Source of the DNA: Planctomycetota bacterium
GTDB lineage: Bacteria; Planctomycetota; Planctomycetia; Gemmatales; Gemmataceae
NCBI GenBank assembly: GCA_021807595.1
Contig: JAKBCS010000033.1
Coordinates: forward strand, 1-41,564
Reading direction: 5' to 3'
Length of the DNA stretch: 41,564 nt
A model generated the notes under the pieces. It was not told the origin of the DNA. It saw only the letters and a program-made list of their open reading frames with translations, and made no database searches. Shown here in pieces: positions 1 to 41,564 of the stretch. Position 1 is the first letter of the stretch; every line of letters begins with the position of its first letter. The translations under genes and the position numbers were made by a program.

Positions 1-697
1 GGCATTCCTGACAATCGAAGTTGAGCTTGCCCATATGCACGTCGATGCGTTCGGTCGGATGATACATGGTTCCATCGAGATCGCCGTGCTTGACGGCATC
101 GCCGCCGCCGCCCGCAAAGTGGCAGAATCCGCAGTTTCGCCTTGTCGGCAGTCCGACACTTTTGGCCGTGGCGACTAGATCAACACCTTTCGCAACGGTC
201 CCGCCATGTTCGCCGTCCTTGTGATACATGCCCGTGGATTCGTGGCAAACGAGACAATCGACGTTCTCTTGCTTGGTGAAATCGAAACGGCGATCCATCC
301 AGCCGTAGCCGGCGTGGCACGAGGCGCACTCGGAGAGATTGGGCTGCACGCCGATGCAGAAATTGTTGATGAGGTTCGCCTTGCCGATCCGCTCGGAAAG
401 CGCGTGCCCCGGAACGTGAACCTCTTGCCCCAGCCAACTCCAGTGCGAAGTGGCCATGATCTCCTCGGCCGCCTGGGGATGGCATTGCAGACAGGCGCGG
501 GTGACGGAGGGGCCGTCGGCGAACGGTCCCTGGAGCAGACCGGCGTGGTTGGTGTGCGGGCGGCGAACGCGGAGATGAGCGCGGGGATTCTCCGCCGCGC
601 CCGTCGTCTCGCGCAGACCGCGCGCCGCCATTATCGCCACCGCCGTTAGCAGAAGCAGCCCCACCACCCCGCCGCCGATGAGGAGTCGCCGTCGCAT
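1..697 (-). CDS. Octaheme c-type cytochrome, tetrathionate reductase family (C-terminus outside window)
   Basis: This is a secreted or membrane-anchored multiheme cytochrome whose 3' part lies beyond the window. The ATG at 697 follows a GGAG-type ribosome site. Residues 7-24 form a hydrophobic signal or anchor segment. Heme-binding CxxCH motifs stand at about residues 69 (CLQCH), 124 (CASCH), 148 (CLVCH) and 189 (CGFCH), with a fifth beginning at 229 as the window ends. The intervening text (TSHWSWLG, NLINNFCIG, AVKHGDLDG) is typical of the octaheme tetrathionate reductase (OTR) family. Known members reduce tetrathionate, nitrite or hydroxylamine in the periplasm at a Lys-ligated heme; which substrate applies here cannot be told. 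It is the last visible gene of a minus-strand run with DUF1559 and SGNH genes, but a palindrome at 960-987 separates it from them, so it may be transcribed alone. Confidence 0.88.
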   Translation of the reverse strand, partial: MRRRLLIGGGVVGLLLLTAVAIMAARGLRETTGAAENPRAHLRVRRPHTNHAGLLQGPFADGPSVTRACLQCHPQAAEEIMATSHWSWLGQEVHVPGHALSERIGKANLINNFCIGVQPNLSECASCHAGYGWMDRRFDFTKQENVDCLVCHESTGMYHKDGEHGGTVAKGVDLVATAKSVGLPTRRNCGFCHFAGGGGDAVKHGDLDGTMYHPTERIDVHMGKLNFDCQEC

Positions 698-959
698 ACC
701 TTCACTCCTCTTCTCCGATGTCACTTGCTGTTTCCACTTCTGGGAACCGACTTCTCGGCCCCTCGCCGCTACGATGGAGTGCAGCTTGTGTGCCGGAGTC
801 GAATACTCCTGATCTCGTTAGCACCGCTGCGTTCATTTCTATGGAGAATGCGAGGAAAACGCCCACTCGTTGATCGCGGTCGGCGTTCGCGCTGGGAAGT
901 CGCCGCACACTTGCTCGGCGGAAACGCACAGCTTCGCAGAATGAGTCGAAGTTTCGTAG

Positions 960-987
960 GGTGGGTCGAAGCGAAGCGAGACCCACC
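960..987. terminator. Hairpin GGTGGGTC...GACCCACC after the DUF1559 gene
   Basis: An 8-bp perfect inverted repeat (960-967 with 980-987) encloses a 12-nt loop made of two near-identical halves. It starts 8 bases beyond the DUF1559 stop codon, so it could end that transcript on the minus strand. There is no clear T-run. The sequence also looks like a dispersed palindromic repeat. The rest of 698-994 shows no gene. Confidence 0.5.
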
Positions 988-994
988 TAATCGT

Positions 995-1852
995 TTAGTC
1001 GGCCGGCGGTGGCGTCTCTTCAGCGCCGGCGATAGTGGCCAGCGCCTCGAGAACTTCAGGGCTTATCTCAGCCGAGAGAGCGCGTACCGAACCATCGGCG
1101 AAGACGGCCTGCGTGAAGACAACCGAAGTGGTCGGCGACCACCAATGTTCCCCGCGGCGATGGCCGCTGCCGAAAGCACGACCCACCCCCACATAGGGTG
1201 CGTCCTCGAAATTGAGACTGCGGACAGTGGAGAAACCGCCCGCCGTCCACGGGCCGTTCTTCCAGTTCGTCTCCATCATTGCGAGCGTGTTAGCCGAGCC
1301 ATCCTTGATGTCCTCGACCTCGATCTGCCGCTCGCAGCCGAAAAAACCCACGCCCAGAGAGCCGAGGCTTGCTTCCGCCGCGTTCGGCCCCACGCCGGAA
1401 ATGCCTACATAATTGGTCGTATTCGCCCGGTAGGTCGGAGAATCTTTATCAACGGTGGGACATCGAAACATTCTGAGACCGGCGGGCGGTGTGAGCGGTC
1501 CCATCACACGATCGTTGTCGTCGCGATTCGGTGCCTCGGGAACGAGATTCTCTTTGTCTTGCCACCCCTTCTTTTTGTCCAAGTTCAAACGAAACGATTC
1601 GAGAAACGGGACAAGTTCCACGAGATAGCTGAGCCGCTCGCAACAGGGGAGATTCTCGTTCGGGATCGTCGCGGAGGGAAACCTGTCGTATGTTCCGTAA
1701 TAATTCTGCAATCCCAGTCCCAGCTGCTTGAGATTGTCCTGGCACTGACTTCGCGCGGCGGCTTGCTGGAATTTCGGGATGGCACAAACCACCACCCCGC
1801 CGGCGATGCCCAGAGCCACCAGGCCTACCAGCACATTGATGAGCCGTCGCAT
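995..1852 (-). CDS. DUF1559 domain protein (planctomycete pseudopilin-like)
   Basis: This is a 285-aa protein of the DUF1559 family, which is greatly expanded in planctomycetes and resembles type II/IV pseudopilins. The N-terminus (residues 4-23) is one hydrophobic helix followed by QQAAARSQCQDNLKQLGLGLQNY, the usual start of the DUF1559 domain. The tail contains FADGSVRALS, matching the family's conserved FxDGSV element. The classical prepilin cleavage motif (GFTLIELL) is missing; the segment reads LVGLVALGIAGGVVV instead, so processing by a prepilin peptidase is doubtful. The ATG at 1852 follows a GGAGGGAG ribosome site. Function is unknown; the family is assumed to sit in the cell envelope. 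It lies 33 bases downstream of the SGNH hydrolase gene and could be co-transcribed with it. Confidence 0.85.
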   Translation of the reverse strand: MRRLINVLVGLVALGIAGGVVVCAIPKFQQAAARSQCQDNLKQLGLGLQNYYGTYDRFPSATIPNENLPCCERLSYLVELVPFLESFRLNLDKKKGWQDKENLVPEAPNRDDNDRVMGPLTPPAGLRMFRCPTVDKDSPTYRANTTNYVGISGVGPNAAEASLGSLGVGFFGCERQIEVEDIKDGSANTLAMMETNWKNGPWTAGGFSTVRSLNFEDAPYVGVGRAFGSGHRRGEHWWSPTTSVVFTQAVFADGSVRALSAEISPEVLEALATIAGAEETPPPAD

Positions 1853-1885
1853 GGTTCTCCCTCCGCAACATCAATTGGAAAGCGC

Positions 1886-2593
1886 TTATTCGCCCAGCGA
1901 TTTCAGCATTACCTCGGCCACAAAGCGATTGCCCGCCTCGTTCAGATGCACGCGATCGTTGGTCAAGATGCCGCGTTCCTCATTCTTGGAGTTCTTCTTC
2001 TTCAGATGCTCCAAGAACGCCTTCCGCAGATCGCACAGTTGCACTTTTTCCTCTCGCGCCACCCGGCGGCTGATGGCCGAATACTCGTCGAGTTTGGCGT
2101 CCAGCGCGTTCGATCCGTCGGTCTTTTCGCCGATGACGCTGGGCGTACACAAGATGACCCGCGCCTTGGCGTTCTTGATCTTACCGATGATCTCTTTCAG
2201 TCCCGCCTCGAACTTGTCCTTGGGCGTGCCGCGCGCGGGGTCTTTCTCGCCGTGCCAAACATCGTTGATGCCGATATAGATTACCACCACGGTCGGTTTT
2301 TTCGCAAGCACGTCGCGGTCCAGACGGCGCTGCAAATCGGGCACCTTGTTGCCGCTGATGCCCGCGCCGATGATTTCGAGATCGAGATCCTTGTGCTTTT
2401 CGGTCAACGCCTTCTTGATGAGCGTGACGTATCCCTTGGGGCGCGTGCCGCCGGCGGTGATGGAATCGCCGAGGAATACGATGCGGTCGCCCTTCTTCAA
2501 GGGCACGGTCTCTTTCTCTTCGCCCAAGGCGAAAGAGGGGATCGAGTACGCGGCGCACGCAACGAGGACGATGAGCAGACGGCGGAAGGACAC
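1886..2593 (-). CDS. Secreted SGNH/GDSL-type esterase or lipase
   Basis: This is a 235-aa SGNH hydrolase with a cleavable signal peptide (hydrophobic residues 5-22). Block I is FLGDSITAG with nucleophile Ser44; the block II Gly is in GAGISGNKV; block III is IGINDVW, carrying the Asn of the oxyanion hole; block V is DRVHLN, with Asp213 and His216 as the rest of the triad. All elements of an active esterase are present. Likely substrates are acyl or acetyl esters of sugars or lipids outside the cytoplasm, but the exact one cannot be inferred. The start is a GTG at 2593 preceded by AGGAGAG at good spacing. The DUF1559 gene follows on the same strand. Confidence 0.9.
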   Translation of the reverse strand: MSFRRLLIVLVACAAYSIPSFALGEEKETVPLKKGDRIVFLGDSITAGGTRPKGYVTLIKKALTEKHKDLDLEIIGAGISGNKVPDLQRRLDRDVLAKKPTVVVIYIGINDVWHGEKDPARGTPKDKFEAGLKEIIGKIKNAKARVILCTPSVIGEKTDGSNALDAKLDEYSAISRRVAREEKVQLCDLRKAFLEHLKKKNSKNEERGILTNDRVHLNEAGNRFVAEVMLKSLGE

Positions 2594-2688
2594 GGGTTCT
2601 CTCCTAACATGGGGGAAAAAGGGTGTGACTCTCCGCTAATTTACGAACCCGCCGTTCATCGGGCGAGATGTGTCCTCGCTCGGGCAAC

Positions 2689-2717
2689 TTGAGAACCACG
2701 CGCCTTTGGATTATGAT
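2689..2717 (+). promoter_or_regulatory. Sigma-70-like promoter of larE (probably leaderless)
   Basis: TTGAGA (2689-2694), a 17-bp spacer and TATGAT (2712-2717) form a good -35/-10 pair. The ATG at 2724 is only 6 bases after the -10 box, where transcription would begin, so the mRNA is probably leaderless. This also argues against the GTG at 2670. Confidence 0.5.
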
Positions 2718-2723
2718 GACGGT

Positions 2724-3602
2724 ATGATTTCAGCTACGTCCCCATCGTCGTTGTCGCCGGAGTTGGCCGCCAAGCGCGATCGGCTGTTGGAGGTGCTGCG
2801 CGAACTGGGTTCGACCGCCGTGGCGTTCAGCGGCGGCATCGACAGCACCGTAGTCGCACAGGCGGCACATCTAGCTCTGGGCGATCGCGCTATCGCCGTC
2901 ACCGCCGACAGCCCGAGTGTGCCGCGCGCCGAGATCGAGGAAGCGCGCCGCTTGGCGGAGCGTATCGGCATCTGCCACCGGATCGTGGCCACGTCCGAGT
3001 TCGCCGATCCCGATTATGTGCGCAACGACGGCAGTCGCTGCTATTTCTGTAAGAGCGAACTGTATACGCGCATTGAGACGCTGTTGCCTCAGCTGGGCAC
3101 CGATGTGATGTGCAGTGGAGCCAATCTCGACGACGAGGGCGATTATCGTCCCGGCCTGAAGGCGGCGGCGGAGCATCGCGTGCGCCATCCCTTGCAAGAA
3201 GCCGGCTTCGCCAAGGCCGATGTGCGCGCGCTCGCTTTCGCCTGGGGCTTGCCGACGTGGGACAAACCGGCCTCGCCTTGCTTGTCGAGCCGCTTGGCCC
3301 CTGGGGTCGAGGTGACGCCCGAGCGGACGGCGCGCGTCGAAGCGGCCGAAGTCTATTTACACGATCTGGGTTATCGAGAATGCCGCGTCCGCCTCCACGA
3401 AGGCGAATTGGCCCGCATCGAAGTACCCCTGCCCGAATTGCCGCGTTTGCTCGAACCCGCCGTGCATCAGGAACTGGTGCGGCGCTTGAAAGAGTTGGGT
3501 TTCCGCTACGTCGCGCTCGATCTGGAAGGATTTCGTTCGGGCAATCTCAATCAGTTGGTTGGACTCGAATACCAACGTCTCTTTGCCAGGCAAAAGACAT
3601 GA
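2724..3602 (+). CDS. larE: LarE-type ATP-dependent sacrificial sulfur transferase
   Basis: This is a 292-aa PP-loop ATPase. The motif SGGIDS at residues 36-41 binds the pyrophosphate of ATP. LarE sulfurates the carboxylates of the nicotinate-derived precursor of the nickel-pincer cofactor of lactate racemase-type enzymes. Single-cysteine LarE gives up its own Cys sulfur, found here as Cys186 in SPCLSSR. The protein also has Cys106 and Cys109 (CYFC), so it may belong to the group that holds a [4Fe-4S] cluster with three cysteines and recycles (inference). No larA, larB or larC gene is in the window. An in-frame GTG at 2670 would add 18 residues, but a promoter lies between the two starts and the family normally starts near here. 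The stop overlaps the next gene's ATG (ATGA, 3599-3602). Confidence 0.9.
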   Translation: MISATSPSSLSPELAAKRDRLLEVLRELGSTAVAFSGGIDSTVVAQAAHLALGDRAIAVTADSPSVPRAEIEEARRLAERIGICHRIVATSEFADPDYVRNDGSRCYFCKSELYTRIETLLPQLGTDVMCSGANLDDEGDYRPGLKAAAEHRVRHPLQEAGFAKADVRALAFAWGLPTWDKPASPCLSSRLAPGVEVTPERTARVEAAEVYLHDLGYRECRVRLHEGELARIEVPLPELPRLLEPAVHQELVRRLKELGFRYVALDLEGFRSGNLNQLVGLEYQRLFARQKT

Positions 3603-3877
3603 CTACCCTTGCGCCTTTGTCCTCTCGCGTCGCGCTCGATGCCTTTTTCCTCGAAGCGCGTTGTAAGCTCCTCGACCTCGCCGCCCTCCTGGACCGCATC
3701 GACCGCGGCGGCAGCGCCGAGGTGCGAAACGACCCGCGTCTGGGGCGCATTCGCCAGGCGCTGGAGTTGCTGCACGAAGACAGCCCCGACCGCGCCGAAC
3801 GCATCCAACGTCTATTCTCTCTGGAGTACGATCCGCACTGGGAACGCCCTCAGCCGCGAACGCTTCCCAATGTTTAG
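3599..3877 (+). CDS. Hypothetical protein overlapping larE (92 aa)
   Basis: This is a small unrecognised protein of 92 residues. Its ATG (3599) overlaps the larE stop in an ATGA arrangement, the usual sign of translational coupling, which argues that it is a real gene. The sequence is helical and charged with no signal peptide: a leucine-rich stretch (CKLLDLAALLDRIDRG) is followed by NDPRLGRIRQALELLHED and ends with a short Pro/Arg tail. The pattern suggests a compact cytoplasmic helical protein. Because of the coupling it may be made together with LarE, but no direct role in cofactor synthesis can be shown. Confidence 0.65.
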   Translation: MTTLAPLSSRVALDAFFLEARCKLLDLAALLDRIDRGGSAEVRNDPRLGRIRQALELLHEDSPDRAERIQRLFSLEYDPHWERPQPRTLPNV

Positions 3878-3946
3878 GAGAGCGGTTCGAGAGAAGTGTT
3901 GGGAAACTCCGCTCTTATTTCCAATTCGAGAGCAACGGAGAAAGCG

Positions 3947-4375
3947 GTGGACCGAAAGACTTTGCAGAACCTTGCCAAAACGAGGATAAAGGATGCAAAA
4001 GCTCTCTTGGGGAGAAGAAGATGGTCGGCCGCATATTATCTCTGCGGTTACGCGATCGAATGCGCCCTCAAGTCGTGCCTGCTTCGTCACCTGGGAGAAT
4101 CCGCGGCGGTTTTTGGCGATCAAAGCTATTTGAAGAGGTTGACCGAATGCTGGACGCACGATCTGGTCAAATTGGTTAGTCTGGCGGGATTGGATGCGGA
4201 GTTCGGAATCGCTCGTTCCGCCAATACATCGCTCAATAATTTCTGGAATGTGGCGAAGGGTTGGGAAGAGACTTCCCGCTACGAGGAACATAACGAGGTG
4301 ACGGCGCGGGCTTTGTATGAAGCCGTCACTCATAATCCAGACGGGGTGCTACGATGGATACAATCGCGTTGGTAG
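3947..4375 (+). CDS. HEPN domain protein
   Basis: This is a 142-aa all-helical HEPN protein. The signature is helix 2, SAAYYLCGYAIECALKSCL (about residues 27-45), followed by a conserved THDLVKL element (70-76). Many HEPN proteins are RNases using an R-x(4-6)-H motif; here Arg64 and His71 are spaced R-x6-H (RLTECWTH), so an active site is possible but not certain. The GTG at 3947 has GGAG six bases before it; an upstream in-frame GTG at 3896 would add 17 residues unlike the family. The last 22 bases overlap the start of the next gene, so the two are likely translated together. HEPN genes are often paired with an MNT nucleotidyltransferase antitoxin; here the partner is an unrelated unknown protein. 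Confidence 0.82.
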   Translation: MDRKTLQNLAKTRIKDAKALLGRRRWSAAYYLCGYAIECALKSCLLRHLGESAAVFGDQSYLKRLTECWTHDLVKLVSLAGLDAEFGIARSANTSLNNFWNVAKGWEETSRYEEHNEVTARALYEAVTHNPDGVLRWIQSRW

Positions 4376-5052
4376 AAAATCGAATTGAGGAAGGCCAGCA
4401 CCTGCTCGATCTTCTTGAAGAAGATAGGATCTCCGTCCGCGCCGCTTGTTGGGTAAAGCGGACCGACTTAGACCGATGGATATTCTACATAGCAACTCCC
4501 ATTTGGGACGAAAAGGGGCCATTGGAAGCGTATCGTAAAATCACCCCCGCCTTGCGAACCTTGGGAAACGATTGGCTCACCGGTTCCGATGTCACCCTGG
4601 TTGGGGAGAAACACCCGCTCGTGAACGATACGCGGGAGTTTCTTCGACGCTTTCCCCATCGGACCCCCATACAATCTCCTCTTTCGCTCATCGGAGGAAT
4701 CCCCGTAGAAGAAATCTACGTCTATACCTTGGGAAAAGTGAAGGTACCGATTTACGGTTTATACTTTCGAGACCACCCAGGCGGAGGCTTGACGTTATCG
4801 TTTGAACCGTATTCCCCCGACAGCAAACTCGTCGAAGAGAAAGATGGAAAGCGCAAGGAATATCGAGCAGAAACCGGCATGGACTGGATCGTGGCCGCAC
4901 CTGAAAGTTCGACTCTGGAACGAGATGAATACGGAAAAATGGTACTCGCATGGAATCTCAACGGCAGGCGAGTGAGATCCAGCCCCAACGAAATTTGGAG
5001 CCTTGCCAACCTCGGCCGGCAGGGCTTTCGATTTGTTTCTCAACCCGCCTAG
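4354..5052 (+). CDS. Unknown protein paired with HEPN gene (232 aa)
   Basis: I do not recognise a named domain. It is a 232-aa soluble protein without signal peptide or membrane segment. The N-terminus (MDTIALVENRIEEGQHLLDL) is an amphipathic helix; the middle is beta-rich with many aromatic residues (LDRWIFYIATPIWDEKG, VEEIYVYTLG); the C-terminal half is charged and hydrophilic. It lacks the GSxxxGxxxxDxD nucleotidyltransferase motif expected of the MNT antitoxins that usually accompany HEPN. The ATG at 4354 lies inside the HEPN gene (22-base overlap), so synthesis of the two is probably coupled. By position it could be the antitoxin or the target-recognition partner of the HEPN protein; this is inference only. 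A short CCCGC/GCGGG hairpin (5044-5058) overlaps the stop codon and may end the unit. Confidence 0.75.
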   Translation: MDTIALVENRIEEGQHLLDLLEEDRISVRAACWVKRTDLDRWIFYIATPIWDEKGPLEAYRKITPALRTLGNDWLTGSDVTLVGEKHPLVNDTREFLRRFPHRTPIQSPLSLIGGIPVEEIYVYTLGKVKVPIYGLYFRDHPGGGLTLSFEPYSPDSKLVEEKDGKRKEYRAETGMDWIVAAPESSTLERDEYGKMVLAWNLNGRRVRSSPNEIWSLANLGRQGFRFVSQPA

Positions 5053-5086
5053 AGCGGGAACGTAGCGCGCAGGATTCTCGCGCCGG

Positions 5087-5114
5087 TTGACCGGTTCCGA
5101 TCGTCGGCTATAAT
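5087..5114 (+). promoter_or_regulatory. Near-consensus sigma-70 promoter
   Basis: TTGACC (5087-5092), a 16-bp spacer and TATAAT (5109-5114). This is the best -35/-10 match I found in the window. It should drive the small protein gene at 5264 with a leader of about 145 bases. Confidence 0.6.
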
Positions 5115-5178
5115 CGACTTGCTCTCTCTAAATCCCGGCGGAATTGCGGCGAACTACTTTTCGGGATCATCTGGCATC

Positions 5179-5228
5179 AATGGGATGCCGGTTTCGCCGA
5201 AAACGCCATTGAGGCGGGCCATCCCATT
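5179..5228 (+). other. Stem-loop in the 5' leader of the 5264 gene
   Basis: AATGGGATG (5179-5187) pairs perfectly with CATCCCATT (5220-5228), enclosing a 32-nt loop that contains GGTTTCGCC and GGCGGG. The stem sits midway between the promoter and the ribosome site. It could be a leader regulator or mRNA-stability element; it does not match any riboswitch class I know. Confidence 0.35.
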
Positions 5229-5263
5229 AGCCCCAACCTCCCTTATCTTCAAGGAGATTGCTC

Positions 5264-5692
5264 ATGTCTCTGGACGATGTGAAAAAACGCTTCGTGGAAG
5301 AAGTCAAACTTCGCGCCTACGACGACAAGTACATCGACAAAGCCGAAGAACGCGAGATCCTGCAAATCGCCTTGCAGCAAGGCGTCTCCGTCGATTCCGC
5401 CCGCGCCGCACTGGCGCAAGTGTGCGAAAGCAACGGCTACGTCCTGGAGAGCCGTGTCCTCAGCGAAATCAAGGACCTCATCGATACCTTCGCCAGCAAC
5501 GACGGCAAGATCGACGAGAAAGAGTTCACCGACGCCGTCGCCCAGTGCAAAAAACGCACGCAGGGCAAGAAGAACGATGTGCAGTGCAAACGAATGGTGC
5601 TGGAAGTGATCGAAGAGAACAGCTTCAAGGTCAAGACCGGCATGTTCAGCAATTGGCACGCGAAAGTGCGCAAGGACGTTGGCTTGGCCTAA
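5264..5692 (+). CDS. Small TerB/EF-hand-like protein (142 aa)
   Basis: This is a 142-aa soluble helical protein. Two similar acidic elements occur: YDDKYIDKAEEREIL (about residues 18-32) and SNDGKIDEKEFTDAV (about 74-88). Both follow the D-x-x-x-I-D-x-x-E pattern seen in TerB-like and degenerate EF-hand helices. The second resembles an EF loop (Gly at position 6, Ile at 8, Glu at 12) but has Phe instead of Asp at position 1, so calcium binding is uncertain. The ATG at 5264 has AAGGAG seven bases upstream; a TTG at 5258 is less likely. It has its own strong promoter and is followed by a long perfect hairpin, so it is probably a single-gene unit, well expressed. Function unknown. Confidence 0.72.
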   Translation: MSLDDVKKRFVEEVKLRAYDDKYIDKAEEREILQIALQQGVSVDSARAALAQVCESNGYVLESRVLSEIKDLIDTFASNDGKIDEKEFTDAVAQCKKRTQGKKNDVQCKRMVLEVIEENSFKVKTGMFSNWHAKVRKDVGLA

Positions 5693-5703
5693 AAAAGAAA
5701 TGG

Positions 5704-5782
5704 AATCGCGGTTAGCCGCGACGCGGAGAGGAGCGAGGGTCAGTCCCTCGCGCTCCGCTCCGCGTCGCGGCTAACCGCGATT
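5704..5782. terminator. 79-nt hairpin with 25-bp perfect arms (GGTTAGCCGCGAC family)
   Basis: Positions 5704-5728 and 5758-5782 are perfect 25-bp reverse complements, and the interior (GGAGCGAGGG with CCCTCGCGCTCC) extends the stem with a 2-nt bulge. It lies 12 bases after the stop of the preceding gene and 22 before sppA. It likely terminates or protects the upstream mRNA. The core GCGTCGCGGCTAACC recurs at 7686-7726 and, degenerate, at 12715-12761. Confidence 0.65.
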
Positions 5783-5804
5783 TGGCCTTTATTGGGAGAT
5801 TCAC

Positions 5805-7631
5805 ATGCGGAGTCGTCGTTGGGGATTCGTACTATTGCTCGCCGCTCTCGCCGCAACGCTTGCCGCGCCGGTCGGGCGCGCCCAAGAGATAATAAATGCC
5901 AAGAAAAAGATCGCCGGAATCGCGCACATCACGCTGTCCGGATCGTTCGGCGAATCGCCGCCCTCCGACGATCCGCTGTTCGGCAGTCTCGGCGAAAACT
6001 TTAAGACGTATCTCGACCGCATCAAAAAAGCGGCTAAGGACGAACACGTTCACGCCCTCTACCTGCGCATCGACGACTTAAGCATCGGCTGGGGCAAGCT
6101 CGACGAGTTGACCGAGGCCATCGTTCAGTTTCGCAAAAGCGGTAAGAAGGCGTTTGCCTACGTCGAATCGGGCAGCACCAAGGACTACCTCGCCGCCTTA
6201 GCCTGCGATGAGATTTGCGTGCCGGAATCGGGCTGGCTCATGCTCACCGGCATTCGCGCCGAAGTCTCCTTCTATAAGAATCTGTTCGAGAAGATCGGCG
6301 TCCAGGCCGACATGCTGCAAATGGGCGATTTCAAATCCGCCGCCGAGCCATTCATGCGCGACCGCATGAGCGCCCCGGCCCGCAAGCAACTGACCGGCGT
6401 GATCGACGATTATTACGAGAAGAGCATCGTCGAGCGCATCGTCCGATCGCGTCCGCGCAAGAAATTCACCGCCGAGAAGATCAAGAAGCTGATCGACGAG
6501 GGGCCGTACACCGCGCAGGCCGCCGTTGAGGCGGGTCTCGTCGATTGGACGGCCTACGCCGACGACTATCGGGACTATGTGAAGACCGTGTCTCGAAGCG
6601 AACGCGAGGCGGACGAAACCTCACTCGTGCGCGACTATGGCAAGGACAAGAAAAAGGACATCGACTTTTCCAATCCCTTCGCCCTCTTGAAACTTTTGGC
6701 CGCCCCCCCGAAGGCTCATGCTTCCTCCAATCCCAAGATCGCCGTCATCTACGTTGTCGGGGCGATCACTACTGGCAAGAGCGAACAAGGATTGCTCGGG
6801 GCCGAGACGGTCGGCTCGACGACGATGCTCAAGGCCATTCGGGAAGCGGAGAACGACGACACGGTGAAGGCCATCGTGCTGCGCGTCGATAGTCCTGGCG
6901 GCTCGGCCTTGGCGAGCGATCTCATCTGGAACGAATTGAAACGATCCAAAAAGCCGATCGTGGCCAGCATGTCCGACGTGGCGGCGAGCGGCGGCTATTA
7001 TGTCAGCATGGCGGCGCAGAAGATCTACGCCGAACCGGGCACGCTGACCGGTTCCATCGGCGTGGTCGGAGGCAAAATGGCCATTGGCGGAGCGTTCAAC
7101 AAAGTCGGCATCAAGACCGAGGTGATTAGCCGAGGTGCGAACTCCGGCATCCTCTCGACCGATCGGCCGTTCACCGATTCCGAGCGCAAGGCGATGACGG
7201 CGCTGATGAAAGATGTGTACGATCAGTTTATCGACAAGGCACTGGCGGGACGCAAGAATGCCGGCAAGAAAATGTCGCGCGAACAATTGGTGAATCTAGC
7301 CGGAGGGCGCATCTGGACGGGACGGCAAGCCAAGGCCAACGGCCTCATCGACGAATTGGGAACGTTGGATGACGCCATTGCTTCCGCCCGCGCCCTGACC
7401 AATCTCCCGCCCGGCAAGAAGCCCGAATTGTTGCTGTTGCCCAGGTCGAAGAACTTCCTCGATTCGTTCCTCGAAGACAAACTCGGTGCGCGTGTACCGA
7501 GTTTACGCATTCGTCAACTGCTGCAAGAATTGCCCGAATTGCAACACAAACTACGCGGCCTCGACGGCCTGCTTCAACTACGCCACGAACCGGTATGGCT
7601 GACGCTGCCCTACCACCTCGACATCAAATGA
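5805..7631 (+). CDS. sppA: Signal peptide peptidase SppA, 67K type
   Basis: This is a 608-aa serine protease of family S49 with a signal or anchor peptide (residues 7-20). It has the tandem two-domain layout of the long SppA form. The general-base Lys is Lys177 in GDFKSAAEPF (N-terminal repeat) and the nucleophile is Ser395 in AASGGYYVSM (C-terminal repeat), the same split catalytic dyad as E. coli SppA. Further family marks are LRVDSPGGSALAS and GTLTGSIGVVGG. The enzyme degrades signal peptides left in the membrane after secretion, acting on the periplasmic face. The C-terminus has about 80 extra residues with leucine-rich helices. The ATG at 5805 follows GGGAG. It stands between two GGTTAGCC palindromes (5704-5782 and 7686-7726), so it is probably monocistronic. 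Confidence 0.93.
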   Translation: MRSRRWGFVLLLAALAATLAAPVGRAQEIINAKKKIAGIAHITLSGSFGESPPSDDPLFGSLGENFKTYLDRIKKAAKDEHVHALYLRIDDLSIGWGKLDELTEAIVQFRKSGKKAFAYVESGSTKDYLAALACDEICVPESGWLMLTGIRAEVSFYKNLFEKIGVQADMLQMGDFKSAAEPFMRDRMSAPARKQLTGVIDDYYEKSIVERIVRSRPRKKFTAEKIKKLIDEGPYTAQAAVEAGLVDWTAYADDYRDYVKTVSRSEREADETSLVRDYGKDKKKDIDFSNPFALLKLLAAPPKAHASSNPKIAVIYVVGAITTGKSEQGLLGAETVGSTTMLKAIREAENDDTVKAIVLRVDSPGGSALASDLIWNELKRSKKPIVASMSDVAASGGYYVSMAAQKIYAEPGTLTGSIGVVGGKMAIGGAFNKVGIKTEVISRGANSGILSTDRPFTDSERKAMTALMKDVYDQFIDKALAGRKNAGKKMSREQLVNLAGGRIWTGRQAKANGLIDELGTLDDAIASARALTNLPPGKKPELLLLPRSKNFLDSFLEDKLGARVPSLRIRQLLQELPELQHKLRGLDGLLQLRHEPVWLTLPYHLDIK

Positions 7632-7685
7632 TTCCTCCACCGATGCGAGGCGCGAGAGAGGGATGCAAGGGCCTTCGCGATGCGA

Positions 7686-7726
7686 CTTCGGTTAGCCGTT
7701 CCCCTTCGGGTCGCGGCTAACCGAAG
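7686..7726. terminator. Hairpin of the GGTTAGCCGCGAC family after sppA
   Basis: CTTCGGTTAGCCG (7686-7698) and CGGCTAACCGAAG (7714-7726) form a perfect 13-bp stem with a loop that itself contains CCCCTTCGGG. It lies 55 bases after the sppA stop and shares its core with the hairpin at 5704-5782. It is a likely terminator and part of a dispersed repeat family. Confidence 0.55.
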
Positions 7727-7903
7727 AGACGCTTCGACAACTCTCAAATTGCCGTCTTTGCCGTGTGAATCAACTCGACGTTCCTGCTCTCTTTCCCTTT
7801 TGCTTCAAGAGCCGCCCGAATTACCGCCGAAAGTATGTTGATAGGGTAAACTTGCGTTGTTGGGCACCTTTCCAAGCTACGCGACGGGAAGACGGGGCGA
7901 ATC

Positions 7904-8122
7904 ATGGCGCGGACACTCCAGCGGCTCGGCTTGCTCGGCCTGTTCTTAAGTGGAGGACTGCTTGGCTGCACCAAACTGGCGGTGCAGCCCAAACAGGTTC
8001 CCGATCCGCTCTTAGTCACCAAACCCCCCGTTGAAGGACGCCCGCGCGCGGCTCAGGCCAGCCCTCTCCATCGCATGGAAGCACCCTCTCCACCGAGCGA
8101 CATCGAATCGGCTGCGAAGTGA
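7904..8122 (+). CDS. Small lipoprotein (72 aa)
   Basis: This is a 72-residue protein with a clear lipoprotein signal: a hydrophobic stretch ending in the lipobox LLGC with Cys22 as the lipidation site. The mature part is short, proline-rich and without secondary-structure-forming blocks (PDPLLVTKPPVEGRP). It is probably tethered to a membrane facing outward. No enzymatic motif is visible. It is an isolated gene that runs toward the isomerase gene on the other strand, with stop codons only 24 bases apart. The coding call rests on the good lipobox and a start in sensible context; the protein is too short for more. Confidence 0.65.
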   Translation: MARTLQRLGLLGLFLSGGLLGCTKLAVQPKQVPDPLLVTKPPVEGRPRAAQASPLHRMEAPSPPSDIESAAK

Positions 8123-8146
8123 TTGACTTCCATCCTGCCGCTGCAC

Positions 8147-9316
8147 TCATCCGCGAAGCATAGCGTCGTGCCGCATTCCGCTGGGTGGATTGTCGGCGCG
8201 GTGGCAATTGGCTAGAGCCGACTTCGCCCCGGCATGTTGCTCGGCATCGTTGTCTTCCCACTCGATGCTTACCGCGCCGTCAAATCCCACGCGGTTCAAT
8301 TCGATGAAGATTTCTTCGAGACTATTGGCGTCACGGGCCGTCCCGGCAGTAACGAAGTTCCAACCGTTGGTCCAATGTCCCATCGGTCGATGTCCGCCCA
8401 GCCGTCCGCCGCGACAGTGTTCGCGCAAGACCTGTACGCCCTTGACGTGAGCGCAATGGATGCGCTCGCCGAACTCGCGGATAAAGTCGATGACCGAGAC
8501 GCCCTGCCATTCCATGTGCGAACCGTCGAGATTGAAGCCAACGACACTGCCGTAGCCCGCCTTGTCCATCGCCTTCAAATAGTCGTTGGCCGATTCCAGA
8601 TCGCCCATGGCCCGCTCGCTGGGGTGGCATTCGAGATCGAAGGTGACGCCGTAGTGTTTACACGCATCGAGAACGGGACCGAAGCGCTCGACAAGCAACT
8701 CGAGGCTCACGTCGCGCACGTCGGGGATGGCATGACCACCGATAGTGCTGGGCAGAGGCGGAAAGAGAAAGAAATGGCTCCAACAATGCGCCGGCGAGCC
8801 GACGAATCCGGGAACAGGCACCTTGCGATCTTGGTGCTTGCCCAGATAGTGGGCGAGGCGAACGATGGCCAACAGATCGCGCTGCGCCACTTCACGAATC
8901 AGCTTGCCGATCTCTTCGGGCACATAATACGGATCGGTGCGCGGCGGCTTGTTGCCCTTGGCGCGCCAGGCTTTGTACGCCTCGATTGGCTCGCCCCCAA
9001 CGAATTGCAACGTCTTAGCGCTCGGCTCATCGCCCAGCGCTTGGCCTTGCAGATGCGAGGCAACGGTGAAGATCTCCAAGCCGTGTCTGCGCGCCAACGC
9101 GACTCGCTCCTTGGCATACTCCTCGGCCCCAGCATCGGTGGAACAACGGCTCAAATCGAGTTCCCAACTCGCCTCTTCCCAGCCATCGAAACCGGATTCT
9201 TGAAGAAATTTTATCCATCCGTCCATCGGCACATTGCCGAACTGCCCGCGCACCAAACCGATTTGATGGTACGACGCCTTGCCGAAACGATGCTTGCTCG
9301 TCTGTTTGTAGCCCAT
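8147..9316 (-). CDS. Sugar phosphate isomerase/epimerase-like TIM-barrel protein
   Basis: This is a 389-aa member of the xylose-isomerase-like TIM-barrel superfamily (AP_endonuc_2 fold). Candidate divalent-metal ligands are Glu in VTFDLECHP, Asp and His in NLDGSHMEW, His in HCAHVKG and Glu in AVSIEWEDND, placed on successive strands as in sugar isomerases and inosose dehydratase-type enzymes. It is cytoplasmic, with no signal peptide. It is longer than the usual 280-300 residues because of inserted loops (for example residues 120-185). The substrate is unknown; planctomycetes carry many paralogues next to Gfo/Idh oxidoreductases for unusual sugar breakdown. A likely promoter lies upstream at 9367-9394, and the tRNA-like cluster precedes it on the same strand. 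Confidence 0.88.
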   Translation of the reverse strand: MGYKQTSKHRFGKASYHQIGLVRGQFGNVPMDGWIKFLQESGFDGWEEASWELDLSRCSTDAGAEEYAKERVALARRHGLEIFTVASHLQGQALGDEPSAKTLQFVGGEPIEAYKAWRAKGNKPPRTDPYYVPEEIGKLIREVAQRDLLAIVRLAHYLGKHQDRKVPVPGFVGSPAHCWSHFFLFPPLPSTIGGHAIPDVRDVSLELLVERFGPVLDACKHYGVTFDLECHPSERAMGDLESANDYLKAMDKAGYGSVVGFNLDGSHMEWQGVSVIDFIREFGERIHCAHVKGVQVLREHCRGGRLGGHRPMGHWTNGWNFVTAGTARDANSLEEIFIELNRVGFDGAVSIEWEDNDAEQHAGAKSALANCHRADNPPSGMRHDAMLRG

Positions 9317-9366
9317 GCTCGCCGCCCTTTCCGCAATCCAGGATGTAGATTAAAGCGATTGCGGTG

Positions 9367-9394
9367 ACTATAGCGTTCTGACGAGAGACAGCAA
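9367..9394 (-). promoter_or_regulatory. Sigma-70-like promoter of the isomerase gene
   Basis: On the minus strand TTGCTG (9394-9389), a 16-bp spacer and TATAGT (9372-9367) precede the ATG at 9316 by about 50 bases. It lies between the tRNA-like cluster and the isomerase gene. Confidence 0.45.
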
Positions 9395-9437
9395 GCCCTC
9401 CGTTTATCGGCACTCGGGTGGACCGGCAAGAGATCGG

Positions 9438-9517
9438 TGGACGGGGAGGGACTCGACCCCCTCACGCCACAGTGGGTACGGCCTTCTAAGATCCGATCCG
9501 AGAAGCCCCTCGCCTCC
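9438..9517 (-). tRNA. Degenerate tRNA-Leu(UAG)-like sequence
   Basis: On the minus strand a class II-like tRNA can be folded. The anticodon loop is CTTAGAA (anticodon UAG, Leu) with one stem mismatch; a long variable arm (ACCCA CTG TGGCGT) is as expected for Leu; the T-stem is GAGGG/CCCTC but the T-loop is 8 nt and lacks the TT start; acceptor GGAGGCG pairs with CCCGTCC with two mismatches. The D-arm is about 4 nt short. It is 80 nt long, under the usual size for tRNA-Leu. The 3' end reads ACCG, close to but not CCA. It may be a decayed or atypical tRNA gene rather than a functional one. Confidence 0.5.
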
Positions 9518-9522
9518 AGTAG

Positions 9523-9585
9523 TCAGGGGGGAAGAGTTGGGGTGAGGGAGTGAGATTTCCGATATTTCTTACCCTTCCCCCCTGA
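9523..9585. repeat. Inverted repeat TCAGGGGGGAAG / CTTCCCCCCTGA
   Basis: Perfect 12-bp arms at 9523-9534 and 9574-9585 enclose 39 nt. It lies between two tRNA-like units. The surrounding G-runs and C-runs look like a dispersed boilerplate repeat; a role as a processing or termination hairpin of the tRNA-like transcript is possible. The rest of 9586-9666 shows no recognisable tRNA. Confidence 0.5.
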
Positions 9586-9666
9586 GCGCAGGGGCGAGGG
9601 GGCTTTGTGAGTAGTCTCTGAGAGCCGAGTGTCTACCCTCCCATCAACTGGCCGTTTGCGAAGAGT

Positions 9667-9740
9667 GGACCGTGGAGGGAGTCGAACCCTCACCTGCCGA
9701 TTGCAAGCCGGCGGTCTTCCGATCGGACGACACACCCGGT
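9667..9740 (-). tRNA. Degenerate tRNA-like sequence, anticodon UGC (Ala) or GCA (Cys)
   Basis: On the minus strand the T-arm is perfect (GAGGG TTCGACT CCCTC). The anticodon arm is GCCGG CTTGCAA TCGGC; a 7-nt loop gives UGC (Ala), while reading GCA (Cys) would need a shifted stem. The D-arm can be built from GTC and GAC around GTCCGATCGGAA. The acceptor stem pairs badly: 5' CCGGGTG against CACGGTC leaves only three good pairs unless two G are bulged out. Either an acceptor strand has been altered or the gene is a relic. It ends 9 nt from the Lys unit, as in tandem tRNA arrays. Confidence 0.5.
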
Positions 9741-9749
9741 GGGAAATAG

Positions 9750-9822
9750 TGGCCCCGGTGGGGATCGAACTTACATCTTCCCGCTTAAAAGACGGGCGCT
9801 CCGTCCATTGAGCTACAAGGCA
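9750..9822 (-). tRNA. tRNA-Lys(UUU)-like gene with weak stems
   Basis: This is a 73-nt minus-strand tRNA fold. The D-arm is canonical (TA GCTC AATGGACG GAGC). The anticodon arm CCCGT CTTTTAA GCGGG gives anticodon UUU (Lys). The T-loop TTCGATC is normal, but the T-stem GTAAG/CCCAC has two A-C mismatches. The acceptor TGCCTTG against CGGGGCC has a mismatched first pair and two G-U pairs. No CCA is encoded. It is the best-preserved of the three units and could be functional or a recent relic. Confidence 0.6.
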
Positions 9823-9971
9823 GCGGAAGAGAGGCTGCACTTAATGCCATTAAGTGGAGAAAGAAAATCGCAGGCCGGATTTGCCTCCGCCCGCTCCGTC
9901 CACGATAATGACGCCTACTCTCTCCCAACGGTCTTCTCGAAACGTGGATCTCTCTGCGAGGACCTAACCTC

Positions 9972-12707
9972 ATGCGACGGATTTCCGCACTCCTGCTGGT
10001 TGTTTCGCTTCTCGGGTCGGCGGCGTCGGCCGACGATTTCGTTCCGGATGCACGTTCGGTGCAGCACTACGGTTCGGCTTATCGCTATCCGCAGGCGGGT
10101 TGGATCGTATTGCACATCGAAGGCGAACCCTACGAACGCGGCGTGCAGCACGGCCGATTATTGGCCGAGGAGATTGCCGCTCATCTGCGCTGCTTCGCCG
10201 CCGTGCGCAGTCCCAAGTCTCCTTCGGACGGTTGGAAATCGACGCGCACATTGGTCAACGCCTTGTTTTTACGCCGCTATCACAAGGAATATCTGGAAGA
10301 GATGAAGGGCATCGCCGACGGCGCGAATGCCGCCGGCGCGCGGTTCGAGGGCAGGCAACTCGATTTAGTGGACATCGTCGGTCTTAATTCGTGGGCCGAG
10401 ATCGAGACGCTCGATCCGGCGTTGGCGGCCACGGCCAACGGACTGGAAGGCAAGCGTTTCCCGCAGGAGTCGCCGCCTGCCAAGTCGCCGCCGAAGCCGA
10501 TGCACTGCAGTGCCTTCGCTGCCAACGGCAAGGCCACGAAAGACGGCAAGATCGTCTTCGGGCATATCACTATGTTCGGACTCTATCCCTCTGGTTTCTA
10601 CAATGTGTGGCTCGACGTGAAACCGGCCAAGGGGCATCGCGTTTTCATGCAGACTTATCCGGGCGGCATTCAGAGCGGCCTCGATTACTATTTTAACGAT
10701 GCCGGTTTGCTCGTCTGCGAAACGACCCTGGCGCAGACTCGTTTCGACATCGCAGGCTTGGCGGTCGCCTCTCGCATTCGTCAAGCCCTACAATATGCGG
10801 ACAACATCGACAAAGCGGTCGCGATTCTGAAAGAAGGTAACAACGGTCTGTACACCAACGAATGGCTGCTCGGCGACATCAAGACGAATGAAATCGCCAT
10901 GTTCGAGCTGGGCACACACAAGAGCAAACTGTATCGCAGTAGCAAGAACGAATGGTACGGTGGTACGGAAGGTTTCTATTGGGGCTGCAACAATACCAAG
11001 GATCTCGACGTGCGTTTGGAGACGATTGCCGGCGTCGAAGATCGGCCGGCGGCGATGGTATTCCATTCCTCCAATCGAGATCGCAAATGGCTTGAATTGT
11101 ACGACAAATACAAGGGCAAGATGGACGTTGACTTCGGCAAGCTGGCGTTTACGACGCCGCCGCTGGCCGCCTATCACTCCGTCGATGCGAAGTTCACGAC
11201 GAGCGCCATGGCCAAGGAATTAAAGACGTGGGCACTCTTTGGTCCGCCCTTGGGCCGCACTTGGAAACCGACCTTCCACGAACGGCAACAATTTCCCGAA
11301 GTACGGCCTCTCGTCAGCAACCCGTGGACCGTCCTTCACTCCGGAAGGCCTCCCGGCGAAGCAATTCTCGCCCTCGATTTACCGGACATTCGCCACGAGA
11401 GTAAAATCGCGGCGGCGGGTTTGGCGACGCCCCGACCGAAGCCGACCGTCGCCGCCTGGCACGGGACGATCCTTCCGCAAAGCGAAGCTGACACTTGGTT
11501 GGCGATCGCCTTCGCCAACTACGAGAAGATCGCCGCCCTCGACAACGCCCTACGCAGAAAGGCACCTTCCGAAGATCGAAGGCGATCCGACAAAGAGCTA
11601 TTGGCTCTGGCCCTGTTTGCCTATCGCACTGAATACGAAGGGGGAGCGCGGTCGCATCCGGAGACGGCGCTCGATGCCACCCGCTCTGAAGCGCGGCAGA
11701 GCGACTGGTATCGAGTCGCGACGGGCAAAGGCGTTTGGTTGCTGCACAGTCTGCGCACGCAGATGGGGGCGAAGTCGTTCGATCAAATGATGGATGCCTT
11801 CGGTCGCCGATATGCCGGCAAGACCGCAAGCGCCGGACAGTTTCAGAGCCACGTCGAAAAGTGGGTGGGCAACGCTCGCTCCGATTTCTTCGACTCGTGG
11901 CTGAAGCAGACGGGGTTGCCTCGCTATCATATCGCCGTGCCGCTTGTCGCTAAAACGACGGCGGGCTACGAAACGACGGTCGAGATCCGCCGCGACAAAG
12001 GTGGACCGCAGACAGCGCTCGATGTGATTGTCGAGACGGCGAAGGGGGAAACGGCCAAGCAAGTTCATCTCGACGGAACCTCGACTCGGCTCGTGGTCGA
12101 GACAAAAGAGAAGCCGCTGCGCGCCGTTCTCGACAAGTACAATCAGGCGGCCAAAAGTAACGGCGGACCCTACTCAATCCTCAGCTTCCAAGCCGACCTC
12201 GAACGGACGATTATCGTTTACGGCACGACGGGCGAGTGCGCCAGTCAGCGCGAGGCGGCCGTCTTGTTGCAACAAGCCATCCGCGAACACGGCTCGAACA
12301 TCACCCTGCCGATTCGAGCCGATACCGAAGTCAGCGAAGAAGAATGCAAGAGTCGTCATATGTTGCTAATTGGTCGCCCCGACACGAACGCGCTGGTGAA
12401 GAAGTTTCAGAAGAGTTTGCCGATCTCGTTTGGCTCCGGTTCGTTCGCGGTGCGCGAAGAAGTGTACGCCCATCCGGACAGCGCCGTTCTCGCCGCCGCC
12501 GAGAATCCGGCGAACCAACGCTATGCGCTGATCCTTCTGGCCGGCCTGAGCGCGGCCTCGACGCAGGCCGCGATCCCCGCCATAACGGGACGTCGACTTC
12601 GTCCCGCCGAGGTGATGATCCTAGCGCACGGTGCAGGCCCGCGATTGTTGGTGATGCCGGCGAAAGATCTGATTTGCGAAGTAAAAGACGCCGTCTCGCT
12701 GAAATGA
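9972..12707 (+). CDS. Secreted C45-type acyltransferase/hydrolase fused to an M1-peptidase-like tail
   Basis: This is a 911-aa exported protein (signal peptide residues 4-20). The N-terminal half resembles the C45 family (isopenicillin N acyltransferase-like Ntn hydrolases): YERGVQHGRLLAEEI, EEMKGIADGAN and MHCSAFAANG, where Cys179 would be the N-terminal nucleophile exposed by self-cleavage, followed by DGKIVFGHIT. Residues about 560-660 look like the C-terminal helical region of M1 aminopeptidases (KGVWLLHSLRTQMGAKSF, then FFDSWLKQTGLP) but there is no HExxH zinc site. The last third holds a Rossmann-like module (IIVYGTTGECASQREA, RHMLLIGRPDTNALV) found at the end of some secreted peptidases. 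It probably cleaves or transfers acyl-amide bonds outside the cytoplasm; the substrate is unknown. The ATG at 9972 follows GAGG. Confidence 0.78.
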   Translation: MRRISALLLVVSLLGSAASADDFVPDARSVQHYGSAYRYPQAGWIVLHIEGEPYERGVQHGRLLAEEIAAHLRCFAAVRSPKSPSDGWKSTRTLVNALFLRRYHKEYLEEMKGIADGANAAGARFEGRQLDLVDIVGLNSWAEIETLDPALAATANGLEGKRFPQESPPAKSPPKPMHCSAFAANGKATKDGKIVFGHITMFGLYPSGFYNVWLDVKPAKGHRVFMQTYPGGIQSGLDYYFNDAGLLVCETTLAQTRFDIAGLAVASRIRQALQYADNIDKAVAILKEGNNGLYTNEWLLGDIKTNEIAMFELGTHKSKLYRSSKNEWYGGTEGFYWGCNNTKDLDVRLETIAGVEDRPAAMVFHSSNRDRKWLELYDKYKGKMDVDFGKLAFTTPPLAAYHSVDAKFTTSAMAKELKTWALFGPPLGRTWKPTFHERQQFPEVRPLVSNPWTVLHSGRPPGEAILALDLPDIRHESKIAAAGLATPRPKPTVAAWHGTILPQSEADTWLAIAFANYEKIAALDNALRRKAPSEDRRRSDKELLALALFAYRTEYEGGARSHPETALDATRSEARQSDWYRVATGKGVWLLHSLRTQMGAKSFDQMMDAFGRRYAGKTASAGQFQSHVEKWVGNARSDFFDSWLKQTGLPRYHIAVPLVAKTTAGYETTVEIRRDKGGPQTALDVIVETAKGETAKQVHLDGTSTRLVVETKEKPLRAVLDKYNQAAKSNGGPYSILSFQADLERTIIVYGTTGECASQREAAVLLQQAIREHGSNITLPIRADTEVSEEECKSRHMLLIGRPDTNALVKKFQKSLPISFGSGSFAVREEVYAHPDSAVLAAAENPANQRYALILLAGLSAASTQAAIPAITGRRLRPAEVMILAHGAGPRLLVMPAKDLICEVKDAVSLK

Positions 12708-12714
12708 GGAGGCG

Positions 12715-12761
12715 GTAAACCGCGGCGCGCGGATGGCGCTTCGCCGAGCGTCGCGGCTTAC
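12715..12761. terminator. Imperfect hairpin between convergent genes, GGTTAGCCGCGAC family
   Basis: GTAAACCGCGGCGC (12715-12728) matches GCGTCGCGGCTTAC (12748-12761) at 12 of 14 positions, with an inner GGCG/CGCC stem around CTT. It separates the convergent C45 and acidic-protein genes and could stop both. It is a diverged copy of the palindromes at 5704 and 7686. Confidence 0.5.
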
Positions 12762-12772
12762 TTCCAAAGAGA

Positions 12773-13699
12773 TCAGTGGATTGGGCCTGGACCATACTCG
12801 TTCAGTCCGGCGTCGCTTTTGCGAAACTCCATCGTATCGACTCCCGCGGGATGCGGGACATCGCCTTTTTGCTTGTCGTTTTGGAAAGCGCGCGATTGCT
12901 TCGGATGAGCCGGCGGCTCCTCGCTGCTTTCTTCCGCGCCGGAGCTTTTCAATGGGGCGGGCGTGGGATAGCTCTTGCCGGTGTACGGGCAGGTCGTGCG
13001 CGGGCAGCCGGGATACTGTTCGTGGCGATGGCTGTCTTCCTCGCATTTCGGCTCGCTCTGCTCCTCTTCCGTGGGCATCGGCAGCATTTCGATCTCGCTG
13101 GATTTGCTCTCTCCCGCCTCAAACAAGCTCTTCCACGCCTCGAATACGCTGGCATCCTTTTCCTTCGGAGATTCCGGCTTCTTCGCGGAGGCGATCGGTT
13201 TGGATTCTTCATCGGCATACGGCATGCGCGGCGTCGCCGTCATCGGTCCTTCTTCGTCGTCCTCGCACTTGGGCATGGGGATGGGACCGCTTGCGGCCGG
13301 CAGCTCGCGCACATTGTCCCGATCCGCCGTCTCTCCCCCTTGCGCCACTTGCACGCCGGGCAACAAGTCGTCTTCGGGGATCACGATGTCGGCTTCGATT
13401 TCATTCTTCGACTCGATATGCGCGGGCTTCTCGTCGACCGACTTTACGGGTTCGACGGGAACGGGTTTGGGGTCTTCGGGAACGCATTCCTCGGACCCGC
13501 CAACGCGATCGCTGGGCGAAACCTGCGTTGTGTTGTACATGCCGCTAAGCGGATGGATGGCCAACGACACTTCGGCGACGGCGAACATGCCGCGAGCAAC
13601 CGCTGTGTCCGGATAGCTGCAAGCGTAATAGGCCAGCGACAAGAAACCACTCGCCGCCACCACGCCGGTACCAATGCTACCCCAGATCAATTTGCGCAT
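12773..13699 (-). CDS. Acidic, proline-rich planctomycete-type protein with one N-terminal membrane helix
   Basis: This is a 308-aa protein of unknown function. One N-terminal membrane or signal helix (residues 7-28) is followed by a long acidic, Pro/Glu/Ser-rich region with low predicted order. Small conserved-looking blocks stand out: PMPKCEDDEEGP (about 140-152), YPGCPRTTCPYTGKSYP with three Cys (about 230-246), and a C-terminal VDTMEFRKSDAGLNEYGP. I believe similar proteins occur in planctomycetes (memory, not searched). The Cys-rich block might bind metal or form disulfides. It is probably extracytoplasmic. The ATG at 13699 follows AGGGAG. The gene is divergent from the flavoprotein gene with a 226-base gap and convergent with the C45 gene. 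Confidence 0.72.
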   Translation of the reverse strand: MRKLIWGSIGTGVVAASGFLSLAYYACSYPDTAVARGMFAVAEVSLAIHPLSGMYNTTQVSPSDRVGGSEECVPEDPKPVPVEPVKSVDEKPAHIESKNEIEADIVIPEDDLLPGVQVAQGGETADRDNVRELPAASGPIPMPKCEDDEEGPMTATPRMPYADEESKPIASAKKPESPKEKDASVFEAWKSLFEAGESKSSEIEMLPMPTEEEQSEPKCEEDSHRHEQYPGCPRTTCPYTGKSYPTPAPLKSSGAEESSEEPPAHPKQSRAFQNDKQKGDVPHPAGVDTMEFRKSDAGLNEYGPGPIH

Positions 13700-13925
13700 A
13701 ATCTCCCTCTGCTCTTGGAAAGTGGATAAAACGGGCCGGCGACGATGGTGCGACTCGCGGACGTAGCGGCTCGAAAGCGCGGCGAACTATAGCGAGGTCC
13801 AACATCGGGTGAAAGAGCAATTCCCATCGAAGCCCGTGTCGCAGTGCGGGGGAGCAGAATCTTCCCTCGCCTACGCCGCGGACTCCAATAGGCTCTGAAT
13901 GGTAGGCCAACCGGAGATCGAGACG

Positions 13926-15176
13926 ATGGTGGACGCGGCGGACTGGGACATCGTGGTTATCGGCGCGGGCGCGGCGGGCTTGATGGCCGCGATCCGCGCG
14001 GCGGAGCGCGGACGGCGCGTCTTGGTATTGGAGAAGAATCGCAAGGCCGGGGTAAAGATTCTGATGTCCGGCGGAACGCGCTGCAATCTGACCCACGCCA
14101 CGGACAATCGCGGCATCGTCGAGGCGTTCGGACCTCCGGGGCGCTTCCTGCACTCTTCCCTGGCCGCGTTCAGCGTCCAAGATACGCTCGCCTGGTTCGA
14201 GTCCGCCGGCGTGGCCACCAAAGTGGAAGAAACGGGCAAAATCTTCCCCGTCAGCAACAAAGCGCTCGATGTGTTGAACGCCCTGCTGAACCGATTGCAC
14301 CAGAGCGGCGCTCGGCTGAGTTTGGAGGAGCCGTTGCTCGATTTGCAGCTGCGTTCGCCGGGGTTTCTGTTAACCACGTCTCGACGAACGCTCCACGCTC
14401 CGCGTGTAATATTGACGACGGGCGGCCAATCGTACCCCGGCAGCGGCACCAGCGGAGACGGTTACGCCTGGACCGAGCGGCTGGGGCATACCATCGTCCC
14501 GCCGCGTCCGGCGCTGGTTCCCGTGACGGTCGCCGTGCCTTGGGTGGCCGAACTGCGCGGCGTCACCCTGCCGGACGTGCAAGTTCGCGTCCTGGAAGCA
14601 GACAAGACCTTGGCCTCGCGGCGCGGCTCGCTGCTGTTTGCGCACTTTGGGTTGTCGGGGCCGGTTATTCTGGATGTGAGCCGCGCGGTGAGCGGCCATC
14701 CGCGACCGCAAAGCCTCGTGTTGGAAATAGATCTCGCGCCGGATCTCGACGAGCCGGACCTCGACGAAACGTTGCGATTGGAGACGGCAGCATCCGGTAA
14801 AAAGCTGTTGGCGACGGCGTTCCCCGATTGTCTCCCACGCCGGTTGTGCGAGACATTGTTGACACTCTGCAAAATGCCCCAAGACCGCAAAGCCGCCGCC
14901 CTTAGTCGCGCCGACCGGCTCAGCCTGGTTGTCGCCATCAAACGACTGCGCCTGCCCATATCGGGAACACTTGGCTTTGGCAGAGCCGAGGTGACTGCCG
15001 GTGGAGTCGCGCTGAACGAAGTCGATTCGCGCGCTCTGTCCAGCAAGCGAGTCCCCGATTTGTACCTCGCCGGAGAACTGCTCGATCTCGACGGACCCAT
15101 CGGCGGATACAACTTCCAGGCCGCCTGGAGTACCGGCTGGCTCGCCGGAGAGAGGGCCGCCAGCCCCAATGGTTAA
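13926..15176 (+). CDS. BaiN/HI0933-type NAD(P)/FAD-dependent oxidoreductase
   Basis: This is a 416-aa flavoprotein of the HI0933/YhiN/BaiN family. The dinucleotide-binding motif is VVIGAGAAGLMAA near the N-terminus, followed by the family signature KILMSGGTRCNLTH. The middle has GKIFPVSNKALDVLNALL, and the C-terminus LYLAGELLDLDGPIGGYNFQAAWSTG closes the FAD site. These cytoplasmic enzymes are flavin reductases of poorly known substrate; BaiN reduces bile-acid intermediates in gut bacteria, which need not apply here. The ATG at 13926 has GGAG about nine bases upstream; an in-frame ATG at 13899 would add nine residues. No partner gene is next to it: decayed DNA follows. Confidence 0.9.
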   Translation: MVDAADWDIVVIGAGAAGLMAAIRAAERGRRVLVLEKNRKAGVKILMSGGTRCNLTHATDNRGIVEAFGPPGRFLHSSLAAFSVQDTLAWFESAGVATKVEETGKIFPVSNKALDVLNALLNRLHQSGARLSLEEPLLDLQLRSPGFLLTTSRRTLHAPRVILTTGGQSYPGSGTSGDGYAWTERLGHTIVPPRPALVPVTVAVPWVAELRGVTLPDVQVRVLEADKTLASRRGSLLFAHFGLSGPVILDVSRAVSGHPRPQSLVLEIDLAPDLDEPDLDETLRLETAASGKKLLATAFPDCLPRRLCETLLTLCKMPQDRKAAALSRADRLSLVVAIKRLRLPISGTLGFGRAEVTAGGVALNEVDSRALSSKRVPDLYLAGELLDLDGPIGGYNFQAAWSTGWLAGERAASPNG

Positions 15177-15199
15177 CCCGAATTCCTCGCGGACGAGAA

Positions 15200-15631
15200 T
15201 GCAGGGAGAATACAAAAGATGGATTCAAAAACCATTGCTCGTATCGATCCAACACCGGCCGGCCAACCGAAGACGTTGGGCGGATAAAGCCGATCTTGTC
15301 CCAACAGCGCCATCCAATCGACCAGCGCCAAGGTACTCGGCGGCGGTTCCATCTTCCCCAGCGCTCGCGCTCCGGCGGCGTCCTCTACCCGACGGAGAAC
15401 GCGCGTTCGGAGATTCTTCTCAGCGAAGAACGCGCGAGAACGCAAGATCGTTTCGATGGCGCGACCGATCCGCAGATTGTTGCGCCGCAACAAGTCGGCG
15501 AGTGCATCGAGTTCGCTTTTATCGAGTGCCCTTTCACCGAAGACTTGCTCGCAGAGACGCATTGCCAACAGCCGCGCCGTCGCCGGATGTTCGAGCAGAA
15601 CCTTCAGCAAATCCTCGCCCTTCCACGCTCC
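15200..15631 (-). pseudogene. Remnant of a DUF1800 protein (C-terminal part, frameshifted)
   Basis: On the minus strand a stretch reads as the end of a DUF1800 protein: GEDLLKVLLEHPATARLLA, RAIETILRSRAFFAE, PPPSTLALVDWMALLGQD and YPPNVFGWPAG. About 40 bases of similarity continue in a different frame (GRCWIDTSNGF then a stop), so there is a frameshift near 15254. No start or N-terminal two-thirds of the gene exists upstream; the open frame above 15631 does not look like protein. It is therefore a truncated, frameshifted fragment. DUF1800 proteins usually pair with DUF1501 proteins, but none is nearby. Confidence 0.6.
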
Positions 15632-15792
15632 TTCACTTCGTTCTCGAAGTCGGGGCCGATATGCCCGTGGATGCGGAAGCCAGCTAGGGGCTTGCCGCTG
15701 CCGGCTTAGAGGACGATGCCTTCGAGGTTTTGCGCCGGCGACGCCACCTACTCGAACGCAGGCGCGTAAGGCACCGGCGGATGAATGGGCAT
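15631..15792 (-). pseudogene. Possible relic of a carboxypeptidase-regulatory-like (beta-sandwich) gene
   Basis: On the minus strand, starting with ATG at 15792, the frame reads MPIHPPVPYAPAFE, stop, VASPAQNLEGIVL, stop, AGSGKPLAGFRIHGHIGP. The part EGIVLxAGSGKPLAGFRI matches the usual start of a CarboxypepD_reg-like domain (GxVxDxxTGKPLxGVxI). Two in-frame stops (TAG, TAA) show that it is dead. It abuts the DUF1800 remnant in another frame, so two gene pieces appear to have been joined by deletion. The domain call rests on a short stretch and is tentative. Confidence 0.35.
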
Positions 15793-16552
15793 GGACGATT
15801 CCCTTGGCCCGAATCGTTCTCGTGGGAGAATGCGAAGAAAAAGGGAGCCACAAGTCTCGTCCCGCATAAGTCCAAGTTTTTGACCGAGCCAGGTTGAATC
15901 CGGAGAACCGAGACGAATAGCCGAATTGAAAAATCCGGCAAATCCCCTTGTCTCGCCCCCTACAATGGAAGCGGAACGGGACAGACGGTTCCACCTCTTT
16001 GTTGTTCTTCTTTGCTGCCGCGTGCGAGTCACCGAGAACTGATGTGTTCGTGTTTGTCCACTCTCTAAGCAGAGCTGGCTTAGACGGTGCGCAAGGCGTT
16101 CGCGCTGAGTTCGCCTTGCTTGCGGCAATTGGGGTAAGGAGCGTAACGGGCACAGGAAGGCAAATCGGCAGAACCTCACTAGGCTGTGGGCTTTTTCTTA
16201 TCTTGGGGGGTTCGCGTGCCGATTTACTGTTTAGCCGAGGCGGAAGACAACCCGCCACCTCCGCACGCCAGCCCCCCCCGCTTGCGGTTCGGTGCGACGC
16301 GATGCTTGTCTGTCCCTTTGGTAGGCCCGCCCTGTCGCGGAGACATGTTGTCCGAGCGAAGCGGACGCGCTCCGCGCACCTGCACCGACCTCACCCCACC
16401 CCCGGATGGGTCCAGCCGTGGATCGGCGGCCCTTCCACTCGTGAGGTCGGCGGCGGCGACTCCTCCGACCCCGGAGTCGCCTCAGGACGGGCGGGAATAC
16501 TCCCTGGCCGGCCCCCGCGCTGGCCGGTCAGGGAGGGGACTCAGCAGTTTTG
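15793..16552. other. Non-coding stretch with hairpins
   Basis: I see no convincing gene in these 760 bases. Open frames exist on both strands but have protein sequences without family features and are rich in Arg, Pro and Ser as expected from GC-rich non-coding DNA. Two stem-loops are visible near the right end: GGCGACTCC/GGAGTCGCC (16455-16481) and TCCCTGGCCGG with CCGGTCAGGGA (16501 to about 16533, one mismatch). They may belong to the leader of the regulator gene at 16654. Confidence 0.5.
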
Positions 16553-16621
16553 AGTTTTGAGTTCTAAGTTCTGAGCAAACAAGAACTCGTACTCAGGACT
16601 CAGAACTAAGAACTCAGAACT
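16553..16621. repeat. Inverted repeat made of AGTTCTGAG-type units, upstream of the regulator gene
   Basis: Arms 16553-16575 and 16599-16621 match at 21 of 23 positions. Each arm is itself built of direct repeats (AGTTTTGAG, AGTTCTAAG, AGTTCTGAG and their complements). The low-GC sequence stands out against GC-rich DNA on both sides. It lies 33 bases before the ATG of the HTH-receiver gene, so it could be an operator for self-regulation, a leader hairpin or a dispersed repeat. Confidence 0.55.
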
Positions 16622-16653
16622 GCGAAAGCAGTAATCGTTATGGAGTGCCTGCA

Positions 16654-17232
16654 ATGAAAAAGGTTTTCACCACCGGGCAAGTTGCGAAGATCTGTAAAGT
16701 CGCGCCCCGGACGGTCAGCAAATGGTTTGATTCCGGACGACTCCGCGGCTACCGCATTCCCGGCAGCCAGGACCGACGGATACCCCGCGAACATCTCATC
16801 CGCTTCCTCAAAGAACACGGCATGCCCTTGGGCGAGCTGGAGGAAGAGGGATGGCACAAAATCCTCATCATCGGTGCCGAGCAACTGTTCATCGAACGAC
16901 TGCAAGAACTGCTGCCGGACGACGAGGATTACAAGTACGAAGTGGCCCACAGCGGATTCGAGGCCGGCATCCAGGCCGAGAGCTTCCATCCGGACACCAT
17001 CGTCGTCGATCTGGCCATGGGTCGCAGTGAAGCCCTGCAAATCGCCCAGAATCTGCGCCGCAACCCGGCTTACGAAACGACCCTCATCATCGCGCTGGCC
17101 AGCGAAGACGAGGCCAATCCGGAGGGCTTGACCCAATACGGATACAATGAGTCGTTTAAGAAGCCGTTCGACATCGCGCTGCTCGGCGAACGTATCCGCA
17201 CGCTCGTCGAAGAAAAACGCGACAATATGTAA
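16654..17232 (+). CDS. HTH regulator with degenerate receiver domain
   Basis: This is a 192-aa protein. Residues 4-56 form a MerR/excisionase-type helix-turn-helix (TTGQVAKICKVAPRTVSKWFDSGRLRG). A hinge leads to a response-regulator receiver (about 68-188). Asp119 in TIVVDLAMGR fits the phospho-acceptor position and Lys170 in SFKKPF fits the conserved Lys. The acidic pair at the start of the receiver is absent: the first strand reads ILIIGAEQ where VDDD is usual. Phosphorylation is thus doubtful and the domain may signal by another route. The order (DNA-binding domain first) is the reverse of ordinary response regulators. The ATG at 16654 has TGGAG eight bases before it; GTG at 16645 is less likely. 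No histidine kinase is adjacent. Confidence 0.82.
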   Translation: MKKVFTTGQVAKICKVAPRTVSKWFDSGRLRGYRIPGSQDRRIPREHLIRFLKEHGMPLGELEEEGWHKILIIGAEQLFIERLQELLPDDEDYKYEVAHSGFEAGIQAESFHPDTIVVDLAMGRSEALQIAQNLRRNPAYETTLIIALASEDEANPEGLTQYGYNESFKKPFDIALLGERIRTLVEEKRDNM

Positions 17233-17238
17233 GCGATC

Positions 17239-17296
17239 CGCCGATCGCGATGCGTGAAGGGACCACGTCCACCTCCTTCGCGCGTCGCAATCGGCG
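17239..17296. terminator. Shared terminator hairpin between convergent genes
   Basis: Arms 17239-17260 and 17275-17296 pair over 22 positions, with three non-Watson-Crick pairs that become G-U on one strand or the other. The hairpin lies 7 bases after the stop of the HTH-receiver gene and 45 bases beyond the stop of the kinase gene running the opposite way. It probably acts in both directions. Confidence 0.6.
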
Positions 17297-17341
17297 CGTT
17301 CCGCGCGTCGCCTTAACGATTGCCTCTCGCAGTCTCTTCAT

Positions 17342-20300
17342 CTAAGGGCGCGATTGGCTCGTAAACTGTTCGAGATCTGCCAACAACTTCTTGTAATCCG
17401 CACGTTCGCGCAGCGGTTGGAGTGTCCTATCGTCTTTTATAGCGGTTGCATTTCTGAATCCTCTTAATACGGCACAATGCAACTGGTTCATCGCTCGATC
17501 GGCGTACATCCGTGCCGTCTCCCGGCGTTTGTCTTCCGTGAAGGCCTTATCCTTCTCGGCCAGCGCCGCGCATTGAGCGTATATGAGGGCTGCAAAATAG
17601 TGCGACTGTGGGTGTGGTTCCAGCTGAGGAACCTTGGGGATGACTTTGACCGCGTGGAGATGATCGCCTTGTCGAACGAGAATCTCGGCCTGAAGACGCC
17701 AATGATTGAGTAGAAATTGGCGGTAGACGGCATGCTTGGGGTTGCAGGTGTACGATATCAGCTGATGCTCGATCGCTTCTTCGATTGTGCGGCGGGCTTC
17801 CTCCACCTGCCCTCGATCGCGGTAAACCAAGGCCAAATTGTTCAACGATCCGGCAAGCTCGCTCCGATAGTCCGGGTTCGCTGGGAAATGGTTCGCCAGC
17901 TTCCTCCGTAGTTCCAGCGCTTGCTCGTGTACCTCCTTGGCCGTCTCCCAATGCCGGGCAAACCACAACGAATTGCCCAAATCGTTAAGTTTAAAGGCCA
18001 ACTGATGGGGAAGATCGAGCGAATCCGAATCCTCGTCCATCAGAGCCTGCAATATCGGAACCATCGACCGATAGAGACGGATGGCCTCTTCGGCATAGTT
18101 GGATTGAAAGAGCCGACAACTCAACTCGCAGGCTCGGATCATCTGCGACCAGCGTTTGAATCGATCGCTTGGAAGATGCTCTGTCTTCAAGTTAATTGCA
18201 TGCAGACGAGCAAGATGAAACGGAATCGCGGAGGGTTGATTGTCGCTCAAACAAGCGCGCGCCTGTTCTACATGCCAAGCGAACCGAGCTGAGGGAGACA
18301 ATTCCTGGGTTATCCGATCGTCGTGCCTCGCATCGCTTTGATCGCCGCCGCGGAGTTGAACGGAACAATCCCCGCCAACCGTTGCCAGCCACCGGCCGTC
18401 GGGGCTGAAAGCCACATAATAAATCAACGAGCGATGTCCCTTGAGGGTGAGCAACTCTTGACCGCAAACGGGATTCCAGATCTTGATGGTCTGGTCGCCC
18501 GCCGAGGCAAGTCGGCAGTCGGGGCCGTAAGCTACATGGAGCATTCCTTTGGAGTGAGTGCGCAAGGTGCGAAGATATTGCCGTTGCGGTACGTCCCAAA
18601 TTAGGATCTTTCCCTCAAGCTGTGCGCTGGCGAGCCGTTTCCCGTCACCGCGAAAGGAGACGGATCGAACGCTGCTATCGTGTCCAGAGAACGTGTGGAT
18701 TAGTTGTTTGCTCTGGGTGTCCCAAAGTTTAACACTGCGATCGGAACTGGCCGATGCGAGCGTCCGACCTTCGGGAGAAAATGCGACCGCGTGAACGACG
18801 TCGTCGTGGCCGGAGAGTGTTCCGATTTCGATTCCGGTACCCGTCTCCCACAATTTGATCGTTCGATCTCTGCTCGCCGATGCCAACAGGCGGCCATCGG
18901 GACTGAACGCCAAGGCTTCGAGGCCGCTCGTGTGTCCTCGGAGAGTACGAAAGACTCTCTTGTCGGCAAGATCCCAAATGACTATCGTTCGATCGACGCC
19001 TCCCGAAGCAACGTAGCGTCCGCTCGGATGGAAGGCGACAGCCCAGACTTCGCCCACATGACCGGAAAGTCGAAGGCGCGCCCTGCCTTGGGACACGTTC
19101 CAAACGATCACATAGCCATCGCGACCGGAGGTGACCACTTCACGACTATCGGGAGAGAATGCGACACACATTGCCGGCAGGGCATGTCCGAGTAGGGTCT
19201 GAACGTCTTGCGAGCGCTCCGCTAAATCCCAAAACTTGGTATCCCCTTCAATGTCGATCGAGGCGAGCCAGCGGCCATCCGGGTGGAACCGGACGTTGCG
19301 AGCGAAGGCCGTATGTCCGCGTAGGGTAGCCAATTCTGTTCCCGTGGACGACTCCCACAGTTTGATGAGTCGGTCGTCGCTTGCCGACGCCAACCACCGG
19401 CCATCGGGACTGTACGCCAGCCCCCAAACGAATGCCGTGTGTCCATTGAGACTGTACGTTGTTTTGCCGGTATCCATGTCCCATAGACGAACGGTATAAT
19501 CTTCGCTGCAACTGGCCAATTGTAAGCCATCGGGACGAAAGGCCACCGAGTTGACCTTGTAAGTATGCCCCGTGAGAACGCGCACCGGCTGAGCGTCCAA
19601 CAAAGGCCACAAACGAACCGTTCGATCCGACGAGGCCGAGGCCAACCATTTCCCATCGGGACTGAAAACCACGCAGCGCACATCGTCTCGGTGGCCGGTG
19701 AGGACGCGAATCTCTCGACGACTTCGAGGATCCCAAATCCGCACCTTTCCCTTAATGCACCCCAGGGCCATGAGGCTGCCGTCGGGGCTGAAGGCCACGC
19801 TATGGGTTCCATCCTTGACGTGGGCTGAGCCGATCTCCTCGCCGCCAGGGGACCAGAACTTGATTGTGCCGCCGAAGTCGCACGAGACCAACAGCTTGCC
19901 GTCGGGACTGTACGCCAAGCCGTCTATCGAATACAGATGCCCCGGCAATATCTGAATGATCTTGGCCTCGGCTACTTCCCAAATGTAGACGACGCCATCG
20001 CCGCCGATCGCTATCCGACTACCGTCCGGATGAAAGGCCAGTCGTGGATTGGATTGTCCATCGCCTCGCCAATTGCGCACCGATTTAAGGCACAGACGAC
20101 GAAGATAGTACCACTCCCAGCCGCGCGTCCGCGTTGGCTCGTCTGGATTCGGTTTGCAGTTTTCGCCGTCGAGGAAGTCGAAGCAGCGCGCGATGTGGCC
20201 GTCCAGCCATGCCTGGTAGGCAAGGTTGGTGGTGGCCGAGTACAGGGTATGGCGGTAGCTCAGATTCAAGTCGAGCGCGCGCTGTCGTTGCTCGGTTGCC

Positions 20301-21787
20301 TCTCGATTGGCCTCGGTCACATCGTCGAGCGTTTTTTGAACCTTTTTCAGTGCATCGTTCTTTTGGTTCGCCTCGGATTCCAGATTCTGATTTGCGACTT
20401 CTAAATTCTGATTCGCAACGTCGGCTTTGCGATAGAGCCAAGAGGTTGCGGCCAAACCGACCGAAGCGAGGAACATCACGGTCGTGGCGGCCCAGATCAT
20501 CCATCGGCGAGCCGAGCGTTCGGCTGCTGCCGTTCGTTTTGCCTCTTCCGCTCGGGCTTCCGCCGCCGAGCGTTCTCGCTCCGCCTTCTCGAGCGACTCT
20601 TGCTGGCCGATCAAGTAGGCCTTACATCGCTCCGCTACCTCCGCCGCGTTTTTTGGACGCGCTTCTCGACTCGCCGCCAGGCAATCTTTCACCAATCGGA
20701 GTAACTCTTGGTCCGCGCCACAAGCGTTCAGTTGGCTCATCGCTTCGGCGTGGTCGCACACTTTGCTGCGAGACAGCAACTCGACCGGGTTCGCGCCTCG
20801 AAAGGGTGGTTGACCAATCAAAATCTCGCACAGAATCGCTCCCAGTCCAAACACGTCGCTGCTTTCGTCCAAGAGATGGATTTCACCGCGCGCTTGTTCG
20901 GGCGGCATGTAGGCAATGGTTCCGATGGCCTGCCCCGGCTGCGTATCACTCGCCAAACTCGTCGATGCGATCGTTGAATCTTCCAACTCGCCGGTTCGAT
21001 CCGGTTCGGGAACCGTCTCGTCTTCCCATCCTCCTTGGAGTACCTTGGCCACCCCCCAATCCATGATCTGAACTTCGCCGAACGCCCCAACCATCACATT
21101 GGCCGGTTTCAGATCGCGGTGAATCACCCCTTGCGAATGCGCATAGGCCATCGTTTGGCAAACCTGCACGAACAAGGTCAGGAAATGGGAGCGCTCCTGA
21201 TTCGGGTCCGTGCGCTCTTTTAACAGGGAATCCAGCGTGCGGCCTCGAACCAGCTTCATCGTGAAGAACGGCTGACGATCGGAAAACTCGCCCAATTCAT
21301 AGATCGGTACGATGCCGGGATGTTGGAGGCGGGCACTGATCCATGCCTCGCGTAAAAAGCGGCGAACAAAATACGATTGGTCGCGGTATTCGGGGCGCAG
21401 CATCTTGAGAGCAATGTCGCGGCGCATGTGCCGGTCATACCCTTGCAATACCGTACCCATGCCCCCGCTGCCGATCTCTCCGTCCAGTTGATAGCGATCC
21501 GCGCCGGCTTGGCTTTCGATCCAACGCGCACTCAGATCGGGGAACCGATCTTGGTAATCGCTCGCTACCGGTTTCTCCCCCAGTTGCCTCCGGTAGTCGA
21601 TGTCCAGCGCGATCAATTCGCGCAACAAATGCGCGCGTTCCAATTCGTCAACTTCGATCAAGTAGTCTTCGAGGCGGGGACGCTTGCCGCTTTGCCAAGC
21701 ATCCTCGAATCGTTCGCACACACAATCGATTCGCTCCCATACGGAGTTTCCCAACAGTCGGTCGACGGTTGAACGAAGCTCTTTCAT
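17342..21787 (-). CDS. Membrane Ser/Thr protein kinase with 14 WD40 repeats and TPR-like tail
   Basis: This is a 1481-aa protein. The planctomycete-type N-terminal module (residues 1-95, FEDAWQSGKRPRLEDYL) precedes a Hanks-type kinase domain (about 98-390): Gly loop GEIGSGGMGTV, Lys128, HRDLKPAN with Asp225, and DWG (Asp243) in place of DFG, as is common in bacteria. A transmembrane helix (WAATTVMFLASVGLAATSWL) and an Asn/Glu-rich coiled coil follow. I count 14 WD40 repeats (SPDGxxLASASxDRTVRLW pattern), enough for two seven-bladed propellers outside the membrane. The C-terminus holds a TPR-like helical region (SLNNLALVYRDRGQVEEA). It is probably a signal-sensing kinase whose target may be the sigma factor encoded just upstream: the ATG at 21787 overlaps that gene's stop (ATGA), so they are translated together. 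An upstream in-frame start at 21808 would sit inside the sigma gene and is less likely. Confidence 0.92.
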   Translation of the reverse strand: MKELRSTVDRLLGNSVWERIDCVCERFEDAWQSGKRPRLEDYLIEVDELERAHLLRELIALDIDYRRQLGEKPVASDYQDRFPDLSARWIESQAGADRYQLDGEIGSGGMGTVLQGYDRHMRRDIALKMLRPEYRDQSYFVRRFLREAWISARLQHPGIVPIYELGEFSDRQPFFTMKLVRGRTLDSLLKERTDPNQERSHFLTLFVQVCQTMAYAHSQGVIHRDLKPANVMVGAFGEVQIMDWGVAKVLQGGWEDETVPEPDRTGELEDSTIASTSLASDTQPGQAIGTIAYMPPEQARGEIHLLDESSDVFGLGAILCEILIGQPPFRGANPVELLSRSKVCDHAEAMSQLNACGADQELLRLVKDCLAASREARPKNAAEVAERCKAYLIGQQESLEKAERERSAAEARAEEAKRTAAAERSARRWMIWAATTVMFLASVGLAATSWLYRKADVANQNLEVANQNLESEANQKNDALKKVQKTLDDVTEANREATEQRQRALDLNLSYRHTLYSATTNLAYQAWLDGHIARCFDFLDGENCKPNPDEPTRTRGWEWYYLRRLCLKSVRNWRGDGQSNPRLAFHPDGSRIAIGGDGVVYIWEVAEAKIIQILPGHLYSIDGLAYSPDGKLLVSCDFGGTIKFWSPGGEEIGSAHVKDGTHSVAFSPDGSLMALGCIKGKVRIWDPRSRREIRVLTGHRDDVRCVVFSPDGKWLASASSDRTVRLWPLLDAQPVRVLTGHTYKVNSVAFRPDGLQLASCSEDYTVRLWDMDTGKTTYSLNGHTAFVWGLAYSPDGRWLASASDDRLIKLWESSTGTELATLRGHTAFARNVRFHPDGRWLASIDIEGDTKFWDLAERSQDVQTLLGHALPAMCVAFSPDSREVVTSGRDGYVIVWNVSQGRARLRLSGHVGEVWAVAFHPSGRYVASGGVDRTIVIWDLADKRVFRTLRGHTSGLEALAFSPDGRLLASASRDRTIKLWETGTGIEIGTLSGHDDVVHAVAFSPEGRTLASASSDRSVKLWDTQSKQLIHTFSGHDSSVRSVSFRGDGKRLASAQLEGKILIWDVPQRQYLRTLRTHSKGMLHVAYGPDCRLASAGDQTIKIWNPVCGQELLTLKGHRSLIYYVAFSPDGRWLATVGGDCSVQLRGGDQSDARHDDRITQELSPSARFAWHVEQARACLSDNQPSAIPFHLARLHAINLKTEHLPSDRFKRWSQMIRACELSCRLFQSNYAEEAIRLYRSMVPILQALMDEDSDSLDLPHQLAFKLNDLGNSLWFARHWETAKEVHEQALELRRKLANHFPANPDYRSELAGSLNNLALVYRDRGQVEEARRTIEEAIEHQLISYTCNPKHAVYRQFLLNHWRLQAEILVRQGDHLHAVKVIPKVPQLEPHPQSHYFAALIYAQCAALAEKDKAFTEDKRRETARMYADRAMNQLHCAVLRGFRNATAIKDDRTLQPLRERADYKKLLADLEQFTSQSRP

Positions 21788-22401
21788 GATGCGAAATCCT
21801 CTTCCCACAGGAGGCGAATTCTCGCCAGTTTTCTCTCGACGGTGGCCACGGAGCGCTTGGGGCTGAGTCGCAAGCCGATTTCGGCGTTGGTGTATCCGGC
21901 CATCTTCATCTCGACGATTTCGCTCAATTGTCGATCTTTCAATTTCGCCAACAACCGTCGATACTCTTCAGCCGCCTGAATCGCAAACTCTGGGTCGGGA
22001 TCGTGACCGATCAATTCGGAAAAGATCGATCTCGTATCGCCGGAGTTCAGACGCCTTAGCGCGGAGGCGTGATAGAGTCGACCGCTGCGCGGTTGACGGC
22101 GCGCTTCGTGACGCGCTTGGTTGCACGCCTTGCGAAACGTGATAATCACAAGAAGTTGCCAAAAATCGTCGCGATCGAACAGCTTTGGGAATTGCCCCTG
22201 CTCGGCGCGGCGGCAAAAGGTGTCGAAGGCCGACAGGGCCACATCTTCCGCATCTACCGCTTGCCGAGGCGTTCGCCGGAGCCATTGCTGCGTCTGGCGG
22301 ACGAGCCGGGGAAAATAGATCTCCCAAAGCTTCTGAACGGAGGCGCGCTCGCCCTCTTTCAGTTGATGAATCCATTGGGTGACCGAGTCGTCGTTCTTCA
22401 T
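21784..22401 (-). CDS. ECF-type RNA polymerase sigma factor
   Basis: This is a 205-aa ECF sigma factor of the planctomycete type (Sigma70_ECF). Region 2 contains YFPRLVRQTQQWLRR and DAEDVALSAFDTFCRRAEQG, contacting core enzyme and the -10 box. Region 4 (YTNAEIGLRLSPKRSVATVERKL) is the helix-turn-helix for the -35 element. No anti-sigma factor gene is adjacent; instead the stop overlaps the start of a Ser/Thr kinase in an ATGA. In planctomycetes, ECF groups linked to Ser/Thr kinases are known and are thought to be controlled by phosphorylation. The ATG at 22401 is preferred to a TTG at 22416. The gene is divergent from the FAD oxidoreductase across 297 bases that hold no other gene. Confidence 0.92.
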   Translation of the reverse strand: MKNDDSVTQWIHQLKEGERASVQKLWEIYFPRLVRQTQQWLRRTPRQAVDAEDVALSAFDTFCRRAEQGQFPKLFDRDDFWQLLVIITFRKACNQARHEARRQPRSGRLYHASALRRLNSGDTRSIFSELIGHDPDPEFAIQAAEEYRRLLAKLKDRQLSEIVEMKMAGYTNAEIGLRLSPKRSVATVERKLARIRLLWEEDFAS

Positions 22402-22698
22402 GGATAGACTGCCCAAAACGGATGTAGAACGTGGAGTTTGCCTTATTCTAATCGTGGGCGAGGCGACGCGCCAATCAAAATCGGCTCCACCAACGGTCGG
22501 CGACCGTTTCCCCCATTTCCGAGGCGCACCCCTCTATCTCTCTCAATAAATTCGCGCCAAACCCCTCATCGCTCAACACGAATCCAACGCGGACTGTTGA
22601 CGCACGACATCGATAAGGCTCAAACCTGAGTCGATGCGGAAGCGAACGCTGCCGATCCGCCCCTTCCCCATGTCTCCGCGGTGCGGTACACTCGAGGC

Positions 22699-24387
22699 AT
22701 GAACCGAAGATATTTTCTCTCCGCGGCGGCGCTGTCGCCGCTTCTGACATCCTCTCTCTCCGCGAAGGAAGCTCGCGCTCACGAACTTCACGCCGAGGTC
22801 GTCATCATCGGCGGCGGTGTGGGCGGAGTCGCGGCGGCGCTGGCTGCGGCGCGCGACGGATGTTCCGTCGTTCTCACGGAAGAAACCGATTGGATCGGCG
22901 GGCAACTCACACAGCAAGCGGTGCCGCCGGACGAGCATCCGTGGATCGAATCGTTCGGCTGCACGCGCGCCTATCGGCGCTTCCGCGACGGGGTGCGCGC
23001 CTACTATCGCCGGCATTATCCGCTGACCGGCGAGGCGCACGAGGCGGTTCATCTCAATCCCGGCAACGGACTCGTCTCGCGTCTGTGTCACGAACCGCGC
23101 GTCGCTCTGGCCGTGCTGCGCGACATGCTCGCTCCCCACGTCAGCAGCGGCCGCGTGCGGATCCTGCTTCGGCACAAAGCTCTATCTGCCGAGGTGAAAG
23201 GCGATCGCGTCGAAGCCGTCGAGGTCCGCGATCTCGTCAACGACCGGCGCGTTACCCTCGGCGGCTCGTATTTTCTCGATGCGACCGAGTTAGGCGATTT
23301 GCTCCCGTTGACGAAGACCGAGTTCGTCACGGGCTTCGAGTCGCAAAAGGAAACCGGCGAGCCGCACGCGCCCGCCGAAGCGCAGCCGGACAATCAGCAA
23401 GCATTCACCTTCTGTTTCGCCGTCGATTATCTAGCCGGCGAGGATCATACTCTTGAAAAGCCTGAAGAATACGACTTTTGGCGTAAGTATATCCCGAAGC
23501 TGCGACCGAATTGGCCGGGACCACTGCTCAGTTGGAAGATGAGCGAGCCGATTACGCTCAAGGAGCGCGCCGTTTGTTTCGATCCGACCGGACCCGGTGG
23601 CGGCGGGATGAATCTATGGCTCTATCGACGCATTCTGGATCGACGCAACTTTCGGGGCGGCAGCCATCGCGCGGACATTTGCCTCATCAACTGGCCGCAA
23701 AACGATTATTGGCTCGGCAATCTGGTCGGTGTCGCTACCGAAGAAGCAGAGCGTCACCTTCGCCGTGCTAAACAGTTGAGTCTGTCGCTGTTGTACTGGA
23801 TGCAGACCGAGGCTCCGCGACCGGACGGTGGGGCGGGTTGGAAGGGATTGCGCTTGCGCTCCGATGTCGTCGATACCGCCGACGGATTGGCAAAATATGC
23901 CTACATCCGCGAGGCGCGACGCATCCGCTCCGCGTTCACGGTTGTCGAACAACATATAGGCACCGAGGCGCGGCAGAAGACGACCGGCAAGAAGGGAGAA
24001 GCGTTGACGGCGGAGCGATTCGCCGACAGCGTGGGGATCGGCAGCTATCGCATCGACTTGCATCCAACGAGCGGCGGCGACAATTATCTCGACATTAGCT
24101 CGCTACCGTTTCAGATTCCACTGGGCGCGCTGTTGCCGCGCCGAGTCGAAAATCTCCTCCCGGCTTGCAAGAATATCGGAGTGACGCACATTACGAATGG
24201 ATGTTATCGTCTACATCCGGTCGAGTGGAACATCGGCGAGGCGGCCGGCGCGCTGGCCGCGTTCTGTCTGAAGCGCAAGGAACCGCCGCGCCAGGTGCGC
24301 AAACAAGCCAAATTGCTCGCCGACTTCCAAAAGCGATTGCGAGACGACGGCGTCGAGTTGCAGTGGCCCCGACTGACGCCGAGATAA
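22699..24387 (+). CDS. Tat-exported FAD-dependent oxidoreductase
   Basis: This is a 562-aa flavoprotein of the FAD_oxidored type. The N-terminus NRRYFLSAAALSPLL resembles a Tat signal (twin Arg followed by a hydrophobic stretch), suggesting export in folded form with bound FAD. The FAD motif is VVIIGGGVGGVAAALAAA (residues 35-52), followed by TEETDWIGGQLTQQ. Conserved blocks of this group also occur near the C-terminus (NLLPACKNIGVTHITNGCYRLHPVEWNIGEAAG). Family members are common in planctomycetes and soil bacteria but their substrates are mostly unknown. A GTG at 22681 is possible, but the Tat signal fits the ATG at 22699. TACACT lies six bases before the ATG, so transcription could begin at the start codon. 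Confidence 0.88.
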   Translation: MNRRYFLSAAALSPLLTSSLSAKEARAHELHAEVVIIGGGVGGVAAALAAARDGCSVVLTEETDWIGGQLTQQAVPPDEHPWIESFGCTRAYRRFRDGVRAYYRRHYPLTGEAHEAVHLNPGNGLVSRLCHEPRVALAVLRDMLAPHVSSGRVRILLRHKALSAEVKGDRVEAVEVRDLVNDRRVTLGGSYFLDATELGDLLPLTKTEFVTGFESQKETGEPHAPAEAQPDNQQAFTFCFAVDYLAGEDHTLEKPEEYDFWRKYIPKLRPNWPGPLLSWKMSEPITLKERAVCFDPTGPGGGGMNLWLYRRILDRRNFRGGSHRADICLINWPQNDYWLGNLVGVATEEAERHLRRAKQLSLSLLYWMQTEAPRPDGGAGWKGLRLRSDVVDTADGLAKYAYIREARRIRSAFTVVEQHIGTEARQKTTGKKGEALTAERFADSVGIGSYRIDLHPTSGGDNYLDISSLPFQIPLGALLPRRVENLLPACKNIGVTHITNGCYRLHPVEWNIGEAAGALAAFCLKRKEPPRQVRKQAKLLADFQKRLRDDGVELQWPRLTPR

Positions 24388-24435
24388 ACCCACCGAAACT
24401 CGGCGGGCCTGGGTTCGCCGCTTGCCGGAGATCGA

Positions 24436-25749
24436 TTACGGCATCGGCTGCCGCGCGACCAAGAGTTCGTCTATTCTCTTCCGCAGGCCGAGATGCGCGT
24501 TGTTGTCCATGCCCTCGCGGGGACTTCGCCAGATGATCGTGCCTTTGGTGTCGATCAAAACCAGCGTGGGATAGCCGGTAACTTGAAACGAGTTGACGAG
24601 CGGACACTGTTCGGGGCCGCCGCCACTCAACAAGGTTAGGTAATTCATCCGATAGCGAATGCGCACCTGACTTGCCTTGAGCCGTTGTTGTTCTGGAGTA
24701 CCGGTCTCACAAGCTATTCCGATCACTTGGAGTCCGTATTGGCCATAATCGTTTTGGAGTTCGTTCAACCGAGGAATGGAATTGAGACACGCGCCACAGG
24801 TCGAGTACCAGAAGTCGAGCAGCGTCAGCCGCCCGCGACGATCGCGTTTGTATTCCCACACTTTACCGTTGAGGTCGTGTAGCGCGAAGTTGTCCAGACG
24901 ATTGGCGTAAAGTCCGCACGAGGGTACGGGCGTCGGTACGTTGGGCAGGCTGACGGAACCAGGAGGTCGGGGCTTGCTGGGCGAGGCTGGTTCGGGCACC
25001 GACTCCCATTTTGGTTCGACGGAAATGGGCGGAGGCGAAGGGATATTCGCGGGCTGCGGCTGGCCAGGGTTGATACGACGAAACTCCCCTTCCGCGATGT
25101 TGGTCGTGTCGACGGGAGCGCTGCCACCCACACTCGGCGCGGGCGGGGCATCGGGTCGATCCGGCGGTATGGGTGCTTCCAGCGTAGCGGACGGAGCGCC
25201 TTCCCGCGAGCTTTCGGTGGCCGGCGTGTCTTTCTTGCCCGAAGGCAACTTCGGCATATCCGGCAACTTGGGTGTCGAGGGAAGAGTAAATCGTTTATCG
25301 AGTGGGATATAAAGCGTAAGCTGCGGAGGTTGAGCGTAGACCGTCTTGCTGATCAACTCTCCGTGTTCATCCGCGCGAACCACTAAAAGGTAGCCGTCCC
25401 CGACTTTCAATTTGGGGATCGTGAAATAACCGGATTCGTCGGTCCAAACGTGTAACTCCGCCGCCTTCTCATTCTCGCGTTCCAGGGGCTTGATAAGGAT
25501 ATCGGCCTTGATCGGTCGTCCCGTAGCTTCGACGATAACCCGGCCTGCCAACATGCCGTTGGCGTTGGGCAAGGGGCCGTCGGTGCTGCGCGGCAGGGAG
25601 GTGGTTTCGGTCTTGGCCGGCGTCTCCTTGCCGAGGAACGGTTTGGGATTGCTGTGGTTCGTTTGCGCGGCCTGCTTTTTGCCGAAGAGGCTACAGCTCG
25701 CCAGCATCAGACAAATCGTCGCCAAAGCCACACCAACGACGCTGCGCAC
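24436..25749 (-). CDS. Lipoprotein thioredoxin (TlpA-like) with N-terminal carboxypeptidase-regulatory-like domain
   Basis: This is a 437-aa lipoprotein. The GTG at 25749 with GAGGG eight bases upstream gives a lipobox LASC with Cys19. Residues about 66-150 form a beta-sandwich of the CarboxypepD_reg type (LAGRVIVEATGRPIKADILI, WTDESGYFTIPKL). A Pro-rich linker (about 155-275) leads to a thioredoxin fold with active-site CGAC (Cys318, Cys321) and cis-Pro394 in TGYPTLVLID. It probably carries out disulfide or thiol chemistry for envelope proteins such as cytochromes, tethered to a membrane. The open frame continues upstream to 26163, but that part has no protein-like features. It is convergent with the FAD oxidoreductase (48 bases apart). 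Confidence 0.88.
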   Translation of the reverse strand: MRSVVGVALATICLMLASCSLFGKKQAAQTNHSNPKPFLGKETPAKTETTSLPRSTDGPLPNANGMLAGRVIVEATGRPIKADILIKPLERENEKAAELHVWTDESGYFTIPKLKVGDGYLLVVRADEHGELISKTVYAQPPQLTLYIPLDKRFTLPSTPKLPDMPKLPSGKKDTPATESSREGAPSATLEAPIPPDRPDAPPAPSVGGSAPVDTTNIAEGEFRRINPGQPQPANIPSPPPISVEPKWESVPEPASPSKPRPPGSVSLPNVPTPVPSCGLYANRLDNFALHDLNGKVWEYKRDRRGRLTLLDFWYSTCGACLNSIPRLNELQNDYGQYGLQVIGIACETGTPEQQRLKASQVRIRYRMNYLTLLSGGGPEQCPLVNSFQVTGYPTLVLIDTKGTIIWRSPREGMDNNAHLGLRKRIDELLVARQPMP

Positions 25750-26103
25750 GGTCTGGCCCTCGACTGAGACGCGAAAAGGGTATACGACGCCCGGCTTCCG
25801 AACCTTCTCCCGCCCACGATCCACGCGGACTACGACGAGCCTTGGAGAGATTGACAGCCAAGCTACTCTTCCCGCGCGCGGCCCAGCGGTCAAGAGCGAT
25901 TTCCAAGACCGAGACGGTGGCGAGGCAGGCAAGCCGGGCGCGAGCGATAAATCCGATAGAGTGCGGGGGTTCGTTGGCGGATTCACGCCGAGCATCAGGA
26001 ACCGATCCTCCGTGACTTCCCCCAACGAAGAGTCCGCAATTGATTCATGGAATACTCTGGATCGGCTTGGAGTCTGGCCCAAAAGCCTCCTCTCCCCTGT
26101 ACG

Positions 26104-26219
26104 CAGGAGACCGCTGAAAACGTCGGGGGACAACTCAAGCTCAACAAAGTGCGTCGCTTGCAAATGGCATCGTCAATGATGAGATTGAGCGTAGGAGAGA
26201 GTTCTTCAGCCGTCTCCTG
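26104..26219. repeat. Inverted repeat CAGGAGACCGCTGAA / TTCAGCCGTCTCCTG
   Basis: The 15-base arms (26104-26118 and 26205-26219) differ at one position. Outside the arms there are CTCTCCCC on the left and GGGAGAAGGGTTGGGGAGAGG on the right, so the symmetry continues loosely. The shape is that of a small palindromic mobile repeat (MITE-like), but no direct repeats were identified. Confidence 0.4.
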
Positions 26220-26232
26220 GGAGGGAGAAGGG

Positions 26233-26260
26233 TTGGGGAGAGGGGAGCGAATGATACAAT
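26233..26260 (+). promoter_or_regulatory. Candidate promoter of the beta-helix kinase gene
   Basis: TTGGGG (26233-26238), 16-bp spacer, TACAAT (26255-26260). Transcription would start about 113 bases before the ATG at 26380. The -35 is weak. Confidence 0.35.
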
Positions 26261-26379
26261 TCTTTTCGCTGCCGGTTCGGCGGAAGATCTTGCCCATAGT
26301 CCCTCGCTTTGTTACATCTACTACACTGTCATTTTCTTGCACCGTTTGGCCGCCCCAAGGAAGCGCGGCGAGATTGGCG

Positions 26380-28368
26380 ATGATTCCACGTCTGAATGGC
26401 ACGGATGCGCTGCTCGAAGAGTTGCGGGTTCTCGCTTTACTCAACCCAGACGAATTGGAGCGCGTTGCCGTGCGCGCCGAGCGGGACGAGGATGCGAACA
26501 CGGGAGCGGATCGGCTCCTCGAAATGGGGTTGCTCTCGCCCTATCAACTTAAGCAAGTGCTGGCGGGCAAAGGAAGGCGTCTGCGGCTCGGACCTTATCT
26601 GTTGCGAGAACCGCTGGGCGACGGTGGGACGAGTCGCGTTTACAAAGCCGAACATCGCTTGATGAAGCGAGTCGTGGCCTTGAAGCTAATTCGCAGGCCG
26701 AAGCGAGACCGCGAAGGCCACGCCGTTTTGGACCGCTTTCGCCGCGAGGTCGAGGCGGCGGGGCGCGTGCGCCATCCGAGTGTTGTCTTCTCCTTCGATG
26801 CGGGGATGGCGCGCGGTTGGCTCTATTTGGCGATGGAATTGCTCGAAGGAATCGATCTGCAGCGCTCCGTCGATCGCGGCGGTCCTCTGTCTGTCGAGCT
26901 TGCTTGCGACATCGTGCGGCAAACGGCGTCGGCCCTCCATCACGCCCACTCGCGCGGACTCGTCCACCGCGATGTCAAACCGTCCAATCTGTTCCTTGCC
27001 GCCCCCGGTGCCACGGTGAAACTACTCGATCTGGGTCTGGCTCAATTGATCGACCCTGGGGTTGCGATCGTCGGCGACGACCTCTGCGGCACGCCCAATT
27101 TTATGGCACCCGAGTGGGCGCAGCCGTCCGATTCGATCGACCCGCGCGGCGATTTGTATGCATTGGGTTGCACCTTCTATTTCCTTTTGACCGGACAGGT
27201 TCCGTATCCGGGCGGGAGTTGGACCGAAAAACTCTTGCGCCACCGTCTCGACCAACCGACGCCTTTGGCACAGCTGCGTCCACAAGTGCCGGAGAATGTC
27301 GCTGCCGTGGTCGAACGGTTGATGGCGCGCGAGGCGGAACGGCGTTACCACGACGCCCTCGAAGTCGTCGAGGATTTGACCGCCATTCGAATCTACCGTT
27401 TAGAGAGTTCAATAGAAGAAAAAAGCGCATCGTCTCCTTCAGTTGCGACTTCTCCCTCGAGATCGAGGATGCGCCTCCCCCTTCTTTCCTTGGCCGCCAT
27501 CCTACTAGGAGCGGCGGCGGGGGGTGGTGCGCGGTGGACGATGGTACCGCGAAGCGACACGAGTCCACTCTCTCGACTGTTGGTCGAGCCGGTCTTTTCC
27601 ATCGAGGGGCGAACGGAAGCATATCCCTCGTTGGCACAAGCCATTGCTGCCGCCCGCGATGGCGATGCCCTCGAGATTCGTGGCCCCGGTCCATTCGCTA
27701 TGCCGCCTCTATGTTGGGAAGGCAAGGCACTGACGATTCGAGCCGCAAAGGGAATCTCTCCTCGCTTGGAGTTGAAACCGACCGACAATCCTTGGTTGGC
27801 TCTGTTGCAAACCGACCGACCGCTCACTCTGGAAGGCTTGGAGTTAGCCCATACCGCGGACTCCTCGCCTCGACCCCCGCGGTCGGCCGCGCCGTTGATT
27901 CGCAGCGTGTCCGCATCCCTCGCGCTCTCCGACTGTCGCCTCATCGGCCATGGAGATTCGGCAGCCTTGGTCGCCCGAAACCCCCACGAGGTCGCACTCC
28001 GAAATTGTCGGATCGACACCGGTTCGGTAGCCTTGTCGATTGAGGTAGGGCAGAGCGATTCGGTTCTTCTTCTTCTGGAGAATACAAGGTGTACCGTGCG
28101 CGACGAGGAAGGAGCGGTTCTGTCCCTCTGGGCGGCGGAAGTACGGCAAGCGACCCGCGTCGAGATGGCCCTGCGCGGGAATTGGTTCGATTGCGGTTGC
28201 TTCGCTTCTCTGAGGAATTTGCCTTCGCCCGCAACCATCGACGCCCAATCCAACCGCTTCCAATGCCGCAAGACACTGGTTAGATCGTTCGGAGAACACC
28301 GATCGCAAGTATGGCGGGGAGCAAACAACTCCTACCACGGCGGCGTGCGAGTGCCTGCCGACAAATGA
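26380..28368 (+). CDS. Membrane Ser/Thr kinase with right-handed beta-helix sensor tail
   Basis: This is a 662-aa protein. A short N-terminal helical module (residues 8-66, GLLSPYQLKQVLAGKG) of the kind found before planctomycete kinases precedes the kinase domain (about 70-340). Catalytic features are Lys102 (VVALKLI), HRDVKPSN (Asp198), DLG (Asp217, for DFG) and the activation loop GTPNFMAPEW. One transmembrane helix (LLSLAAILLGAAAGGGA, about 370-386) follows. The outer tail, about 270 residues, begins EAYPSLAQAIAAARDGDALEIRGPG and contains repeating units such as LALSDCRLIG and VALRNCRID, typical of a parallel beta-helix (pectate-lyase-like) domain. It may sense a cell-surface polysaccharide. 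The ATG at 26380 is chosen because family similarity begins here; the frame is open to 26047. Confidence 0.86.
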   Translation: MIPRLNGTDALLEELRVLALLNPDELERVAVRAERDEDANTGADRLLEMGLLSPYQLKQVLAGKGRRLRLGPYLLREPLGDGGTSRVYKAEHRLMKRVVALKLIRRPKRDREGHAVLDRFRREVEAAGRVRHPSVVFSFDAGMARGWLYLAMELLEGIDLQRSVDRGGPLSVELACDIVRQTASALHHAHSRGLVHRDVKPSNLFLAAPGATVKLLDLGLAQLIDPGVAIVGDDLCGTPNFMAPEWAQPSDSIDPRGDLYALGCTFYFLLTGQVPYPGGSWTEKLLRHRLDQPTPLAQLRPQVPENVAAVVERLMAREAERRYHDALEVVEDLTAIRIYRLESSIEEKSASSPSVATSPSRSRMRLPLLSLAAILLGAAAGGGARWTMVPRSDTSPLSRLLVEPVFSIEGRTEAYPSLAQAIAAARDGDALEIRGPGPFAMPPLCWEGKALTIRAAKGISPRLELKPTDNPWLALLQTDRPLTLEGLELAHTADSSPRPPRSAAPLIRSVSASLALSDCRLIGHGDSAALVARNPHEVALRNCRIDTGSVALSIEVGQSDSVLLLLENTRCTVRDEEGAVLSLWAAEVRQATRVEMALRGNWFDCGCFASLRNLPSPATIDAQSNRFQCRKTLVRSFGEHRSQVWRGANNSYHGGVRVPADK

Positions 28369-28457
28369 GGCATCTTACCCACCCACCGAAGAAGCGAACC
28401 GTGGCAGGGATGGCGGGGGAGCGAAGCGCGAAAAGCGAACGATGACCCTATTTCGTC

Positions 28458-28487
28458 ATTGCCCTGGCGTTGTATTCGGTGGTATGC
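28458..28487 (+). promoter_or_regulatory. Candidate promoter of first HEAT-repeat gene
   Basis: TTGCCC (28458-28463), 18-bp spacer, TATGCT (28482-28487). It lies about 40 bases before the ATG at 28529. It is a moderate match to a sigma-70 promoter. Confidence 0.4.
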
Positions 28488-28528
28488 TGGCTCAGTGGGA
28501 AAGATCGCCCGTATCAAGGGGTCACGTC

Positions 28529-29866
28529 ATGTGTTCTTTCAAACCTCTTTCCGCCCTCCTGTTCCTGCTGTGCCTGGCATTGCCCGGACGCGCCGAAAAG
28601 CCCAACGACAAAACCTCGCCGGCCGACGATAGCCATTCGCTGGAGTACCAACGGGAGATGGACCCGGACTATATTCCCAGCCAAAGGGGCGGCAAACGCT
28701 TGGACGAATGGAAGGTCGATTTGATGCATCCGGATCCGAGTATCCGCGAGGCCGCGCTGATCGTGCTTCCCCAATTCCGAAAAGGCGCGGAGAATGCCAT
28801 TCCAGAAGTAGTGAAACGGCTGACGAGCGATCCCGATGCCAGTGTGCGCGTAAAAGCCGCCATTGCTCTGCGCATGATCCCAATGGAGAGAAAAACGGTT
28901 CATCGTTCGCGGATCGTCAGGGCCCTCGCCCAGGCAATCGCGCACGATACCCAAAGCATCGTCCGCTACGAAGCCGTCAATACCTTTCAGTATTTCTGTC
29001 CCATCAATTACGAGGACAAAGACGAAGCCGAATGTATCACGGCGTTGCTGACCAGCGTTAATTCTCAAACCACGTTTGCCCTGCGCAGCGTTTGCATCGA
29101 CGCCATAATCTTGGCCGGCGTCGATCCAAAGAAAGGCCCCGACCCGCGCGTCACCATGGCGTTGATGCAAAGAGCGACCAGCGAACCCGCGACACAAGTG
29201 CGGCTGAAAGCGATCATGGCACTGGGTGTGATGGGCCGTCCGCAAGATCCGGCGCGATTCGTCCAGGTGCGTGACTTGCTCGCGGCGAGAGGCAGAGCGA
29301 CGGGATTGCACCAGCGGACCATCCGCATCTGGTCGCACGTCAGTCTGTCGCTTTTGACCGAAAAGATCGACGAGAAAGATCTAAAGGAGATCGCCGAGTC
29401 TCTAAAAGACCGTGAGGCGGCCTTGCGCGTTCAGGCCGTCACCGCGTTAGGAGCGCTGCAAGAAAAAGCGAAAAGTCACGTCGGAACGCTGTGCGACATG
29501 GTTCTGGGACGACGCCCCGAAGACGATCTGACCGTTTTGAAGGCCATCTGTTCGGCATTTGCGTCGATGGGGAACAAAGGAGAGCGCGTGAAGCGCTCGT
29601 TGATTCAACTGAGCGACTCGGACGACGCCAAGAAAATTGAAGTAACCTTGGCCGCTTGCAGCGCGCTGGCTCAGCTCTTTACCGATGACGCCGAAGCCAT
29701 GGCCGCGCTCGAAAAAGCCCGCGGGCATAAGTCGTTCCAAGACTATCATCGAGACTACATTAAAAAATTCGTCGATGACGCCAAAGCGAAAAAAAACAAG
29801 CCGAAGGATAAGCCGAAGGTGGACGACAAGGGCATCGGCGGAGGCGTAGCTCAACCCAAAAGATAG
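28529..29866 (+). CDS. Secreted HEAT-repeat protein 1
   Basis: This is a 445-aa exported protein. The ATG at 28529 has AAGGGG eight bases before it, and residues 4-22 are a signal peptide ending at GRAEK. The mature protein is built from HEAT or PBS-lyase-like repeats: DPSIREAALIVLPQF, DPDASVRVKAAIALRMI, ATQVRLKAIMALGVMG and REAALRVQAVTALGAL. These form an alpha-solenoid, usually a protein-binding scaffold. The C-terminus is a Lys-rich, Pro-containing low-complexity tail (KNKPKDKPKVDD). No catalytic motif is present. It is followed by a second, unrelated-in-detail HEAT protein on the same strand, 83 bases away, and by a hairpin at 29892-29910. The two may be a duplicated pair. Confidence 0.87.
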   Translation: MCSFKPLSALLFLLCLALPGRAEKPNDKTSPADDSHSLEYQREMDPDYIPSQRGGKRLDEWKVDLMHPDPSIREAALIVLPQFRKGAENAIPEVVKRLTSDPDASVRVKAAIALRMIPMERKTVHRSRIVRALAQAIAHDTQSIVRYEAVNTFQYFCPINYEDKDEAECITALLTSVNSQTTFALRSVCIDAIILAGVDPKKGPDPRVTMALMQRATSEPATQVRLKAIMALGVMGRPQDPARFVQVRDLLAARGRATGLHQRTIRIWSHVSLSLLTEKIDEKDLKEIAESLKDREAALRVQAVTALGALQEKAKSHVGTLCDMVLGRRPEDDLTVLKAICSAFASMGNKGERVKRSLIQLSDSDDAKKIEVTLAACSALAQLFTDDAEAMAALEKARGHKSFQDYHRDYIKKFVDDAKAKKNKPKDKPKVDDKGIGGGVAQPKR

Positions 29867-29891
29867 CCCAATCTGATTCCGAGATCGTGGG

Positions 29892-29910
29892 AGCGCTCCC
29901 TCGGAGCGCT
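29892..29910. terminator. Short perfect hairpin AGCGCTCC-CTC-GGAGCGCT
   Basis: Eight-bp perfect arms (29892-29899, 29903-29910) around a 3-nt loop, with an overlapping 12-base palindrome GGGAGCGCTCCC. It lies 26 bases after the first HEAT gene. There is no T-run, so it is an attenuator or weak terminator at best. Confidence 0.4.
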
Positions 29911-29949
29911 CGCCGCCTATCCAATCGTCGCTAATCTGAGGATGCCATC

Positions 29950-31596
29950 ATGCGCCGTCTGCTCCTGGTCGTGGGATTTTCGATCGCTTTTCACGTCTCC
30001 CCTCTTTTCGCCGGACGGTTGGTCTTTCTCCGCAAGTCAGTGGACACCTGGAGAAACGAGTTGGTGCAGAGCCAAGCGGCACAGCGACGGAGCGCGGCCT
30101 TTGCCCTGGGCCGAATGGGTGTGGAAGCGCGGCAGGCTGTGCCCGAACTGGCGCGCCGCGTCCTCCAGGATCCCGATGCCGGTGTCCGCGACGCGGCGGC
30201 AGCGGCCATCGGCGACATCGTCCGCGATTTCAAGGGCGGAGACGCGGGACAGATATGGACGAATGCCGGCGGCACACTGGTGAAGGCGCTAAATGATTCC
30301 GACGAGCGCGTACGGCGCAGCGCCGCCTACGCCTTGGGAACGTTCGGTCCTCCCGGCGTGGGCGCGACGGAGTATTTGGTGAAAGCCCTGAAGGACGATA
30401 AACCGTCGGTTCGTCAGAATGCCGCTTGGGCCGTCGGCAAAATCGGCGAAGGGGCGAAAGAGGCCGTAGGCGATTTGTGCGAATTGCTGAGCGATAAGGA
30501 TACGCTGGTTCGGCGCGATGCCGCCGGCGCGCTCGGTTCGATGGGCAAGGCCGGCGCTAAGGCGGGGCGACCGTTGATTGACTTGCTCAAGAGCGAGTCG
30601 GACGATGTGGTGAAAAAAACGGCCCTCGATTCGTTGGCCCATATAGCCAGCCCCGAACAAGCCGGCGCAGTCGGAGACTTGGAACCCCTGCTAAAAGACA
30701 CCGACCCCGAAGTTCGCATGGGGGCGGCGATTGTCTTCGCCCGCGTGGGCGGCGATGCGGCCACCCTGGCGCTGCCGGTGCTGCAAAAGGCGCTCAAGGA
30801 ATCGGACCCGCATACCCAAGAACTGGTGACGGCGGCACTCTCGAATCTCGGTCCCGCAGCCAAGCCGGCGATGTACGATTTGGGCGACGTTCTCACCAAT
30901 GGCAAGAACTCTCTGCTGGTGCGCCGCAATGCCGCTTTGGCGATCGCCCACATCGGGGCGGAGGCGGCCCCCGTCGTGCCGGCACTGGTCGAGGGGCTGA
31001 AACGCAATCAACCGCTCGAAGTACGCCAGTTCTCCGCCGAGGCGCTGGCGCAGATGAAATATCCCGCCAACGAAAAAGGCGTTCCCGCCATTCTCGAGAG
31101 CATCGAGAAAGACACCGACTCGCTGGTGCGGCAAAAGTGTGTCTGGGCATTGTTCGGCGTGGAGACGGCCGACGATCTTCGTAAGCTTGGCGCGGTCCCG
31201 GTTCTCGAAAAGCTGCTCGGCGAGCGCGGCAGCGAGATGGCTCTCGTTCGCTACGACGCCGCTCGGAAACTGGCGAACGTCTTCCGCGCCGAAACTCCCG
31301 ACGCCGCCGTAGATGTGCTTCTGGAGATGATAAAAAACACGACCTTAAAAGTGTACAATAGCACCGATGCCAACGTGGAAGGCGCGGGCACGGAGGCAAG
31401 CGCGGGACGTGCCAACGTCAAGGAAAACACCGGCGGCGATGCTCGCTTCATGGCGGCGCAAGCGATGCGATGGCTGGGCGACAAGGCGAAAAAGCGCGAC
31501 GATGTGGTGGCTGCTCTCCGCAAGGCAGCGATGGACAGCGACCGGAAGCTACGAGAAGAGGCGACGAAATCGCTCGATAAACTAGGATTGAAATAG
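29950..31596 (+). CDS. Secreted HEAT-repeat protein 2
   Basis: This is a 548-aa exported alpha-solenoid protein. Signal peptide: residues 3-21 (LLLVVGFSIAFHVSPLFAG). I can follow at least eight HEAT or PBS-lyase-like repeats of about 35-40 residues, for example DERVRRSAAYALGTFG, KPSVRQNAAWAVGKIG, DTLVRRDAAGALGSMG, DPEVRMGAAIVFARVG and SLLVRRNAALAIAHIG. The Gly-containing turn and Arg at fixed positions are typical. A less regular segment (about 455-500, NSTDANVEGAGTEASAG) interrupts before a last repeat. It likely serves as a scaffold in the envelope. The ATG at 29950 follows GAGG. It is separated from the first HEAT gene by 83 bases with a hairpin. Confidence 0.88.
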   Translation: MRRLLLVVGFSIAFHVSPLFAGRLVFLRKSVDTWRNELVQSQAAQRRSAAFALGRMGVEARQAVPELARRVLQDPDAGVRDAAAAAIGDIVRDFKGGDAGQIWTNAGGTLVKALNDSDERVRRSAAYALGTFGPPGVGATEYLVKALKDDKPSVRQNAAWAVGKIGEGAKEAVGDLCELLSDKDTLVRRDAAGALGSMGKAGAKAGRPLIDLLKSESDDVVKKTALDSLAHIASPEQAGAVGDLEPLLKDTDPEVRMGAAIVFARVGGDAATLALPVLQKALKESDPHTQELVTAALSNLGPAAKPAMYDLGDVLTNGKNSLLVRRNAALAIAHIGAEAAPVVPALVEGLKRNQPLEVRQFSAEALAQMKYPANEKGVPAILESIEKDTDSLVRQKCVWALFGVETADDLRKLGAVPVLEKLLGERGSEMALVRYDAARKLANVFRAETPDAAVDVLLEMIKNTTLKVYNSTDANVEGAGTEASAGRANVKENTGGDARFMAAQAMRWLGDKAKKRDDVVAALRKAAMDSDRKLREEATKSLDKLGLK

Positions 31597-31626
31597 CCGA
31601 GATCGCGATAAAATCCGGAACTTCGC

Positions 31627-31654
31627 TTGAGTGCGCCACCGTCTCTGGTAAACT
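31627..31654 (+). promoter_or_regulatory. Candidate promoter of the SMP-30/gluconolactonase gene
   Basis: TTGAGT (31627-31632), 16-bp spacer, TAAACT (31649-31654), about 37 bases upstream of the expected leader start and 44 before the ATG at 31698. Confidence 0.4.
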
Positions 31655-31697
31655 GTCGGTTCACCGACTCTTTTACCTCTGGAGGCGACTTGCTACC

Positions 31698-32732
31698 ATG
31701 AAACGCTTCATCCTCCCCTGTACGCTCGCCCTTATGGGGCTAGGCCTCGCAGCGCGGGGCGACGACGCCAAAGCTACGAAAACACTGGGTAAGATCGAAC
31801 GGCTCGATCCCGCCTTCGACGAACTCATTGGCCGCGATGCCAAGCTCGAAGTTCTCGCCGAGGGCCACCTCTGGACCGAAGGCCCGGTCTGGGTTCGCCG
31901 CGACGGGGGATTTCTCCTCTTCTCCGACATCCCGCGCAATCGCATTTACAAATGGCAAGAGGGAAAAGGCGAGAGCGTCTTTTTGGAACCAGCGGGCTAC
32001 ACCGGCACGGCCACGAACCTGAAGGAACCCGGCTCGAATGGCCTGATGCTCGATGCCGACGGACGACTCGTTCTCATGGAACACGGCGACCGCCGCGTGG
32101 CTCGTCTCGACGATTGGGACAGCAAGAAAAAAACGACCCTCGCCCATCGCTTCATGGGCAAGCGTCTGAACAGCCCCAACGACGGCGCGTACAAATCGAA
32201 CGGCGATCTCTACTTTACCGATCCTCCTTATGGCCGAATGCTGAAAGAATCCAAGTCCGAAGAGTTTCCCGACCGCGATCTCGACTTCTGCGGTGTCTAT
32301 CGGCTGTCGAAAGATGGCAAGCTCACGCTGTTGACGCGTGAGATGAGCAAGCCCAACGGCATCGCCTTCTCGCCGGATGAGAAAACGCTCTACGTCGCCA
32401 ATTCCGATCCGAAGCGACCAATTTGGATGGCCTTCCCCGTAAAGGGCGACGGTTCGCTGGGCAAGGGTAAGGTGTTCTTCGACGCCGCCAGTCTTGCCAA
32501 GGGCAAACCTGGCCTGCCAGACGGCATGAAGGTGGACGCGAAGGGCAACCTCTTTGCTACGGGGCCGGGCGGCGTCTTGGTACTGACCCCGGACGGCAAA
32601 CACCTGGGAACCATCGCCACCGGAGTGCCAACCGCCAACTGCGCCTGGGGCGAGGACGGCAGCGTGTTGTATGTGACCGCCGACAAAGCCTTGACGCGCA
32701 TTAAGACAAAAACCAAAGGCAAGGGCTTTTGA
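31698..32732 (+). CDS. Secreted SMP-30/gluconolactonase/LRE-family protein
   Basis: This is a 344-aa exported six-bladed beta-propeller. Signal peptide: residues 3-20. The family's metal-site motifs are present: Glu61 in LWTEGPVW, Asn and Asp in [19 protein letters not shown], and [18 protein letters not shown] with the last Asp ligand region. Relatives hydrolyse sugar lactones such as gluconolactone with Ca2+ or Zn2+. The Pro/Gly-rich loops match the secreted subgroup common in planctomycetes. It is 59 bases upstream of the inositol oxygenase gene, but a 12-bp hairpin lies between them, so linkage in one transcript is uncertain. GGAGG lies about 13 bases before the ATG. Confidence 0.9.
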
Positions 32733-32739
32733 CGTATTC

Positions 32740-32767
32740 GCACCCGGCAGCATTCGCTGCCGGGTGC
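32740..32767 (+). terminator. 12-bp hairpin with 4-nt loop after the lactonase gene
   Basis: GCACCCGGCAGC (32740-32751) and GCTGCCGGGTGC (32756-32767) are perfect complements around ATTC, followed by TTCCT. This is the most terminator-like structure in the window, 7 bases after the stop codon. Confidence 0.7.
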
Positions 32768-32791
32768 TTCCTGACATTGGAGACATCCACC

Positions 32792-33658
32792 GTGTCCCAT
32801 TCCGTGCCTCAAAGCGAGCGCGAACCGCTCGACCGCCTCGACGATTGGGAGGAATCGCTGCAATCCCGCTACCCCGCCGCCGGCAAAGCGAAAGAGGAAT
32901 TTCGCAACTATCGGGCCGAGACACGTCCGAGCGTCAAGGAGTTTTATCGTCTCAATCACCGCTATCAGACGTTGGACTTCGTGCTGGCCAAGAAGCGCCA
33001 ATACCTGCCGCCGCGCCGCAACCAGATGGGCATCTGGCAAGCGATGGAGTTTCTCAACACCCTCGTCGATGATAGCGATCCGGACACGGAGTTGAGCCAG
33101 ATCGAACATCTGATCCAAACCGCCGAGGCGGTTCGCCGCGACGGTCACCCCAACTGGTTCGTGCTGACCGGACTGATTCACGATCTCGGCAAGATTCTAT
33201 GCCTGTTCGGAGAACCGCAATGGGCCGTCGTCGGCGATACGTTCCCGGTCGGCTGCGGTTTCTCCGACCGAGTGGTCTTCGCCGAGTTTTTTGACGACAA
33301 CCCCGATCGCGACCATGCGACATATGCCTCTCCGCACGGCATCTACGAGCCAGGCTGCGGCCTCAACAGCGTGCATCTTTCCTGGGGCCACGACGAGTAT
33401 CTGTATCAGGTGGTCGAGAACTATCTGCCGGAAGAAGCGTTGTACATGATCCGCTATCACTCGTTTTATGCCGCCCACCGCGAAGGCGCATACGACCACT
33501 TGATGAACGAGCGCGACCGCGAGATGTTCGCTTGGGTTCGAGCGTTCAACTCATACGACCTCTACTCGAAAGCGGAATCGCCTCCCAAGGTCTCGGAACT
33601 GCGCCCTTTTTACGAGAAACTAATTTCCCAATTCTTCCCACCCAGTCTATCCTGGTGA
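32792..33658 (+). CDS. myo-Inositol oxygenase (MIOX)
   Basis: This is a 288-aa protein, near the length of animal MIOX (about 285). The enzyme oxidises myo-inositol to D-glucuronate with O2 at a mixed-valent diiron site. All six iron ligands of the animal enzyme can be placed: His106, His130 and Asp131 (LIHDLGK), His200 (SWGHDEY), His223 (RYHSFY) and Asp256 (SYDLYSK). Signature blocks [18 protein letters not shown] and [17 protein letters not shown] are almost identical to the animal protein as I remember it, down to the C-terminal LSW. The likely start is the GTG at 32792 with GGAG nine bases upstream. It is cytoplasmic. The lactonase gene before it may process downstream sugar acids, though a hairpin separates them. 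MIOX is rare in bacteria, so transfer or ancient retention is of interest. Confidence 0.93.
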
Positions 33659-33839
33659 GATGGCCCTCCCTTCCATCGAATCGAATGTGTCGAGCGCGAG
33701 AAGCAACGAGCCTCAGTGAGAGCGGCGTAGCGAGTCTCGTCACTCGGCCGATCCACCTTCCGTTTTGCTTTTTTCAATGGTTTTGTGCCGAATCTGGTAC
33801 GCTTCCGATCGCTTCCTGCCGTTGTTCTTCGCGTTCGGC

Positions 33840-33868
33840 TTGCACGATTGACAGCGGTAGCCTACAAT
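33840..33868 (+). promoter_or_regulatory. Promoter of the MMPL exporter gene
   Basis: TTGCAC (33840-33845), 17-bp spacer, TACAAT (33863-33868), about 60 bases before the ATG at 33928. No other element was recognised in the intergenic region 33659-33927. Confidence 0.5.
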
Positions 33869-33927
33869 CCGCCCTCTCCTCCACGGCAGAGGGGCGAGCG
33901 AGATAATCTTAGAGGCACACGGAAATC

Positions 33928-36768
33928 ATGGTCCCGGAACCGATCTCCCCTCACGAGCGCTCCATTGTCTGTCGCTTCCTCGTCGGTCTGGTGTCGTTCG
34001 TCTGCCGTCACCCGTGGCCGGTTTTGCTGATGTCTTTGACCGTTGCCGGTCTTTCGGTCTGGGCGTCGGCGACTCGACTGCAATACAAAACGCAACGCGA
34101 CGATCTGGTCAGCCCCAACAAGGACTATCAACGGCGCTGGCGGGCTTATCTCCATGAATTCGGGGACGACGAAGACATCGTTGTCGTCGTCAAAGGGTCG
34201 GATCGTTCGCGGATGAAACAGGCGCTCGAGGCATTGGCGGCAAGGGTCCGAGAAAGAGCCGATCTTTTCGATCGACTGTTTTACAAGGTCGATCTACGCT
34301 CGCTTTGCAATCGGGCGCTGCTATTTCTCTCACAAGAAGAAATTCAGGCGATTCGCAGCCATCTCGACGACATGGGGCAGTTGCTCAAGCACGGTTGGAT
34401 CTCGTGGAAACTCTTGACGTTGACGAGTCTTCTCCACGAAGCGGAGCAACGCGCCGACCGCATCAAGCCGGACGAACCGTTGAATCCCGGCGACGAAGTG
34501 TTCTTTACGCAATTGAGCAACATAGCCCGCAATGCCAAGGAGGTCGTCTGCGATCCGGCTAAGTACAAAACGCCGTGGGGCAGCCTGATGGCGCGTCCTC
34601 CAGAACAAAAGGACCTCCTCGCCGAGCCTCAGTTCTTTTTCAGCGAACCGCCCGGCAGCGCCGCGACCGGCGAGACGCTGGCGTTTTTGCTGGTGCGCCC
34701 CGTCAAGGAACAAGGTTCGTTCACCTATGCCGCCAACAGCGTGTCGGCCATCCGTGCTATCGTCGAGGAGACGAAACTTGAATATCCCAGCGTCGAGTTC
34801 GGCGTAACGGGGCTACCGGTGTTGGAAACGGACGAGATGGGTTCGGCGGATCGCGATACCCGAACGGCATCGTGGCTGGCCGTCGCCGGCGTCACCTTAC
34901 TGTTTATCGTAGTCTATCGCGGTCTTTGGTATCCACTATTGACCGTGGCGACATTGCTGATCGGCACGGCTTGGGCGATGGGCTGGCTGACGCTGACCGT
35001 GGGCCATCTGAATATCCTGTCGGCGACGTTCGCGGTCATGCTCATTGGCATGGGCGATTACGGCGTTTTGTGGGTGATGCGCTACGAACAGGCCCGAAGG
35101 CGCGGGGCGGACGTGCGTACGGCACTGTTACATACGGTGACGCATGTGGCCATCGGCAATCTGACGGCAGCGACGACTTTGGCACTGGCGTTTTTCGCCT
35201 CCATGTTCGCCGACTTTCAGGCTGTGGCCGAGTTGGGTTGGATCGCCGGCTGCGGCGTGGTGTTCTGCGCCTTCGCCTGCTTCACCCTCTTGCCGGCCTT
35301 GCTGATCTTATTCGATCGCCGCGCGCATCCGGGAGGCCAAGCGGCGAAGGCCGAGGAACCGAAGTCGCCGCGCTCCAACCGTTCGACAGACGCCTGGCTG
35401 CCGGGATTGGCGCGGCGCGCGGGGTGGGTCGTGGCCGTTGGAGCGGTGATGACGCTGGCGCTCGGCTACTCGGCCTGGCGCGGCGTGACCTACGATCATA
35501 ACCTGCTGCACATGCAAGCGAACAATCTCGACTCGGTAAAGTGGGAATTGACACTGATCGAACATACGGCCGGAGCAAACTGGCACGCGGTCAGCTACAC
35601 CGACACTCCGCAAGACGCCCTGATGCTCAAGGCGCGTTACGAGAAACTGCCGGAGGTGGCGCGGGTCGTCGAGGTTGCCTCTCTAGCCCCGCCCGAACAA
35701 GACACTAAGATCCCCCTCCTGGCCGATATTCAACGCCGACTTACCTCCTTGCCCAAGCGCGGTGAAGTCATCCCTCACATGCGCCCCAATTCGCGCGCGC
35801 TGCTGGGCTGCTTGGACAGTCTGGCCGAGAAATTGCAGCCATTGGCGGGTTCGGCGCGTGGCTCCAATTGCAAACCGACGACATTGCTCACCGACCTGCG
35901 CGAAAGTGTGTGGAACCTGCACCGGCAAATCCTCTTGTTGCCGACGCCCACCGTCGAGAAGCGGCTCCAAGAGTTCGAGCAGCGGTTAGCCGGCGACCTC
36001 GCCGAGGATCTGCACCGACTGCGCGAAGTCGCCACCCCGGAGCCGATTGCTCTGTCCGATTTACCGGCCGATCTGCGCGACCGCTACGTCGGCAAGAGCG
36101 GGAAGTGGCTGCTGCGAGTCTTCGCGCGCGACTCGCTGTGGGAGTTCCCACAACTGGAACAGTTCACCCAAGAAATCCACGCCGTCGATCCCTCGGCGAC
36201 CGGCAAACCGTTTGCCACCGTGGAAGGGCTGCGCGCGATGAAGAACGGTCTGCAGCGTGCCGGCCTCTACGCTTTCCTCGTGATCGTGGCCGTCTTGTGG
36301 ATCGACTTCCGCAGCTGGAAGCGCACGGCGATTGCGGTGGCACCGTTGGTTTTAGCCGTCCTCTTTTCGTTGGGGATACTCGGGCTATTCAACGTGCCGC
36401 TGAACCCAGCGAACATGATCGCCTTCCCCCTGATTTTGGGCGTCGGCGTCGATAACGGCGTCCACATTTTGCACGATTATCTTCTGCGCCGCCGCGAACG
36501 CCAGGCGACGATCAGTTACGCCATCGGTCGCGGCGTACTGGTCAAGGCGCTGACCTCCATGATCGGCTTCGGTACGCTTATGATCGCCAGTGAACGAGGG
36601 CTCGTGGGATTGGGATTGATCCTTACCCTTGGCGTCGGCTGCTCGATGCTGACGGCGCTGGTGTTTCTGCCGGCGGTGCTGAATCTGTGGGGACGCCGCA
36701 GAACGGAATCACCGCTGGCTCAAGAGTCAATCGACGTGCAAGAATCTCGGAAGCCGTTGGCGGCTTGA
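33928..36768 (+). CDS. MMPL/RND-superfamily exporter
   Basis: This is a 946-aa membrane protein of the MMPL type (COG1033-like). The first helix (about residues 31-52, PVLLMSLTVAGLSVWAS) is followed by a large extracytoplasmic domain with RDDLVSPNKDYQRRW; helices 2-6 (about 310-470) contain VMLIGMGDYGVLWVMRYEQAR, the usual acidic RND motif of the proton path. The duplicated second half has one helix, another large loop (coiled segments at about 600-720) and five C-terminal helices with FPLILGVGVDNGVHILHDY. Such proteins move lipids, hopanoids or sterols; the closest named type I can suggest is HpnN-like, with no proof. No adaptor or outer membrane channel gene is nearby. Its stop is 41 bases from the convergent glutathione peroxidase. 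Confidence 0.88.
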   Translation: MVPEPISPHERSIVCRFLVGLVSFVCRHPWPVLLMSLTVAGLSVWASATRLQYKTQRDDLVSPNKDYQRRWRAYLHEFGDDEDIVVVVKGSDRSRMKQALEALAARVRERADLFDRLFYKVDLRSLCNRALLFLSQEEIQAIRSHLDDMGQLLKHGWISWKLLTLTSLLHEAEQRADRIKPDEPLNPGDEVFFTQLSNIARNAKEVVCDPAKYKTPWGSLMARPPEQKDLLAEPQFFFSEPPGSAATGETLAFLLVRPVKEQGSFTYAANSVSAIRAIVEETKLEYPSVEFGVTGLPVLETDEMGSADRDTRTASWLAVAGVTLLFIVVYRGLWYPLLTVATLLIGTAWAMGWLTLTVGHLNILSATFAVMLIGMGDYGVLWVMRYEQARRRGADVRTALLHTVTHVAIGNLTAATTLALAFFASMFADFQAVAELGWIAGCGVVFCAFACFTLLPALLILFDRRAHPGGQAAKAEEPKSPRSNRSTDAWLPGLARRAGWVVAVGAVMTLALGYSAWRGVTYDHNLLHMQANNLDSVKWELTLIEHTAGANWHAVSYTDTPQDALMLKARYEKLPEVARVVEVASLAPPEQDTKIPLLADIQRRLTSLPKRGEVIPHMRPNSRALLGCLDSLAEKLQPLAGSARGSNCKPTTLLTDLRESVWNLHRQILLLPTPTVEKRLQEFEQRLAGDLAEDLHRLREVATPEPIALSDLPADLRDRYVGKSGKWLLRVFARDSLWEFPQLEQFTQEIHAVDPSATGKPFATVEGLRAMKNGLQRAGLYAFLVIVAVLWIDFRSWKRTAIAVAPLVLAVLFSLGILGLFNVPLNPANMIAFPLILGVGVDNGVHILHDYLLRRRERQATISYAIGRGVLVKALTSMIGFGTLMIASERGLVGLGLILTLGVGCSMLTALVFLPAVLNLWGRRRTESPLAQESIDVQESRKPLAA

Positions 36769-36809
36769 CGCCCGAAGAACGCCAAGCCGACCAACTGACT
36801 CGTAGGGCA

Positions 36810-37394
36810 TTACTTTTTTTTCAATTCGGCCTCAATCGCTTTCACCACGTCGTCCGATTCCGGTTTGACGCGATGGTTGAAGCGACCGACGATTTCGCCG
36901 TTGCGGCCGATGAGGAACTTCTCGAAGTTCCACGGAATCGCGCCTTTGAACTTCGGGTCGGTCTCCTCCGCCGTCAGATGCTTATAGAGCGGGCAGATGC
37001 CTTCGCCCTTGACGACCACCTTGGCTAACATCGGGAAGGTGACGTGGTACTTCGACGAACAGAACTTGGCGATCTCCTCGTTGCTGCCCGGCTCCTGACT
37101 GCCGAACTCGTTGGCCGGTACGCCGAGAACGACCAAGCCTTCTTTGCCGTACTTTTCGTATAGCTCTTGTAGTCCTTTATACTGCGGCGTGTTGCCGCAC
37201 TTGCTGGCGACATTGACAATCAGGACGACCTTGCCCTGAAATTGCGATAAATCGACCTCTTTGCCGTCGATTCCCTTCATCTTGAAATGGAGTGCCGGAG
37301 CCACTTTCTTCTCTCCTTTCTCCGTGCCGTCGGCCGAAGCCAACACGGGTGCCAGAAGCGTCAACCCCACCACCGCGCCCACGAGTCCACGCAT
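36810..37394 (-). CDS. Secreted glutathione peroxidase (Cys type)
   Basis: This is a 194-aa thioredoxin-fold peroxidase with signal peptide (residues 5-20). The catalytic tetrad is readable: Cys66 (NVASKCGNTPQY, Cys in place of selenocysteine), Gln100 (ANEFGSQEPG), Trp155 and Asn156 (IPWNFEKF). The Cys form mostly uses thioredoxin and reduces lipid and organic hydroperoxides. Export suggests protection of the envelope. The ATG at 37394 with AAGGAG is preferred; the frame is open to 37493 but the extra residues do not match the family. It is convergent with the exporter gene and lies downstream of the M14-S9 peptidase promoter side on the same strand, 136 bases from that gene's stop. Confidence 0.93.
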   Translation of the reverse strand: MRGLVGAVVGLTLLAPVLASADGTEKGEKKVAPALHFKMKGIDGKEVDLSQFQGKVVLIVNVASKCGNTPQYKGLQELYEKYGKEGLVVLGVPANEFGSQEPGSNEEIAKFCSSKYHVTFPMLAKVVVKGEGICPLYKHLTAEETDPKFKGAIPWNFEKFLIGRNGEIVGRFNHRVKPESDDVVKAIEAELKKK

Positions 37395-37530
37395 CGTTGT
37401 TTCTCCTTGTGGAACTAAAATCAGCCGGGTTCGATCGACCCAGATTAACCGCCTTTGCCTAGTGTAGACGGTTCGTGTCTCGACATCATTCATCCTCTTC
37501 GTATCGGCATGCGAAACTCTTCCGATGGAA

Positions 37531-40500
37531 TCAGCGCTGGATTCCCGTCTCTCGTTCGACGGCGCGCGAGTCTTCCCGCGAAGCAGGTTTCAGTGTTCGC
37601 TGCATAAAATCCACGATAAATCGTTGATAGTGCTGGCCGCGGATGCCGTGGCGGTCGGTGGGATAGACCATCAACTCGAAATCTTTGTCGGCGCGTTGCA
37701 GCGCGCGCGCGAGTTGCAGCGTGTTTTGCACATGCACGTTGTCGTCCATGATACCGTGGATCAGCAGCAGGCGACCGTGTAGATTTCCCGCCGCCGCCAC
37801 GACGGAGGTTTTCTTGTACCCCTCCGGGTTCTCTTGCGGCGTGTTCATGTAGCGTTCCGTATAAAACGCATCGTAATTGTGCCAATCCGTGACCGGCGCG
37901 CCGGCCACGCCGGCGGCAAACAGCTTGCTGTGAGTCATGGCATAGGCCGTGAGAAATCCTCCGAAGCTGTGACCCGTCATGCCGATGCGCTTGGCATCGA
38001 CAAATGCGTGTTTCGTCAGCCATCCAAGGGCCGTCTCGATGTCGGACAACTCTTGCACACCGAGTTGTCGATACGCCGTCCAAGTCGAGACGACTCCCTT
38101 TCCGCTGGCACTGCGCGGATCGACTTGGAAGACGAGGAATCCCAAATTGGCCAGGCCGCGATCGCGCAATCGCCCGCCTTGCCAAGTGTCGCGCACCACC
38201 GGCGCATGAGGACCGCCGTAGGTCGTGAACCACACCGGATACTTTTTCGACGGATCGAACCCCGGCGGTTTGAGCAGCACCGCTTCCAACTCGAAGCCGT
38301 CCGGCGTCTTAATGCGGAATTGTTCGCGTTGGGCGAGATCGTATTCCTCGATCGCGTGTACCGGATTGCTGTCGAGCGTGCGCACGAGCTTACCTTCGAT
38401 TCGGTAGAGCCGCGCGATCGACGACGATTCGCCGCTGCTCCAGTAATCGACAAAGAGATTCGCTTTAGGGCTTATGCTGGCGCGATGCTCGCCGTCTCCA
38501 GCCGTCAGACGTTCGGCTTCGCCGCCCGATAGCCGGATGCGATAGAGATTCAGTCCGATGGGATTGTCTTTCGTGGCCGCGAAATAAACCCAGCCCGACG
38601 ATTCCTCGACCAGATGCAGTTTGCGAACTTCCCACGAACCGCTCGTTACGGCTCGCAGAAGTTTGCCGTCGGCGGCAAAGTGATAGAGATGCCGCCAACC
38701 CGTGCGCTCGCTGGTAAGTAGGAAGGAGCCGTCCTTGAGGAAGTGCGCAGGTCCGGGATCGTCTACCCAGGCGCGCGTTTTGTCGCGGAATAGCCGCGTT
38801 GGTGCGCCTCCGGAGATGGGGGCCGTGCAAAAGTCAAGCCAAGTCTGCGCCCGATCTTGAAGGTAGCAGTAAATCGACTTGCCGTCGGGCAGCCAGCCGG
38901 CGCGGGTTAGAATCATGGCTCCGTCGGAGTAGCCGGACAGATCGACGAACGCTACCGGCCCGCCGGCAACCGAGACGATGCCGAGCTTGACGGTCGGAAT
39001 GGGATCGCCCGCCTTGGGATAAGGAGTCGTTTCGATCTTCTGTCGTGCCGTCATCGGATCGAGAACGGTGAACTTGTGAACTGGAGTGTCGTCGTAGCGA
39101 ACGAATGCGATATGCTTGGAATCCGGACTCCACCAATAGGCATTGCTATGGCGATTGCCGATCTCTTCCCAATAGACCCAATCCATTTTTCCGTTGAAAA
39201 CAACGGCGGAACCGTCCGCAGTCAAGGCGTTTACCGTCTGGGTGGCAATGTCCACGACATAGAGGTTATTTCCACGCACGAAAGCGACGTGCTTGCCGTC
39301 GGGGCTGAGCGTTACCAACTCCTTGGCTCCGGTGGAATGCGTCAACCTTGCGGCTTTGCTACCATCGAGATAGTAATAATAGAGATCGTCGCCGTGATGG
39401 AAAAAGTCGCCCTTCTCGTTGTCGAGAGGCTCGGCGACAGCGCGTGCGGCGATGCGTTTCGCGGTCGCTTTATCGAGGGTCGGAACTGTGAGCAGTGCCG
39501 TTTCGATTTTCTTGGCATCCGGCATTGTCTGAGACACCGTGCGCCCATTGACGGCCCGCACCTTCCACATCTTTCCATCTTTGCGTTGAAGGAAATGCTC
39601 TCCATCGTCGAGCCATGTAACATCCGACATGGGCGATCCCGATAGATTTGGCATCGGCTTTTTGCCGATCAGCATGTCCCGTTCGATGCGCTTGTGAAAC
39701 GTGCGTTCTTCGACCGGAGGTCGCGCCGGCGTCGTTAGAATCGGTGTCTCTTTCGGCAAACGAAGAACGGGATAGTCGGCGTCGGAGCGGATGTCTCCGT
39801 CGAAGAAGCTCCACGCGCACAAGCCATCTTCCGCTTGCGGCTCAAGCAGATAGGAGGCCAATATCCCCAAGGTCTGCGTTGTGCGGACCAGACTTGTCCC
39901 TGCCGCGATGCGTCGCGACTCCTTCCGAGCCGACGCCTCGACCTCAATCAACTGGCGCTTCTGATAGATCTCCTTTTTTACAACTTTGTCGATCCTATAA
40001 ATCTCTATATCGAGTTCGATGTCCTCGCGCAACTCTTCGACCGCGATCCCGTGCCGCTGTAGATTCTCCACGATATGCCGCCGCGAGGACGGTATCAAAT
40101 AGCCGAAGGGGCGGCGAACCGGCAGCGTTGGCTCGGCGACGCCGTAATAATCGACCGTGTAGTCCTTCGGCGTCTTCGTTGCGAGGGTCTTGCCGTCTCG
40201 ACGTATCTCCTCGAAACCGAGTATCGTCGAGCGTTGAGGGAGAGGCTTCATCCGATGGCGCAGGGCGATGGTGTCTTTCTCGTTGCGAGATTCTCGGATC
40301 GCCGCGCGAAGCTTGTCTTTATTATCTGCCGCATACTCCAAGATCGAACGAACAAAAGCGCGCGTTCCTAATACGCGATCTCGAAAGGGTGCATAGCTGT
40401 ACGATTCCGACAGGATGCCGACGCAGTGACGGAGTCCGACGTAGTGCGTGCCGTAGCGCGGTATGGCCGGCACCGTCTCCCAGCGAGTGCGATCGCGCGA

Positions 40501-41298
40501 GAAGTTACCGTAAAAGAACGAGTGGTAGCCGCTGCGTTTCTCGAGCCGTTTGCCCACGTCCGGCAGCAGCTCGCCGCGGGTCAACTCGATGAGTTTCGCG
40601 TCGCCGGCAGGGCAAACCGGTCCTTCGTAGGTGATGGTGAAACGGTGATACGAACCGTTCGTCGTATGACAGTCTATAAAGATAGACGGATTCCACTTAT
40701 TGAGAATGCGAACGAGGGCACGAACTTCGGGGCTTTCGAGTTTGATGTAATCGCGGTTGAGATCGAGGCCGGCGGCGTTCTCGCGGATGCCGACGCCTTC
40801 CGCTGGGCCGTTCTGTTCGCGGCGATGCTCTTTCGACATTTTTTCGTTGCCGTCGGCGTTGAAAATCGGCGCGAAGACGACAACGAGATCTTTGAACAAC
40901 GCCTTGTCCTTTGCCGTTGCCAGATCGCGTGCCAGCATCAGGAGGGCTTCTTTGCCGTCCACCTCGCCGGCGTGAATGTTGGCGATAGCCAACACGACGA
41001 GCTTGCCGCTCTTGGCCGCTTGTTCCGGCGTGGACAGTGGCGGATCGGCGAGAATGACGAGGGGTAGTTTGCGGCCTTCGCCGCTCTTTCCCAGCTCGCC
41101 GAGACGCACCAGCGGCGAAAATTTACTTAGCCGCTCGCAAAAGTCCACTACTTGGGCATGACTCGATGTGGCGGAATAGCCGCTCGTCTCGGCGACGGTT
41201 TGCGGCGAATCGAACCGAGCTGTCGCCGCCGCCGGGAGCAGAGGCAATAGGAGCCATGTCCCCATCGCGTAATTCAGAAATCGAATTCGCCGGTTCAT
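37531..41298 (-). CDS. M14 carboxypeptidase fused to S9 dipeptidyl-peptidase (DPP IV-like)
   Basis: This is a 1255-aa exported protein (signal residues 10-27) joining two proteases. Residues about 45-330 are an M14 zinc carboxypeptidase: His109 and Glu112 in NIHAGEVDG, His211 in DCHTTNGS (zinc ligands) and Glu298 in LSESYSY (base). A connecting domain follows (about 340-590). Residues about 600-990 form the DPP IV-type beta-propeller: DWVYWEEIGNRH, with part of the double-Glu motif, then AYWWSPDSKHIAFVRYDD. The S9 hydrolase (about 1000-1230) has Ser1111 in GHSFGGF, Asp1185 in MDDNVH and His1217 in DRHG; the spacing of Asp to His (32) equals DPP IV. Both active sites look intact, so the protein could trim both ends of peptides outside the cytoplasm. 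AAAAGGAAC precedes the ATG at 41298. Confidence 0.92.
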   Translation of the reverse strand: MNRRIRFLNYAMGTWLLLPLLPAAATARFDSPQTVAETSGYSATSSHAQVVDFCERLSKFSPLVRLGELGKSGEGRKLPLVILADPPLSTPEQAAKSGKLVVLAIANIHAGEVDGKEALLMLARDLATAKDKALFKDLVVVFAPIFNADGNEKMSKEHRREQNGPAEGVGIRENAAGLDLNRDYIKLESPEVRALVRILNKWNPSIFIDCHTTNGSYHRFTITYEGPVCPAGDAKLIELTRGELLPDVGKRLEKRSGYHSFFYGNFSRDRTRWETVPAIPRYGTHYVGLRHCVGILSESYSYAPFRDRVLGTRAFVRSILEYAADNKDKLRAAIRESRNEKDTIALRHRMKPLPQRSTILGFEEIRRDGKTLATKTPKDYTVDYYGVAEPTLPVRRPFGYLIPSSRRHIVENLQRHGIAVEELREDIELDIEIYRIDKVVKKEIYQKRQLIEVEASARKESRRIAAGTSLVRTTQTLGILASYLLEPQAEDGLCAWSFFDGDIRSDADYPVLRLPKETPILTTPARPPVEERTFHKRIERDMLIGKKPMPNLSGSPMSDVTWLDDGEHFLQRKDGKMWKVRAVNGRTVSQTMPDAKKIETALLTVPTLDKATAKRIAARAVAEPLDNEKGDFFHHGDDLYYYYLDGSKAARLTHSTGAKELVTLSPDGKHVAFVRGNNLYVVDIATQTVNALTADGSAVVFNGKMDWVYWEEIGNRHSNAYWWSPDSKHIAFVRYDDTPVHKFTVLDPMTARQKIETTPYPKAGDPIPTVKLGIVSVAGGPVAFVDLSGYSDGAMILTRAGWLPDGKSIYCYLQDRAQTWLDFCTAPISGGAPTRLFRDKTRAWVDDPGPAHFLKDGSFLLTSERTGWRHLYHFAADGKLLRAVTSGSWEVRKLHLVEESSGWVYFAATKDNPIGLNLYRIRLSGGEAERLTAGDGEHRASISPKANLFVDYWSSGESSSIARLYRIEGKLVRTLDSNPVHAIEEYDLAQREQFRIKTPDGFELEAVLLKPPGFDPSKKYPVWFTTYGGPHAPVVRDTWQGGRLRDRGLANLGFLVFQVDPRSASGKGVVSTWTAYRQLGVQELSDIETALGWLTKHAFVDAKRIGMTGHSFGGFLTAYAMTHSKLFAAGVAGAPVTDWHNYDAFYTERYMNTPQENPEGYKKTSVVAAAGNLHGRLLLIHGIMDDNVHVQNTLQLARALQRADKDFELMVYPTDRHGIRGQHYQRFIVDFMQRTLKPASREDSRAVERETGIQR

Positions 41299-41490
41299 GC
41301 GTGTTCCTTTTAGACGAGCAAAGAGACCGTTTTAATGGCAATAGTTTCGGTTTTTCGTGTTTGCACCGCAAACGGTACGTCATTCTTCCTTGAAATGCAC
41401 GGGTCAACGTTAACCATCGGGCGGATTCGGCATTCGCGCGAATTCCTCGGCCGCAACCGATTTTTGCGTCGCTATCGTCATGTCGTCTTC

Positions 41491-41564
41491 TTACGCTCGC
41501 CCTACGTTTACCCACTTGTTATTCTTGGCCGATTCCAAAATCGCGTCGAGAACGAGTTGCGTGC
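41491..41564 (-). CDS. C-terminal end of a Gfo/Idh/MocA-type oxidoreductase (partial)
   Basis: Only the last 23 residues are in the window, ending at TAA (41491-41493). The text (QLVLDAILESAKNNKWVNV) is the usual end of Gfo/Idh/MocA-family sugar dehydrogenases, where a helix Q-x-VLDAILESA precedes a short WV end. The gene reads into the window from the right. Upstream of the M14-S9 gene the intergenic region 41299-41490 shows a near-palindrome GGTCAACGTTAACC (about 41401-41414) and no gene. The family call is moderate because of the short piece. Confidence 0.6.
   Translation of the reverse strand, partial: TQLVLDAILESAKNNKWVNVGRA

Follow-up and report, generated by a model that had tools for sequence, protein, structure and literature searches.

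The gene pair at the locus

Within the window, by which we mean the whole stretch of 41,564 nt analysed here from a planctomycete genome of 5.67 Mb in 282 contigs, two genes of the forward strand follow one another directly. The first (3947..4375) begins with GTG and encodes a 142-aa protein of the HEPN-T type (PF05168), the second (4354..5052) begins with ATG and encodes a 232-aa protein, referred to below as the partner. Lengths and coordinates could be confirmed from the sequence, including the overlap by 22 bases (4354..4375) that an earlier note on this DNA had pointed out, and the GTG start is backed by alignments of relatives. The overlap is anchored in a conserved residue of the upstream protein: the partner ATG spans the codon of Trp137 (W137), its TGG together with the preceding A forming the start codon, and this Trp is present in 94 of 95 HEPN relatives.

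The lower GC content of the pair, which the same note had judged by eye, is borne out by calculation. The GC of the pair, 0.524, lies below the window median (0.591) and is nearly the lowest in the window, with only 0.5% of equal-sized slices reaching values as low; GC3 likewise amounts to 0.56-0.59 in the pair and 0.71-0.78 in the neighbouring genes. Promoter and terminator scans stayed near chance level and an Rfam search gave no match. Further downstream, between the gene at 5264-5692 and sppA, lies a near-perfect palindrome of 78 nt (5704-5782) with a calculated RNA fold of -75.7 kcal/mol (z -10), an interspersed repeat present at about 40 places in the genome (80 matches, most of them counted on both strands).

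The HEPN protein and its putative active site

The upstream protein passes the curated Pfam cut-off of PF05168 (26.9 bits vs 22), a family matched also by 68 of 76 relatives at E <= 0.1. Its AlphaFold2 model (pLDDT 96) is closest to 1ufb (Z 12.9, 2.7 Å over 116 residues), followed by the HEPN-T folds 1wol (Z 12.8), sacsin (3o10; 11.9), 2hsb (11.5) and 1o3u, and HEPN folds overall match the model at Z 9-13. Judged by profile and model, the protein is a member of the HEPN-T family with the HEPN four-helix fold, which agrees with the HEPN identity given in the earlier note.

The catalytic motif proposed at the same time fared differently. The string R64-x6-H71 does exist, but the Arg of R64 (4136..4138) is shared by only 7 of 95 relatives, and we regard the string as a product of chance; shuffling the protein yields an R-x(4-6)-H in 65% of cases. 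R111 is followed by a His at +5 to +7, as in the canonical Rx4-6H, in just two of the 95 relatives, and RX4HXY was searched for in the HEPN and is absent. Conservation is found at other positions: E38 and K42 of the Ex3K motif (E38xxxK42, 4058..4072) are each present in 95/95 relatives, H71 (4157..4159) is invariant in the same 95, and R111 (4277..4279), the putative Arg of the HEPN motif, is kept in 94. Anantharaman et al. 2013 found an Ex3[KR] motif in many HEPNs and described, for AF0298-like HEPN-T proteins and AbiV, the loss of the motif His with retention of the basic residue, whereby a His further upstream may form an alternative site (PMC3710099). All residues of such an alternative site are present in the protein studied here, with H71 as the candidate catalytic His, and RNase activity is therefore plausible, given both the conserved residues and the published arrangement. 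We consider the HEPN to be probably an RNA-cutting protein; with the canonical Rx4-6H being absent, it may also be inactive.

The partner: a constant domain with exchangeable C-termini

Relatives of the partner have residues 1-125 in common, where the widely shared part ends, and the conserved N-terminal domain (residues 1-126, 4354..4731) has a predicted MNT-like fold devoid of the catalytic motif. In agreement with the earlier statement that the 232-aa protein has no known domain, searches of Pfam, NCBIfam and PADLOC returned no match and a sequence search of the PDB none of weight. The model of the whole partner (pLDDT 91.6) has as its top structural match the nucleotidyltransferase 2rff, with Z 7.5 over 96 residues at 3.4 Å, a score within the range reached by unrelated folds, Z < 8 not being decisive; the nucleotidyltransferase 1ylq follows (Z 6.5, 85 residues, 3.7 Å). 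Both alignments extend to partner residues 124-130, CCA-adding enzymes and polymerase beta stand lower in the list, and most of the other matches span about residues 1-91. Foldseek placed MNT antitoxin chains of HEPN/MNT complexes at ranks 4-6 with a non-significant E of ~0.25, and a search of a viral structure library gave no significant match. When the profile of the partner domain was compared by hhalign with those of 29 MNTs, the probability was 0.1%, no better than for reversed controls. RimP_N had been intended as a competing-fold control; being absent from 41/41 relatives, it was not used. The order of elements in the partner is helix-strand-strand-helix-strand-helix-strand, which we take to be that of an MNT minus the GS loop.

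The catalytic GSx8-14DxD (GSx10DxD) is found in none of 106 partner domains and in 29/29 control MNTs, the controls themselves having been picked by a motif similar to it, and the second strand of the partner domain carries no conserved acidic pair. The lack of the MNT motif, already noticed at this single locus, is thus borne out over the 106 domains. Unrelatedness of the partner to MNTs, on the other hand, is unproven, as its nearest folds are those of MNTs. With a predicted fold closest to minimal nucleotidyltransferases, the partner may be a degenerate, worn-out MNT; since the Z score lies in the range of unrelated folds and the profile comparison was null, we treat such an origin as suggestive only.

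The remaining 106 aa of the partner (4732..5052, forward strand), modelled mostly as strands with one helix, are shared with close relatives only. Among long partners at least 13 unrelated C-terminal types occur, whereas 53 of 79 partners do not exceed 150 aa and consist of the ~125-aa domain followed by no more than a short tail; by sequence comparison, the partner is a constant domain of this length with a swappable C-terminus. The C-terminal domains of some partners were identified as Mrr_cat (4.7e-6, in one partner of the set) and HEPN_AbiU2 (3.5e-8), and DUF3800 is annotated C-terminal to the partner domain on a Deinococcus plasmid. At a Nocardia locus (L116, 5378-6139) the C-terminal stretch can be read as a restriction endonuclease domain of the Mrr type. 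A locus of the SAR202 cluster (L093, 5402-7339) has the partner domain in frame with a PurH-like protein, which is either a fusion or an assembly error.

In view of the nuclease domains at the C-termini of some partners, the partner may itself be the effector. One could go further and regard the HEPN as a non-catalytic scaffold or regulator, onto which the N-terminal domain of the partner docks and thereby positions a C-terminal effector (Mrr nuclease, DUF3800, AbiU2 or others), a reading that would agree with the lack of a canonical HEPN motif, with the identities of the C-termini just named, and with the PADLOC candidate PDC-M28, which combines a related HEPN with ATPase-like proteins (see below). 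It is difficult to reconcile with the many short partners, which leave no effector, and with the complete or almost complete conservation of each of the four residues in the putative HEPN active site. We consider it unlikely, albeit the most serious of the alternatives.

Linkage and asymmetric decay

With the HEPN as query, 299 relatives were found in GTDB genomes, and 80 of these 299 loci were fetched. All 80 carry the partner just downstream (79 recognised by the first profile, L088 by a wider one), and of 79 genome loci, 67 show an overlap of precisely 22 nt. Most of the 80 loci belong to Planctomycetota; others come from records named Chloroflexi, SAR202, Acidobacteria, Pedobacter, Cyclobacterium, Nocardia, Nitrospirales, Desulfuromonadales, Verrucomicrobia and Hyphomonadaceae. 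The viral contigs of IMG/VR show the pair in 33/33 HEPN loci, a dozen of which are near-identical, with an overlap of exactly 22 nt in 32 of them. The earlier note had also proposed to count how often the partner adjoins HEPN genes. Used as query, the partner was detected at 47 places in 27 of the family's 95 genomes (two of four genomes in the genus); the HEPN lies just upstream in 30/30 of the first loci, its frame being broken in three, and among the remaining 17 places it is intact at 12, a remnant at four (one at a contig end) and missing at one. Some genomes hold several copies of the pair, and a Nitrospirales locus (L106, 4995-9857) contains two HEPN-partner pairs within one stretch of 5 kb. 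The distances among HEPNs and among partners correlate (r = 0.62, maximum after shuffling 0.11), as would be expected from mere linkage and shared descent of a linked unit just as from binding. The pair is hence what had been surmised from a single locus, namely a conserved unit, strict and fixed across many bacterial phyla, plasmids and prophages.

The two genes differ in how often they decay. Across 133 non-redundant loci both are intact in 115, the HEPN is partial in 11 and missing in three, so that 14 loci (one of them at a contig end) hold an intact partner beside a partial or missing HEPN; in-frame TAG or TAA codons cut four HEPN frames (L039, L069, L105, L086). Partners were flagged as partial at four of the 133 loci, though three of these partners seem to have diverged and not to be broken, and an intact HEPN devoid of a recognisable partner was seen at none. 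Part of this asymmetry is a sampling effect, because searches anchored on the partner are biased towards intact ones; if only the HEPN-anchored set is counted, the ratio of broken HEPNs to broken partners is 4 to at most 1. Such decay fits a harmful HEPN that would need its partner.

Mobility and genomic neighbourhood

The mobile module suggested in the earlier note finds its counterpart in the plasmids and prophages on which we observed the pair, and it looks mobile. Plasmids of Acinetobacter, Deinococcus and Lichenicola carry it, the first of them together with a BrnT/BrnA toxin-antitoxin pair close by, and it is also present in the record of a Klebsiella phage. Its neighbours on viral contigs (among them replication O, DnaC-like loaders, NinB, RusA, CII, antiterminator Q and Ren-like exclusion proteins) place it in the lambda-like early region of prophages. 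Two phage versions of the pair gave no match in the E. coli genomes searched. A clean empty site was not found; one candidate genome (G038) has the upstream genes followed by a different gene, another (G037) lacks the upstream gene.

Could the pair serve a housekeeping or regulatory purpose, for example as an MtlR-like RNA-binding regulator with no part in conflict? Its location is mostly chromosomal, known defence genes beside it in bacterial genomes are not common (few single matches among 77), and the toxicity of the HEPN is a property that we infer. A housekeeping function would nevertheless sit poorly with a patchy distribution, even within the family and the genus, with multiple copies per genome and the closely spaced pairs of the Nitrospirales locus, and with plasmid and prophage location and an atypical base composition; we hold it to be improbable.

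Relation to known systems

Literature searches for the HEPN-partner pair found no paper describing it. As it travels as a fixed unit through phyla, plasmids and prophages, it is probably an undescribed toxin-antitoxin-like or anti-phage unit. The obvious comparison is with HEPN/MNT of type VII (HepT/MntA), which also consists of two small, strictly linked genes; MNTs are moreover the nearest, though not decisive, matches to the predicted fold of the partner. Were the pair an ordinary toxin-antitoxin system of this type, the partner would AMPylate the HEPN. It unites a HEPN and a second gene as expected, but every partner tested lacks GSx10DxD and matches no MNT profile, the HEPN is without RX4HXY, the HEPN gene comes first in a reversal of the usual order, and the fixed 22-nt overlap and swappable partner C-termini set it further apart. 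Considering the missing motif and the reversed order, we do not file the pair under type VII, and an AMPylating partner appears very improbable. The class II HEPN/MNT systems (PF05168/PF01909) resemble it in their PF05168 HEPNs, which lack RX4HXY; their MNTs retain GSX10DXD, and the class still needs study (PMC7641770).

The HEPN also matches PDC-M28A of the PADLOC candidate system PDC-M28 (E 3.3e-10; 76/76 relatives). The other components of this system are different, however, PDC-M28B being an ATPase protein similar to ParA and PDC-M28C yet another protein, and neither could be equated with the partner, as no match was obtained in 78 partners at E <= 0.1. None of the best loci for PDC-M28B-like ATPases in the family (L153-L160) has a HEPN of the pair's kind adjoining. 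On a Nostoc plasmid (L120, 2989-6101) a PDC-M28B/C-like ATPase fusion comes after a related HEPN and begins with an N-terminal region of ~120 aa; this region aligns with the partner in the right register at a non-significant E of about 0.1, and may be a remote version of the domain conserved there.

HEPNs of the AF0298/AbiV type share with the protein the retained Arg, the lost His of Rx4-6H, the second conserved His upstream and Ex3K, and AbiV structures are among its fold matches (Z 7.5). It differs from AbiV in scoring below the curated cut-offs of PF18728 (18.3 bits vs 27.1, Pfam) and TIGR04498 (14.5 vs 27, NCBIfam), and no partner of this kind is mentioned for AbiV in the text consulted. 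Tha is likewise a prophage-borne HEPN effector of an anti-phage system; unlike the pair, it is a single protein with a canonical RX4H, and its inhibitor is the product of an antisense gene overlapping its own (PMC11087260).

Proposed function

The reading we prefer, with a probability of roughly one half, is that of a mobile two-gene module in which a HEPN RNase, acting as a toxin or in abortive infection, is restrained through binding by an MNT-like partner devoid of catalysis. This effector would be an RNase of the HEPN-T class with an alternative active site of H71 and R111 together with E38/K42. The partner would be translated from the same message, the 22-nt overlap coupling its translation to that of the HEPN. 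Its ~125-aa domain, probably a catalytically dead minimal-nucleotidyltransferase fold, would bind the HEPN and hold it inactive, while in roughly one third of the members the swappable C-terminus could contribute sensing or a further effector. Disturbance of the complex, for example by a phage, would free the HEPN RNase and growth would stop. In favour of this reading are the strict pairing, the correlated divergence, the asymmetric decay, the conserved alternative site, the match to the defence candidate PDC-M28A, the plasmid and prophage location and the MNTs among the structural neighbours of the partner; the null profile comparison, the absent canonical motif, the scarcity of known defence genes nearby and the nuclease domains of some partners speak against it. 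In a broader and somewhat less probable form, which we put forward tentatively, the pair would represent a widespread, undescribed anti-phage or toxin-antitoxin module of chromosomes, plasmids and prophages, combining an AbiV/AF0298-type HEPN RNase with control by binding only, exerted by a protein resembling a dead nucleotidyltransferase, and with interchangeable C-termini for sensing or as a second weapon.

For the questions of whether HEPNs lacking RX4H act as toxins and what controls them, the pair provides a clean, testable case, owing to a strictly linked partner without transferase residues, the natural loss of the HEPN but not of its partner, and a constant domain joined to many C-termini. 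Being compact, the short versions carried by phages lend themselves to direct tests in the laboratory.
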